DNA from: Candidatus Aminicenantota bacterium
GTDB taxonomy: Bacteria; Acidobacteriota; Aminicenantia; Aminicenantales; UBA4085
Assembly: GCA_016931595.1 (NCBI GenBank)
Contig: JAFGEN010000258.1
Location: 1-35,467 of the forward strand
Reading direction: 5' to 3'
Length of the DNA: 35,467 nucleotides
Position numbers and translations under genes: made by a program. Of the stretch, positions 1 through 35,467 are shown piece after piece. The notes below the pieces were generated by a model that saw nothing but the letters and a program-made list of their open reading frames with translations, was not told where the DNA came from and did not search any database. Each line of letters begins with the position of its first letter. The stretch's first letter is position 1.

Positions 1-45
1 ATAAAACGATGGTCCCGAAACAGTGGATATCTCTGGGGACAGCCG

Positions 46-1146
46 TCAGATCTTCATCGGCATCAGGACATATTGACTTTTCAGCTCCTCTTCTCCCTCA
101 GGCCGAAGAAGGGCGGCGCTGTTTTCGTCCTTGAGCTCGAAGCGGATTTTTTCTGTGGTCACGACTCCAAGAAAATCCAGGAAATACTGGGCGTTAAAAC
201 CGATTTCGATCGACGGTCCCTTATATTCGACATCGATTTTATCCCGGGCCTCGCCCATCTCGGGATTTGAGGAAAAGAGGCGCAGCCGGTTTTTCTCAAC
301 AGTGAATTTCACGCCTTTCGACCTCTCCGCCGAGAGAAGGGACACTCGCCTGATGGCCCCGGCAAAGATATCTTTATTCAACGTCGCGACATGCGGATTA
401 TCTTTGGGAATGACCGCTTCATAATTGGGGAACTTGCTCTCGATAATCCGGCTGATCAGCGTCCGGTGACCGCATCGGAAGAACAGATTGTTTTCATCCA
501 TATCGAATTCGACATGGCCGTCTTCGAATTTTTTGATTTCATTGAGCGTTTTCTTGGCGACAATCACCTTCATCGTCTCCCCAACGTCTGGAAGGTCCGT
601 TTTCCTCGAGACATAAGACAATCGATGGCCGTCTGTGCTGACCATTTCCAGGCTTTTCGACTTGATGACCATCAAGGCCCCATTCAAATAATATCTCTGC
701 TCCTGGGCGATGGCGAATAAGACCCGGTCGATCATCATTCGAATTTCTTCAACCGGTATCTGAATATTTCTTTCAAATTTCGCTAAAGGAACGGCCGGAT
801 AATCATCCTTGGGAAGGCACAAGACCTTGAATTCGCTTTCTCCCGCTGTTACTTCCATCATCATGTCTTCATTTTGTTTAAAATGAACGTCTTGACCATC
901 GGGCAGCGATTTGACGATTTCAAACAACTTTTTCCCCGAAACGGTCACTGTTCCCGTCTCCTCGATCGCCGCCGCAAAATGGGTTCTCATCCCGACTTCC
1001 AAGTCTGTTCCTGTGATCTCGACTTCGTTATCGGTCACATTTAAAAGGACGTTTGCCAAAATCGGCATCGTATTTCTCTTTTCAACGATGCCTTGAAGGT
1101 TTTGCAATTCATCGAGGATGCGCTCTTTAGACACGGAAAATTTCAT
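46..1146 (-). CDS. dnaN: DNA polymerase III beta sliding clamp
   Basis: The protein is the ring-shaped processivity clamp that tethers DNA polymerase III to the template. At 366 residues it has the usual family length, begins with the familiar MKFSVSKE-type first strand and ends with MPMKI, the expected C-terminal clamp strand. The internal NTMPILANVLL and TDLEVGM segments are typical of domain I. The start at 1146 is backed by a GGAAGG Shine-Dalgarno sequence about seven bases upstream. It lies downstream of dnaA on the same strand, the ancestral dnaA-dnaN order. I could not choose a convincing separate promoter in the AT-rich spacer, so co-transcription with dnaA is possible. The 45 bases beyond its stop hold nothing I can assign. 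Confidence 0.97.
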   Translation of the reverse strand: MKFSVSKERILDELQNLQGIVEKRNTMPILANVLLNVTDNEVEITGTDLEVGMRTHFAAAIEETGTVTVSGKKLFEIVKSLPDGQDVHFKQNEDMMMEVTAGESEFKVLCLPKDDYPAVPLAKFERNIQIPVEEIRMMIDRVLFAIAQEQRYYLNGALMVIKSKSLEMVSTDGHRLSYVSRKTDLPDVGETMKVIVAKKTLNEIKKFEDGHVEFDMDENNLFFRCGHRTLISRIIESKFPNYEAVIPKDNPHVATLNKDIFAGAIRRVSLLSAERSKGVKFTVEKNRLRLFSSNPEMGEARDKIDVEYKGPSIEIGFNAQYFLDFLGVVTTEKIRFELKDENSAALLRPEGEEELKSQYVLMPMKI

Positions 1147-1273
1147 TTTTTACCTTCCCGGAAAGGCGTTCCAGAACATCTCTTCTTCTTCTTAAAATCT
1201 ATCAGTAAGATTAATAAAGATAAGAAAGAAAAGCAACGAAAATGTGAACATATCGCTTATCCTATTGATTCTC
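1147..1273. other. AT-rich dnaA-dnaN spacer, candidate DNA-unwinding element
   Basis: This 127-base gap separates dnaA from dnaN. Bases 1201-1260 contain only 16 G or C, about 27 percent GC, in a window that is otherwise strongly GC-rich. Degenerate DnaA-box-like 9-mers occur (TTATCCTAT at 1257, two mismatches). In bipartite origins such as that of Bacillus subtilis, the unwinding element lies in the dnaA-dnaN spacer while the main box cluster lies upstream of dnaA. The same arrangement is plausible here but is inference. Confidence 0.4.
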
Positions 1274-2599
1274 TTACTGGATAAACTGAATCAGGCTGTT
1301 GATTTCTTTGTCGAATTCCTTGTCATGTTCCCTCATCTTCTCGATCTTTCGTATGCTGTGGATGACCGTCGTGTGGTGTTTTCCACCGAATTTTTTACCG
1401 ATTTCCGGAAGAGAGCTCGAGGTCATTTCCTTCGAAAGATACATGGCGACCTGGCGGGGAAATGAAACGACGGGGGAATTGTTCCTCGATTTCAATTCCG
1501 TCAGCTTGATTTTGTATTTATGACAGACCATCTTCTGGATCTTTTCCACAGTGACCATTCTTGCCGAGGAGTCCAGGAGGTCTTTCAGAGCATCCTTGGC
1601 CAGGTCCAAATCGATCGCTTCCCCTTTCAAGGAGGCAAAGGCGACGACGCGGCGAAGATATCCCTCGAGTTCGCGGATATTCGATTGGACCTTATCGGCG
1701 ATAAACAGGGCAACGCTTTCAGGGAGAAGAAGTCCCTCGAGTTCGGCCTTTTTTTTGAGAATGGCGATCCGGGTTTCGATGTCGGGAGGCTTGATGTCGG
1801 CGATCAACCCCCACTCGAAACGGGAACGAAACCGCTCTTCCATTCCCTGGATTTCACGGGGAGGGCAGTCGGACGAGATGACGATTTGCTTCTGGTTTTC
1901 ATAAAGATGGTTGAAGGTGTGGAAAAATTCCTCTTTTGTCCGGTCTTTTCCGGCCAGGTTATGGATATCGTCCATCAGGAGGATATCGATCGAACGGTAC
2001 TTTTCCCGAAACTCGAGGATTTTTCCGAACTGGAGGTGGTTGATGACCTCGTTCATGAACTTTTCGGCTGTCACGTATACGATTTTCACCCCCGGGTCGG
2101 CGGCGATGGCCGCGTGCCCGATGGCGTTCATCAGATGCGTCTTGCCGAGCCCCGACCCCCCGTAAATGTAGAGCGGGTTATAGGCCTTGGCCGGATTTTT
2201 GGCAACAGCGACGGAAGCGGCATGGGCGAACTGGTTGCTCGACCCGACGACGAAGCTCTCGAACGAATAATTGGGGTTGAGGTTGGGATTGAGGAGGCTC
2301 CCGTATTTCAACCGACGTTCTTCGGGCATTCCCCTCTTAAAGGTCAGCGTCGTATCGTCGAAGACATACTTGACTTCAAACGTCCGGCTGAAGATCTTCT
2401 GGGCGCTCTCGTTGATCAGGGAAGAAAAATGAAAGGAGATCCAGTCTTTGAAGTAGGAATTCGGGACCTTGATGTAGAGATCGTCCTTTTCCCTCCCGAT
2501 AAAGGTCGTCGGTTCGAACCAGGTTTCGAAGCTCTTGGCGTCGACTTTCTCCTGAAGGTCCAGGAGGATCATGTTCCAAGGGTTTTTCTTTTCTTCCAT
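1274..2599 (-). CDS. dnaA: Chromosomal replication initiator DnaA
   Basis: DnaA is the AAA+ ATPase that binds DnaA boxes and opens oriC. The 441-residue protein shows all four domains: an N-terminal interaction domain (about 1-75), a short linker, the AAA+ core with Walker A GGSGLGKT (about 147-154) and Walker B LLMDD (about 207-211), and a C-terminal helix-turn-helix domain carrying HHTTVIHSIRKIE, close to the DnaA signature. The start at 2599 lacks a strong Shine-Dalgarno sequence. A good promoter (2686-2714, minus strand), a terminator-like hairpin and a DnaA-box cluster lie immediately upstream, which suggests autoregulation. dnaN follows on the same strand. Confidence 0.97.
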   Translation of the reverse strand: MEEKKNPWNMILLDLQEKVDAKSFETWFEPTTFIGREKDDLYIKVPNSYFKDWISFHFSSLINESAQKIFSRTFEVKYVFDDTTLTFKRGMPEERRLKYGSLLNPNLNPNYSFESFVVGSSNQFAHAASVAVAKNPAKAYNPLYIYGGSGLGKTHLMNAIGHAAIAADPGVKIVYVTAEKFMNEVINHLQFGKILEFREKYRSIDILLMDDIHNLAGKDRTKEEFFHTFNHLYENQKQIVISSDCPPREIQGMEERFRSRFEWGLIADIKPPDIETRIAILKKKAELEGLLLPESVALFIADKVQSNIRELEGYLRRVVAFASLKGEAIDLDLAKDALKDLLDSSARMVTVEKIQKMVCHKYKIKLTELKSRNNSPVVSFPRQVAMYLSKEMTSSSLPEIGKKFGGKHHTTVIHSIRKIEKMREHDKEFDKEINSLIQFIQ

Positions 2600-2618
2600 T
2601 TAGACGCTTCAGTGCCGG

Positions 2619-2650
2619 ATTTCCACAGAATTATCCACACCTGTGAAAAA
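2619..2650. other. DnaA-box cluster, candidate oriC core
   Basis: Three DnaA-box-like 9-mers sit within 32 bases just upstream of dnaA. They are ATTTCCACA (2619-2627, plus, one mismatch to TTWTNCACA), a perfect TTATCCACA (2631-2639, plus) and TTTTTCACA (2642-2650, minus, fits TTWTNCACA). Their starts are 12 and 11 bases apart, about one helical turn. Genes flanking this point run mostly away from it: dnaA-dnaN to the left on minus, folD and rpmB to the right on plus. The position next to dnaA is the commonest place for oriC. Because the boxes lie in the predicted dnaA leader, they could also serve DnaA autoregulation. Confidence 0.65.
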
Positions 2651-2668
2651 AAGGGGGTCATCCCCTTT
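2646..2668 (-). terminator. Terminator-like hairpin in the dnaA leader
   Basis: On the minus strand the sequence reads AAAGGGG, loop ATGAC, CCCCTTT, then four more T residues. This is a perfect 7-bp stem that ends in a seven-T run. It lies between the predicted dnaA promoter and the dnaA start and has no upstream minus-strand gene to terminate. An attenuator of dnaA is therefore a reasonable reading. The stem is short, so activity is uncertain. Confidence 0.4.
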
Positions 2669-2685
2669 GGTGCGGAAGCCGGGCC

Positions 2686-2714
2686 ATCATAACACCGTCG
2701 AAAACCGATTTCAA
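2686..2714 (-). promoter_or_regulatory. dnaA promoter (sigma70-type)
   Basis: The minus strand has TTGAAA (2709-2714), a 17-base spacer, and TATGAT (2686-2691), preceded by TGT as an extended -10. Transcription would start near 2679, giving a dnaA leader of about 80 bases that contains the hairpin and the DnaA boxes. Confidence 0.65.
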
Positions 2715-2743
2715 GGGTGAACATTGAACATGTGAACTTGATA

Positions 2744-2772
2744 TTGCGGCCGGCCCCGCGGCCCGGTATAAT
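2744..2772 (+). promoter_or_regulatory. folD promoter (sigma70-type)
   Basis: TTGCGG (2744-2749) is separated by 17 bases from a perfect TATAAT (2767-2772). The -35 matches consensus only in its first half. The predicted start is near 2779, 20 bases before folD. It diverges from the dnaA promoter. Confidence 0.55.
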
Positions 2773-2798
2773 CGGGTCATTCCGGAACGAGGAGCGAG

Positions 2799-3722
2799 AT
2801 GATGGGCATGTGGCTTGAAGGTAAACCGGTGGCGGATCGGGTCCGGGAAGCGGTCAAGGAGGAGGCGGCCCGGCTCAAGGAAACGCATGGGGCGGCGCCG
2901 GGGTTGACGGCCGTCTTGGTGGGCGACAACAAGTCCTCCCAGAGCTACGTCCGAACCAAGGAAAACGCCTGCCGGGCCCTGGGCCTCAACGGACGGTCCA
3001 TTCATCTCCCCGCCGAAACGTCGATGGACGAGCTTCGGAAGGTCATCGAGGGTCTCAATGCCGACGAGACGGTCGATGCCATTCTGGTCCAACTCCCACT
3101 TCCCGGACATCTGCGGACCAACGAGGTGATCGGCTGGATTCGTCCGGATAAGGACGTGGACGGCATCCATCCCGCCAGCCTCGGCCTCCTCGTCCAGAAC
3201 CAGCCGGGGCTCCGGCCCTGCACACCCTTGGGCGTTCTCGAATTGATCAAGGCCGCCGGCGTCGCGATCGAAGGCCGGGACGTGGTGATTATCGGCCGAA
3301 GCCTGATTGTCGGCAAACCCATGGCCGCCCTCGTCACGAACGCCAGCGGGACGGTGACCATCTGCCACAGCAAGACGAAGGACCTGGCCGGCGCCGCCGC
3401 CCGGGCCGATATCCTGATCGCGGCCATGGGGCAGGCCGCCTTCGTCGGCAGGGACTTCGTCAAGCCCGGCGCCCTGGTGATCGACGTCGGCACCAGCGCC
3501 GTCTCGGACCCGGAAAAGATCCGGACCCTGTTCGGCGACGACCCGGCCCGGGCCAGGGACCTGGCCGAAAAAGGCTACACTCTGGTCGGGGACGTCGACC
3601 CCCGGGTCATCGATAAAGCCGCCTGGCTGACCCCTGTCCCCAAGGGCGTCGGGCCCCTGACGATCGCCATGCTGATGAAAAACACACTGGAGGCGTTCAA
3701 GCTTCGCCGGAATCTCGCCTGA
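2799..3722 (+). CDS. folD: Bifunctional methylenetetrahydrofolate dehydrogenase / methenyltetrahydrofolate cyclohydrolase
   Basis: FolD interconverts 5,10-methylene-, 5,10-methenyl- and 10-formyl-tetrahydrofolate using NADP, supplying one-carbon units for purine and formyl-methionine synthesis. The 307-residue protein has the family landmarks in order: SYVRTKENACRALG with the catalytic lysine, QLPLPGHL, KDVDGIHPASLG, a Rossmann segment VVIIGRSLIVGKPMA, and GDVDPRVIDKA with PVPKGVGPLT near the end. Most homologues read PGGVGP at that last site. Three in-frame ATGs (2799, 2802, 2808) compete. The GGAG at 2791-2794 is best spaced for 2802, so the true start may be one codon inside. It is preceded by its own promoter. 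Confidence 0.96.
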   Translation: MMGMWLEGKPVADRVREAVKEEAARLKETHGAAPGLTAVLVGDNKSSQSYVRTKENACRALGLNGRSIHLPAETSMDELRKVIEGLNADETVDAILVQLPLPGHLRTNEVIGWIRPDKDVDGIHPASLGLLVQNQPGLRPCTPLGVLELIKAAGVAIEGRDVVIIGRSLIVGKPMAALVTNASGTVTICHSKTKDLAGAAARADILIAAMGQAAFVGRDFVKPGALVIDVGTSAVSDPEKIRTLFGDDPARARDLAEKGYTLVGDVDPRVIDKAAWLTPVPKGVGPLTIAMLMKNTLEAFKLRRNLA

Positions 3723-3732
3723 AGCCATCTCG

Positions 3733-3754
3733 ACTCGTGCATAATCCAGGCTAA
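3733..3754 (+). repeat. Intergenic motif copy, related to the inverted repeat at 30849-30927
   Basis: The 22 bases beginning ACTCGTGCATAAT match the segment at 30906-30927 at 20 of 22 positions. Both copies are intergenic. At the second site the motif has a facing inverted partner; here I see no partner. It may be one end of a dispersed intergenic repeat, or a shared regulatory site. The function is unknown. Confidence 0.45.
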
Positions 3755-3776
3755 AGCAAAGGGCCGAACGGGGGGT

Positions 3777-3805
3777 TTGAATTGTCCGTCCGTTTATGGT
3801 ATAAA
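3777..3805 (+). promoter_or_regulatory. rpmB promoter
   Basis: TTGAAT (3777-3782) and TATAAA (3800-3805) are 17 bases apart, and TGG directly before the -10 gives an extended -10 element. Transcription should begin near 3812, about 30 bases before rpmB. Confidence 0.7.
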
Positions 3806-3842
3806 AAACACCCCTTTTAATAAAGAAAACGAGAGAACGACC

Positions 3843-4034
3843 ATGCCGAAAACTTGCAGCGTTTGTGGAAAAGGCCCCGTCTTTGGAAATTCCGTCAGCC
3901 ACTCCCATAAGGCTTCACCGAAAAAATGGAAGCCCAACCTTCAACATGTCAAAGCCGAAACGCCGGCCGGAAACAAAAAGGTTTGGGTTTGCACCCGTTG
4001 CCTGAGGGGCGGCAAAATCAAGAAAGCCGTCTGA
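3843..4034 (+). CDS. rpmB: 50S ribosomal protein L28
   Basis: L28 is a small protein of the large ribosomal subunit. I place the start at the ATG at 3843 (MPKTCSVCGKGP), not at the upstream ORF start at 3777, because the family begins exactly here and the predicted promoter lies in the intervening bases. The 63-residue product has two CxxC pairs (CSVC near the N-terminus, CTRC near residue 51), so it is the zinc-binding form, and it ends in the basic GGKIKKAV tail. It stands alone after folD and converges on rel with only ten bases between the stop codons and no obvious terminator. An L28 next to the origin instead of the more usual rpmH is a local oddity. Confidence 0.95.
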   Translation: MPKTCSVCGKGPVFGNSVSHSHKASPKKWKPNLQHVKAETPAGNKKVWVCTRCLRGGKIKKAV

Positions 4035-4044
4035 CCCTTCTCCG

Positions 4045-6168
4045 TCAGGCCCGTTCGACGGAGGTTACGCCCTTGATCCGGCCGATTTCCCGGCGGATGC
4101 TCTCGAGGTGATCAATATCCCTGATCTTCAGGGTCATCCGTATCTGTCCCCGCCGGTCGGAGAACGTCGCGACTTCCGCCTTTGTGATATCCCCTTCAAG
4201 CGCTGAGACCGCCGCCGTCACTTTGGCCAGGAGGCCCGGGCTGTCCTCGGCCGTGACCACGATTCCGGCTTTGGAAAAAGCCGGCGCAAGTTCGCCCCAG
4301 CCGACCTCGACAAGCCGGTCCGGGGAAAGGAGCTCCTTGACGATCCAGGGACAGCGGCCGGCATGGACGGTGATGCCCTTCCCGGTGGTCAGGTACCCGA
4401 TGATCGGCTCGCCCTGGATGGGGGCGCAGCACTTGGCCAGCCGAACCAGCTCCCGGCCCCGGTCTTTTACCTGAATTTCGGCCGGAGCGCCGGTTTCCCC
4501 TTTCCGCCGGAGCTCGAGCCCCGGCGGCGAGACCCTTTCGATGATTTTCCTGTTGAGAACGACCCGGCCCCGTCCGACGAGGGCGAAAAAATCTTCCAGC
4601 GATCGGGACGAGACGGGAACGGCCGCCTCGAGTTTTCGGAGAAGCTCTTTTCCCCGGGGAAAGCCCGACGGAAGGAGGAAGAGGGAGAGCTCGCGGTCCC
4701 AGAGCTTTCGGCCCAGGGCGACGGCCCGTTGGTGGTCTTTCTGGTTGAGGCGCCGCTTGATCAGGTGCCGGGCTCCGGACGTGAAGGCGATGGAGAGCCA
4801 GCCGCGGGCCGGCTCCCGCTCCGGCGATGTGACGATTTCGACGATGTCGCCGGTCCGAAGAAGCGTCCGGAGCGGAGCCGTTTTGCCGTTGATCTTCGCC
4901 CCGGCGGCGTGGAGGCCGACTTCGGTGTGGATGCGGAAGGCGAAGTCCAGGGCCGAGGCGCCCGTAGGCAGCGAGATCACCTTGCCCTTCGGGGTGAAGA
5001 CATAGACCTCCTCGGGGATCAGGTTGATTTTCAGATTCTTGAGGAATTCCTTCGGGTCGCGCTGTTCTTTAAACAGCTCGACCATCTCTCTCAACCAGTC
5101 GAGGCGGTGGTCCTCCTTGAGAAGCGGGGCCGCCTCGGCGTCCTTGTAACGCCAATGGGCGGCGATCCCGTTCTCGGCCATGGCGTGCATCTCGGCCGTC
5201 CGGATCTGGACTTCGAAGCTGCTCTTGTCCTCTGTCAAAATGGTCGTATGGAGGGCTTGGTAGAGATTTGGCTTGGGCATGGCGATGAAATCGCGGAAAC
5301 GCCCGGGAATGTGGGGCCAGTTCTGGTGGATCAGGCCGAGGGCCTGGTAGCAGTTCCGGACCGAATCGGTGATGAGGCGGAGAGCCATGAAGTCATAAAC
5401 CTGTCCGAAGTCGACCTTCTGAGTCCGCATCTTCTGCCAGACGCTGTAGGGACGCTTGATCCGGCCCTCGATCCGGGCCGTGATGCGGCTGTCCCGGATT
5501 TTGGCCTCAAGCGTTTTCTGGAATGCGGCCAGGGCCTGTTCGGCTTTTTTTCTCCGGGGTTCGATGATCGAGGCCATCCGAAAATATTCCTCCGGCTCGA
5601 CGTAGCGGAAGGCCAGGTCCTCCAGCTCGGCCTTGATCCGGCCCATGCCCAGGCGGTTGGCGATCGGGGCGTAGATCTCGAGCGTTTCAAGGGCGATCCG
5701 TTTCTGGGCCGCTTCCGGGAGAAACTTCAAAGTCCGGAGGTTGTGGAGGCGGTCGGCCAGCTTGATGAAGATGACCCGCAGGTCGTCGGTCATGGCCAGG
5801 ATGATCTTGCGGATCGTCTCGGCCCGCTGCATCTCCGGAGAAGCCTCCTGAACCCGGCTGATCTTCGTCACCCCTTCGACGAGCGCGGCCACGTCCTTGC
5901 CGAAGGTCTCCCTCAACTCGCCGGCGGTCACGTCTGTGTCTTCAAGGACGTCGTGGAGGAGGCCGGCGGCCAGGGAGACGGCGCCCAGGTTCATGTCTGC
6001 CAGCTGAGAAATCACCTCGAGGGGATGGCTGAGATAGGGCTCTCCGGAGCGCCGGCTCTGTCCTTTATGGGCCCGGGCGGAAAAAACCATCGCCTTTTGA
6101 AGCAGGGCGATGTCCTTCTCGCTGAAGCGACCGGAGACTTTCTCCAGGATATGGTCGAAGCGGATCAT
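4045..6168 (-). CDS. rel: Bifunctional (p)ppGpp synthetase/hydrolase, RelA/SpoT family
   Basis: This enzyme makes and degrades (p)ppGpp, the stringent-response alarmone. Its 707 residues match full-length Rel. In order they are: an HD hydrolase domain with H48 and an intact HDVLED motif (about 72-77), suggesting that hydrolysis is active; the synthetase domain with RFRDFIAMPKPNLYQALHTT; a TGS domain (VYVFTPKGKVISLPTGAS); a conserved-cysteine region (LAKCCAPIQGE); and a C-terminal ACT domain from about residue 635. The hydrolytic motif is complete, so a bifunctional Rel is more likely than a monofunctional RelA. The start ATG overlaps the gmhB stop as ATGA, so translation is probably coupled. 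It is the last gene of the minus-strand operon. Confidence 0.95.
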   Translation of the reverse strand: MIRFDHILEKVSGRFSEKDIALLQKAMVFSARAHKGQSRRSGEPYLSHPLEVISQLADMNLGAVSLAAGLLHDVLEDTDVTAGELRETFGKDVAALVEGVTKISRVQEASPEMQRAETIRKIILAMTDDLRVIFIKLADRLHNLRTLKFLPEAAQKRIALETLEIYAPIANRLGMGRIKAELEDLAFRYVEPEEYFRMASIIEPRRKKAEQALAAFQKTLEAKIRDSRITARIEGRIKRPYSVWQKMRTQKVDFGQVYDFMALRLITDSVRNCYQALGLIHQNWPHIPGRFRDFIAMPKPNLYQALHTTILTEDKSSFEVQIRTAEMHAMAENGIAAHWRYKDAEAAPLLKEDHRLDWLREMVELFKEQRDPKEFLKNLKINLIPEEVYVFTPKGKVISLPTGASALDFAFRIHTEVGLHAAGAKINGKTAPLRTLLRTGDIVEIVTSPEREPARGWLSIAFTSGARHLIKRRLNQKDHQRAVALGRKLWDRELSLFLLPSGFPRGKELLRKLEAAVPVSSRSLEDFFALVGRGRVVLNRKIIERVSPPGLELRRKGETGAPAEIQVKDRGRELVRLAKCCAPIQGEPIIGYLTTGKGITVHAGRCPWIVKELLSPDRLVEVGWGELAPAFSKAGIVVTAEDSPGLLAKVTAAVSALEGDITKAEVATFSDRRGQIRMTLKIRDIDHLESIRREIGRIKGVTSVERA

Positions 6169-6749
6169 GAGCCGGCGGCGGAACCCCGGGCCAGGATGCG
6201 GTCGACGGCTTCGCCCACATCGGCGGCCACGATGTCCGGCAGGGTTCCTTTTTCGGCCATCTTTCGTCGGGCTTCCCGGCCGTATCCGGTCAGGACGAGG
6301 ACCGGGACGACTCCGACGGCCCGGCCGAAATTCATGTCGTCCTCCTTGTCGCCGATCATGAACGACCTCCGGAGGTCGAGCCCCAGGTCGGCCGCGGCCC
6401 GGCGGCCGAGACTCGGGAGGGGCTTGCGGCAGTCGCAGGCAATGCGGTATCGGGGGTCGGCGGCCCGGGAGAAATGGGGGCAGAAGTAGAACGCATCGAG
6501 CCGGGCTCCCTGGGCCTCGAAGGCCGCGGCCAAGCTGCGATGAAGGACCAGGAGCTCATCCTCCGTCAGGAACCCCCGCCCGACCCCGGACTGATTGGTC
6601 ACGATGACCGTCGAGAAGCCGGCCTCGTTCAGCTTTCGAACGGCGGCGATGCTCGACGGGAGGATTCGAACTTGGTCGAAGCGGCTGGGGTATCCCGTAT
6701 CGTCAAGAAGCGTCCCGTCCCGGTCCAGGAAGACGGCCGGCCGGCTCAT
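6165..6749 (-). CDS. gmhB: D-glycero-D-manno-heptose-1,7-bisphosphate 7-phosphatase
   Basis: GmhB removes the 7-phosphate from heptose bisphosphate on the way to ADP- or GDP-heptose for LPS or glycoprotein sugars. The 194-residue protein is a HAD-superfamily phosphatase: FLDRDGTLLDD carries the nucleophile and acid aspartates, TNQSGVGRG is motif II, and GDKEDDM is the late acidic motif. The CPH...CDC ligands form the small zinc loop typical of GmhB. I start at MSRPAV (6749), not the longer ORF start at 6836, because it gives an ATGA overlap with waaF and removes a non-homologous arginine-rich extension. A histidinol-phosphatase-type role is possible in this family but less likely beside waaF. 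Confidence 0.9.
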   Translation of the reverse strand: MSRPAVFLDRDGTLLDDTGYPSRFDQVRILPSSIAAVRKLNEAGFSTVIVTNQSGVGRGFLTEDELLVLHRSLAAAFEAQGARLDAFYFCPHFSRAADPRYRIACDCRKPLPSLGRRAAADLGLDLRRSFMIGDKEDDMNFGRAVGVVPVLVLTGYGREARRKMAEKGTLPDIVAADVGEAVDRILARGSAAGS

Positions 6750-7747
6750 AGGTAGTTCTCCACGGCGGCCGCGGCTTCGTCGGCGGAGATCCCCGCCAGG
6801 CAGCGGTGGTCGTAAGGGCATTGACGGTAAAGGCAAGGCCGGCAGACAGCTTCCGTTTTCAGGATGGTCCGGGGCTCGTGGAACGGGGCGGTGACGGCCG
6901 GGTCGGTCGGGCCGAACAGGGCCACGACGGGCGTCCTCAGGGCGTTGGCCAGATGCATCGGGCCGGAATCGTTTGTCACGAACACCGCCGCCTCGGCGGC
7001 GACGGCCAACAGCCCGCGGAGAGTCGTTTTTCCGGTGAGGTCGGCCGCCGGCCGAAGGAGGCCGGCCCGGACCGTCTCGGCCAGGGGCCGGTCCTGCTCC
7101 GTTCCCGTAACAGCGATCTCAACCGTCCGCCGATCCTGGAGAAGGCGGGCCAGGGCCGAAAACCGTTCCGCCGGCCAGCGCTTGGCCGGGCCGTACGCCG
7201 CGCCCGGATGAAGGACGACGAGGGGACGGGCGGGATCGAGCCCGGCCGCAAGGAGGAGGCTTCGAGCCAGGGCGGTTTCCTCCGAAGTCGGGGACAGCCT
7301 GATTTCCGGCGGGACCGTGGAAAATCCCAATCCTTCCACCAGGTCCAGGTAGTAGCGGACCATGTGAACGGGCTCCTCCTTCCTGCGAAACGGCACGGGC
7401 CGGGTGAGGAGGATGCCCCGGCCGTCCCTGTTGTATCCCCAGCGCTCGGGAACGCGGGCCAGGGCCAGGGTCATGGCCGAGCCGAACGAATTGGTCAGAA
7501 GGAGCCCGGCGTCGAACCGGGCCGCCCGGACGGCCGAGGCCGGGCGAAGAGGGTCGTTCGCCCCGCTGCCGGGAGTTCCGGAAAACAAGGGGAGGCCGAT
7601 TTCCGGGCCGGCGAAGACGTCCCGGACCCGGGGCGGCGCGGCGATCCACACCTCGGCCCCCGAGTCGTGCCGGCGCAGAGATTCGACCGCCGGAAGGGCC
7701 ATCAGCGTGTCGCCGAGCCAATTCGGCGTTCGGACGATGATTTTCAT
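6746..7747 (-). CDS. waaF: Lipopolysaccharide heptosyltransferase II-like glycosyltransferase
   Basis: This GT9-family enzyme adds heptose to the LPS inner core on the cytoplasmic face of the inner membrane. The 333-residue product starts MKIIVRTPNWLGDTLMALPA, the family's N-terminal acceptor and catalytic region. It carries HPGAAYGPAKRWP, a hallmark of the WaaF type, and NDSGPMHLANALRTPVVALFGPTDP for nucleotide-sugar binding. A C-terminal cysteine cluster (CRPCLYRQCP) is also usual in this subgroup. The start at 7747 makes an ATGA overlap with the preceding zinc-ribbon gene; the longer ORF start at 7999 would run across that gene and is rejected. The neighbour gmhB makes the heptose precursor. 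Confidence 0.9.
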   Translation of the reverse strand: MKIIVRTPNWLGDTLMALPAVESLRRHDSGAEVWIAAPPRVRDVFAGPEIGLPLFSGTPGSGANDPLRPASAVRAARFDAGLLLTNSFGSAMTLALARVPERWGYNRDGRGILLTRPVPFRRKEEPVHMVRYYLDLVEGLGFSTVPPEIRLSPTSEETALARSLLLAAGLDPARPLVVLHPGAAYGPAKRWPAERFSALARLLQDRRTVEIAVTGTEQDRPLAETVRAGLLRPAADLTGKTTLRGLLAVAAEAAVFVTNDSGPMHLANALRTPVVALFGPTDPAVTAPFHEPRTILKTEAVCRPCLYRQCPYDHRCLAGISADEAAAAVENYL

Positions 7748-8019
7748 GGCCCGGATTTTTCCGCCTTGGCCTGTTCGGCCGGCGTCCCGCTCTCTTTTTT
7801 CGGAGCGGACTTTTTTTTCGGCTCGGCCGGCACCCCGCTTTTTTTTGCGTAGTCGGTGATGTAGAACCCGCTGCCCGAGAACTTGATGGCCGGGGAGGAA
7901 ATCAACTTCCGGAGCGGACCGCCGCAATGCGGGCATTTCCGAAGCGGCGGGTCGGAGATTTTCTGGATTGTTTCGGTTCGTTTCCGGCAGCGTTCGCATT
8001 TGTATTCATAGATCGGCAT
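7744..8019 (-). CDS. FmdB-type zinc-ribbon protein
   Basis: This is a 91-residue protein that starts MPIYEYKCERC and has a second CPHC pair, the two knuckles of the FmdB/CxxC_CXXC_SSSS regulatory-protein family. The sequence PAIKFSGSGFYITDYAKK after the ribbon is also typical. The C-terminal third is lysine-, alanine- and proline-rich and probably disordered. Family members are called putative regulators, but no biochemical role is established. The start at 8019 fits the family; the ORF-track start at 8109 adds unrelated sequence and lies upstream of the predicted promoter. It is the first gene of the operon with waaF, gmhB and rel. Confidence 0.88.
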   Translation of the reverse strand: MPIYEYKCERCRKRTETIQKISDPPLRKCPHCGGPLRKLISSPAIKFSGSGFYITDYAKKSGVPAEPKKKSAPKKESGTPAEQAKAEKSGP

Positions 8020-8058
8020 GGGCGGGCATCCTTTTCGACCCGGAGAAATGAAGGAATG

Positions 8059-8067
8059 ATTATAGCA
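8059..8067 (-). promoter_or_regulatory. Extended -10 promoter for the FmdB-waaF-gmhB-rel operon
   Basis: The minus strand reads TGC followed by a perfect TATAAT, an extended -10 element. No good -35 is visible at 16-18 bases, as expected for extended -10 promoters. Transcription would begin near 8052, about 33 bases before the first gene. It is back to back with the plus-strand promoter at 8091. Confidence 0.6.
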
Positions 8068-8090
8068 AAATCGGCCGCTTGCCGCACGAT

Positions 8091-8118
8091 TTGACAAATC
8101 GCCGGGCATGCTTAAAAT
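8091..8118 (+). promoter_or_regulatory. Strong sigma70-type promoter for the 39-residue membrane peptide gene
   Basis: A perfect TTGACA (8091-8096), a 16-base spacer and TAAAAT (8113-8118) form one of the best promoter matches in the window. The start site would be near 8125, right at the AAGGAAGG ribosome-binding site of the next gene. Confidence 0.7.
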
Positions 8119-8139
8119 ACATAAAGGAAGGTTTTTTTG

Positions 8140-8259
8140 ATGAAGGACTTTTTAAAGAATCTCTTGTTTGCGGCGGGGTTGCTGACTGCCTTTTTAGCCG
8201 GATTCAATCTGGGCAAGGAAAAGGAACGGCGGAAAATTCCCGAATTCCAGAAAGATTGA
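8140..8259 (+). CDS. Small single-pass membrane protein, 39 residues
   Basis: This gene is too short for the ORF track. From ATG 8140 it encodes MKDFLKNLLFAAG, a hydrophobic stretch to about residue 22, then a charged tail (GKEKERRKIPEFQKD) before TGA. The layout is a single transmembrane helix with a short amphipathic or charged C-terminus. Support for it being real is a perfect-35 promoter upstream, an AAGGAAGG ribosome-binding site eight bases before the ATG, and a terminator-like hairpin with a T-run after the stop. Together these form a complete stand-alone transcription unit. I do not recognise the family and cannot assign a function; a secreted or toxic peptide cannot be excluded. Confidence 0.7.
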   Translation: MKDFLKNLLFAAGLLTAFLAGFNLGKEKERRKIPEFQKD

Positions 8260-8286
8260 CGCCCTGGAACGCCGGATCTCCCGCCG

Positions 8287-8324
8287 GGCCGGCTTGGCGG
8301 AAAGGGTCGGCCGTTCTTTTTTTT
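8287..8324 (+). terminator. Probable intrinsic terminator after the small membrane peptide gene
   Basis: GGCCGGCTT pairs with GGGTCGGCC (nine pairs, three of them G-U) around an eight-base loop and is followed by TTCTTTTTTTT. The stem contains wobbles, so termination may be partial. No clear promoter lies between here and the next gene at 8345, so read-through may feed the downstream operon. Confidence 0.5.
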
Positions 8325-8344
8325 GCTTCGGGTGAGGAAGGAAC

Positions 8345-8635
8345 ATGAACATCGGCCTCGTCGGCATTCTCGTCATTTTCGCGGCCTTCATCATCCTGCT
8401 CGCGTTCAACCCCCGGCTGTCCTGTTTCGGCCGGAAGATCGCTTCGCCTCTTTATCCGTTGTTCCGGAAAAAAAAGATGGCCCGGGAACAGGCCCTCCTC
8501 AAAAAACAGAGGCAAAAGCAGGTCAAAACCGAGGATTACGGGTTCAAGCTCGAGGATGAATCCGGGACCTCCCGGCCGGAAGCCTCCAATCCGGACGCTC
8601 CCAAAACCGAAGACTCCGGGCTCAAGCCGGATTGA
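8345..8635 (+). CDS. Small membrane protein of unknown function, 96 residues
   Basis: The protein starts with a clear hydrophobic segment (about residues 3-21, GLVGILVIFAAFIILLAF). A basic stretch rich in lysine and arginine follows (about 38-60), then an acidic, proline-containing, low-complexity tail. It is probably anchored in the inner membrane with a cytoplasmic tail. AGGAAGG lies a few bases before ATG 8345. The gene ends just before the LolB-like lipoprotein gene and is probably the first gene of the ispE-prs run. I do not recognise a family. Confidence 0.65.
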   Translation: MNIGLVGILVIFAAFIILLAFNPRLSCFGRKIASPLYPLFRKKKMAREQALLKKQRQKQVKTEDYGFKLEDESGTSRPEASNPDAPKTEDSGLKPD

Positions 8636-8661
8636 CCGCCGAAGGTCCCGAGGATGCGGCC

Positions 8662-9339
8662 GTGTCGACCCGATCGTTGAAGCGGAAGGCTCTCCGTCTC
8701 CTCCCGGCCGGAGCGCTTCTTGCGGCCGCGGCCCTGTTTTCATCCTGCAGGCCCTTTCGTCCGAACCTCCGTCCCTCCGATGAGGTCAAGGGAATGGAAG
8801 GCTACGCCTCCCTCCGGTTGGCCCGGGACGGGACGACGTCACGGACCAAGTTCGCCTTCGCCGTCACGCTCCCCGACCGGGCCCGGCTGGAGGTCTTCGA
8901 CGCCCTCGGCCGGTCGGTTTCGCTCTTTCTCCTTCAAGGCGAGGAAGCGTATCTCGTCCTGCCTTCGGAAAAAGCCTACTGGCGGGGAAATCGGGGCGAA
9001 GTCATCGAAAAATTCCTCGGGTTCGCGGTCGGTCCGGCCGAGATCCTGGGGCTGCTGTCCGGGCGTTGGACCGAGGCGGCCGCGGCCGAATGGGACTTCG
9101 TCCGCGACGATCGGGGACGGGTCGTGTCCGGGACGAGGGGAGACTTGGACGTCGTGCTCCTCGAGCGGTTTCCGGGTTCGGACCTGCCCCGCCGCTGGTC
9201 GTTCCGCCGGGACGGAACGTCCGGCCTGGTCGTCCTCCTGGAGGCGGCGTTCAACCCCCCTTCATCCGACATCAACCTCGACTTCCGCCGGACGTTCGCG
9301 CCCAAGACCTGGCCGGAAATCGAACGATTGTTCCGATGA
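8662..9339 (+). CDS. LolB-like outer-membrane lipoprotein
   Basis: The 225-residue product has a basic N-terminus, a hydrophobic core and a candidate lipobox ending in SSC (cysteine at about residue 29), so it is probably a lipoprotein. The mature part reads as a beta-rich fold with GMEGYASLRL..., RLEVFDALGR and EEAYLVLPSEKAYW, resembling LolB/DUF4292-type lipoprotein-binding proteins. LolB receives lipoproteins from LolA and inserts them into the outer membrane. Gene order supports the call: lolB-ispE-prs-pth is conserved in many Proteobacteria. I prefer the GTG at 8662 (CGAGGA seven bases upstream) over the TTG at 8632, because it starts directly at the signal peptide. The lipobox has Phe at -3, so the match is not perfect. 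Confidence 0.65.
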   Translation: MSTRSLKRKALRLLPAGALLAAAALFSSCRPFRPNLRPSDEVKGMEGYASLRLARDGTTSRTKFAFAVTLPDRARLEVFDALGRSVSLFLLQGEEAYLVLPSEKAYWRGNRGEVIEKFLGFAVGPAEILGLLSGRWTEAAAAEWDFVRDDRGRVVSGTRGDLDVVLLERFPGSDLPRRWSFRRDGTSGLVVLLEAAFNPPSSDINLDFRRTFAPKTWPEIERLFR

Positions 9340-10304
9340 AGATCCCCTCGTTCGCCAAGATCAACCTCGGACTGGAGGTTCTTGGAAAAAGGCCCGACGG
9401 CTACCATGACATCCGGACTCTGTTTCAATGGGTTGATTTCCACGACACGCTTGAATTCCGTCCCCTTCGCGGACCGGAGATCGCGCTTTCGGGGAACGAC
9501 CCCTCGATTCCCTGGGACGGGCGAAACCTCGTTTACCGGGCGGCTGCGCTTCTTCAGGAGGAAACGGGATGCCGGCGCGGGGCCGGGATCGCCGTGACCA
9601 AGCGGCTTCCGGCCGGCGGGGGGTTGGGTGGGGGGAGTTCCAACGCGGCCGCGACCCTTTACGGCCTCAACCTCCTCTGGAACCTGGGCCTCTCCCGGGC
9701 CGACCTGGAGGGTTTCGGCCGGCGGCTGGGAATGGACATCCCCTATTTTCTCACCGGCGGGCTCTGCCTTGGGGCGGACCGGGGGGACCGGATCACGCCT
9801 CTGCCCGACCTCCCCCCCGCCTGGCTGGTGCTTGTTCTTCCCCCATTCCCGGTTTCAACCTCACTTATTTATGGGTCTTTGGGCTCGGACGCCTTGACTT
9901 CGGGGGATAAAGACAGTAAAATGACGCGGTTTCTAAGGACCCGGAACCCCGGTTCTCTGGTGAACGCGCTCGAAGAGACGGTCTTTCGGTTCTTCCCACA
10001 GCTCCTCGAGATCAAAGGATTATTGCGGGAACAAGGCGCGGTCTTGTCCCTCGTCACCGGTTCCGGGGCCGGGGTCTTCGGTCTCTTTACGGACCGCGGG
10101 CGGGCCGAGGCCGGCCGCGAGGCTCTGGCCGGACGGTTTGCGACCGTGTTGACGGCGACGATGAGCCGGGCCCAAGGTTGGGATGCGATCACGGCTGGGG
10201 CGTCGCCAAGCGGTAAGGCAGCGGGCTTTGGACCCGCTATTCGGGGGTTCGAATCCTCCCGCCCCAGTTCAGGATATAAGCGCCGAAAGCGCAAGATGAT
10301 ATAG
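9336..10304 (+). CDS. ispE: 4-diphosphocytidyl-2-C-methyl-D-erythritol kinase, reading through tRNA-Gln
   Basis: IspE phosphorylates CDP-methylerythritol in the non-mevalonate isoprenoid pathway. It is a GHMP kinase: PSFAKINLGL at the N-terminus, the ATP-loop motif LPAGGGLGGGSSNAA, a MDIPYFLTGG motif, and VTGSGAGVFGLF near the end. The start overlaps the LolB-like stop as ATGA. The conserved domain is complete by about residue 280, the usual family length of 280-290. However, no stop codon follows. The frame continues through all 72 bases of tRNA-Gln and stops only at TAG 10302, giving 322 residues whose last 36 are encoded by or after the tRNA. ispD and ispF of the same pathway lie downstream in the run. 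Confidence 0.93.
   Translation: MKIPSFAKINLGLEVLGKRPDGYHDIRTLFQWVDFHDTLEFRPLRGPEIALSGNDPSIPWDGRNLVYRAAALLQEETGCRRGAGIAVTKRLPAGGGLGGGSSNAAATLYGLNLLWNLGLSRADLEGFGRRLGMDIPYFLTGGLCLGADRGDRITPLPDLPPAWLVLVLPPFPVSTSLIYGSLGSDALTSGDKDSKMTRFLRTRNPGSLVNALEETVFRFFPQLLEIKGLLREQGAVLSLVTGSGAGVFGLFTDRGRAEAGREALAGRFATVLTATMSRAQGWDAITAGASPSGKAAGFGPAIRGFESSRPSSGYKRRKRKMI
10196..10267 (+). tRNA. tRNA-Gln (anticodon TTG)
   Basis: The 72 bases fold as a cloverleaf. The acceptor stem is TGGGGCG/CGCCCCA with discriminator G, the D-arm is GCCAAGCGGTAAGGC, and the anticodon stem is GCGGG/CCCGC around CTTTGGA with anticodon TTG. The T-arm is GGGGG-TTCGAAT-CCTCC. The 3' CCA is not encoded. The same location, between ispE and prs, is known for tRNA-Gln in Pseudomonas-type genomes. 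Here it lies entirely inside the ispE reading frame. I see no convincing own promoter, so it may be processed from the ispE-prs transcript. Confidence 0.95.
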
Positions 10305-10315
10305 AGGAAACGATC

Positions 10316-11242
10316 ATGAAGGTGTTCGCCGGTTCTTCCAATCCCGGATTGGCCCGGGAGATCGCCGCCTACCTGCAGATCGACCTGGGCAAATGCGTCC
10401 TCGACAAGTTCTCCGACGGGGAGATCCATTTTTACATCGATGAGAACGTCCGGGGCGAGGATGTCTTTGTCGTCCAGAGCGGCTCGCATGAGGCCAACTT
10501 CAACCTCATGCAGTTGTTCATCATGATCGACGCCTTCAAGCGTTCCTCGGCCGACCGAATCACAGCCGTCATCCCCTACTATGGCTATGCCCGCCAGGAC
10601 TGGAAGGACCGGCCCCGGGTTCCGATCTCGGCCCGGCTCACGGCCGACCTTCTCGAAACGTCCGGGGCCGACCGGGTCCTGACCATGGACCTCCACTCCC
10701 CCCAGATTCAAGGCTTCTTTTCCGTGCCGGTGGACAACCTGAACGGCGTTCCGGTCCTGGTCAAGCACGTCCAGCAACTCGGCCTGACGAACGTCACCGT
10801 CGTCTCCCCGGACGCCGGCGGCGTCGGCCGGGCCAAGCATTTCGCCCGGCGCCTGAATGCCCCCCTGGCGATCATCGACAAGCGCCGCCCGGCGCCCAAT
10901 GTCGCCCAGGTCTTCAATGTCGTGGGCGATGTGACCGGCCAGACCTGCGTCCTGTTCGACGACATGGTCGATACCGCAGGAACGCTCTGCCTGAGCGCCG
11001 AAGCGGTGATGAACGCGGGGGCGGCCCGGGTCCTGGCCTGCGCCACCCACGCGGTGCTGTCCGGAAAAGCCCTGGAGAAGATCGAAGCCTCCCCCCTGGA
11101 ACAACTCATCGTGTCCAATACCATCGCCCCGGAGCAACGCCGGCCCTGCGCCAAGATCGTGACGCTCTCGGTGGCGGAGCTTTTCGGCGAAGCCATCCGG
11201 CGGATCCACGACCGGAGCTCCGTGAGCTCGCTGTTCGATTAA
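10316..11242 (+). CDS. prs: Ribose-phosphate pyrophosphokinase (PRPP synthetase)
   Basis: Prs makes phosphoribosyl pyrophosphate from ribose-5-phosphate and ATP for nucleotide, histidine, tryptophan and NAD synthesis. The 308-residue protein has the class I landmarks: KFSDGEIHFYIDENVRGED, the ATP-binding YYGYARQDWKDRPRVPISA, VLTMDLHSPQIQGFF, the flexible-loop basic residues in DKRRP, and the PRPP loop FDDMVDTAGT. Most homologues have DRKDRPR; a Trp replaces Arg in RQDWKD. A ribosome-binding site (AGAGGAAA) precedes ATG 10316. It follows ispE and tRNA-Gln and is followed by rplY and pth, the order seen in many Gram-negative bacteria. Confidence 0.97.
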   Translation: MKVFAGSSNPGLAREIAAYLQIDLGKCVLDKFSDGEIHFYIDENVRGEDVFVVQSGSHEANFNLMQLFIMIDAFKRSSADRITAVIPYYGYARQDWKDRPRVPISARLTADLLETSGADRVLTMDLHSPQIQGFFSVPVDNLNGVPVLVKHVQQLGLTNVTVVSPDAGGVGRAKHFARRLNAPLAIIDKRRPAPNVAQVFNVVGDVTGQTCVLFDDMVDTAGTLCLSAEAVMNAGAARVLACATHAVLSGKALEKIEASPLEQLIVSNTIAPEQRRPCAKIVTLSVAELFGEAIRRIHDRSSVSSLFD

Positions 11243-11256
11243 GGAGGACGACCTTC

Positions 11257-11928
11257 ATGAACCTGACCATTCCCAGCCAACCGCGCGACGCGTTCGGAAA
11301 GAATGCCTCGTATCGCATCCGCCAGACCGGCCGGATCCCGGCCATCCTCTACGGCGAAGGCCAATCCAACCTGCCCATCGTTTTGGACAAGAAGGATATC
11401 ATCAAGATCCTCAAGTCCGAGACGGGCCTGAACACTCTGTTCAAGATCTCGGTCCCGGGCGGCGAGCGGGACGTCATGATCAAGGACGTCCAGATCGACC
11501 CGATCTCCGACCAGTTGATCCACGCCGACCTGATCCAGATCGACATGAACAAGGCCGTCCGGGTCGAAGTCCCGGTCGAGCTCATCGGCGAGGCCGTCGG
11601 GGTCAAGACCGAGGGCGGATTCATCGATTTCATGACCCGCGAGTTGATGATCGAATGCCTCCCGGCCCTCATTCCGGAACGGCTGACCGTCAACGTCTCC
11701 GAGCTCCATCTCCACCAGTCGATCAAGGTCGGAGAAGTGGCCCTGCCCGAGGGAATCAAGTTGATCACCGACCCGGGCGCGGTCGTTGCCCTGGTCCAGG
11801 TGCCGCACGAGGAAAAGGCCGAGGCGGCCCCGGTCGCCGAGGAAGGCGCGGAGGTCGCGGCGGCGGCCCCGGCCGAGCCCGAGGTCGTCAAAAAGGAACG
11901 GGCCGAGAAGCCCGAGTCGGAGAAATAG
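11257..11928 (+). CDS. rplY: 50S ribosomal protein L25 / general stress protein Ctc
   Basis: L25 binds 5S rRNA in the large subunit. This 223-residue protein is the long TL5/Ctc form: an N-terminal L25 domain (about 1-92, with IPAILYGEGQ and HADLIQIDM) and a C-terminal beta domain (about 95-190, with VEVPVELIGEAVG and VGEVALPEGIKL). It ends in about 35 residues rich in alanine, glutamate and proline, probably disordered. AAGGAGG precedes ATG 11257. Its placement between prs and pth is widely conserved. Similar low-complexity tails occur on S6 and L9 a few genes downstream. Confidence 0.95.
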   Translation: MNLTIPSQPRDAFGKNASYRIRQTGRIPAILYGEGQSNLPIVLDKKDIIKILKSETGLNTLFKISVPGGERDVMIKDVQIDPISDQLIHADLIQIDMNKAVRVEVPVELIGEAVGVKTEGGFIDFMTRELMIECLPALIPERLTVNVSELHLHQSIKVGEVALPEGIKLITDPGAVVALVQVPHEEKAEAAPVAEEGAEVAAAAPAEPEVVKKERAEKPESEK

Positions 11929-11931
11929 CCG

Positions 11932-12486
11932 GTGTGGGCGGTCGTGGGCCTGGGGAATCCCGGCCTGCGGTACGCCGGAAACCGGCACAATGTCGGATTC
12001 ATGCTCGTCAAGGAAGCGGCCAAAGCCTGGGACATTCGGATCCGCAAGCCCAAGTTCCTGGCCAAGACGGGCGAGGGGCGGAGGGCGGGCGAACGGGTCG
12101 TTCTGGCCCTGCCCCAGACCTTCATGAACGAGAGCGGGCAGGCGGTCAAAGCGCTGCTCGCCGGGATGGAGATTCCGGCCGGCCGGCTGGTGGTCGTTTT
12201 CGACGACGTCGACCTCCGGCTGGGGGAGATCCGCGTCCGCTGCGACGGGGGCCCCGGAACGCACCGGGGCATGGCCTCGATCGTCGGCCTGATCGGCGCG
12301 GGTTTTCCCCGGGTCAGGGTCGGGATCGGCCCCGTGCCCGAGGGTGCGGAGATCACGGATTTCGTCCTGGCCGATTTCCGGCCGGCCGAAAAAAAGGTCC
12401 TGGCCGGGAGCCTGGACCGGGCCCTCGAGGCCCTGGAGCTCGTCCTGGACGGACGGATTGACGATGCGATGAACCGCTATAATTAG
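11932..12486 (+). CDS. pth: Peptidyl-tRNA hydrolase
   Basis: Pth cleaves peptidyl-tRNAs that drop off the ribosome and recycles the tRNA. The 184-residue length is normal. Visible motifs are VGLGNPGLRYAGNRHNVGF with the catalytic histidine in RHNVGF, PQTFMNESGQAV, FDDVDLRLGEIRVR and FPRVRVGIGP. The usual GGHNG motif reads GTHRG here: the histidine is kept but the following asparagine is arginine. The start is GTG 11932, three bases after the rplY stop, with GGAG about nine bases upstream. The gene is the last before the 85-base rpsF leader. Confidence 0.95.
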   Translation: MWAVVGLGNPGLRYAGNRHNVGFMLVKEAAKAWDIRIRKPKFLAKTGEGRRAGERVVLALPQTFMNESGQAVKALLAGMEIPAGRLVVVFDDVDLRLGEIRVRCDGGPGTHRGMASIVGLIGAGFPRVRVGIGPVPEGAEITDFVLADFRPAEKKVLAGSLDRALEALELVLDGRIDDAMNRYN

Positions 12487-12571
12487 CGTTCGCGAACGGA
12501 AGGAAGCAAAGCTTCCTCCTTGCTCCCCCCGCAAAAAGAGGGGGATGCTGTCAAACCATAAGGAGGTTTCG
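12487..12571 (+). promoter_or_regulatory. Structured rpsF leader, candidate S6/S18 autoregulatory RNA
   Basis: This 85-base gap interrupts an otherwise tightly packed run. It holds a perfect 12-base palindrome CGTTCGCGAACG (12487-12498), a stem AGGAAGC-AAA-GCTTCCT, and a C-run/G-run stem TCCCCC...GGGGGA. Just before the start is a small hairpin AAACC-ATAAGGA-GGTTT that encloses part of the Shine-Dalgarno sequence. Leaders bound by the S6:S18 complex are known upstream of rpsF in many bacteria. I have not matched the specific consensus, so that assignment is inference. Confidence 0.45.
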
Positions 12572-12958
12572 ATGCAGCTGTACGAAACGGGGTTTCTCAT
12601 CGCCCCGAACATGACCGAGGAAGAGGCCGAGGACGTCATCTCGAGCCTGGCCGAAGTCGTCCCGTTGAAGAGCGGGAAGATGATCCGGGTCGAGAAGTGG
12701 GGAAAGCGCCGGATGGCCTACGCCATCGGCAAGGCCCACGAGGCTTATTATGTCTTCTTCCATTACGAAGGCGGCCCGGAGGTCCCGGCGGAGCTCTCCC
12801 GCCGGTTCCGCCAGATGGATGCCGTCATCCGCCACCTGACTCTGGCCAAGGAAACGCGGATGAACGTCCGGAAGAAGAAAAAAGTGAAGAAGAACGCCCC
12901 GGCCCCGGCCGAGGCGGAAGCCGCGCCGGCCGCCGAGCCGAAGCGGGAGGAGGCGTAA
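12572..12958 (+). CDS. rpsF: 30S ribosomal protein S6
   Basis: S6 binds the central domain of 16S rRNA together with S18. I start at ATG 12572 ([12 protein letters not shown]), which has AAGGAGG at 12560-12566, rather than the ORF-track start at 12545. The 128-residue product contains the S6 core (about 1-98: [57 protein letters not shown]). A lysine patch and an alanine/proline/glutamate-rich tail follow. The gene leads the rpsF-rpsR-rplI-dnaB block. The ssb gene often found between rpsF and rpsR is absent. A structured leader upstream suggests r-protein autoregulation. Confidence 0.95.
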
Positions 12959-12959
12959 G

Positions 12960-13226
12960 ATGGCTGAGGATAGACGGTCCGACCGGCCGGACAAGCCGGC
13001 CTACAAGAAATTCTTCCCCCCGAAGAAAAAGTTCTGCCGCTTCTGTCAGCGGAACGTCAAGTTCATCGACTATAAGAACAGCGACATCCTGAAGAAGTAT
13101 GTCCCCGACCGCGGCCGGATTTCGCCCCGGCGGGTGACCGGCACCTGCGCCTTTCATCAGCGCAAGCTGGCCGCGGCGGTGAAACGGGCCCGGCATATGG
13201 CCCTGCTCCCCTACGTGACCGAGTGA
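12960..13226 (+). CDS. rpsR: 30S ribosomal protein S18
   Basis: S18 pairs with S6 on the small subunit platform. The 88-residue protein has KKFCRFC near the N-terminus and [11 protein letters not shown] later, so it keeps the cysteine/histidine ligands of the zinc-binding C+ form. The core [26 protein letters not shown] is typical. The start at 12960 is one base after the rpsF stop, with a purine-rich GGGAGGAGG just before it, so translation is probably coupled to S6. Confidence 0.96.
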
Positions 13227-13239
13227 GACGGGAGGCCCC

Positions 13240-13725
13240 ATGAAAGTCATCCTGAAACAAGACGTCGAAACCGTCGGCCGGAAGGGCGAGCTGGTCAACG
13301 TCGCGCCCGGCTTTGGACGCAACTACCTCCTGCCTCGGAAGCTCGCCCTTGAAGTCACCGCTTCGAACCTGAAGATGATCGAGATCGAGCAGGCGGCCCT
13401 CAAGAAAAAGGCCGAGGAGGAGCGGAAGTCCTTCCAGGCCGCGATCCAGAAGCTCAACCAGGTCTCCTTGTCCTTCAGCCGCAAGACCGGGGAAAAAGAC
13501 CACATCTTCGGCTCGGTCACGGCCGCCGATATCAAGGATGCTCTCGCCCTCCAGGGGTTTGATATCGACAAGAAGCGCATCGTCCTTCCCGAGCCGCTCA
13601 AGCGCCTGGGCGACTATACCGTGGCCGTCAAGGTCTATCACGACGATAAAGCCGAGATCAAGGTCGCCGTCGTCGCCGAGGAATCCCCGGCCGAAGCGGC
13701 GACCGAGACCCCGGCCGAACGCTGA
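13240..13725 (+). CDS. rplI: 50S ribosomal protein L9
   Basis: L9 is an elongated protein on the L1 side of the large subunit that helps restrain frameshifting. The 161 residues include the N-terminal rRNA-binding domain (MKVILKQDVETVGRKGELVNVAPGFGRNYLLP, split here by motif VGRKGELV and GFGRNYLLP), a long connecting helix (about 45-80) and the C-terminal domain (FGSVTAADI...). A short Ala/Glu/Pro/Thr-rich tail ends the protein. ATG 13240 follows rpsR by 13 bases with GGGAGG upstream. dnaB comes next, a very common order. Confidence 0.96.
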   Translation: MKVILKQDVETVGRKGELVNVAPGFGRNYLLPRKLALEVTASNLKMIEIEQAALKKKAEEERKSFQAAIQKLNQVSLSFSRKTGEKDHIFGSVTAADIKDALALQGFDIDKKRIVLPEPLKRLGDYTVAVKVYHDDKAEIKVAVVAEESPAEAATETPAER

Positions 13726-13775
13726 TCCGGCCGCCGATTCAGGCGGGCCGGACGGCCCGCGAAAGGAGGGGGCAG

Positions 13776-15164
13776 GTGGATCTGGACCTTCTGTTTTTAA
13801 AACGGACGCCGCCGCACAGCCCCGACGCCGAGCGGGCCGTCCTGGGCGGGGTTCTGATCAATCCCAAGAGTTTCAATATTGTCCTGTCCAACGTGGCGAT
13901 CGAGGACTTCTACAAGGACGCCCACCGCAAGATCCTGGAAACGATCTCCGGGATGATCGACAAGGGCGTGCCGGTGGAGCTTCTGTCGGTCGCCGAAGCC
14001 CTTCGCCGGGACGGCGCCCTGGACGAGGTCGGCGGCGCGGCCTACCTGTCCTCGCTCATGGACGGCGTTCCCCGAAGCCTCAATGTCGAGTACTACGCCA
14101 AGGTCGTCAAGGAAAAGGCCCTCCTTCGCCGCCTCATCCTCTCCTCGGCCCAGATCATTGCCTCGAGCTACGAGGAGAAGGAGGATGCCGGCGAGCTGAT
14201 CAGCGCCGCCCAGGCGGCGATGATCGACGTGGCCGAACAGCGGGACCGGGGCGGATTCATCCCGGTCGGCGAGATCGTCGGCCCGGCCATGGCCGAAGTC
14301 GAGCGCCTGGCCGCAAACCGGGACGCCGTCACCGGGGTGGACACCGGATTCGCCGACCTGAATAAATACACCGCCGGGTTCCACCCGGCCGAACTGGTCA
14401 TCGTCGCCGCCCGCCCGTCGATGGGCAAGACCGCGATCTGCTTGAACATGACCCAGCACATCGGCTTGCGGACGGACAAGTCCGTGGGCTTCTTCTCCAT
14501 GGAAATGTCCAAGGAGGCCCTTCTCATCCGGATGCTCTGCGCCGACGCGATGGTCGACATTCAGAATATCCGGACCGGTTACGTCAGCGAGCGCGACCTG
14601 GACCGGATCCGCTTAAGCGCGGAGAAGCTTGCGCCCAGCCGGATCTACCTCGACGAAACACCCGCCCTGAGCCTGGGCGAAATGAAAGCCAAGGCCCGAC
14701 GCCTGCGGATGGAAGGGAATCTCGACATCGTCTTCATCGACTACATCCAGCTGATGCGGGCCGGGGGGCGGTTCGAGAACCGCAACCAGGAGATGTCGTT
14801 CATCTCCCGCTCCCTCAAGGAGCTGGCCAAGGAACTCCGGATCCCGGTCGTCGGCATCTCCCAGCTCAGCCGGGCCCCTGAAAAGTCGCGCGGCCAATCG
14901 GACCGGCGTCCGATGCTCTCGGACCTGCGCGAGTCGGGGGCCATCGAGCAGGACGCCGACGTCGTCGTCTTCATCTTCCGGCCGGAGATGTACTTCTCTC
15001 CCGATGAGATGGAAGGCCAGGCGGCGCTCCGGGGCATTGCCGAGGTGATAATCGCCAAGCAACGGAACGGCCCGACCGCGACGGTCAAGCTGGCCTTCCA
15101 AAACAAGTACGCCCGGTTCGAAAACCTGGAATACGCCTACGCGGCCGAGGGACAGGAGGCCTGA
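13776..15164 (+). CDS. dnaB: Replicative DNA helicase DnaB
   Basis: DnaB is the hexameric 5'-3' helicase loaded at oriC. The 462-residue protein has an N-terminal domain with HSPDAERAVLGGVL, a linker, and a RecA-like motor with Walker A ARPSMGKT (about 212-219), FFSMEMSKE, Walker B VFIDYIQLM and the ISQLSR and SDLRESGAIEQDAD motifs. No intein interrupts the Walker region. The start is GTG 13776 with GGAGG about ten bases upstream. It follows rplI, and with dnaA and dnaN in the same window three core replication genes lie within 15 kb. Confidence 0.96.
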   Translation: MDLDLLFLKRTPPHSPDAERAVLGGVLINPKSFNIVLSNVAIEDFYKDAHRKILETISGMIDKGVPVELLSVAEALRRDGALDEVGGAAYLSSLMDGVPRSLNVEYYAKVVKEKALLRRLILSSAQIIASSYEEKEDAGELISAAQAAMIDVAEQRDRGGFIPVGEIVGPAMAEVERLAANRDAVTGVDTGFADLNKYTAGFHPAELVIVAARPSMGKTAICLNMTQHIGLRTDKSVGFFSMEMSKEALLIRMLCADAMVDIQNIRTGYVSERDLDRIRLSAEKLAPSRIYLDETPALSLGEMKAKARRLRMEGNLDIVFIDYIQLMRAGGRFENRNQEMSFISRSLKELAKELRIPVVGISQLSRAPEKSRGQSDRRPMLSDLRESGAIEQDADVVVFIFRPEMYFSPDEMEGQAALRGIAEVIIAKQRNGPTATVKLAFQNKYARFENLEYAYAAEGQEA

Positions 15165-15167
15165 GAC

Positions 15168-15947
15168 GTGATTGCGGCGACGGCCTCGATATTCCGTCGG
15201 TTTTTCGAGCAGATGGGCGACTTCTCCATCCTGGCCGGGCGGACCATGAAGGGCTTCTTCCAGAAGCCCTGGGAGGGAAAAATATTCCTCCAGGGGCTTG
15301 AGGAAATCGGGCTTCGGACTCTTCCGGTCGTTTCGCTCACGGCGGCCTTCGGCGGACTGGTCTTCGGCCTGCAGAGCTATTACGGCTTCCACAAATATAT
15401 CGGCATGGGGACGGAGGCGTACGGCGGACCGATCATCGCCATCGGCCTCGTCCGGGAGCTGATTCCCATCCTCGTCGGCCTCATGGTCGCCGGACGGGTG
15501 GGGTCGGCCATGGCCGCTGAAATCGGGACGATGCGGATCACCGAGCAGATCGACGCCCTGTTCACCCTCGGGGCCGATCCCGTCCGCTACCTTGTCACTC
15601 CCCGAACGGCGGCGGCCTTCTTCATGCTCCCCTGTTTGACGCTTTTCGGCGACCTGATCGGCGTCCTCAGCGCCCAGTTCTACAATGTCGTCCTGATGGG
15701 GGTGAACGGGACAGTCTACTGGCGCAACACCCGCATGTACCTGGACCTTTGGGACATCGGGTCCGGCTTGATCAAGGCGGCCGTTTTCGGCGCCCTGATC
15801 GCCATCATCGGATGCTGGCAGGGCTTGGACGCAGAGGGCGGGGCGGAAGGAGTCGGCCGCGCGACAACCCGGGCCGTCGTTCTGGCCTCGATTTCCATCC
15901 TGATCATCAACTTCTTCATGAGCAAGTTCCTCCCGGCCAGCCTATGA
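15168..15947 (+). CDS. mlaE: MlaE-type ABC transporter permease (MCE/lipid transport)
   Basis: This is the membrane subunit of an MCE-type lipid transporter, which moves phospholipid or other lipids between inner and outer membranes. The 259-residue protein has several hydrophobic segments and the family signatures: a central GLVRELIPILVGLMVAGRVG stretch and AAEIGTMRITEQIDAL. The C-terminal membrane segments end at ASISILIINFFMSK. The start is GTG 15168, three bases after dnaB, with GACAGGAGG upstream. The next gene overlaps as ATGA, and ATPase and MCE subunits follow, completing a transporter core. No MlaB (STAS) or MlaC partner is seen nearby. Confidence 0.92.
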   Translation: MIAATASIFRRFFEQMGDFSILAGRTMKGFFQKPWEGKIFLQGLEEIGLRTLPVVSLTAAFGGLVFGLQSYYGFHKYIGMGTEAYGGPIIAIGLVRELIPILVGLMVAGRVGSAMAAEIGTMRITEQIDALFTLGADPVRYLVTPRTAAAFFMLPCLTLFGDLIGVLSAQFYNVVLMGVNGTVYWRNTRMYLDLWDIGSGLIKAAVFGALIAIIGCWQGLDAEGGAEGVGRATTRAVVLASISILIINFFMSKFLPASL

Positions 15948-16690
15948 TTCGCTTCCAAGACGTCCACAAGGCCTTCGGCCCGAACCGGGTCCTGACCGGG
16001 CTCGACCTTGACATCCGAACAGGCGAGACGATCGTCGTCATCGGCCAGAGCGGCTCGGGAAAAAGCGTCCTCCTCAAGATCCTGATCGGGATCCTCGACC
16101 CGGACCGGGGCAAGGTTTTCGTAGACGACATCGAGGTGACCGCCCAGGACCGGGAAGAGCGCCAGTCGACGGCCCGCAAGTTTGGAATGCTCTTCCAAGC
16201 CGCGGCCCTCTTCGATTCGATGAACGTCGGGGAGAACGTCGCATTCGGCCTGCGCCGGCGGGCAGACCTGGACGAGGCGGCCGTTTCAGCCATTGTCGCC
16301 GACAGCCTGGCCAAGGTCGGCCTTCGGGGGATCGAGAGCCTGATGCCCCACGAGCTCTCCGGCGGGATGCGAAAGAGGGTCGGCCTGGCCCGGGCCATCG
16401 CTTACAAGCCCGAGATCATCCTGTACGACGAGCCGTCCACGGGCCTTGACCCGATCCGGGCCGACGCCATCAACGACCTGATTCTTGTCCTTCAGAAGGA
16501 GATGGGAGTGACCTCGATCGTCATCACCCACGACATGGTCAGCGCGAATAAGGTCGCCGACCGGATCGCCATGCTGTATGACGGCCGGATCATCGCCGTC
16601 GGAACGCCGGAGGAGATCCGCCATTCCCCCGACCCCGTCGTCCAGCAGTTTCTTCAGGGACGGGCCGACGGCCCCATAAAAAACTTTTAG
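15944..16690 (+). CDS. mlaF: MlaF-type ABC transporter ATP-binding protein
   Basis: This is the energising ATPase of the MCE lipid transporter. The 248-residue protein has Walker A GQSGSGKSVLLK, a Q-loop FGMLFQAAALFDSM typical of MlaF, signature LSGGMRKRVGLARA, Walker B IILYDEPSTGLDP and the switch-histidine segment ITHDM. I start at ATG 15944 (MIRFQDVHKAFG), which overlaps the mlaE stop as ATGA. The longer ORF from 15749 runs through mlaE in another frame and is not homologous. It is followed after 13 bases by the MCE-domain gene. Confidence 0.94.
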   Translation: MIRFQDVHKAFGPNRVLTGLDLDIRTGETIVVIGQSGSGKSVLLKILIGILDPDRGKVFVDDIEVTAQDREERQSTARKFGMLFQAAALFDSMNVGENVAFGLRRRADLDEAAVSAIVADSLAKVGLRGIESLMPHELSGGMRKRVGLARAIAYKPEIILYDEPSTGLDPIRADAINDLILVLQKEMGVTSIVITHDMVSANKVADRIAMLYDGRIIAVGTPEEIRHSPDPVVQQFLQGRADGPIKNF

Positions 16691-16703
16691 CGGAGGAAGG
16701 CCC

Positions 16704-17987
16704 ATGAGCCGGAAATTGAAAGTCGGCCTGTTCGTCGGCGGGACGCTGGCCGTGGCGGCCGTTTTCATCCTGCTCGTCGGGGATGTGGCTTACCTGTTCA
16801 AGAAGCCGGGATATATGTTGAATGTCGACGTCTCAACCGCCGCCGGCCTCGACGCCAAGGCCGTGGTCAAAATGGCCGGGGTCAAGATCGGCTATGTCAG
16901 GGGCATCGAGCTTTCAGGGGTCGGAGCCCGGGTCGTCATGGCCATCGAAGCCGGCGTCCGGGTGCCGGACGATTCCCAGGCCACGTTCGCCACCCTCGGC
17001 CTCATCGGGGAGAAATACGTCGAAATTTATCCGGGACAATCGTCGACATACTGCCCCGACGGCGGGATCATCCCCGGGTCCCAGAAAGCGGGCTTCGACC
17101 AGGTGGGCGAGCTTCTTTCGAATGTGGGCGGAAAGCTCCAGGAAGCAGCCGGCTCCCTTCGCGACACCCTGGACGAGGAAACCCGGACGAAGCTGAAAGC
17201 CGCCCTGGACGGGGCGGCCGGAGCGACCGAAGAATTGCGCGCGTTTCTGGCCGCAAACCGCGGCGGATTCCAGTCCCTGATCCAAGGGGCGGATAGAACC
17301 GTCGGGGACGTCGGCCGGATCGTGACCGAGATGGCCGAAAAGATCGATCAAACGCTGGCCGCCGTCCGTGACACCGTCGCCGAAACACGCGATCCGTTGA
17401 AGGCCGACCTGGCCAAAATCGGCGAGGCTGTGGATAAACTTCGGGAGCTCCTGGAACGGGTCGAGAGGGGCGAGGGGACGGCCGGGAAATTGATCCGGGA
17501 CCCCGCACTCTACGATGAGGCGAGCGAAGTCCTGTCTTCCGTCAAAAAGGCGGCCGGCTCGCTCTCCGGCCTCAGCGGATACGCCGATTTCCAGGCGGGC
17601 TATTTCGGCTCGAGCGAGCTCGTCCGCTCGGCTCTTTCAGCCGGGCTGCGGGTGAAGGAGAACACGTTCTTGGAGGCGGGCCTGGTCCGCGACCCCTGGG
17701 CCGGGGAATTCCGGTTCTCGCTCCAGGGCGGGCTGCGGCTGGGGCGCTTCGCCCCCCGGGCCGGCTTCATCGAGAACGAACTGGGCGTCGGCCTCGATTA
17801 TTTCGGGGGCAAGGAGTGGGGCCTGAGCCTCGAGGGCTTCGATTTCAACCGGGCCGAAAGCCCCCGGGTCAGGCTGACGGGAAAATTTTACCCGGTCCCG
17901 AACGTCTATCTTTTGGCCGGAGCCGACGATTTCACCCTGGCCCGGCGGCGCGAGGTCTTTTTCGGCCTTGGCCTCACCCTGCGATGA
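16704..17987 (+). CDS. mlaD: MCE-domain (MlaD-like) protein with C-terminal beta-barrel-like domain
   Basis: This is the periplasmic substrate-handling subunit of the lipid transporter. The 427 residues show an N-terminal membrane anchor (about 6-27) and one MCE domain (about 37-115, with VDVSTAAGLDAKAVVKMAGV and FATLGLIGEKYVEI). A long helical, coiled-coil-like stretch follows (about 120-290). The last ~135 residues read as alternating amphipathic beta-strands, such as FRFSLQGGLRLG and WGLSLEGFDFN, and end FFGLGLTLR, as in outer-membrane barrels. MlaD of E. coli is only about 183 residues. A fused barrel could connect the inner-membrane complex to the outer membrane, but this is inference. 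GGAGG precedes ATG 16704, and radA overlaps its stop. Confidence 0.85.
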   Translation: MSRKLKVGLFVGGTLAVAAVFILLVGDVAYLFKKPGYMLNVDVSTAAGLDAKAVVKMAGVKIGYVRGIELSGVGARVVMAIEAGVRVPDDSQATFATLGLIGEKYVEIYPGQSSTYCPDGGIIPGSQKAGFDQVGELLSNVGGKLQEAAGSLRDTLDEETRTKLKAALDGAAGATEELRAFLAANRGGFQSLIQGADRTVGDVGRIVTEMAEKIDQTLAAVRDTVAETRDPLKADLAKIGEAVDKLRELLERVERGEGTAGKLIRDPALYDEASEVLSSVKKAAGSLSGLSGYADFQAGYFGSSELVRSALSAGLRVKENTFLEAGLVRDPWAGEFRFSLQGGLRLGRFAPRAGFIENELGVGLDYFGGKEWGLSLEGFDFNRAESPRVRLTGKFYPVPNVYLLAGADDFTLARRREVFFGLGLTLR

Positions 17988-19345
17988 AGAATAAGTCTTT
18001 TTTCTCCTGTCAAAGCTGCGGAGCGAAATCTCCCAAGTGGCTGGGCCGCTGCCCGGCCTGCGGCGAGTGGAACTCGCTGGTCGAGGAAACCGACCTCGAG
18101 GACATCCCTCTTCCCGAGCAGGCCTTCGCCCTTTCTGAACCGGTCGTTTACGGCGAGTATCAAGCGTCCGACAAGCCCCGGATCCCGGTCGGGATTCAGG
18201 AAGTCCACTCCGTCCTGGGGGGCGGAGTGGTTTCCGGGTCGTTGGTCCTGGTCGGCGGGGAACCAGGGATCGGCAAGTCCACCCTCCTTTTGCAAATGTC
18301 GCGGGATTTCGCGGCGGCCGGGATTTCGGTCCTCTATGTTTCCGGGGAAGAGTCGCTTGACCAGATCAAGCTTCGGGGCGGGCGTTTGGGCGTGGGCGGC
18401 GGCCCGCTGTATCTCCTGGCCGAAACGAACCTGGAGCGGATCCTGGCCCAGGCCGAAAAGCTCCATCCGAACATCCTGGTGGTCGATTCAGTCCAGACGG
18501 TGTTCTCCTCCAAGCTCTCCTCGGGGCCGGGGACGATCAGCCAGGTTCGGGAAGCCGCCAACCAGGTCTTCCGCTTCGCCAAGCGAAACGCCATCCCCGC
18601 CTTTCTCATCGGACACATCACCAAGGAAGGATCCCTGGCCGGGCCGAAGTCGCTCGAGCATATCGTCGACGTCGTTCTCCTGTTCGAGGGCGAGCGCGAC
18701 CACAGCCATCGGGTTCTTCGTGTCCTGAAAAACCGTTTCGGCCCGGTCTCCGAGCTGGCGATTTTTGAAATGACCGCCGCGGGCCTGGAACCGATCCCCG
18801 ACCCTTCGGCCTTCTTCCTTAAGGAACGGCCGAACAACGAGGCCGGGAGCGTCGTCGTGGCGACGATCAAGGGGTCGCGGCCGCTGCTCATCGAGGTCCA
18901 GTCGCTCGTTTCACCGACCCTGTTTTCTTCCAATCCCCGGCGGATGACGGTCGGTCTCGATCACTACCGGACGTCGATGCTGCTGGCGGTGATCGAGCGG
19001 AAGCTCGGCTATACCTTCGGCTCGGAGGACATCTATCTCAACGTCGCCGGAGGCTTGGAAGTCGAGGAACCGGCGGCCGACCTGGGCATTGTCATGGGTG
19101 TGGTTTCCTGCTTGATGAACCGGCCGGTTCCGGCCGGCCTGGCCGTCTTCGGCGAGGTCGGCCTCAGCGGCGAAGTCCGGTCCGTCGGCCAGGCCGTGGC
19201 CCGGGCCAAGGAGGCGGCCGCCCTGGGTTTCAACTCCCTGCTTCTCCCGGAAGGCAATGCGGCCGTTCCGGCCGGTGAAAAGATCGACGGCCTCCGCCTG
19301 CTCGGAGCCCGAACGATCCGCCAGGCGGTCGAGCTCGTTTTCTGA
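17984..19345 (+). CDS. radA: DNA repair protein RadA/Sms
   Basis: RadA is a RecA-like, DnaB-like ATPase that processes recombination intermediates and promotes branch migration. The 453-residue protein begins with a C4 zinc finger (CQSCGAKSPKWLGRCPACGEW). It then has the Walker A loop GGEPGIGKSTLLLQM, the RadA-specific KNRFGPVSEL motif and a C-terminal Lon-protease-like domain (about 290-453, LNVAGGLEVEEPAADLG and VFGEVGLSGEVR). The start at ATG 17984 overlaps the MCE gene stop as ATGA. The ORF-track start at 17816 lies inside that gene and is rejected. It is followed by the yacL-like gene, ispD and ispF, resembling the Bacillus radA-disA-yacL-ispD-ispF order without disA. Confidence 0.95.
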   Translation: MKNKSFFSCQSCGAKSPKWLGRCPACGEWNSLVEETDLEDIPLPEQAFALSEPVVYGEYQASDKPRIPVGIQEVHSVLGGGVVSGSLVLVGGEPGIGKSTLLLQMSRDFAAAGISVLYVSGEESLDQIKLRGGRLGVGGGPLYLLAETNLERILAQAEKLHPNILVVDSVQTVFSSKLSSGPGTISQVREAANQVFRFAKRNAIPAFLIGHITKEGSLAGPKSLEHIVDVVLLFEGERDHSHRVLRVLKNRFGPVSELAIFEMTAAGLEPIPDPSAFFLKERPNNEAGSVVVATIKGSRPLLIEVQSLVSPTLFSSNPRRMTVGLDHYRTSMLLAVIERKLGYTFGSEDIYLNVAGGLEVEEPAADLGIVMGVVSCLMNRPVPAGLAVFGEVGLSGEVRSVGQAVARAKEAAALGFNSLLLPEGNAAVPAGEKIDGLRLLGARTIRQAVELVF

Positions 19346-19386
19346 TAGAATACCGCGCGGATGGTCCGCTGAAGAAGGATGGGATC

Positions 19387-20376
19387 ATGGGCCTATTCAT
19401 TTTTCGCCTCGTCTTCGTCGTCGCGACCGCCGCGGTGGGTTACTCCGTCCCGCCGTTCGGCTTGAAGCCGGCGGCCGCGGCCGGCCTTGCCGGCGCCCTG
19501 GCCGTTGCCGTCATCCTGTTCGAAATCCGGGTCCGCAAGGCGGCCTTCAAATCGGTCTGGTCTTCAACCCTCGGGACCGCCGTCGGCGTGCTTCTTGGCT
19601 GGATCCTGGGGGCGGCCTGCCAGGCCGCGGCCGCAGAGCCGCGGACGGCGGCTTTCCTTCGGGTCATTTTTCTCCTCCTGTTGCCGGCGGCCGGTTTCCT
19701 GGTCGGGTTGCGAAAACCGGAGTGGTTCGACCCGGGCCACCTCCTCCGCTTCATCCGGGAACGGGACGGCGGCCGGATTTTCAAGGTCCTTGACACGAGC
19801 GTCATCATTGACGGCCGGATCGCCGAGATCTGCGCCGCCGGTTTCCTCGACGGGACCCTGGTCGTCCCCCAGTTCGTCTTGAAAGAGCTCCAGGCGGTGG
19901 CCGACTCCCCCGACGGGCTCAAGCGCCAGCGCGGCCGCCGGGGCCTGGACATCCTCGACCAGCTCCAGAAATCCAAGACGGCCGACATCCTGATCACAGA
20001 GATGGACTTTCCCGGAATCCGCGACGTGGATTCCAAACTGATCGAGGTGGCCCTCCGGCTCGAAGCCAAAATCGTGACCAACGACGTCAACCTGAACAAG
20101 GTCGCCCGGCTGCGCGGTGTCGCCGTCCTCAACATCAACGAACTGGCCAATGCTCTCAAACCGGTCGTCCTGCCAGGCGAGACGATGATGGCCTATCTCA
20201 TCAAGGAAGGAAAGGAAAAGGACCAGGGCGTGGCCTACCTGGACGACGGGACGATGGTCGTGGTCGACAACGCCCGCCGGATGATCGGCCAGACTGTGCC
20301 CATCATGGTCACCTCGGTCCTCCAAACGACCGTGGGCAAGATGATCTTCGGCCGGTACAACGAAGAGGGGAAGTGA
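19387..20376 (+). CDS. PIN/TRAM-domain membrane protein, YacL family
   Basis: The 329-residue protein has four hydrophobic segments in its first ~110 residues. A PIN nuclease-type domain follows (about 135-255) with conserved acids in LDTSVIIDGRI, KELQ and TNDVNL, then a C-terminal TRAM domain (about 262-325, ending FGRYNEEGK). YacL-type proteins are predicted membrane-anchored ribonucleases; the physiological substrate is not established. ATG 19387 is preceded by a GAAGAAGG site and a small GCGGA/TCCGC hairpin. The gene overlaps ispD as GTGA. Position between radA and ispD is the conserved Firmicute order. Confidence 0.92.
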   Translation: MGLFIFRLVFVVATAAVGYSVPPFGLKPAAAAGLAGALAVAVILFEIRVRKAAFKSVWSSTLGTAVGVLLGWILGAACQAAAAEPRTAAFLRVIFLLLLPAAGFLVGLRKPEWFDPGHLLRFIRERDGGRIFKVLDTSVIIDGRIAEICAAGFLDGTLVVPQFVLKELQAVADSPDGLKRQRGRRGLDILDQLQKSKTADILITEMDFPGIRDVDSKLIEVALRLEAKIVTNDVNLNKVARLRGVAVLNINELANALKPVVLPGETMMAYLIKEGKEKDQGVAYLDDGTMVVVDNARRMIGQTVPIMVTSVLQTTVGKMIFGRYNEEGK

Positions 20377-21053
20377 GCCGGGTCGCGGCGGTCGTTGTAG
20401 CGGCCGGCGCCGGGACCCGGTTCGGGGGGGCCAAGCAGTATGCCGCCCTGGGCGGCCGGCCGCTGGTCGAATGGAGCTTATCGGCTTTCCAGGGCCATGC
20501 CCGGGTCGACGATATCGTCCTGGTTTTACCCCAAAACGCCGAAAAATCGAGATGGACGGGGCGTTATTCCAAGATCCTGGACGTCGTCCCGGGCGGTCTT
20601 CGCCGCCAGGATTCCGTCCGAGCCGGGTTTGACCGGCTCGACGCGGAGAGGACCGGCCTCGTGCTCGTTCACGACGGAGCCCGGCCGCTGGTCTCGATGG
20701 ACCTGATCGACCGGGTGATCGAGGCCGCCGGAAAAAGCGGAGCGGCCGTCCCCGTCGTCCCGGCCGAGGACACCCTCAAGGAAATCGAAGACCGGCAGGT
20801 CGTCCGGACGATCGATCGGGCCCGGATTCGGCGGGCCCAGACGCCCCAGGGGTTCGCGTTCGCCGTTCTCCGGCAAGCCCTGGCCTCGGCCGAGGAGAGC
20901 TCGTATACGGGAACAGACGAAGCGTCGCTCGTCGAGCGGCTGGGGCGCCCGGTGGCCGCCGTCGACGGCGATCCCCGCAACATCAAGATCACAACCCCAC
21001 TGGACCTTCAGTCCGCGGAGGCAATCCTCGATGCGAATCGGCCTGGGATATGA
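20373..21053 (+). CDS. ispD: 2-C-methyl-D-erythritol 4-phosphate cytidylyltransferase
   Basis: IspD forms CDP-methylerythritol from MEP and CTP in the non-mevalonate isoprenoid pathway. The 226-residue length is normal. Motifs are VVVAAGAGTRFGGAKQY for CTP binding, VHDGARPLVS, AQTPQGF and GTDEASLVE, with NIKITTPLDL near the end. The start is GTG 20373, overlapping the yacL-like stop as GTGA. The first position of the nucleotide loop is usually proline (VPAAG) and is valine here. Its 3' end overlaps ispF by 23 bases. IspE, the next enzyme in the pathway, is encoded 10 kb upstream in the same co-directional run. Confidence 0.95.
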   Translation: MSRVAAVVVAAGAGTRFGGAKQYAALGGRPLVEWSLSAFQGHARVDDIVLVLPQNAEKSRWTGRYSKILDVVPGGLRRQDSVRAGFDRLDAERTGLVLVHDGARPLVSMDLIDRVIEAAGKSGAAVPVVPAEDTLKEIEDRQVVRTIDRARIRRAQTPQGFAFAVLRQALASAEESSYTGTDEASLVERLGRPVAAVDGDPRNIKITTPLDLQSAEAILDANRPGI

Positions 21054-21516
21054 CCTTCACCGACTGAAGGCGGGCCGGCCGCTCTTCCTCGGCGGCGTCC
21101 GGGTTCCCTCGCCCAAAGGTCTTCTCGGGCATTCCGACGGCGACGCCGTCATCCATGCCGTCATCGACGCGCTGCTCGGCGCGGCGGGCGAGGGCGATAT
21201 CGGCCGGTTGTTTCCCGACACGGACCCGGCCTATCAAAACATCCGGAGCACGGAATTGTTGCGGACGGTTGTTCGGACGCTGCGGAGAAAAGGCCTGCGG
21301 CCGGACCATGTCGACGCCGTCGTGGTCGCCGAAGAGCCCAAGCTCGGCCCTCATTTCGAGGCGATGAAAGACGTCCTCGCTCCGATCCTCGGGCTTTCCC
21401 GGGACCGGCTGGGCCTCAAGGCCAAGACCAACGAAGGGCTGGGCGATATCGGCCGGGGCCGGGCGATCGCCTGTTTCGCCGTCGCAACGCTCAGGAAAAT
21501 TCCGAAGCGCCGGTAA
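21031..21516 (+). CDS. ispF: 2-C-methyl-D-erythritol 2,4-cyclodiphosphate synthase
   Basis: IspF cyclises CDP-methylerythritol 2-phosphate to MEcPP. The 161-residue protein is of normal length and keeps the zinc ligands: Asp and His in GYDLHRL (residues 8 and 10) and His in LGHSDGDAVIHA (about 42). DIGRLFPDTDP and the C-terminal TNEGLGDIGRGRAIA complete the signature. ATG 21031 lies inside the 3' end of ispD, so translation is likely coupled. It closes the long co-directional run that starts near 8345. I see no clear hairpin terminator after it. Confidence 0.96.
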   Translation: MRIGLGYDLHRLKAGRPLFLGGVRVPSPKGLLGHSDGDAVIHAVIDALLGAAGEGDIGRLFPDTDPAYQNIRSTELLRTVVRTLRRKGLRPDHVDAVVVAEEPKLGPHFEAMKDVLAPILGLSRDRLGLKAKTNEGLGDIGRGRAIACFAVATLRKIPKRR

Positions 21517-21531
21517 CGCGGCGGATTTCGG

Positions 21532-21561
21532 TTGACTTCTTTTGCGCGGCCGGGATATGCT
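21532..21561 (+). promoter_or_regulatory. Promoter for the M14 peptidase-like gene
   Basis: TTGACT (21532-21537) and TATGCT (21556-21561) are 18 bases apart. The predicted start near 21568 leaves a leader of about 50 bases before ATG 21619, ending in a GAGGAGG ribosome-binding site. Confidence 0.5.
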
Positions 21562-21618
21562 CCTCCCTTCACAATCGTTCTTCGACCCGTCCAAGATCTC
21601 ACCGAGGAGGCGAAGGCC

Positions 21619-23550
21619 ATGAAAAAAATCACCATCCGGACGGCCTTGGCGGCCGTCATCGCGGCGTCCGTTCTCTTGAGCGTTTCCGCCCAGGATTTCC
21701 CCAGGCGGGATTTCACCCCCGTCCCGTCCAAGGCCTACCAGGTCGGCGGCGTGCGGCATGGGGTCAGTTTCTTTCCCCGCTACGAGGGCGACATCATCAA
21801 GCCGAAGAAGCCGGGGACGATGGATTTTCTCCATTACCACACCTACGCCGAGGTGAACGAGTTCCTGGCCGCCTGGGCCAAGGAATATCCCGATCTTGTC
21901 GACCTGTATTCGGTCGCCAAATCATTCGAAGGCCGGGATATCCGGCAGATCACGATCACCAATAAAAAGACCGGTAAGGACACGGACAAACCGGCGATGT
22001 ACATCGAGGGGAACCGCCATTCCGGCGAAGTCACGGCGGCCGAAGCGGCCCTCTATTTTGCCTGGCACGTCTTGACCCAATACGGAAAAGACCCGGAGAT
22101 CACAAAGCTGGTCGACACCAGGGCCCTCTATGTCCGGGTGCAAAACAATCCCGACGGCTCCGAGCTCTATCTCAACACGGCCCAGTCGCTCCGGAGCACC
22201 GTCCGGCCCTATGACAACGACGGCGACGGCTTGTTGGACGAAGACCCGCCCGAGGACATCGATGGCGACGGCTTCATCCTTCAGATGCGGAAAAAAGTCG
22301 AACCGGGAAAAGGAACAATGACCATCGACCCCAACGACCCGACCGGGCGTCTGATGGTCCGGGCCGAACCGGGCAAGGGCGATTATATTGTCCAAGCTGA
22401 AGGCTGGGACAACGACGGCGACGGCCGGATCAACGAGGACGGGATCGGCGGCCTGGACCTCCACCGCAATTACCCCGAAAACTGGCGGCCGATGCCCGGG
22501 CAGGACGCCACCGGCCGGGGCTGGACCCAGGGCGGAGCCGGCGAGTACCCTCTTTCGGAAATCGAGACGCGGGCGGTGGTCCTCTTCCTGCTTCAACACC
22601 CCAACATCTCAGTCGTCCAGACCATGGACACGACCGTGCCGATGCTGCTCCACGGTCCTTCGACCAGCCGGATGGACGAGTCGATGTTCCCCGAGGACAT
22701 GAAGATTTACAAGTATTTCGACGAGGAAGGCAAGAAGCTCACCGGGTATGACCGGGCCGGCGACACTTATTTCGACTACTCGACCGGAAACCGGGGTTCC
22801 CGGATGATGACGGGCGGCCCCGGCGGAGCGGCCGGACGGCCGGCCCAGGCGCCGGAGCCGCTGTCGGGTTCGCCGCTTTTCGGCCACTCCCCCGATTTCG
22901 GCTACCTCTACTATGGGGCCGTTTGGTACGGAGACGAGCTCTGGAACGGGGGCCGGCTGCAGGATTATAACGGCGACGGCCGGGTCAGCGAGGCCGAACA
23001 GCTCCGTTATATCGACGAAAACCTGGGCGGCAGGTATTTCAAACCCTGGACCAAGGCCCTCCATCCGACCCTGGGCGAGGTTGAAATCGGCGGATTCAAC
23101 CCAAAGTACTGGAGACAGAACCCGCCCGTGGAACTCCTGGAAGAATGGGTGAAAAAAGAGGTCAATTTCAACCTTCTCCTTTATCAATCCCTGCCCCTCC
23201 CCCGCATTCAGGGAGCGGTCCTGCGGCCGGCGAAAAAAGAGAAAGGCGTCCTTGATCTGGTCGTGACCGTGGCCAACGAGGGCTTCCTGCCCACGGCCCT
23301 GAAGATGGCCGATCGGGTGAAGATCGTCCGTCCGGACAATATCACCATTACCCTGCCGAACGGCTTGGAGCTCGTTTCGGGCCGGGCCCGCCAGGAGATC
23401 GGATATCTCTCCGGCGGCCAGAAGAAAGATGTCGTCTTCAAAGTGAAAAGGACGGCGCCGGGTTCCGGCGAGCTGGACGTGGTCTTCAGCTCGACCCGGG
23501 GAGGCGTGGACAAGAAAACAATTCGTATCGAAACGCCGTCGGTTAAATAA
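21619..23550 (+). CDS. Secreted M14-type zinc carboxypeptidase homologue with calcium-loop motifs
   Basis: The 643-residue product has a signal peptide (MKKITIRTAL..., likely cut after VSA at about residue 24). A metallocarboxypeptidase domain follows with zinc-binding H134-SG-E137, NPDG at about 177-180 and DLHRNYPENW at about 280. It therefore probably trims peptides outside the cytoplasm. Four DxDG-type calcium loops are inserted (DNDGDGLLDED near 199, DIDGDG near 213, DNDGDGRINED near 264, and DYNGDGRVSEAE later). The segment where the third zinc ligand (a His) is expected reads VVQTMDTT, without histidine. Activity is therefore uncertain. I start at ATG 21619, with GAGGAGG eight bases upstream, not at 21532. 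A C-terminal beta-rich region (about 535-643) resembles an Ig-like accessory domain. Confidence 0.85.
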   Translation: MKKITIRTALAAVIAASVLLSVSAQDFPRRDFTPVPSKAYQVGGVRHGVSFFPRYEGDIIKPKKPGTMDFLHYHTYAEVNEFLAAWAKEYPDLVDLYSVAKSFEGRDIRQITITNKKTGKDTDKPAMYIEGNRHSGEVTAAEAALYFAWHVLTQYGKDPEITKLVDTRALYVRVQNNPDGSELYLNTAQSLRSTVRPYDNDGDGLLDEDPPEDIDGDGFILQMRKKVEPGKGTMTIDPNDPTGRLMVRAEPGKGDYIVQAEGWDNDGDGRINEDGIGGLDLHRNYPENWRPMPGQDATGRGWTQGGAGEYPLSEIETRAVVLFLLQHPNISVVQTMDTTVPMLLHGPSTSRMDESMFPEDMKIYKYFDEEGKKLTGYDRAGDTYFDYSTGNRGSRMMTGGPGGAAGRPAQAPEPLSGSPLFGHSPDFGYLYYGAVWYGDELWNGGRLQDYNGDGRVSEAEQLRYIDENLGGRYFKPWTKALHPTLGEVEIGGFNPKYWRQNPPVELLEEWVKKEVNFNLLLYQSLPLPRIQGAVLRPAKKEKGVLDLVVTVANEGFLPTALKMADRVKIVRPDNITITLPNGLELVSGRARQEIGYLSGGQKKDVVFKVKRTAPGSGELDVVFSSTRGGVDKKTIRIETPSVK

Positions 23551-23590
23551 AAGGCAGGGCTGCGTAGCGGAAATATTTATCGTTCGGCCG

Positions 23591-23619
23591 GGAAGAAAGT
23601 CCCGCCGCCCGCGTCTAAT
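23591..23619 (+). promoter_or_regulatory. Predicted ECF-sigma promoter for the small secreted protein
   Basis: GGAAGAA (23591-23597) and CGTCTAAT (23612-23619) are separated by 14 bases. The same two elements with exactly the same spacing occur at 24233-24261 before the ECF sigma factor gene. GGAA-type -35 and CGTC-type -10 elements are characteristic of ECF sigma promoters. A transcript would begin near 23625, just before the ribosome-binding site. Confidence 0.55.
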
Positions 23620-23635
23620 AGCCGAAGGAGTCAAT

Positions 23636-24058
23636 ATGAAAAAAATCGCGCTTCTGTCGGCTTTGGTCTTTGGATTGGGCCTGGCGGCGCTGGCTGCGGT
23701 CAATGTCACCGGGGCCTGGGAGTTCACGATGAAGATGGGCGACCGGGAGATGAATCAGGACATGACCTTCGCCCAGGACGGCGAAAAGCTGACCGTGACC
23801 ATGACCCGGACGGGCCGTGACGGCAACGTCATGGAGTCCAAAGGGGAAGGAACGGTCAAGGGAAACGAGATCGAATGGAAAATCGTCCGCCAGGGACGGG
23901 ACGGCCAGGAAATGACCACCACCTATAAAGGGACCATCGCCGACGATAACAACATGAAAGGGACGATGGAAGGCGGCTTCGGGCGTCCCGGCGGCGGCGG
24001 CGGCGGCGGCGCCATGACTCCGCCCGAGTGGACGGCCGTCCGCAAGGCCAAATCGTAG
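23636..24058 (+). CDS. Small secreted beta-rich protein of unknown function
   Basis: The 140-residue product has a clear signal peptide (MKKIALLSALVFGLGLAALAA). The mature part alternates short beta-strands (VTGAWEFTMKMGDREM, TFAQDGEKLTVTMT, GEGTVKGNEIEWKI, YKGTIADDNNMKGTM). This resembles the small TGxW-type beta-barrel modules often attached to secreted hydrolases. A run of seven glycines follows, encoded by seven GGC codons, then AMTPPEWTAVRKAKS. AAGGAG precedes ATG 23636. An ECF-type promoter motif identical in spacing to that of the sigma operon lies upstream, and a strong terminator follows, so it is probably a monocistronic member of that regulon. No enzymatic residues are evident. Confidence 0.75.
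   Translation: MKKIALLSALVFGLGLAALAAVNVTGAWEFTMKMGDREMNQDMTFAQDGEKLTVTMTRTGRDGNVMESKGEGTVKGNEIEWKIVRQGRDGQEMTTTYKGTIADDNNMKGTMEGGFGRPGGGGGGGAMTPPEWTAVRKAKS
23990..24010 (+). repeat. (GGC)7 trinucleotide repeat inside a coding region
   Basis: Seven perfect GGC units encode the glycine run of the small secreted protein. Such tracts can change length by replication slippage, here without shifting the frame. Confidence 0.9.
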
Positions 24059-24090
24059 CACCCCCCTCCTTTTTTCATTCTCTCTCTTCG

Positions 24091-24123
24091 GGGCTCCCGC
24101 CGAAAGGCGGGGGCCTCTTTTTT
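24091..24123 (+). terminator. Intrinsic terminator after the small secreted protein gene
   Basis: GGCTCCCGCC pairs over ten positions (one G-U) with GGCGGGGGCC around a GAAA tetraloop and is followed by TCTTTTTT. It separates the secreted-protein gene from the sigma factor operon. Confidence 0.85.
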
Positions 24124-24142
24124 ATATCTGCCGGTTGGATTC

Positions 24143-24151
24143 TGCTATAAT
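24143..24151 (+). promoter_or_regulatory. Extended -10 housekeeping promoter upstream of the ECF operon
   Basis: TGC followed by a perfect TATAAT (24146-24151) forms an extended -10 element; no clear -35 is present. Transcription would start near 24158, about 135 bases before the sigma factor gene, and would run through the hairpin at 24175-24211. Confidence 0.5.
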
Positions 24152-24174
24152 GGCCCGGGCCCGCGAGGGACAAT

Positions 24175-24211
24175 CCCGTCCCGCCCCGGCGCCGCGACGG
24201 GGTTTATTTTT
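24175..24211 (+). terminator. Terminator-like leader hairpin between two promoters of the ECF operon
   Basis: CCCGTC (24175-24180) pairs with GACGGG (24196-24201) around a GC-rich loop that can itself pair through GGCGCC. GTTTATTTTT follows. It lies downstream of the extended -10 promoter and upstream of the ECF-type promoter, so it could attenuate basal transcription of the sigma operon. The base-paired stem is short, so the call is tentative. Confidence 0.35.
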
Positions 24212-24232
24212 GAGCCGACGAGTCCTTTCCGG

Positions 24233-24261
24233 GGAAGAATTATCCCGCCTCCGCGTCTAAT
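24233..24261 (+). promoter_or_regulatory. Predicted autoregulated ECF-sigma promoter of the sigma/efflux operon
   Basis: GGAAGAA (24233-24239), 14 bases, CGTCTAAT (24254-24261): the same motif and spacing as at 23591-23619. ECF sigma factors commonly drive their own operon, and the site is about 30 bases before the sigma gene. Only two instances were found in the window. Confidence 0.6.
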
Positions 24262-24292
24262 GGATGTCGGAGGATAATGAGCGTGAACGCGA

Positions 24293-24862
24293 ATGGACGA
24301 ACAGACGCTGGTCGAGCTGTCCCGCAACGGACGACGCGACGCCTTCGAACAGTTGGTGGTGATGTATAACCAAAAGGTCTTCGCCCTCGCTTACGGTTTC
24401 GTCAGGGACCGGGCGACGGCCGACGACCTGACCCAGGAGATTTTATTGAAAGTGTACCAGGCCCTTCCGTCGTTCCGGGTCGAGTCGGAATTCGGGACGT
24501 GGCTGTACCGGATCGCCGTCAACCATGTCAAGGACCATTTACGGAAAGCGTCCCGGCGCCGGACCGTCTCCCTGGACCAGGTCGGCGAAGGCCCGATGGC
24601 GGTCGACGGCGGGGCGGAGTCGCGCGTCCAGGCGAGCGAGGAGGAAAAACGCCGGCGCGAAGTCTTCCGGATGCTGGAGACCCTGCCGGACAAGTACCGG
24701 ATTATTCTCACCCTTCGAGACGTGGAAGGCCTTCCCTACGAAGAAGTCGCCCGGACGCTGGGGATCGCCCCGGGAACGGTCGATTCCCGCCTTCACCGGG
24801 CCCGGAAAATGCTTCGAAAGAAAATGTCGCCCTACCTCAGGGTGGAAGGAGGAAGACCATGA
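24293..24862 (+). CDS. ECF-family (RpoE-like) RNA polymerase sigma factor
   Basis: This is a 189-residue two-domain sigma factor that redirects RNA polymerase to stress promoters. Region 2 includes ADDLTQEILLKVYQALPSF and FGTWLYRIAVNHVKD (about 45-85). Region 4 has LPDKYRIILTLRDVEGLPYEEVA and a helix-turn-helix LGIAPGTVDSRLHRAR (about 125-180). ATG 24293 is the first possible start after an in-frame stop, but the GGAGG at 24269 is 19 bases away and better serves an overlapping upstream ATG at 24277. The gene overlaps its anti-sigma partner as ATGA. A matching promoter motif upstream suggests that it activates itself. Confidence 0.94.
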   Translation: MDEQTLVELSRNGRRDAFEQLVVMYNQKVFALAYGFVRDRATADDLTQEILLKVYQALPSFRVESEFGTWLYRIAVNHVKDHLRKASRRRTVSLDQVGEGPMAVDGGAESRVQASEEEKRRREVFRMLETLPDKYRIILTLRDVEGLPYEEVARTLGIAPGTVDSRLHRARKMLRKKMSPYLRVEGGRP

Positions 24863-25368
24863 ACTGCCGCAAGGCGGAGCGTTGGCTTCTTGCGTCCTTT
24901 GACCGGGACCTTCCCGCGGCCGACCGTGACATCCTGGAGGGGCATCTGAACGCGTGTTCCGCATGCCGGAAGAAGGCCGAGGAATATGTCATGATCCGCG
25001 GCCGCCTGGCCGGAGACCGGACCCCCGAACCGCTTCCTCATTTCTGGGAGCGGTTGGAGTCCCGCCTCATCGAATCCCGCTCGTCCGCTCCCGGGGCCGC
25101 CTTGGTCCGTCTCTGGACCCGGGCGATTCCCGTCTCCCTGTCGCTTCTGGCCGGATTCCTCGTCGCAACATTGTTCTTTCTCCCGCCCGTCCGGCCGGGC
25201 GATTCGACCGGGGCGGAAACCGCGGGCCTTTCCGGGTCCCAGACTCTCTTGCTGACCGACGGCAACCCAATCGCCGAGGCCGCCCCGATTTTCGAGGAAA
25301 GCCGGCGGGACGTGCGCAATCTCCAGGTCCTCTTCGCCGCCGTTGAACTTCCGGCGGGAAAACGGTGA
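24859..25368 (+). CDS. Membrane-bound anti-sigma factor with ZAS zinc finger
   Basis: The 169-residue protein starts MNCRKAERWLLA and has the HLNACSAC motif (His29, Cys33, Cys36), the HxxxCxxC zinc-binding anti-sigma signature. One transmembrane helix follows (about 90-109), then a short extracytoplasmic region. It probably holds the ECF sigma factor inactive at the inner membrane until an envelope signal releases it. The start at 24859 overlaps the sigma stop as ATGA; the ORF-track start at 24499 runs through the sigma gene and is rejected. The next gene begins within a few bases of its stop. Confidence 0.9.
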   Translation: MNCRKAERWLLASFDRDLPAADRDILEGHLNACSACRKKAEEYVMIRGRLAGDRTPEPLPHFWERLESRLIESRSSAPGAALVRLWTRAIPVSLSLLAGFLVATLFFLPPVRPGDSTGAETAGLSGSQTLLLTDGNPIAEAAPIFEESRRDVRNLQVLFAAVELPAGKR

Positions 25369-25370
25369 CG

Positions 25371-25883
25371 ATGATGAAACAATCCCGCCTCTGGATCGTG
25401 CTCTCGCTGGTCCTGGTCTTCGCCGCCGGCGCGGCCGCGGGCATTTTCGCCCAGCGCTGCTTGTTCAAATCGAAAGCCCCTCAGCGGACGCAGCAAAATC
25501 GCGGGCCTTCGCCGGCCGAGTGGGAAAAAAGCCTCGGCTTGACGGAAGAGCAAAAAACGCAAATCCACGAGATTTTTAAAAAAAGCGACGTCCGGATCGG
25601 CGAGCTCCGCTCGGATTATTACAAGCGGGTGGGCGAGATCCGGTCCCAGCTCCGCAAGGACATCAATGCCGTCCTGACGCCCGAGCAAAAGGCCAAGCAG
25701 GACGAGATGGAGAAAAAATTACGCGAGGCGCGGAAGAAGGACGCCGAACGCCGTTCGGCCGAGTCCGGCCCTCGCCCGAAGGACAGCCCTTCGAAGGAGA
25801 ACGCCAATGAAAAAGAAACTCGCGATCGGAGCAGTGATCCTGGTCATCGTAGCCGGGATTATCCTGGGTTTTTCCCTTTTTAA
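25371..25883 (+). CDS. Spy/CpxP-like periplasmic LTxxQ protein
   Basis: The product of about 170 residues has an N-terminal hydrophobic segment (signal anchor or signal peptide, about 6-28). A charged helical region follows with two LTxxQ motifs, LTEEQKTQ (about 57) and LTPEQKAK (about 102), as in the Spy/CpxP/heavy-metal-resistor family. Such proteins act as periplasmic chaperones or sensors of envelope stress. GTG 25365 would overlap the anti-sigma stop as GTGA; I prefer ATG 25371. The frame stays open past the start of the MacA-like gene, overlapping it by 77 bases and adding a basic, arginine-rich tail. Confidence 0.8.
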   Translation: MMKQSRLWIVLSLVLVFAAGAAAGIFAQRCLFKSKAPQRTQQNRGPSPAEWEKSLGLTEEQKTQIHEIFKKSDVRIGELRSDYYKRVGEIRSQLRKDINAVLTPEQKAKQDEMEKKLREARKKDAERRSAESGPRPKDSPSKENANEKETRDRSSDPGHRSRDYPGFFPF

Positions 25884-27222
25884 AAAGGACAAGACAACCG
25901 CCGACCAGTACCGGACCGCGGCCCTGACCAAGGGCGACATCGAGGCCCTGGTCGTTACCTCCGGGACGATCAACCCGGTCGATATCATCGATATCGGAGC
26001 CCAGGTGTCGGGCAAGATCATCAAGCTCCATGCCGACTTCAATTCAGTCGTTACGGCCGGCCAGATCGTGGCCGAGCTCGACCAGGAGATTCTCAAGTCC
26101 AAGGTCGAGCAGAACGAGGCCAGCTACCAAAGCCGGCAAGCCTCCGTGGAGCAGGCCAAGGTCACCCTGGAAAATGCCAAGAAAAAATGGGAGCGGACCC
26201 AGGACCTGTTCAGCCGCGAGCTCGTGTCCTTCGAGGAGAAGGAAAACGCCGAGGCCAATTTCATCGGGGCCAAGGTCGGCCTTCAGCAGGCCGAGGCCTC
26301 CCTGGCCCAACAGAAGGCCGCCCTCGAACAGAGCAAGGTCGACATGTCCTACGCCGTCATCCGCTCCCCCATCGACGGGACGGTCATCACCCGCAAGGTC
26401 AATGTCGGTCAAACCGTGATTTCGAGCATGAATCCTCCTGTATTGTTCCAGGTCGCGAGCGACCTGACCAAGATGCAGGTCAAATGCGCGGTCGACGAGG
26501 CGGATATCGGCCGGGTCCAGGAAAGCCAGAAGGTCCGTTTCTCGGTCGACGCCTTCCAGGGCGAAGTCTTCAACGGCGAGATCCTCCAGGTCCGCAACTC
26601 CCCCACAACGTCCCAGAACGTCGTCACGTACGAGGTCATCATCAACGCCTCAAACCCGGAGAAAAAGCTCCGGCCGGGGATGACCGCGACCGTCTCGATC
26701 ATCACCGGCGAAGCCCGGGGCGTCATCAAGATCCCCAACGCCGCCCTTCGCTTCACGCCCAACCTTCCCAAGGAGGAAATGGACAAGCTCCTGGAGGAAC
26801 TGCGGGCTTCCATGCAGGCCAAGCGGGGAGCCGACGGTCAACCCCAGCCGGCCGGAGAGCAGCCGGAAGCCGTTCAACCCCAGACGGGCGGCCAGCAACC
26901 GGCAGGCGCCCAGGTCCAGGTCCCCCTCGGCCGGCGGCCCAATTTCGCCCAGATGACGCCCGAGCAGCGCCAGCAATTCGCCCAGAGCCGCGCCCGCCGT
27001 TCCAGCAGCCAGGTCTGGATTCTCGAAGCCGACGGCAAGATCCGGCCCGTTCCGGTCCGGACCGGCGTGACCGACAATTCCTTTACCGCTCTCGTCGGCG
27101 GGAACCTCGAGGAAGGGATGATGATCATCCTGGGAGTCGGAACCGGCGCCTCGACCACCGGCCAGAACCAGACGCGCGGCGGCATGCCGGGCATGATGAT
27201 GATGGGGGGACCGGGCCGCTGA
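25807..27222 (+). CDS. macA: MacA-like periplasmic adaptor of a tripartite efflux pump
   Basis: This membrane-fusion protein joins the inner-membrane ABC transporter to the outer-membrane channel. The 471 residues include an N-terminal anchor (about 5-23), a lipoyl half (IGAQVSGKIIKLHADFNSVV), a long alpha-hairpin (about 95-180) and the second lipoyl half (VIRSPIDGTVITRKVNVGQTV). A beta-barrel domain follows (to about 310). Compared with E. coli MacA (371 residues) it has an insertion of about 80 residues (about 321-400), rich in Gln, Pro and Gly and including MTPEQRQQFAQ, similar to the LTxxQ motif next door. The C-terminus is Met/Gly-rich (MPGMMMMGGPGR). AAGGAGAA precedes ATG 25807. Confidence 0.9.
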   Translation: MKKKLAIGAVILVIVAGIILGFSLFKKDKTTADQYRTAALTKGDIEALVVTSGTINPVDIIDIGAQVSGKIIKLHADFNSVVTAGQIVAELDQEILKSKVEQNEASYQSRQASVEQAKVTLENAKKKWERTQDLFSRELVSFEEKENAEANFIGAKVGLQQAEASLAQQKAALEQSKVDMSYAVIRSPIDGTVITRKVNVGQTVISSMNPPVLFQVASDLTKMQVKCAVDEADIGRVQESQKVRFSVDAFQGEVFNGEILQVRNSPTTSQNVVTYEVIINASNPEKKLRPGMTATVSIITGEARGVIKIPNAALRFTPNLPKEEMDKLLEELRASMQAKRGADGQPQPAGEQPEAVQPQTGGQQPAGAQVQVPLGRRPNFAQMTPEQRQQFAQSRARRSSSQVWILEADGKIRPVPVRTGVTDNSFTALVGGNLEEGMMIILGVGTGASTTGQNQTRGGMPGMMMMGGPGR

Positions 27223-27247
27223 GTCCGGGCCGCGGGGTGAATTCATC

Positions 27248-27931
27248 ATGGACAACAACATCATCCGGCTGGAGAACCTGACCAAGACTTATCACGTCGG
27301 GGAAACCGAGGTCCGGGCCCTCCGCGGGGTGAGCAACGTCGTTCCGAAAGGGGATTTCGTGGCCATCATGGGGGCTTCGGGTTCGGGCAAGTCGACGATG
27401 ATGAACATCATCGGCTGCCTGGACAAGCCGACGACGGGCCAGTACCTCCTGGACGGCGTGGACATCGCCGGGCTGAACCGAAACGAGCTGGCCGAAATCC
27501 GCAACCGCAAGATCGGCTTTGTCTTTCAATCGTTCAACCTTCTGGCCCGGACGACGGCCCTGGAGAATGTCGAGCTTCCCCTCGTTTACGCCAACGTTCC
27601 TTACAAGGAAATGACGTCACGGGCGATGGCCTCGCTGGCCAAGGTCGGGCTGAAAGGGCGGGAAACACATAAAACCAACCAGCTTTCGGGCGGCGAACAG
27701 CAGCGGGTGGCCATCGCCCGGGCTTTGCTCAACAACCCCCAACTCATCCTAGCCGACGAGCCGACGGGAAACCTCGACTCGCGGACCAGCGACGAGATCA
27801 TGAACATCTTTGAAACGCTCAACCACGAGCAGGGCATCAGCATCGTCATGGTGACCCATGAGCCGGACATCGGCTCACGGGCCAAGCGCCGGATCCATAT
27901 GAAGGACGGCCTCATCGTCCGCGAGGATTAA
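27248..27931 (+). CDS. MacB-type ABC transporter ATP-binding protein
   Basis: The 227-residue ATPase has Walker A MGASGSGKSTMMNIIG, Q-loop IGFVFQSFNLL, signature LSGGEQQRVAIARALL, Walker B LILADEPTGNLD and the switch segment VMVTHEPD. These are typical of the MacB/LolD subfamily, whose transporters work by mechanotransmission. In E. coli MacB this domain is fused to the permease; here it is a separate polypeptide. ATG 27248 follows the adaptor gene by 25 bases. The permease follows after 11 bases. Confidence 0.93.
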   Translation: MDNNIIRLENLTKTYHVGETEVRALRGVSNVVPKGDFVAIMGASGSGKSTMMNIIGCLDKPTTGQYLLDGVDIAGLNRNELAEIRNRKIGFVFQSFNLLARTTALENVELPLVYANVPYKEMTSRAMASLAKVGLKGRETHKTNQLSGGEQQRVAIARALLNNPQLILADEPTGNLDSRTSDEIMNIFETLNHEQGISIVMVTHEPDIGSRAKRRIHMKDGLIVRED

Positions 27932-27942
27932 GGAGAACCGGC

Positions 27943-29169
27943 ATGAACTTCTTTCGAATCTTGAAAGTCTCCCTCCGGGCACTGGCCCGGAATAAAATGA
28001 GGACCTTCCTGACCTGTCTGGGGATCATCATCGGCGTGGCCGCGGTCATCGCCATGGTCAGCATCGGCTCGGGAGCCCGGGCGGCCGTCGAATCGCGGTT
28101 CGAATCCATGGGGACCAACCTCATTTCTGTCCGCGGCGGCAACCGGAGCATGGGCGGCGTTCGGACCCAATCCGGCCAGTATAACCGGCTGACGGCCGAA
28201 GACGCCGAGGCCATTGCCCTTCTCCCCTCGGTCGAGGCGGTTTCTCCCAGCGTCAGTAGTCGGGCCCAGGTCATTTACGGCAACAAGAACTGGAACACAT
28301 CGGTCCAGGGCGCGGGAGCCGACTATCCGACCGTCCGAAAGTGGGAAATCGAGTTCGGGTCGTTCTTCGACGAGAGCATGGTCCGGTCGGGGGCCAAGGT
28401 GGCCGTCATCGGGACCGACATCCGGGACAACCTCTTCGAGGAAGGGGAGGACCCGATCGGCAAGACCGTCCGGATCAACCGGGTTCCCTTCCTTATCCTC
28501 GGCATCCTCAAGGACAAAGGCGAATCGGGCGGCTTTGGAAGCCGCGACGACACCATCATCGTCCCCTTCACCACCGCCATCCGGCGCCTCCAGCGGTCCG
28601 ATTACCTGAATTCGATCGACGTTTCGGCGGCCTCCGCCGATCTGACCACGCAAGCCCAGGTGGAAATCACCGACCTTCTTCGAAACCGCCATCGCATTCC
28701 CGAGGGCGGAACCGACGATTTCACCGTTTCGAACATGGCCGAGATCGCCGAAGGCGCGGCCGAGGCGACCGGCATCCTGACGCTCCTCCTCGGGTCGATC
28801 GCCTCGATCTCGCTGCTCGTCGGCGGGATCGGGATCATGAACATCATGCTGGTCTCGGTGACCGAGCGCATCCGGGAAATCGGCATCCGGATGTCCATCG
28901 GGGCCAAGGAGCGGGACATCCTCGTCCAGTTCCTGGCCGAGGCCATCGTTCTCAGCCTCCTGGGCGGAGTCCTGGGAATCGGCCTGGGGATCGGCATCTC
29001 CAAGCTGCTCAAGTACATCTCGATTTTTTCCTCCATCCAGACCGTGGTGTCCTGGAGCTCGGTCTTCCTGGCCTTCGCTTTTTCCGGGTCGGTGGGGGTT
29101 TTCTTCGGATTCTACCCGGCCCGGAAGGCCTCCAAGCTCGACCCGATCGAAGCCTTGCGCTACGAATAA
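27943..29169 (+). CDS. MacB-type ABC transporter permease
   Basis: The 408-residue protein has the MacB/FtsX layout: one N-terminal transmembrane helix (about 20-45, including FLTCLGIIIGVAAVIAM) and a large periplasmic domain (about 50-280). Three C-terminal helices follow (about 285-400, including LLLGSIASISLLVGGIGIMNIMLV, split here by GIGIMNIMLVSVTERIREIG). The sequence ends with PARKASKLDPIEALRYE, the family's characteristic C-terminus. It should use the adjacent ATPase and the MacA-like adaptor to push substrates from the periplasm through the TolC-like channel. Candidate substrates are antibiotics, peptides or lipopeptides; none can be chosen from sequence. Confidence 0.93.
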   Translation: MNFFRILKVSLRALARNKMRTFLTCLGIIIGVAAVIAMVSIGSGARAAVESRFESMGTNLISVRGGNRSMGGVRTQSGQYNRLTAEDAEAIALLPSVEAVSPSVSSRAQVIYGNKNWNTSVQGAGADYPTVRKWEIEFGSFFDESMVRSGAKVAVIGTDIRDNLFEEGEDPIGKTVRINRVPFLILGILKDKGESGGFGSRDDTIIVPFTTAIRRLQRSDYLNSIDVSAASADLTTQAQVEITDLLRNRHRIPEGGTDDFTVSNMAEIAEGAAEATGILTLLLGSIASISLLVGGIGIMNIMLVSVTERIREIGIRMSIGAKERDILVQFLAEAIVLSLLGGVLGIGLGIGISKLLKYISIFSSIQTVVSWSSVFLAFAFSGSVGVFFGFYPARKASKLDPIEALRYE

Positions 29170-29225
29170 GCGGGGGATTTCAGAGCGATTCGCCGACAAC
29201 GCAGAATGCAGAAGGAGAAAGAGAT

Positions 29226-30797
29226 ATGAACATCCGGAAAGGAACCGCCGTTCTCGGCGCCATTGTTCTCCTGGCTGGAATTTGTCCGGCCCAGGATCCG
29301 CAAAAAACCATGCAGCTGACCCTGGACGAGTGCATCGTCCGGGCCCTGCAGCGCAACATTTCCATCCAGGTCGCCGTGCTCTCGCCCCAGAACTCCGAGT
29401 TGTCTGTGCAGAAGGCCCGGGAAAAATTCCTGCCGACGATGGCCTTCACCTACTCGCGCCGCAACTCCGAGAACGCCTCCTATTCCTGGCTCGAATCCCA
29501 GGGCACGACGCTCTCGGAATCGGGAAGCTTATCGGCCCAGGTTCGGGAAACGATCCCGCTGGGAGGGACATTGACCCTGAGCATGAACTCGAATTTCACG
29601 GATACCAACCAGACCGGAACGACGATCAATCCCCGCTATAACAACCAGCTCCAGCTCTCCTTCAGCCAGCCGCTGCTTCGGGATTTCGGAGTGAAGTGGA
29701 CGCAGCGGGACATCGTCGTCGCCCGGAACAACCTGGATGTTTCCGAGATCCAGTTCGCCAAAACCGTCCAGGACACAATTTACAACGTTGTCCAGGCTTA
29801 CTGGAACCTGGTCTACACGATTGAAAACCTCAAGGTCCAGCAAAAATCGCTCGCTCTGGCCAAAGACAGCCTGGCCAAAAACCAGCGGTCCGTCGAAATC
29901 GGGACCTTGGCCCCGATGGATGTCCTGGCCGCCGAGAGCGAGGTCGCCAGCCGCGAGGCCAGCATCCTTTCGGCCGAGGCGGCCGTCAAGGCGGCCGAGG
30001 ACCTGATCAAAAACATTTTGAACTTCACTCCCGAGGAGGAAGCGGGCCTTCGGGAAATCACGGCCCTCGACACGCCGCGGTTCGACGAGAGGAAAATCGA
30101 AGTCGACCAGGCCCTGGCCATCGCCATGGACAAGCGGCCCGACCTTCGAATGTCGCGGATCAACCTCAAGACCGAAGATTTAAACCTCGGCTATGCCAAA
30201 AATCAGCTCCTCCCCAACCTCAGCCTGAGCGCGTCTTATACCAGCCCGGGCGTTTCGGGAACGCGCCTGATCTATGACAGCCAGTACTTCGGCAACGTCA
30301 TCGACACGATTCCAGGATACCGGTCGGACGCATGGAAGGACGTCTTCGGCTTCAAGTACCAGAATTGGAACATCTCCCTCAATCTCGACGTCCCCTTGAG
30401 CAATATTCTGTCCAAGGCCTCCTATGCCCAGGCCCAGATCTCGATGAAGCAGGCCCTGCTCAACATGAAAAGCACCGAGCAGGCCACGGTCCTGGAGATC
30501 CGCAACGCCGTCCGCAACCTTCAGACCTCTTTCAAACAGGTCCAGGCTTACAAGCTCTCCCGCGAATTGGCCGAGAAGAAGCTGGCGGCCGAGGAGGAAA
30601 AGCTTCGGGTCGGATTGAGCACCAATTACACCGTCCTCCAGTACCAGCGCGACTTGACGACCGCCCTGGTCCAGGAGCTGAAGTCGATCATCGACTACAA
30701 TGTCTCCCAAGCCGGGCTGGAGCGGTCGATGGGGACGCTGCTCGAATCCAAGAACATCCGACTGGCCGACCTTCTCAACGTCGGCGTGTCCAGATAA
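29226..30797 (+). CDS. TolC-family outer-membrane efflux channel
   Basis: The 523-residue product has a signal peptide (MNIRKGTAVLGAIVLLAG..., likely cut after PAQ). It then has the two-fold repeated outer-membrane efflux protein architecture: LTLDECIVRALQRNISIQ at the start of the first repeat, long helical coiled-coil stretches (VVQAYWNLVYTIENLKVQQKS; ALAIAMDKRPDLRMS) and beta segments for the barrel. It should form the trimeric exit duct for the MacA/MacB-like pump encoded upstream. I start at ATG 29226, with AAGGAG upstream, not at 28341, which lies inside the permease gene in another frame. A strong terminator follows and closes the operon. Confidence 0.93.
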   Translation: MNIRKGTAVLGAIVLLAGICPAQDPQKTMQLTLDECIVRALQRNISIQVAVLSPQNSELSVQKAREKFLPTMAFTYSRRNSENASYSWLESQGTTLSESGSLSAQVRETIPLGGTLTLSMNSNFTDTNQTGTTINPRYNNQLQLSFSQPLLRDFGVKWTQRDIVVARNNLDVSEIQFAKTVQDTIYNVVQAYWNLVYTIENLKVQQKSLALAKDSLAKNQRSVEIGTLAPMDVLAAESEVASREASILSAEAAVKAAEDLIKNILNFTPEEEAGLREITALDTPRFDERKIEVDQALAIAMDKRPDLRMSRINLKTEDLNLGYAKNQLLPNLSLSASYTSPGVSGTRLIYDSQYFGNVIDTIPGYRSDAWKDVFGFKYQNWNISLNLDVPLSNILSKASYAQAQISMKQALLNMKSTEQATVLEIRNAVRNLQTSFKQVQAYKLSRELAEKKLAAEEEKLRVGLSTNYTVLQYQRDLTTALVQELKSIIDYNVSQAGLERSMGTLLESKNIRLADLLNVGVSR

Positions 30798-30813
30798 ACA
30801 ATCCCCTTTCCCG

Positions 30814-30850
30814 AGCGGGCCTTTCTTTGGAAAGGCCCGCTATTTTTTTT
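30814..30850 (+). terminator. Strong intrinsic terminator of the sigma/MacAB-TolC operon
   Basis: AGCGGGCCTTTC and GAAAGGCCCGCT form a perfect 12-bp stem around a TTTG loop, followed by A and eight T residues. It is the clearest terminator in the window and sits 17 bases after the TolC-like gene. Confidence 0.93.
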
Positions 30851-30927
30851 AACCTGCATTATTCATCAAAATTGCCATGAATTTTATAATTCTTTTTTTT
30901 CAATAACTCGTGCATAATGCAGGTTAA
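30849..30927. repeat. Inverted repeat with perfect 14-bp arms flanking an AT-rich spacer
   Basis: TTAACCTGCATTAT (30849-30862) and its exact reverse complement ATAATGCAGGTTAA (30914-30927) enclose 51 AT-rich bases. The right arm, with its flank ACTCGTGC, matches the site at 3733-3754. The left arm begins in the T-run of the preceding terminator. It may be a dispersed intergenic repeat or a pair of operator sites. The whole 30798-30997 gap holds the terminator, this repeat and no gene that I can support. Confidence 0.6.
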
Positions 30928-30997
30928 GCACCCCAGGCCTCCCGAAAAAAAATCATCCCCCTTGTCGCGGGGAGGGCAACGAGTCTATGATGGGGTT

Positions 30998-31654
30998 ATG
31001 CGAAGACGCGCCGCCGTCCTCTTTCTTATAACCGCGACAGCTGTTTCATCTGCGGCCTGTCGGCCCGAAGGACGGGGACTCATCATCCTTTGCGCGGGGG
31101 ACAGCCTGACCGAGGGGGGGTACCCCCCATTTCTGCGGAGGATGCTGCAACGGGAGGGTGTTTTGGTCCGGGTCGGCAATTATGGACGAAGCGGGGCCGC
31201 CTCGGGAGAATACCTGTCTTTTCTGATGGAGAACGAGGACCGGTTCAAGGAAGAACGGCCCGATATCGTCCTGATCACCCTCGGGACAAATGATGTTCGA
31301 ACCGATCACGATTCAACTCCGACCGAGGTCTTTCGGCAAAATCTTCTGGCGATTATCGAACGATTCCGGACCTTCCGGTCCCGGGGCGGGAGGATCCCGC
31401 GGATTATGCTGTCCACCATCCCTCCGGTCCCCCCGGATGACCTGCCGAATTTCAACGCCGGTTCGGCCCGAAGGGTCGAGGCCGAGATCAACCCGGCAAT
31501 CAGGGAAATCGCAAATGCGGCCGGGATCCCGCTTGTCGATCACCATACAGCCCTGGCGGCCCGTCCGGATCTATTGCCCGGCGTTCACCCCTCCAGCGAG
31601 GGATACCGCCTGATGGCCGAAACATGGCGAAAAGCCATTCCCAAGGTCTTCTGA
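30998..31654 (+). CDS. SGNH/GDSL-family hydrolase, exported
   Basis: This 218-residue protein is a predicted esterase, lipase or acyl-hydrolase. It has the SGNH blocks: GDSLTEGG with the nucleophilic serine (about 36), a glycine in GNYGRSGAAS, GTNDVRTD with the asparagine, and a late D...H pair in LLPGVHPSSEGY. The N-terminus (MRRRAAVLFLITATAVSSAAC) is a signal peptide, possibly of lipoprotein type with Cys21, although the lipobox is not ideal. I start at ATG 30998 because the ORF-track start at 30917 lies inside the inverted repeat and adds no homologous sequence. The ribosome-binding site is weak. The substrate could be an acylated glycan or lipid; this is not resolved by sequence. Confidence 0.85.
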   Translation: MRRRAAVLFLITATAVSSAACRPEGRGLIILCAGDSLTEGGYPPFLRRMLQREGVLVRVGNYGRSGAASGEYLSFLMENEDRFKEERPDIVLITLGTNDVRTDHDSTPTEVFRQNLLAIIERFRTFRSRGGRIPRIMLSTIPPVPPDDLPNFNAGSARRVEAEINPAIREIANAAGIPLVDHHTALAARPDLLPGVHPSSEGYRLMAETWRKAIPKVF

Positions 31655-31662
31655 TTCACGAT

Positions 31663-31691
31663 TTGTATCTTTTTCCCCTGTGTGTTAGAAT
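31663..31691 (+). promoter_or_regulatory. Promoter for the Hfq-like gene and pdxA
   Basis: TTGTAT (31663-31668), a 17-base spacer, and TAGAAT (31686-31691) preceded by TGT as extended -10. The transcript would start near 31698, about 47 bases before ATG 31745. Confidence 0.65.
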
Positions 31692-31744
31692 GGATTCACG
31701 CGGATATCCACTATCCCGACATCGAGGGAATACGGAGTTCAAAA

Positions 31745-32176
31745 ATGAACAGACGCTTGATTCGCCCGAATTTCAACGAAATCAAAGATAAGATGAAGTC
31801 GCCGGAACCCGCTGTTCCATCCCATCGGACGGCCCACAGTCCCCATCCTTCCCCTCATCAAGCCAGGCCCGGTTCCCATGGGCCATACGCCTCCCAGGGC
31901 CAGACCCAGCCGAAGAAAACATATCCGCCGACGGATACCGGGGCGGAAAGCTACTATTATCTCAAGCAAATGAGCAAGAAGACCCCGATGGCCTTCGTTT
32001 TTCAGGACGGAGAAGTCCTCGAAGGGTACATCGAATGGTATGACAGGAATTGTATCAAGCTCAACCGGGAAGGCGCCGCGAACCTCCTTGTCTATAAAAA
32101 CGCCCTGAAGTACATGTACAAACTCGACGAGGGCAAGGAATCCTCCGAGGAGGAAGGCGAGCCCGAAGGAAAATGA
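31745..32176 (+). CDS. hfq: Hfq-like RNA chaperone with long N-terminal extension
   Basis: Residues about 70-127 look like an Sm/Hfq core. YYYLKQMSKKTPMAFVFQDG corresponds to the start with the conserved Gln, EGYIEWYDRNCIKLN to the Sm1 motif, and LLVYKNALKYM to the Hfq Sm2 YKHA motif, with Asn in place of the usual His. Hfq hexamers bind small RNAs and mRNAs. The 143-residue protein is much longer than the ~70-100 of most Hfq proteins owing to a basic, His/Pro/Ser-rich N-terminal extension of about 65 residues. An acidic C-terminal tail follows the core. I start at ATG 31745 (GGAG eight bases upstream), since the ORF-track start lies within the promoter. pdxA overlaps its stop as ATGA. Confidence 0.8.
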   Translation: MNRRLIRPNFNEIKDKMKSPEPAVPSHRTAHSPHPSPHQARPGSHGPYASQGQTQPKKTYPPTDTGAESYYYLKQMSKKTPMAFVFQDGEVLEGYIEWYDRNCIKLNREGAANLLVYKNALKYMYKLDEGKESSEEEGEPEGK

Positions 32177-33165
32177 CCGACGGGGCCGCTTTGAAGCCTC
32201 CTCGAATCGGTATCTCGCCTGGAGATCCGGGGGGGATCGGGCCGGAAGTGATTGTCCGGGCCCTTTCAAAAACGAAAATCCCTCCCGCCCGTTACATTCT
32301 GTTCGGCCCCCGTTCTCTTTGGGAGGACGAAGCGAAAGCGGCCGGCCTGAAGGTGGACCTCATCCCCTGGAAAGCGGACGGCGGTTTGCCGGAAGCGGGC
32401 GTCTTTTTTCACGACCTTTCCGGACCGCAGGTTCCGACCGGGAAGGGAGTCGACGACTCCGCCCGGGGAGCGGCCTCGTTTTCCTGGTTTGAATCGACCG
32501 TCGCTTCCGCCAGGCGGAGCGAGCTTGAGGCCGTGGTGACGGGGCCGGTCTCCAAACATGCCTGGAGCCTGGCCGGCCTTCCATGGCGGGGACATACCGA
32601 ATACCTCGAGCGCTTCTATCCCGGGGCGGTGATGAGTTTCTGGTCGGACCGCCTGACCGTCGCTCTCCTCAGCCATCATCTTTCACTTCGGGAAGCGCTG
32701 GGTCGGGTGAATCCGGAAGCCCTGGCCGGTTTTTTCCGCGTTGTTTATGAATCGGCGGTCGGAAAAACCGAAGGCGAGACCGAAATCCTGGTCGCCGGGC
32801 TCAATCCCCATGCCGGCGAGGAAGGCCTTCTGGGGACTGAAGAACGGGACGTGATCGGTCCGGCAATCGAAGAGGCTCGCCGGGCGGGGCTTCCGGTCCG
32901 GGGGCCGTTTCCCCCGGACGTCGTCTTCCGGCTGGCATTCGGACATCCGGAAAAGATCGTGGCCGCCATGTATCACGACCAGGGCCTGATCCCGTTCAAG
33001 CTTACGGCTTTTGAAAGCGGAGTGAACGTCACCCTCGGCCTGCCCTTCGTTCGGACGTCCCCCGACCACGGAACGGCGTTTGATATCGCCGGGAAAACGC
33101 CGGCCGACCCGGGGAGCATGGCCGCGGCTCTCCGGTTGGCCGTTCGTCTGGCAGGATGCCGTTGA
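32173..33165 (+). CDS. pdxA: 4-hydroxythreonine-4-phosphate dehydrogenase
   Basis: PdxA oxidises 4-phosphohydroxy-L-threonine with NAD(P) in the DXP-dependent vitamin B6 pathway. The 330-residue protein has the family landmarks: ISPGDPGGIGPEVI at the N-terminus, TGPVSKHAW, GHTEYL, the metal ligands in GLNPHAGE and MYHDQGLIPFK, and TSPDHGTAFDIAGK. Length is normal. ATG 32173 overlaps the stop of the Hfq-like gene as ATGA, so the two are probably co-translated, an unusual pairing. Its TGA stop abuts the convergent smpB stop with no base between. Confidence 0.95.
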   Translation: MTDGAALKPPRIGISPGDPGGIGPEVIVRALSKTKIPPARYILFGPRSLWEDEAKAAGLKVDLIPWKADGGLPEAGVFFHDLSGPQVPTGKGVDDSARGAASFSWFESTVASARRSELEAVVTGPVSKHAWSLAGLPWRGHTEYLERFYPGAVMSFWSDRLTVALLSHHLSLREALGRVNPEALAGFFRVVYESAVGKTEGETEILVAGLNPHAGEEGLLGTEERDVIGPAIEEARRAGLPVRGPFPPDVVFRLAFGHPEKIVAAMYHDQGLIPFKLTAFESGVNVTLGLPFVRTSPDHGTAFDIAGKTPADPGSMAAALRLAVRLAGCR

Positions 33166-33630
33166 TCAACGGCGGCCGGTTTTCATAACCGCGCGGACTT
33201 GCCGGTCGAGGTCACGCGCCTTGATCGCATCCTTTTTCTCGTAGATTTTCTTTCCCTTGCCCAGGGCGATTTCGACCTTGACCAGGCCCTTGTCGTTGAG
33301 CAAAACCCTGAGGGGAATGAGGGACAAGCCGCGTTCCCGGACTTTTCCGTTGAGACGCTTGATTTCCCGGCGGTGAAGGAGGAGCTTGCGAGGCCGGCGC
33401 GGGTCGTGGTTCCAGCGGTTGGCCGCCTCGTAGGGGTTGATATGGCAGTCGACGAGAATGATCTCCCCGTCGCGCACGTCGGCGAAGCTTTCCTTCAAAC
33501 TGATCCGTCCCTCGCGGATGGATTTGACCTCGCTGCCCTGGAGGACGATTCCGGCCTCGAATGTCTCCAGGATCTCGTAATTGAACCGGGCCGGTTTATT
33601 GACCGCGATGACTTTCCCTGGAGAATTCAT
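33166..33630 (-). CDS. smpB: SsrA-binding protein SmpB
   Basis: SmpB binds tmRNA and delivers it to ribosomes stalled on mRNAs lacking stop codons. The 154-residue length is normal. The beta-barrel core shows NYEILETFEAGIVLQGSEVKSIREG and the family motif ISLKESFADV, then INPYEAANRWNHDPRRPRKLLLHRREI, and the basic C-terminal tail IYEKKDAIKARDLDRQVRAVMK. ATG 33630 overlaps the stop of the CNNM/CBS gene as ATGA. The ssrA gene itself is not seen in this window. The protein would be needed if tRNA processing leaves nonstop ispE mRNA. Confidence 0.96.
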   Translation of the reverse strand: MNSPGKVIAVNKPARFNYEILETFEAGIVLQGSEVKSIREGRISLKESFADVRDGEIILVDCHINPYEAANRWNHDPRRPRKLLLHRREIKRLNGKVRERGLSLIPLRVLLNDKGLVKVEIALGKGKKIYEKKDAIKARDLDRQVRAVMKTGRR

Positions 33631-34868
33631 GATTCGACCCGGACGAGGCCGACCCGGCGCTTCTCCATCCGAACGACGATGAAGCGCCGGCCGCCATGGA
33701 GGAGAACGTCTTTTTCCTTGGGAATCCTGCCGAATTCGGACAGGAGAAAACCGGCCAGGGTGGTGTAATCGGGGCTCTCCGGGAGGTTCAGGCCGAGGCG
33801 TTTATTGATCTCCTTGATCCCGGCCGAGCCCTTGATGATGACCGCCCCGTCCTCGGCCGGCAGATGCCAGTCTTCCTCGGGGGCGTCGTACTCATCCCGG
33901 ATCTCGCCGACGATCTCCTCGAGGATGTCCTCAAGGGTCACGAGACCCTCCATGTTTCCGAACTCGTCGACGACGAGGGCTAATTGGATGCCCTTTTCCT
34001 GCATCTGAAGAAGGACCTTTTCGACCGGTGCGGACTCGGGGACGAAAAACGGCTTGCGGAGATGGGCGGTCAGCTCGAAGGGCCGGCCGGACGCCAGGCA
34101 GAGAAAAAGATCCTTGACGTAAATCACACCCTCGATATGGTCCATCCTGCCCCGGTAGACGGGGTAACGGCTGAACCCCTCGGACTCGACGAGCTTGAGA
34201 ATCTGCTCCCGGGAGGACGAGACCTCGATGGCCTTGATCTGCGGGCGGGGGATCATGATTTCCTTGACCGGGCGGGAGGCCAGATCGACGATTTCGGAGA
34301 TCATGGCCTTGCGGTGGGCCGGCAGGCTTTTCAGGCCTGAATGAAGGAGGGCCTTCGCCTCCTCCTCGGCTATAAAAAGCGAACGCGCGTCCGGTGTTTT
34401 CCCCCTTGAGCGGAAGAGCACCCTGGTGGGGAACCCGAACAGATGGACGAGGGGGGAAAAAAGGACCAGCAGGAGGCGAAAGACGGGGGCGAACAGAAGG
34501 GAAATGCGGAGCGGATGCCGGGTGGCGAAGATTTTCGGGTTGATTTCGGAGAAGACGAGAAGGAAGACCGTCGTGCCGGCCGTGGCCAAAAGAATGGCCC
34601 CGGTGTCGTTTCCGAGAAGCGACGTCGCCAGCGAGGTTGCCAGGGCCGCCGCTGCGGTGTTGACGAGGTTGTTCCCGATAAGGATTGCGGTCAGGAGTTT
34701 GTCAATCCGGGCAGTGATTTTTCTTACCATGCCGGCCCGGCGGGAGCCCTTTTTTTCCAGGTATTCGAGGGTGTGGGGCTTGACGGCGATAAAGGCCGTT
34801 TCACTCATGGAGAAAAATGCGCTCAGGATGATAAAGAGGAAAAACAGGAGGACGGTCGTCAGTATCAT
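33627..34868 (-). CDS. CNNM/CorC-family transporter with CBS pair
   Basis: The 413-residue protein has an N-terminal CNNM (DUF21) membrane domain with about four hydrophobic segments (about 1-160, starting MILTTVLLFFLFIILSAFFS; SEINPKIFATRHP is a conserved family motif). A cytoplasmic CBS pair follows (about 195-320, with IMIPRPQIKAIEV, VYRGRMDHIEGVIYVKDL and DEFGNMEGLVTLEDILEE). A C-terminal CorC/HlyC domain (about 335-410) ends the protein. CNNM/CorC proteins are linked to Mg2+ export or homeostasis; the label hemolysin is historical. It lies nine bases after carD and overlaps smpB, forming a three-gene operon. Confidence 0.92.
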   Translation of the reverse strand: MILTTVLLFFLFIILSAFFSMSETAFIAVKPHTLEYLEKKGSRRAGMVRKITARIDKLLTAILIGNNLVNTAAAALATSLATSLLGNDTGAILLATAGTTVFLLVFSEINPKIFATRHPLRISLLFAPVFRLLLVLFSPLVHLFGFPTRVLFRSRGKTPDARSLFIAEEEAKALLHSGLKSLPAHRKAMISEIVDLASRPVKEIMIPRPQIKAIEVSSSREQILKLVESEGFSRYPVYRGRMDHIEGVIYVKDLFLCLASGRPFELTAHLRKPFFVPESAPVEKVLLQMQEKGIQLALVVDEFGNMEGLVTLEDILEEIVGEIRDEYDAPEEDWHLPAEDGAVIIKGSAGIKEINKRLGLNLPESPDYTTLAGFLLSEFGRIPKEKDVLLHGGRRFIVVRMEKRRVGLVRVES

Positions 34869-34877
34869 GACCGCCGG

Positions 34878-35396
34878 TTAGGCGTCCAGGCCGACCTTGA
34901 CATCCTTGAAGCAGGCGGACAGCGTCGAGGTGATCTTGCGTTCGATCTGGGCCGTCGACATGGAAGAAGCCATTGCGATTTCGGAGACCACGAGTTCCTT
35001 GGCTTTTTCCATCATTTTCTTCTCGCGGAAGGATAAGGGCTTGAGAAGACTGAGGTAATAAAGGCTTTTCAGGACGGCGACCATGTTGAGGACCGTGCCC
35101 GACTTCATCAGCCCGGTGTGTTCCTTGTACCGGCCCTTCCAGTTCATCGTCACTTCGACTTCCCCGTTTTTCAGGTAATCGAAGATTTCTTTCACGGCGC
35201 CGTTCCCGATCAGTTTGCGGATGCCGATTTCCTCGAACGAGGACAGGGGGACCATCACCAGGGTGTTGCTGGAAACAAGGCGGAGATGATAAACAGTAAA
35301 ATTTTCTCCGTTATAGGCCTGCTCCTGGACATCGACGACCAAGCCCAGGCCCTGATTGGGATAAATGACTCTATCGCCAACCTTGAAGCAGTTCAT
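34878..35396 (-). CDS. carD: CarD/CdnL-family RNA polymerase-binding transcription regulator
   Basis: CarD-type proteins bind the RNA polymerase beta subunit and stabilise open promoter complexes, often at rRNA promoters. The 172-residue protein begins MNCFKVGDRVIYPNQGLGLVVDV, the RNA polymerase-interacting Tudor-like domain, and has YHLRLVSSNTLVMVPLSSFEEIGIR. A helical C-terminal domain (about 75-160) carries W at about residue 86 in MNWKGRYKEH, the likely promoter-contacting region. The predicted promoter's -10 lies only eight bases before the ATG, so the mRNA may be leaderless. It is the first gene of the carD-CNNM-smpB operon. Confidence 0.92.
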   Translation of the reverse strand: MNCFKVGDRVIYPNQGLGLVVDVQEQAYNGENFTVYHLRLVSSNTLVMVPLSSFEEIGIRKLIGNGAVKEIFDYLKNGEVEVTMNWKGRYKEHTGLMKSGTVLNMVAVLKSLYYLSLLKPLSFREKKMMEKAKELVVSEIAMASSMSTAQIERKITSTLSACFKDVKVGLDA

Positions 35397-35404
35397 AGAG
35401 CCTA

Positions 35405-35433
35405 ATTTTAACAGAATGAGATGTTTTCGTCAA
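35405..35433 (-). promoter_or_regulatory. carD operon promoter, probably producing a leaderless mRNA
   Basis: On the minus strand TTGACG (35428-35433), a 17-base spacer and TAAAAT (35405-35410), with TGT before the -10, make a strong extended-type promoter. Transcription would begin at about 35396-35399, essentially at the carD start codon, leaving no room for a ribosome-binding site. Confidence 0.7.
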
Positions 35434-35467
35434 CTCCCGAATCAATTTTTATAAACATAATACCGAT

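Follow-up and report, generated by a model that had tools for sequence, protein, structure and literature searches.

The window analysed here is a stretch of 35,467 nucleotides from a Candidatus Aminicenantota bacterium, and it carries an operon headed by an ECF sigma factor gene and preceded by the gene of a small secreted protein (SEC). All elements from the first promoter motif to the outer membrane channel gene are located on the + strand. SEC (23636–24058) is a protein of 140 residues, predicted to contain a signal helix and an 8-stranded lipocalin-like β-barrel (pLDDT 84). The predicted structure matches β-barrels, a domain of quinohemoprotein amine dehydrogenase and lipocalins, and a search of the sequence against Pfam matched no family. 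A strong intrinsic terminator with a 12-bp stem and a T run (24090–24123) separates SEC from the sigma factor gene. Just 5′ of SEC is a gene for an M14 zinc carboxypeptidase (21532–23550), for which a start at 21620 is likelier, being preceded by a good Shine-Dalgarno sequence. Rfam models matched the window once, at a tRNA gene (RF00005, 10196–10267).

The sigma factor (24293–24862, 189 amino acids) contains the Sigma70_r2 and Sigma70_r4_2 domains. It scores above the cut-off of TIGR02937 and no region 3 model matched, which places it among the ECF (group IV) sigma factors. The closest solved structure is that of RpoE from E. coli (1or7), and the score against the RpoE equivalog TIGR02939 is below the cut-off (133.5 vs 236.15 bits). 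Two further marks of an ECF system are present, a cognate anti-sigma gene adjoining the sigma gene and, judging by sequence and conservation, a candidate autoregulated GGAA/CGTC promoter. The anti-sigma factor (24859–25368), whose start overlaps the sigma stop codon (ATGA), is above the cut-off of Pfam zf-HC2. It has the zinc motif (HxxxCxxC, here HLNACSACR) and, as a hydrophobic segment, the inner-membrane anchor of class I zf-HC2 anti-sigma factors.

The next gene (25374–25883) encodes a membrane-anchored Spy/CpxP-like (LTXXQ) periplasmic protein with a transmembrane helix and a helical hairpin, which is a possible sensor. Its Spy/LTXXQ match sits at the cut-off, and a structure search returned nothing significant. 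It overlaps by 77 bp (25807–25883) the gene of a MacA-like periplasmic adaptor of the HlyD family (25807–27222); the two are read in different frames, so the C-terminal tail of the Spy-like protein is coded within the start of the adaptor. A MacB/LolD-like ABC ATPase (27248–27931), a MacB-like permease (27943–29169) and a TolC-family outer membrane channel (29226–30797) complete the operon.

The motif GGAAGAA-N14-CGTCTAA occurs in the window only as P1, in front of SEC (23591–23618), and as P2, in front of the sigma operon (24233–24260), with a T following CGTCTAA in both; the number expected from 100 dinucleotide shuffles is 0. The distance from the −10 element to the ATG is 17 bp for SEC (23636) and 32 bp for the sigma gene (24293). 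The initial annotation had reported exactly these two occurrences, each a short distance upstream of a start codon, and was correct on both counts. When up to three mismatches are allowed the window contains 9 matches against 5.0 expected, and the two perfect copies alone stand out. In the whole 2.93-Mb genome (87% complete) there is only one further perfect match (G000:C313:18146), upstream of a gene for a protein with a signal peptide. All three perfect matches lie shortly 5′ of a plausible start codon, which disposes of the concern, raised with the original proposal, that the motif might be frequent inside coding regions. The identical spacing described there holds for the two window copies but is not strictly fixed in the Aminicenantales, where N14 is the commonest, N15 is common and other lengths between 11 and 18 are rare (about six exceptions to N14 and N15 among the matches listed, by hand count).

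Most of 59 relatives yielded an orthologue of the sigma factor, usually at 46–83% identity and in a few at 41–43%; its paralogues do not exceed about 40% and have much weaker E-values. When the motif and the sigma start were combined in one search pattern, 71 of 94 genomes (31 of 35 genera) gave a match and the reversed control gave none; the motif is present in 49 sigma leaders at oriented loci. In a subset of the orthologue loci it lies 57–63 bp 5′ of the sigma ATG. This conservation at a fixed position argues for the proposal that the sigma factor drives its own operon, and answers the other concern raised with that proposal, that the motif might be missing upstream of sigma orthologues. 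The gene order sigma, anti-sigma (zf-HC2), Spy-like, HlyD, ABC, MacB is kept across the orthologue loci examined, within the limits set by the ends of contigs or retrieved stretches.

SEC is located 5′ of the sigma gene in families f1, f3 and f4 and in part of f5. Of the 28 genomes in which the two genes adjoin, about 18 have an N14 or N15 promoter before the SEC orthologue, consistent with the suggestion that the secreted protein belongs to the same regulon. In genus g13 (G021, G028 and G055; loci L115, L116 and L110) the sigma gene has no motif in front of it, and an N15 motif is retained further upstream, in G021 and G028 before SEC. The sigma factor of this genus may be transcribed from the SEC promoter. 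The promoter loss at the sigma gene of g13, the N15 class and the sigma leader architecture described below all go beyond the initial annotation. In another genus, g10, an M14 homologue (67–74% identical) is found directly 5′ of the sigma gene, and in some relatives the motif precedes M14 genes at other loci.

The slightly relaxed motif GGAAGAW-N14-CGTCTAA gives 107 matches in the 59 genomes, compared with 3 for the reversed control. Outside the sigma and adjacent SEC positions 54 matches were retrieved, and for 48 of them a downstream gene could be used. The products of 47 of these 48 genes have a signal or membrane segment at the N terminus, as called by a simple hydrophobicity rule with no matched background set; the sole exception may be a mis-chosen frame, with a signal-bearing start nearby. 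The recurring families are HlyD (7), OEP/TolC (6), M16 (5), M14 (4), DUF5916/CBM9 (4) and M28 (2). The motif thus appears to lead to further regulon members, as had been predicted, and these are of the export and envelope type.

In the source genome, matches with one or two mismatches are found 5′ of genes for a TolC-like protein (C48), a DYIRTEI-type exported protein (C200) and a sulfatase (C123), all three similar to targets of the exact motif in relatives. One match with a single mismatch lies 5′ of an ABC ATPase gene and another within a reading frame, so that mismatched matches are not all targets. The motif is also repeatedly located 5′ of genes for an exported family of about 430–470 residues around NYIKTEIPFVNYVRDRKEADVHVL (L174:19–1356 on the − strand, L117, L118, L121, L158 and L162), and two members scanned singly had no Pfam match.

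The leader of the sigma gene contains an inverted repeat (24248–24273), a potential RNA hairpin. Its left arm (24248–24258) overlaps the spacer and the −10 element of P2, and its right arm (24262–24273) includes a Shine-Dalgarno sequence GGAGG (24269–24273), 19 nt 5′ of the sigma ATG; across the leaders this distance is 18–22 nt. At least six pairs enclosing the −10 element are found in 71 of 72 sigma leaders, and the mean fold z is −2.28 compared with −0.11 for 51 other promoters with the same motif. Folding is weaker when the two arms come from different genera (mean rank 0.23 vs 0.5 expected). The covariation score of the hairpin, 0.278 against 0.173 for shuffled alignments, is reached by none of 500 shuffles and also exceeds the slid controls; the underlying counts are inflated by relatedness of the sequences, and the covariance-model alignment that was also used leans towards the given structure. 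RNAalifold on a MAFFT alignment of the leaders gave no consensus pairs, probably because the register of the arms shifts in genus g15.

In 66 of 70 leaders (25 ± 4 after shuffling) a start codon follows the Shine-Dalgarno sequence at 4–11 nt; counted by genus, this holds for 26 of 30 (10.6 ± 2.5 after shuffling). The first base of this codon varies between A, G and T, while TG is constant. In the window the resulting out-of-frame upstream ORF (24277–24369) begins with ATG at 24277 or GTG at 24283, and its stop codon (24367–24369) lies within the sigma gene. The hairpin or the upstream start is missing in a few genomes.

Several roles for the upstream start were considered. The codon never opens the sigma frame, and an in-frame alternative start of the sigma factor is ruled out, as the four SD-proximal starts that are in frame reach a stop codon before the sigma ATG. 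A programmed frameshift into the sigma gene is likewise ruled out, since genera differ in whether the start is in frame +1 or +2, and a conserved upstream peptide is not supported since the frames differ. Termination and reinitiation at the sigma ATG is unlikely, because in most genomes the upstream ORF runs 42–101 nt into the sigma gene before it stops. The offset changes about 8 times on the sigma tree, with a change of frame in about 4 cases and never to the sigma frame; this is only suggestive of selection against that frame.

A second promoter may serve the sigma operon from further upstream. The extended −10 element TGCTATAAT (24143–24151) resembles a housekeeping promoter; it is not listed by the consensus promoter scan, which requires a −35 element. 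Extended −10 elements are present upstream of the ECF promoter in 14 of 49 regions (0.2 in shuffled sequences) and TA[TAC]AAT in 36 of 49 (9.2 in shuffled sequences). Transcription from an ECF promoter is expected to start 5–9 nt 3′ of the −10 element. A message from P2 would therefore be without the left arm, and a message begun upstream would have both arms. Across 48 genomes the predicted openness of the Shine-Dalgarno sequence rises from 0.09 in the long message to 0.41 in the short one; in the leader of the source genome itself the sequence is predicted to be paired in both.

The leader could also have no regulatory role, with the sigma ATG initiated without a Shine-Dalgarno sequence and GGAGG and the out-of-frame start being incidental. 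Indeed, some paralogous ECF genes in the genome have no clear Shine-Dalgarno sequence either, although the paralogues are a poor control for its use, as many are without one. The excess of SD-proximal starts over shuffled leaders and the constancy of TG speak against such an incidental origin, which we regard as unlikely, if still deserving some weight.

There is a smaller chance that the inverted repeat is the DNA operator of a repressor and not an RNA hairpin. The −10 region lies at the centre of the repeat, and a protein bound there would block the promoter. An operator would be expected to keep its sequence, whereas the arms differ between families with pairing kept and frequent G-U pairs; moreover, the repeat is missing from the other regulon promoters, as their fold z indicates.

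As for the regulon as a whole, the promoters might be real but read by another ECF sigma factor, or by several overlapping ones, the linked sigma factor being merely one target. The genome has about 22 ECF-like genes, many ECF groups share GGAA/CGTC elements, and G047 (79% complete) has motif matches while a close sigma orthologue was not found in it. Against this, the motif is bound to the sigma operon in the 31 genera mentioned above, the usual sign of ECF autoregulation, and in G038 (91% complete) and G039 (82%) neither a close sigma orthologue nor the motif was found, which together make control by other sigma factors improbable. That the two copies in the window arose by chance in GC-rich DNA is refuted by their conservation, as well as by the shuffles, the rarity in the genome, the reversed control and the export-gene targets, and has next to no probability.

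Very probably, the sigma factor of this locus controls its own transcription together with an ECF regulon of envelope and efflux functions, a system that is ordinary in kind and for which the comparative support is strong. What the sequences show is the motif, where it lies, how rare and how conserved it is, and that its targets carry an export signature; that the sigma factor binds and activates, and what signal it answers to, is inferred. The sigma factor would recognize GGAAGA(A/T)-N14/15-CGTCTAA, with region 4 reading GGAA and region 2 reading CGTC, by analogy with the E. coli sigma-E family. In the resting cell it would be held by the membrane zf-HC2 anti-sigma factor, and the anchored Spy/CpxP-like protein probably detects an insult to the envelope or modulates the anti-sigma factor. 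Once freed, the sigma factor would turn on P2 in a positive loop that yields the sigma factor, the anti-sigma factor, the sensor and the MacA-ABC-MacB-TolC efflux system. It would also turn on P1, giving the secreted lipocalin-like protein, and dispersed envelope genes for further TolC and HlyD proteins, for M16, M14 and M28 peptidases, for DUF5916 proteins and for a sulfatase.

A second layer of control, suggested by covariation and codon conservation in the leader, is judged separately from the regulon and has about an even chance of being correct. Transcripts from the upstream housekeeping promoter would fold the hairpin and hide the Shine-Dalgarno sequence, while those from P2 would begin inside the hairpin and leave it more open. 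Even when open, the Shine-Dalgarno sequence would first serve the out-of-frame start, so that translation of the sigma factor would be damped. The fuller reading, in which the ECF −10 region itself is the 5′ arm of the masking hairpin and the unmasked Shine-Dalgarno sequence serves an out-of-frame decoy, in a layout conserved across the order, is more tentative, and we hold it at somewhat below even.

The regulon proposed here is specific and testable in the Aminicenantales (Acidobacteriota), which are represented here almost solely by metagenome assemblies, and throughout the order its motif leads to genes for efflux, peptidases and secreted proteins. If the proposed reading of the leader is true, the promoter from which an mRNA originates would decide how well the sigma factor is translated, a dependence built into the promoter itself, and this would bear on how autoregulated sigma factors escape runaway activation.

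The sigma-E system of E. coli (rpoE-rseABC) is autoregulated, has a membrane anti-sigma factor in the operon, uses a GGAA-type −35 element and controls envelope genes. The present locus is similar in that an ECF sigma factor and a membrane anti-sigma factor share one operon, with a GGAA-type −35 element and envelope targets, but here the anti-sigma factor is of the zf-HC2 type and efflux genes lie within the operon. The rpoE operon is served by several promoters and encodes the leader peptide RseD (PMC8595263), a partial parallel to the present leader, with a different geometry. An RseD-type ORF ends at the sigma start and couples translation, whereas the ORF in the present leader runs out of frame into the sigma gene.

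The CnrYXH-type ECF systems of Cupriavidus combine a sigma factor, an anti-sigma factor, an anchored periplasmic helical protein and a tripartite efflux system. Comparable components are found here, and CnrH is also a sequence match of the sigma factor (4cxf). However, the efflux system is a MacA/MacB/TolC ABC transporter and not an RND pump, and the only family matched by the Spy-like protein is Spy/LTXXQ, with no metal-sensor family among its matches, which sets the locus apart from the CnrYXH type with its RND-type metal efflux and metal-binding CnrX sensor.

Translational masking in transcripts initiated upstream has been described for phage T4 genes. As in that case, a hairpin confined to the longer transcripts would occlude the ribosome binding site, but here one arm of the hairpin would be the −10 region of the autoregulated promoter itself. 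No ECF example of such a layout was found in the openly accessible literature, which is weak evidence because most subscription papers fall outside it. The regulon is a further case of a known type, and the new part is the layout of its leader.
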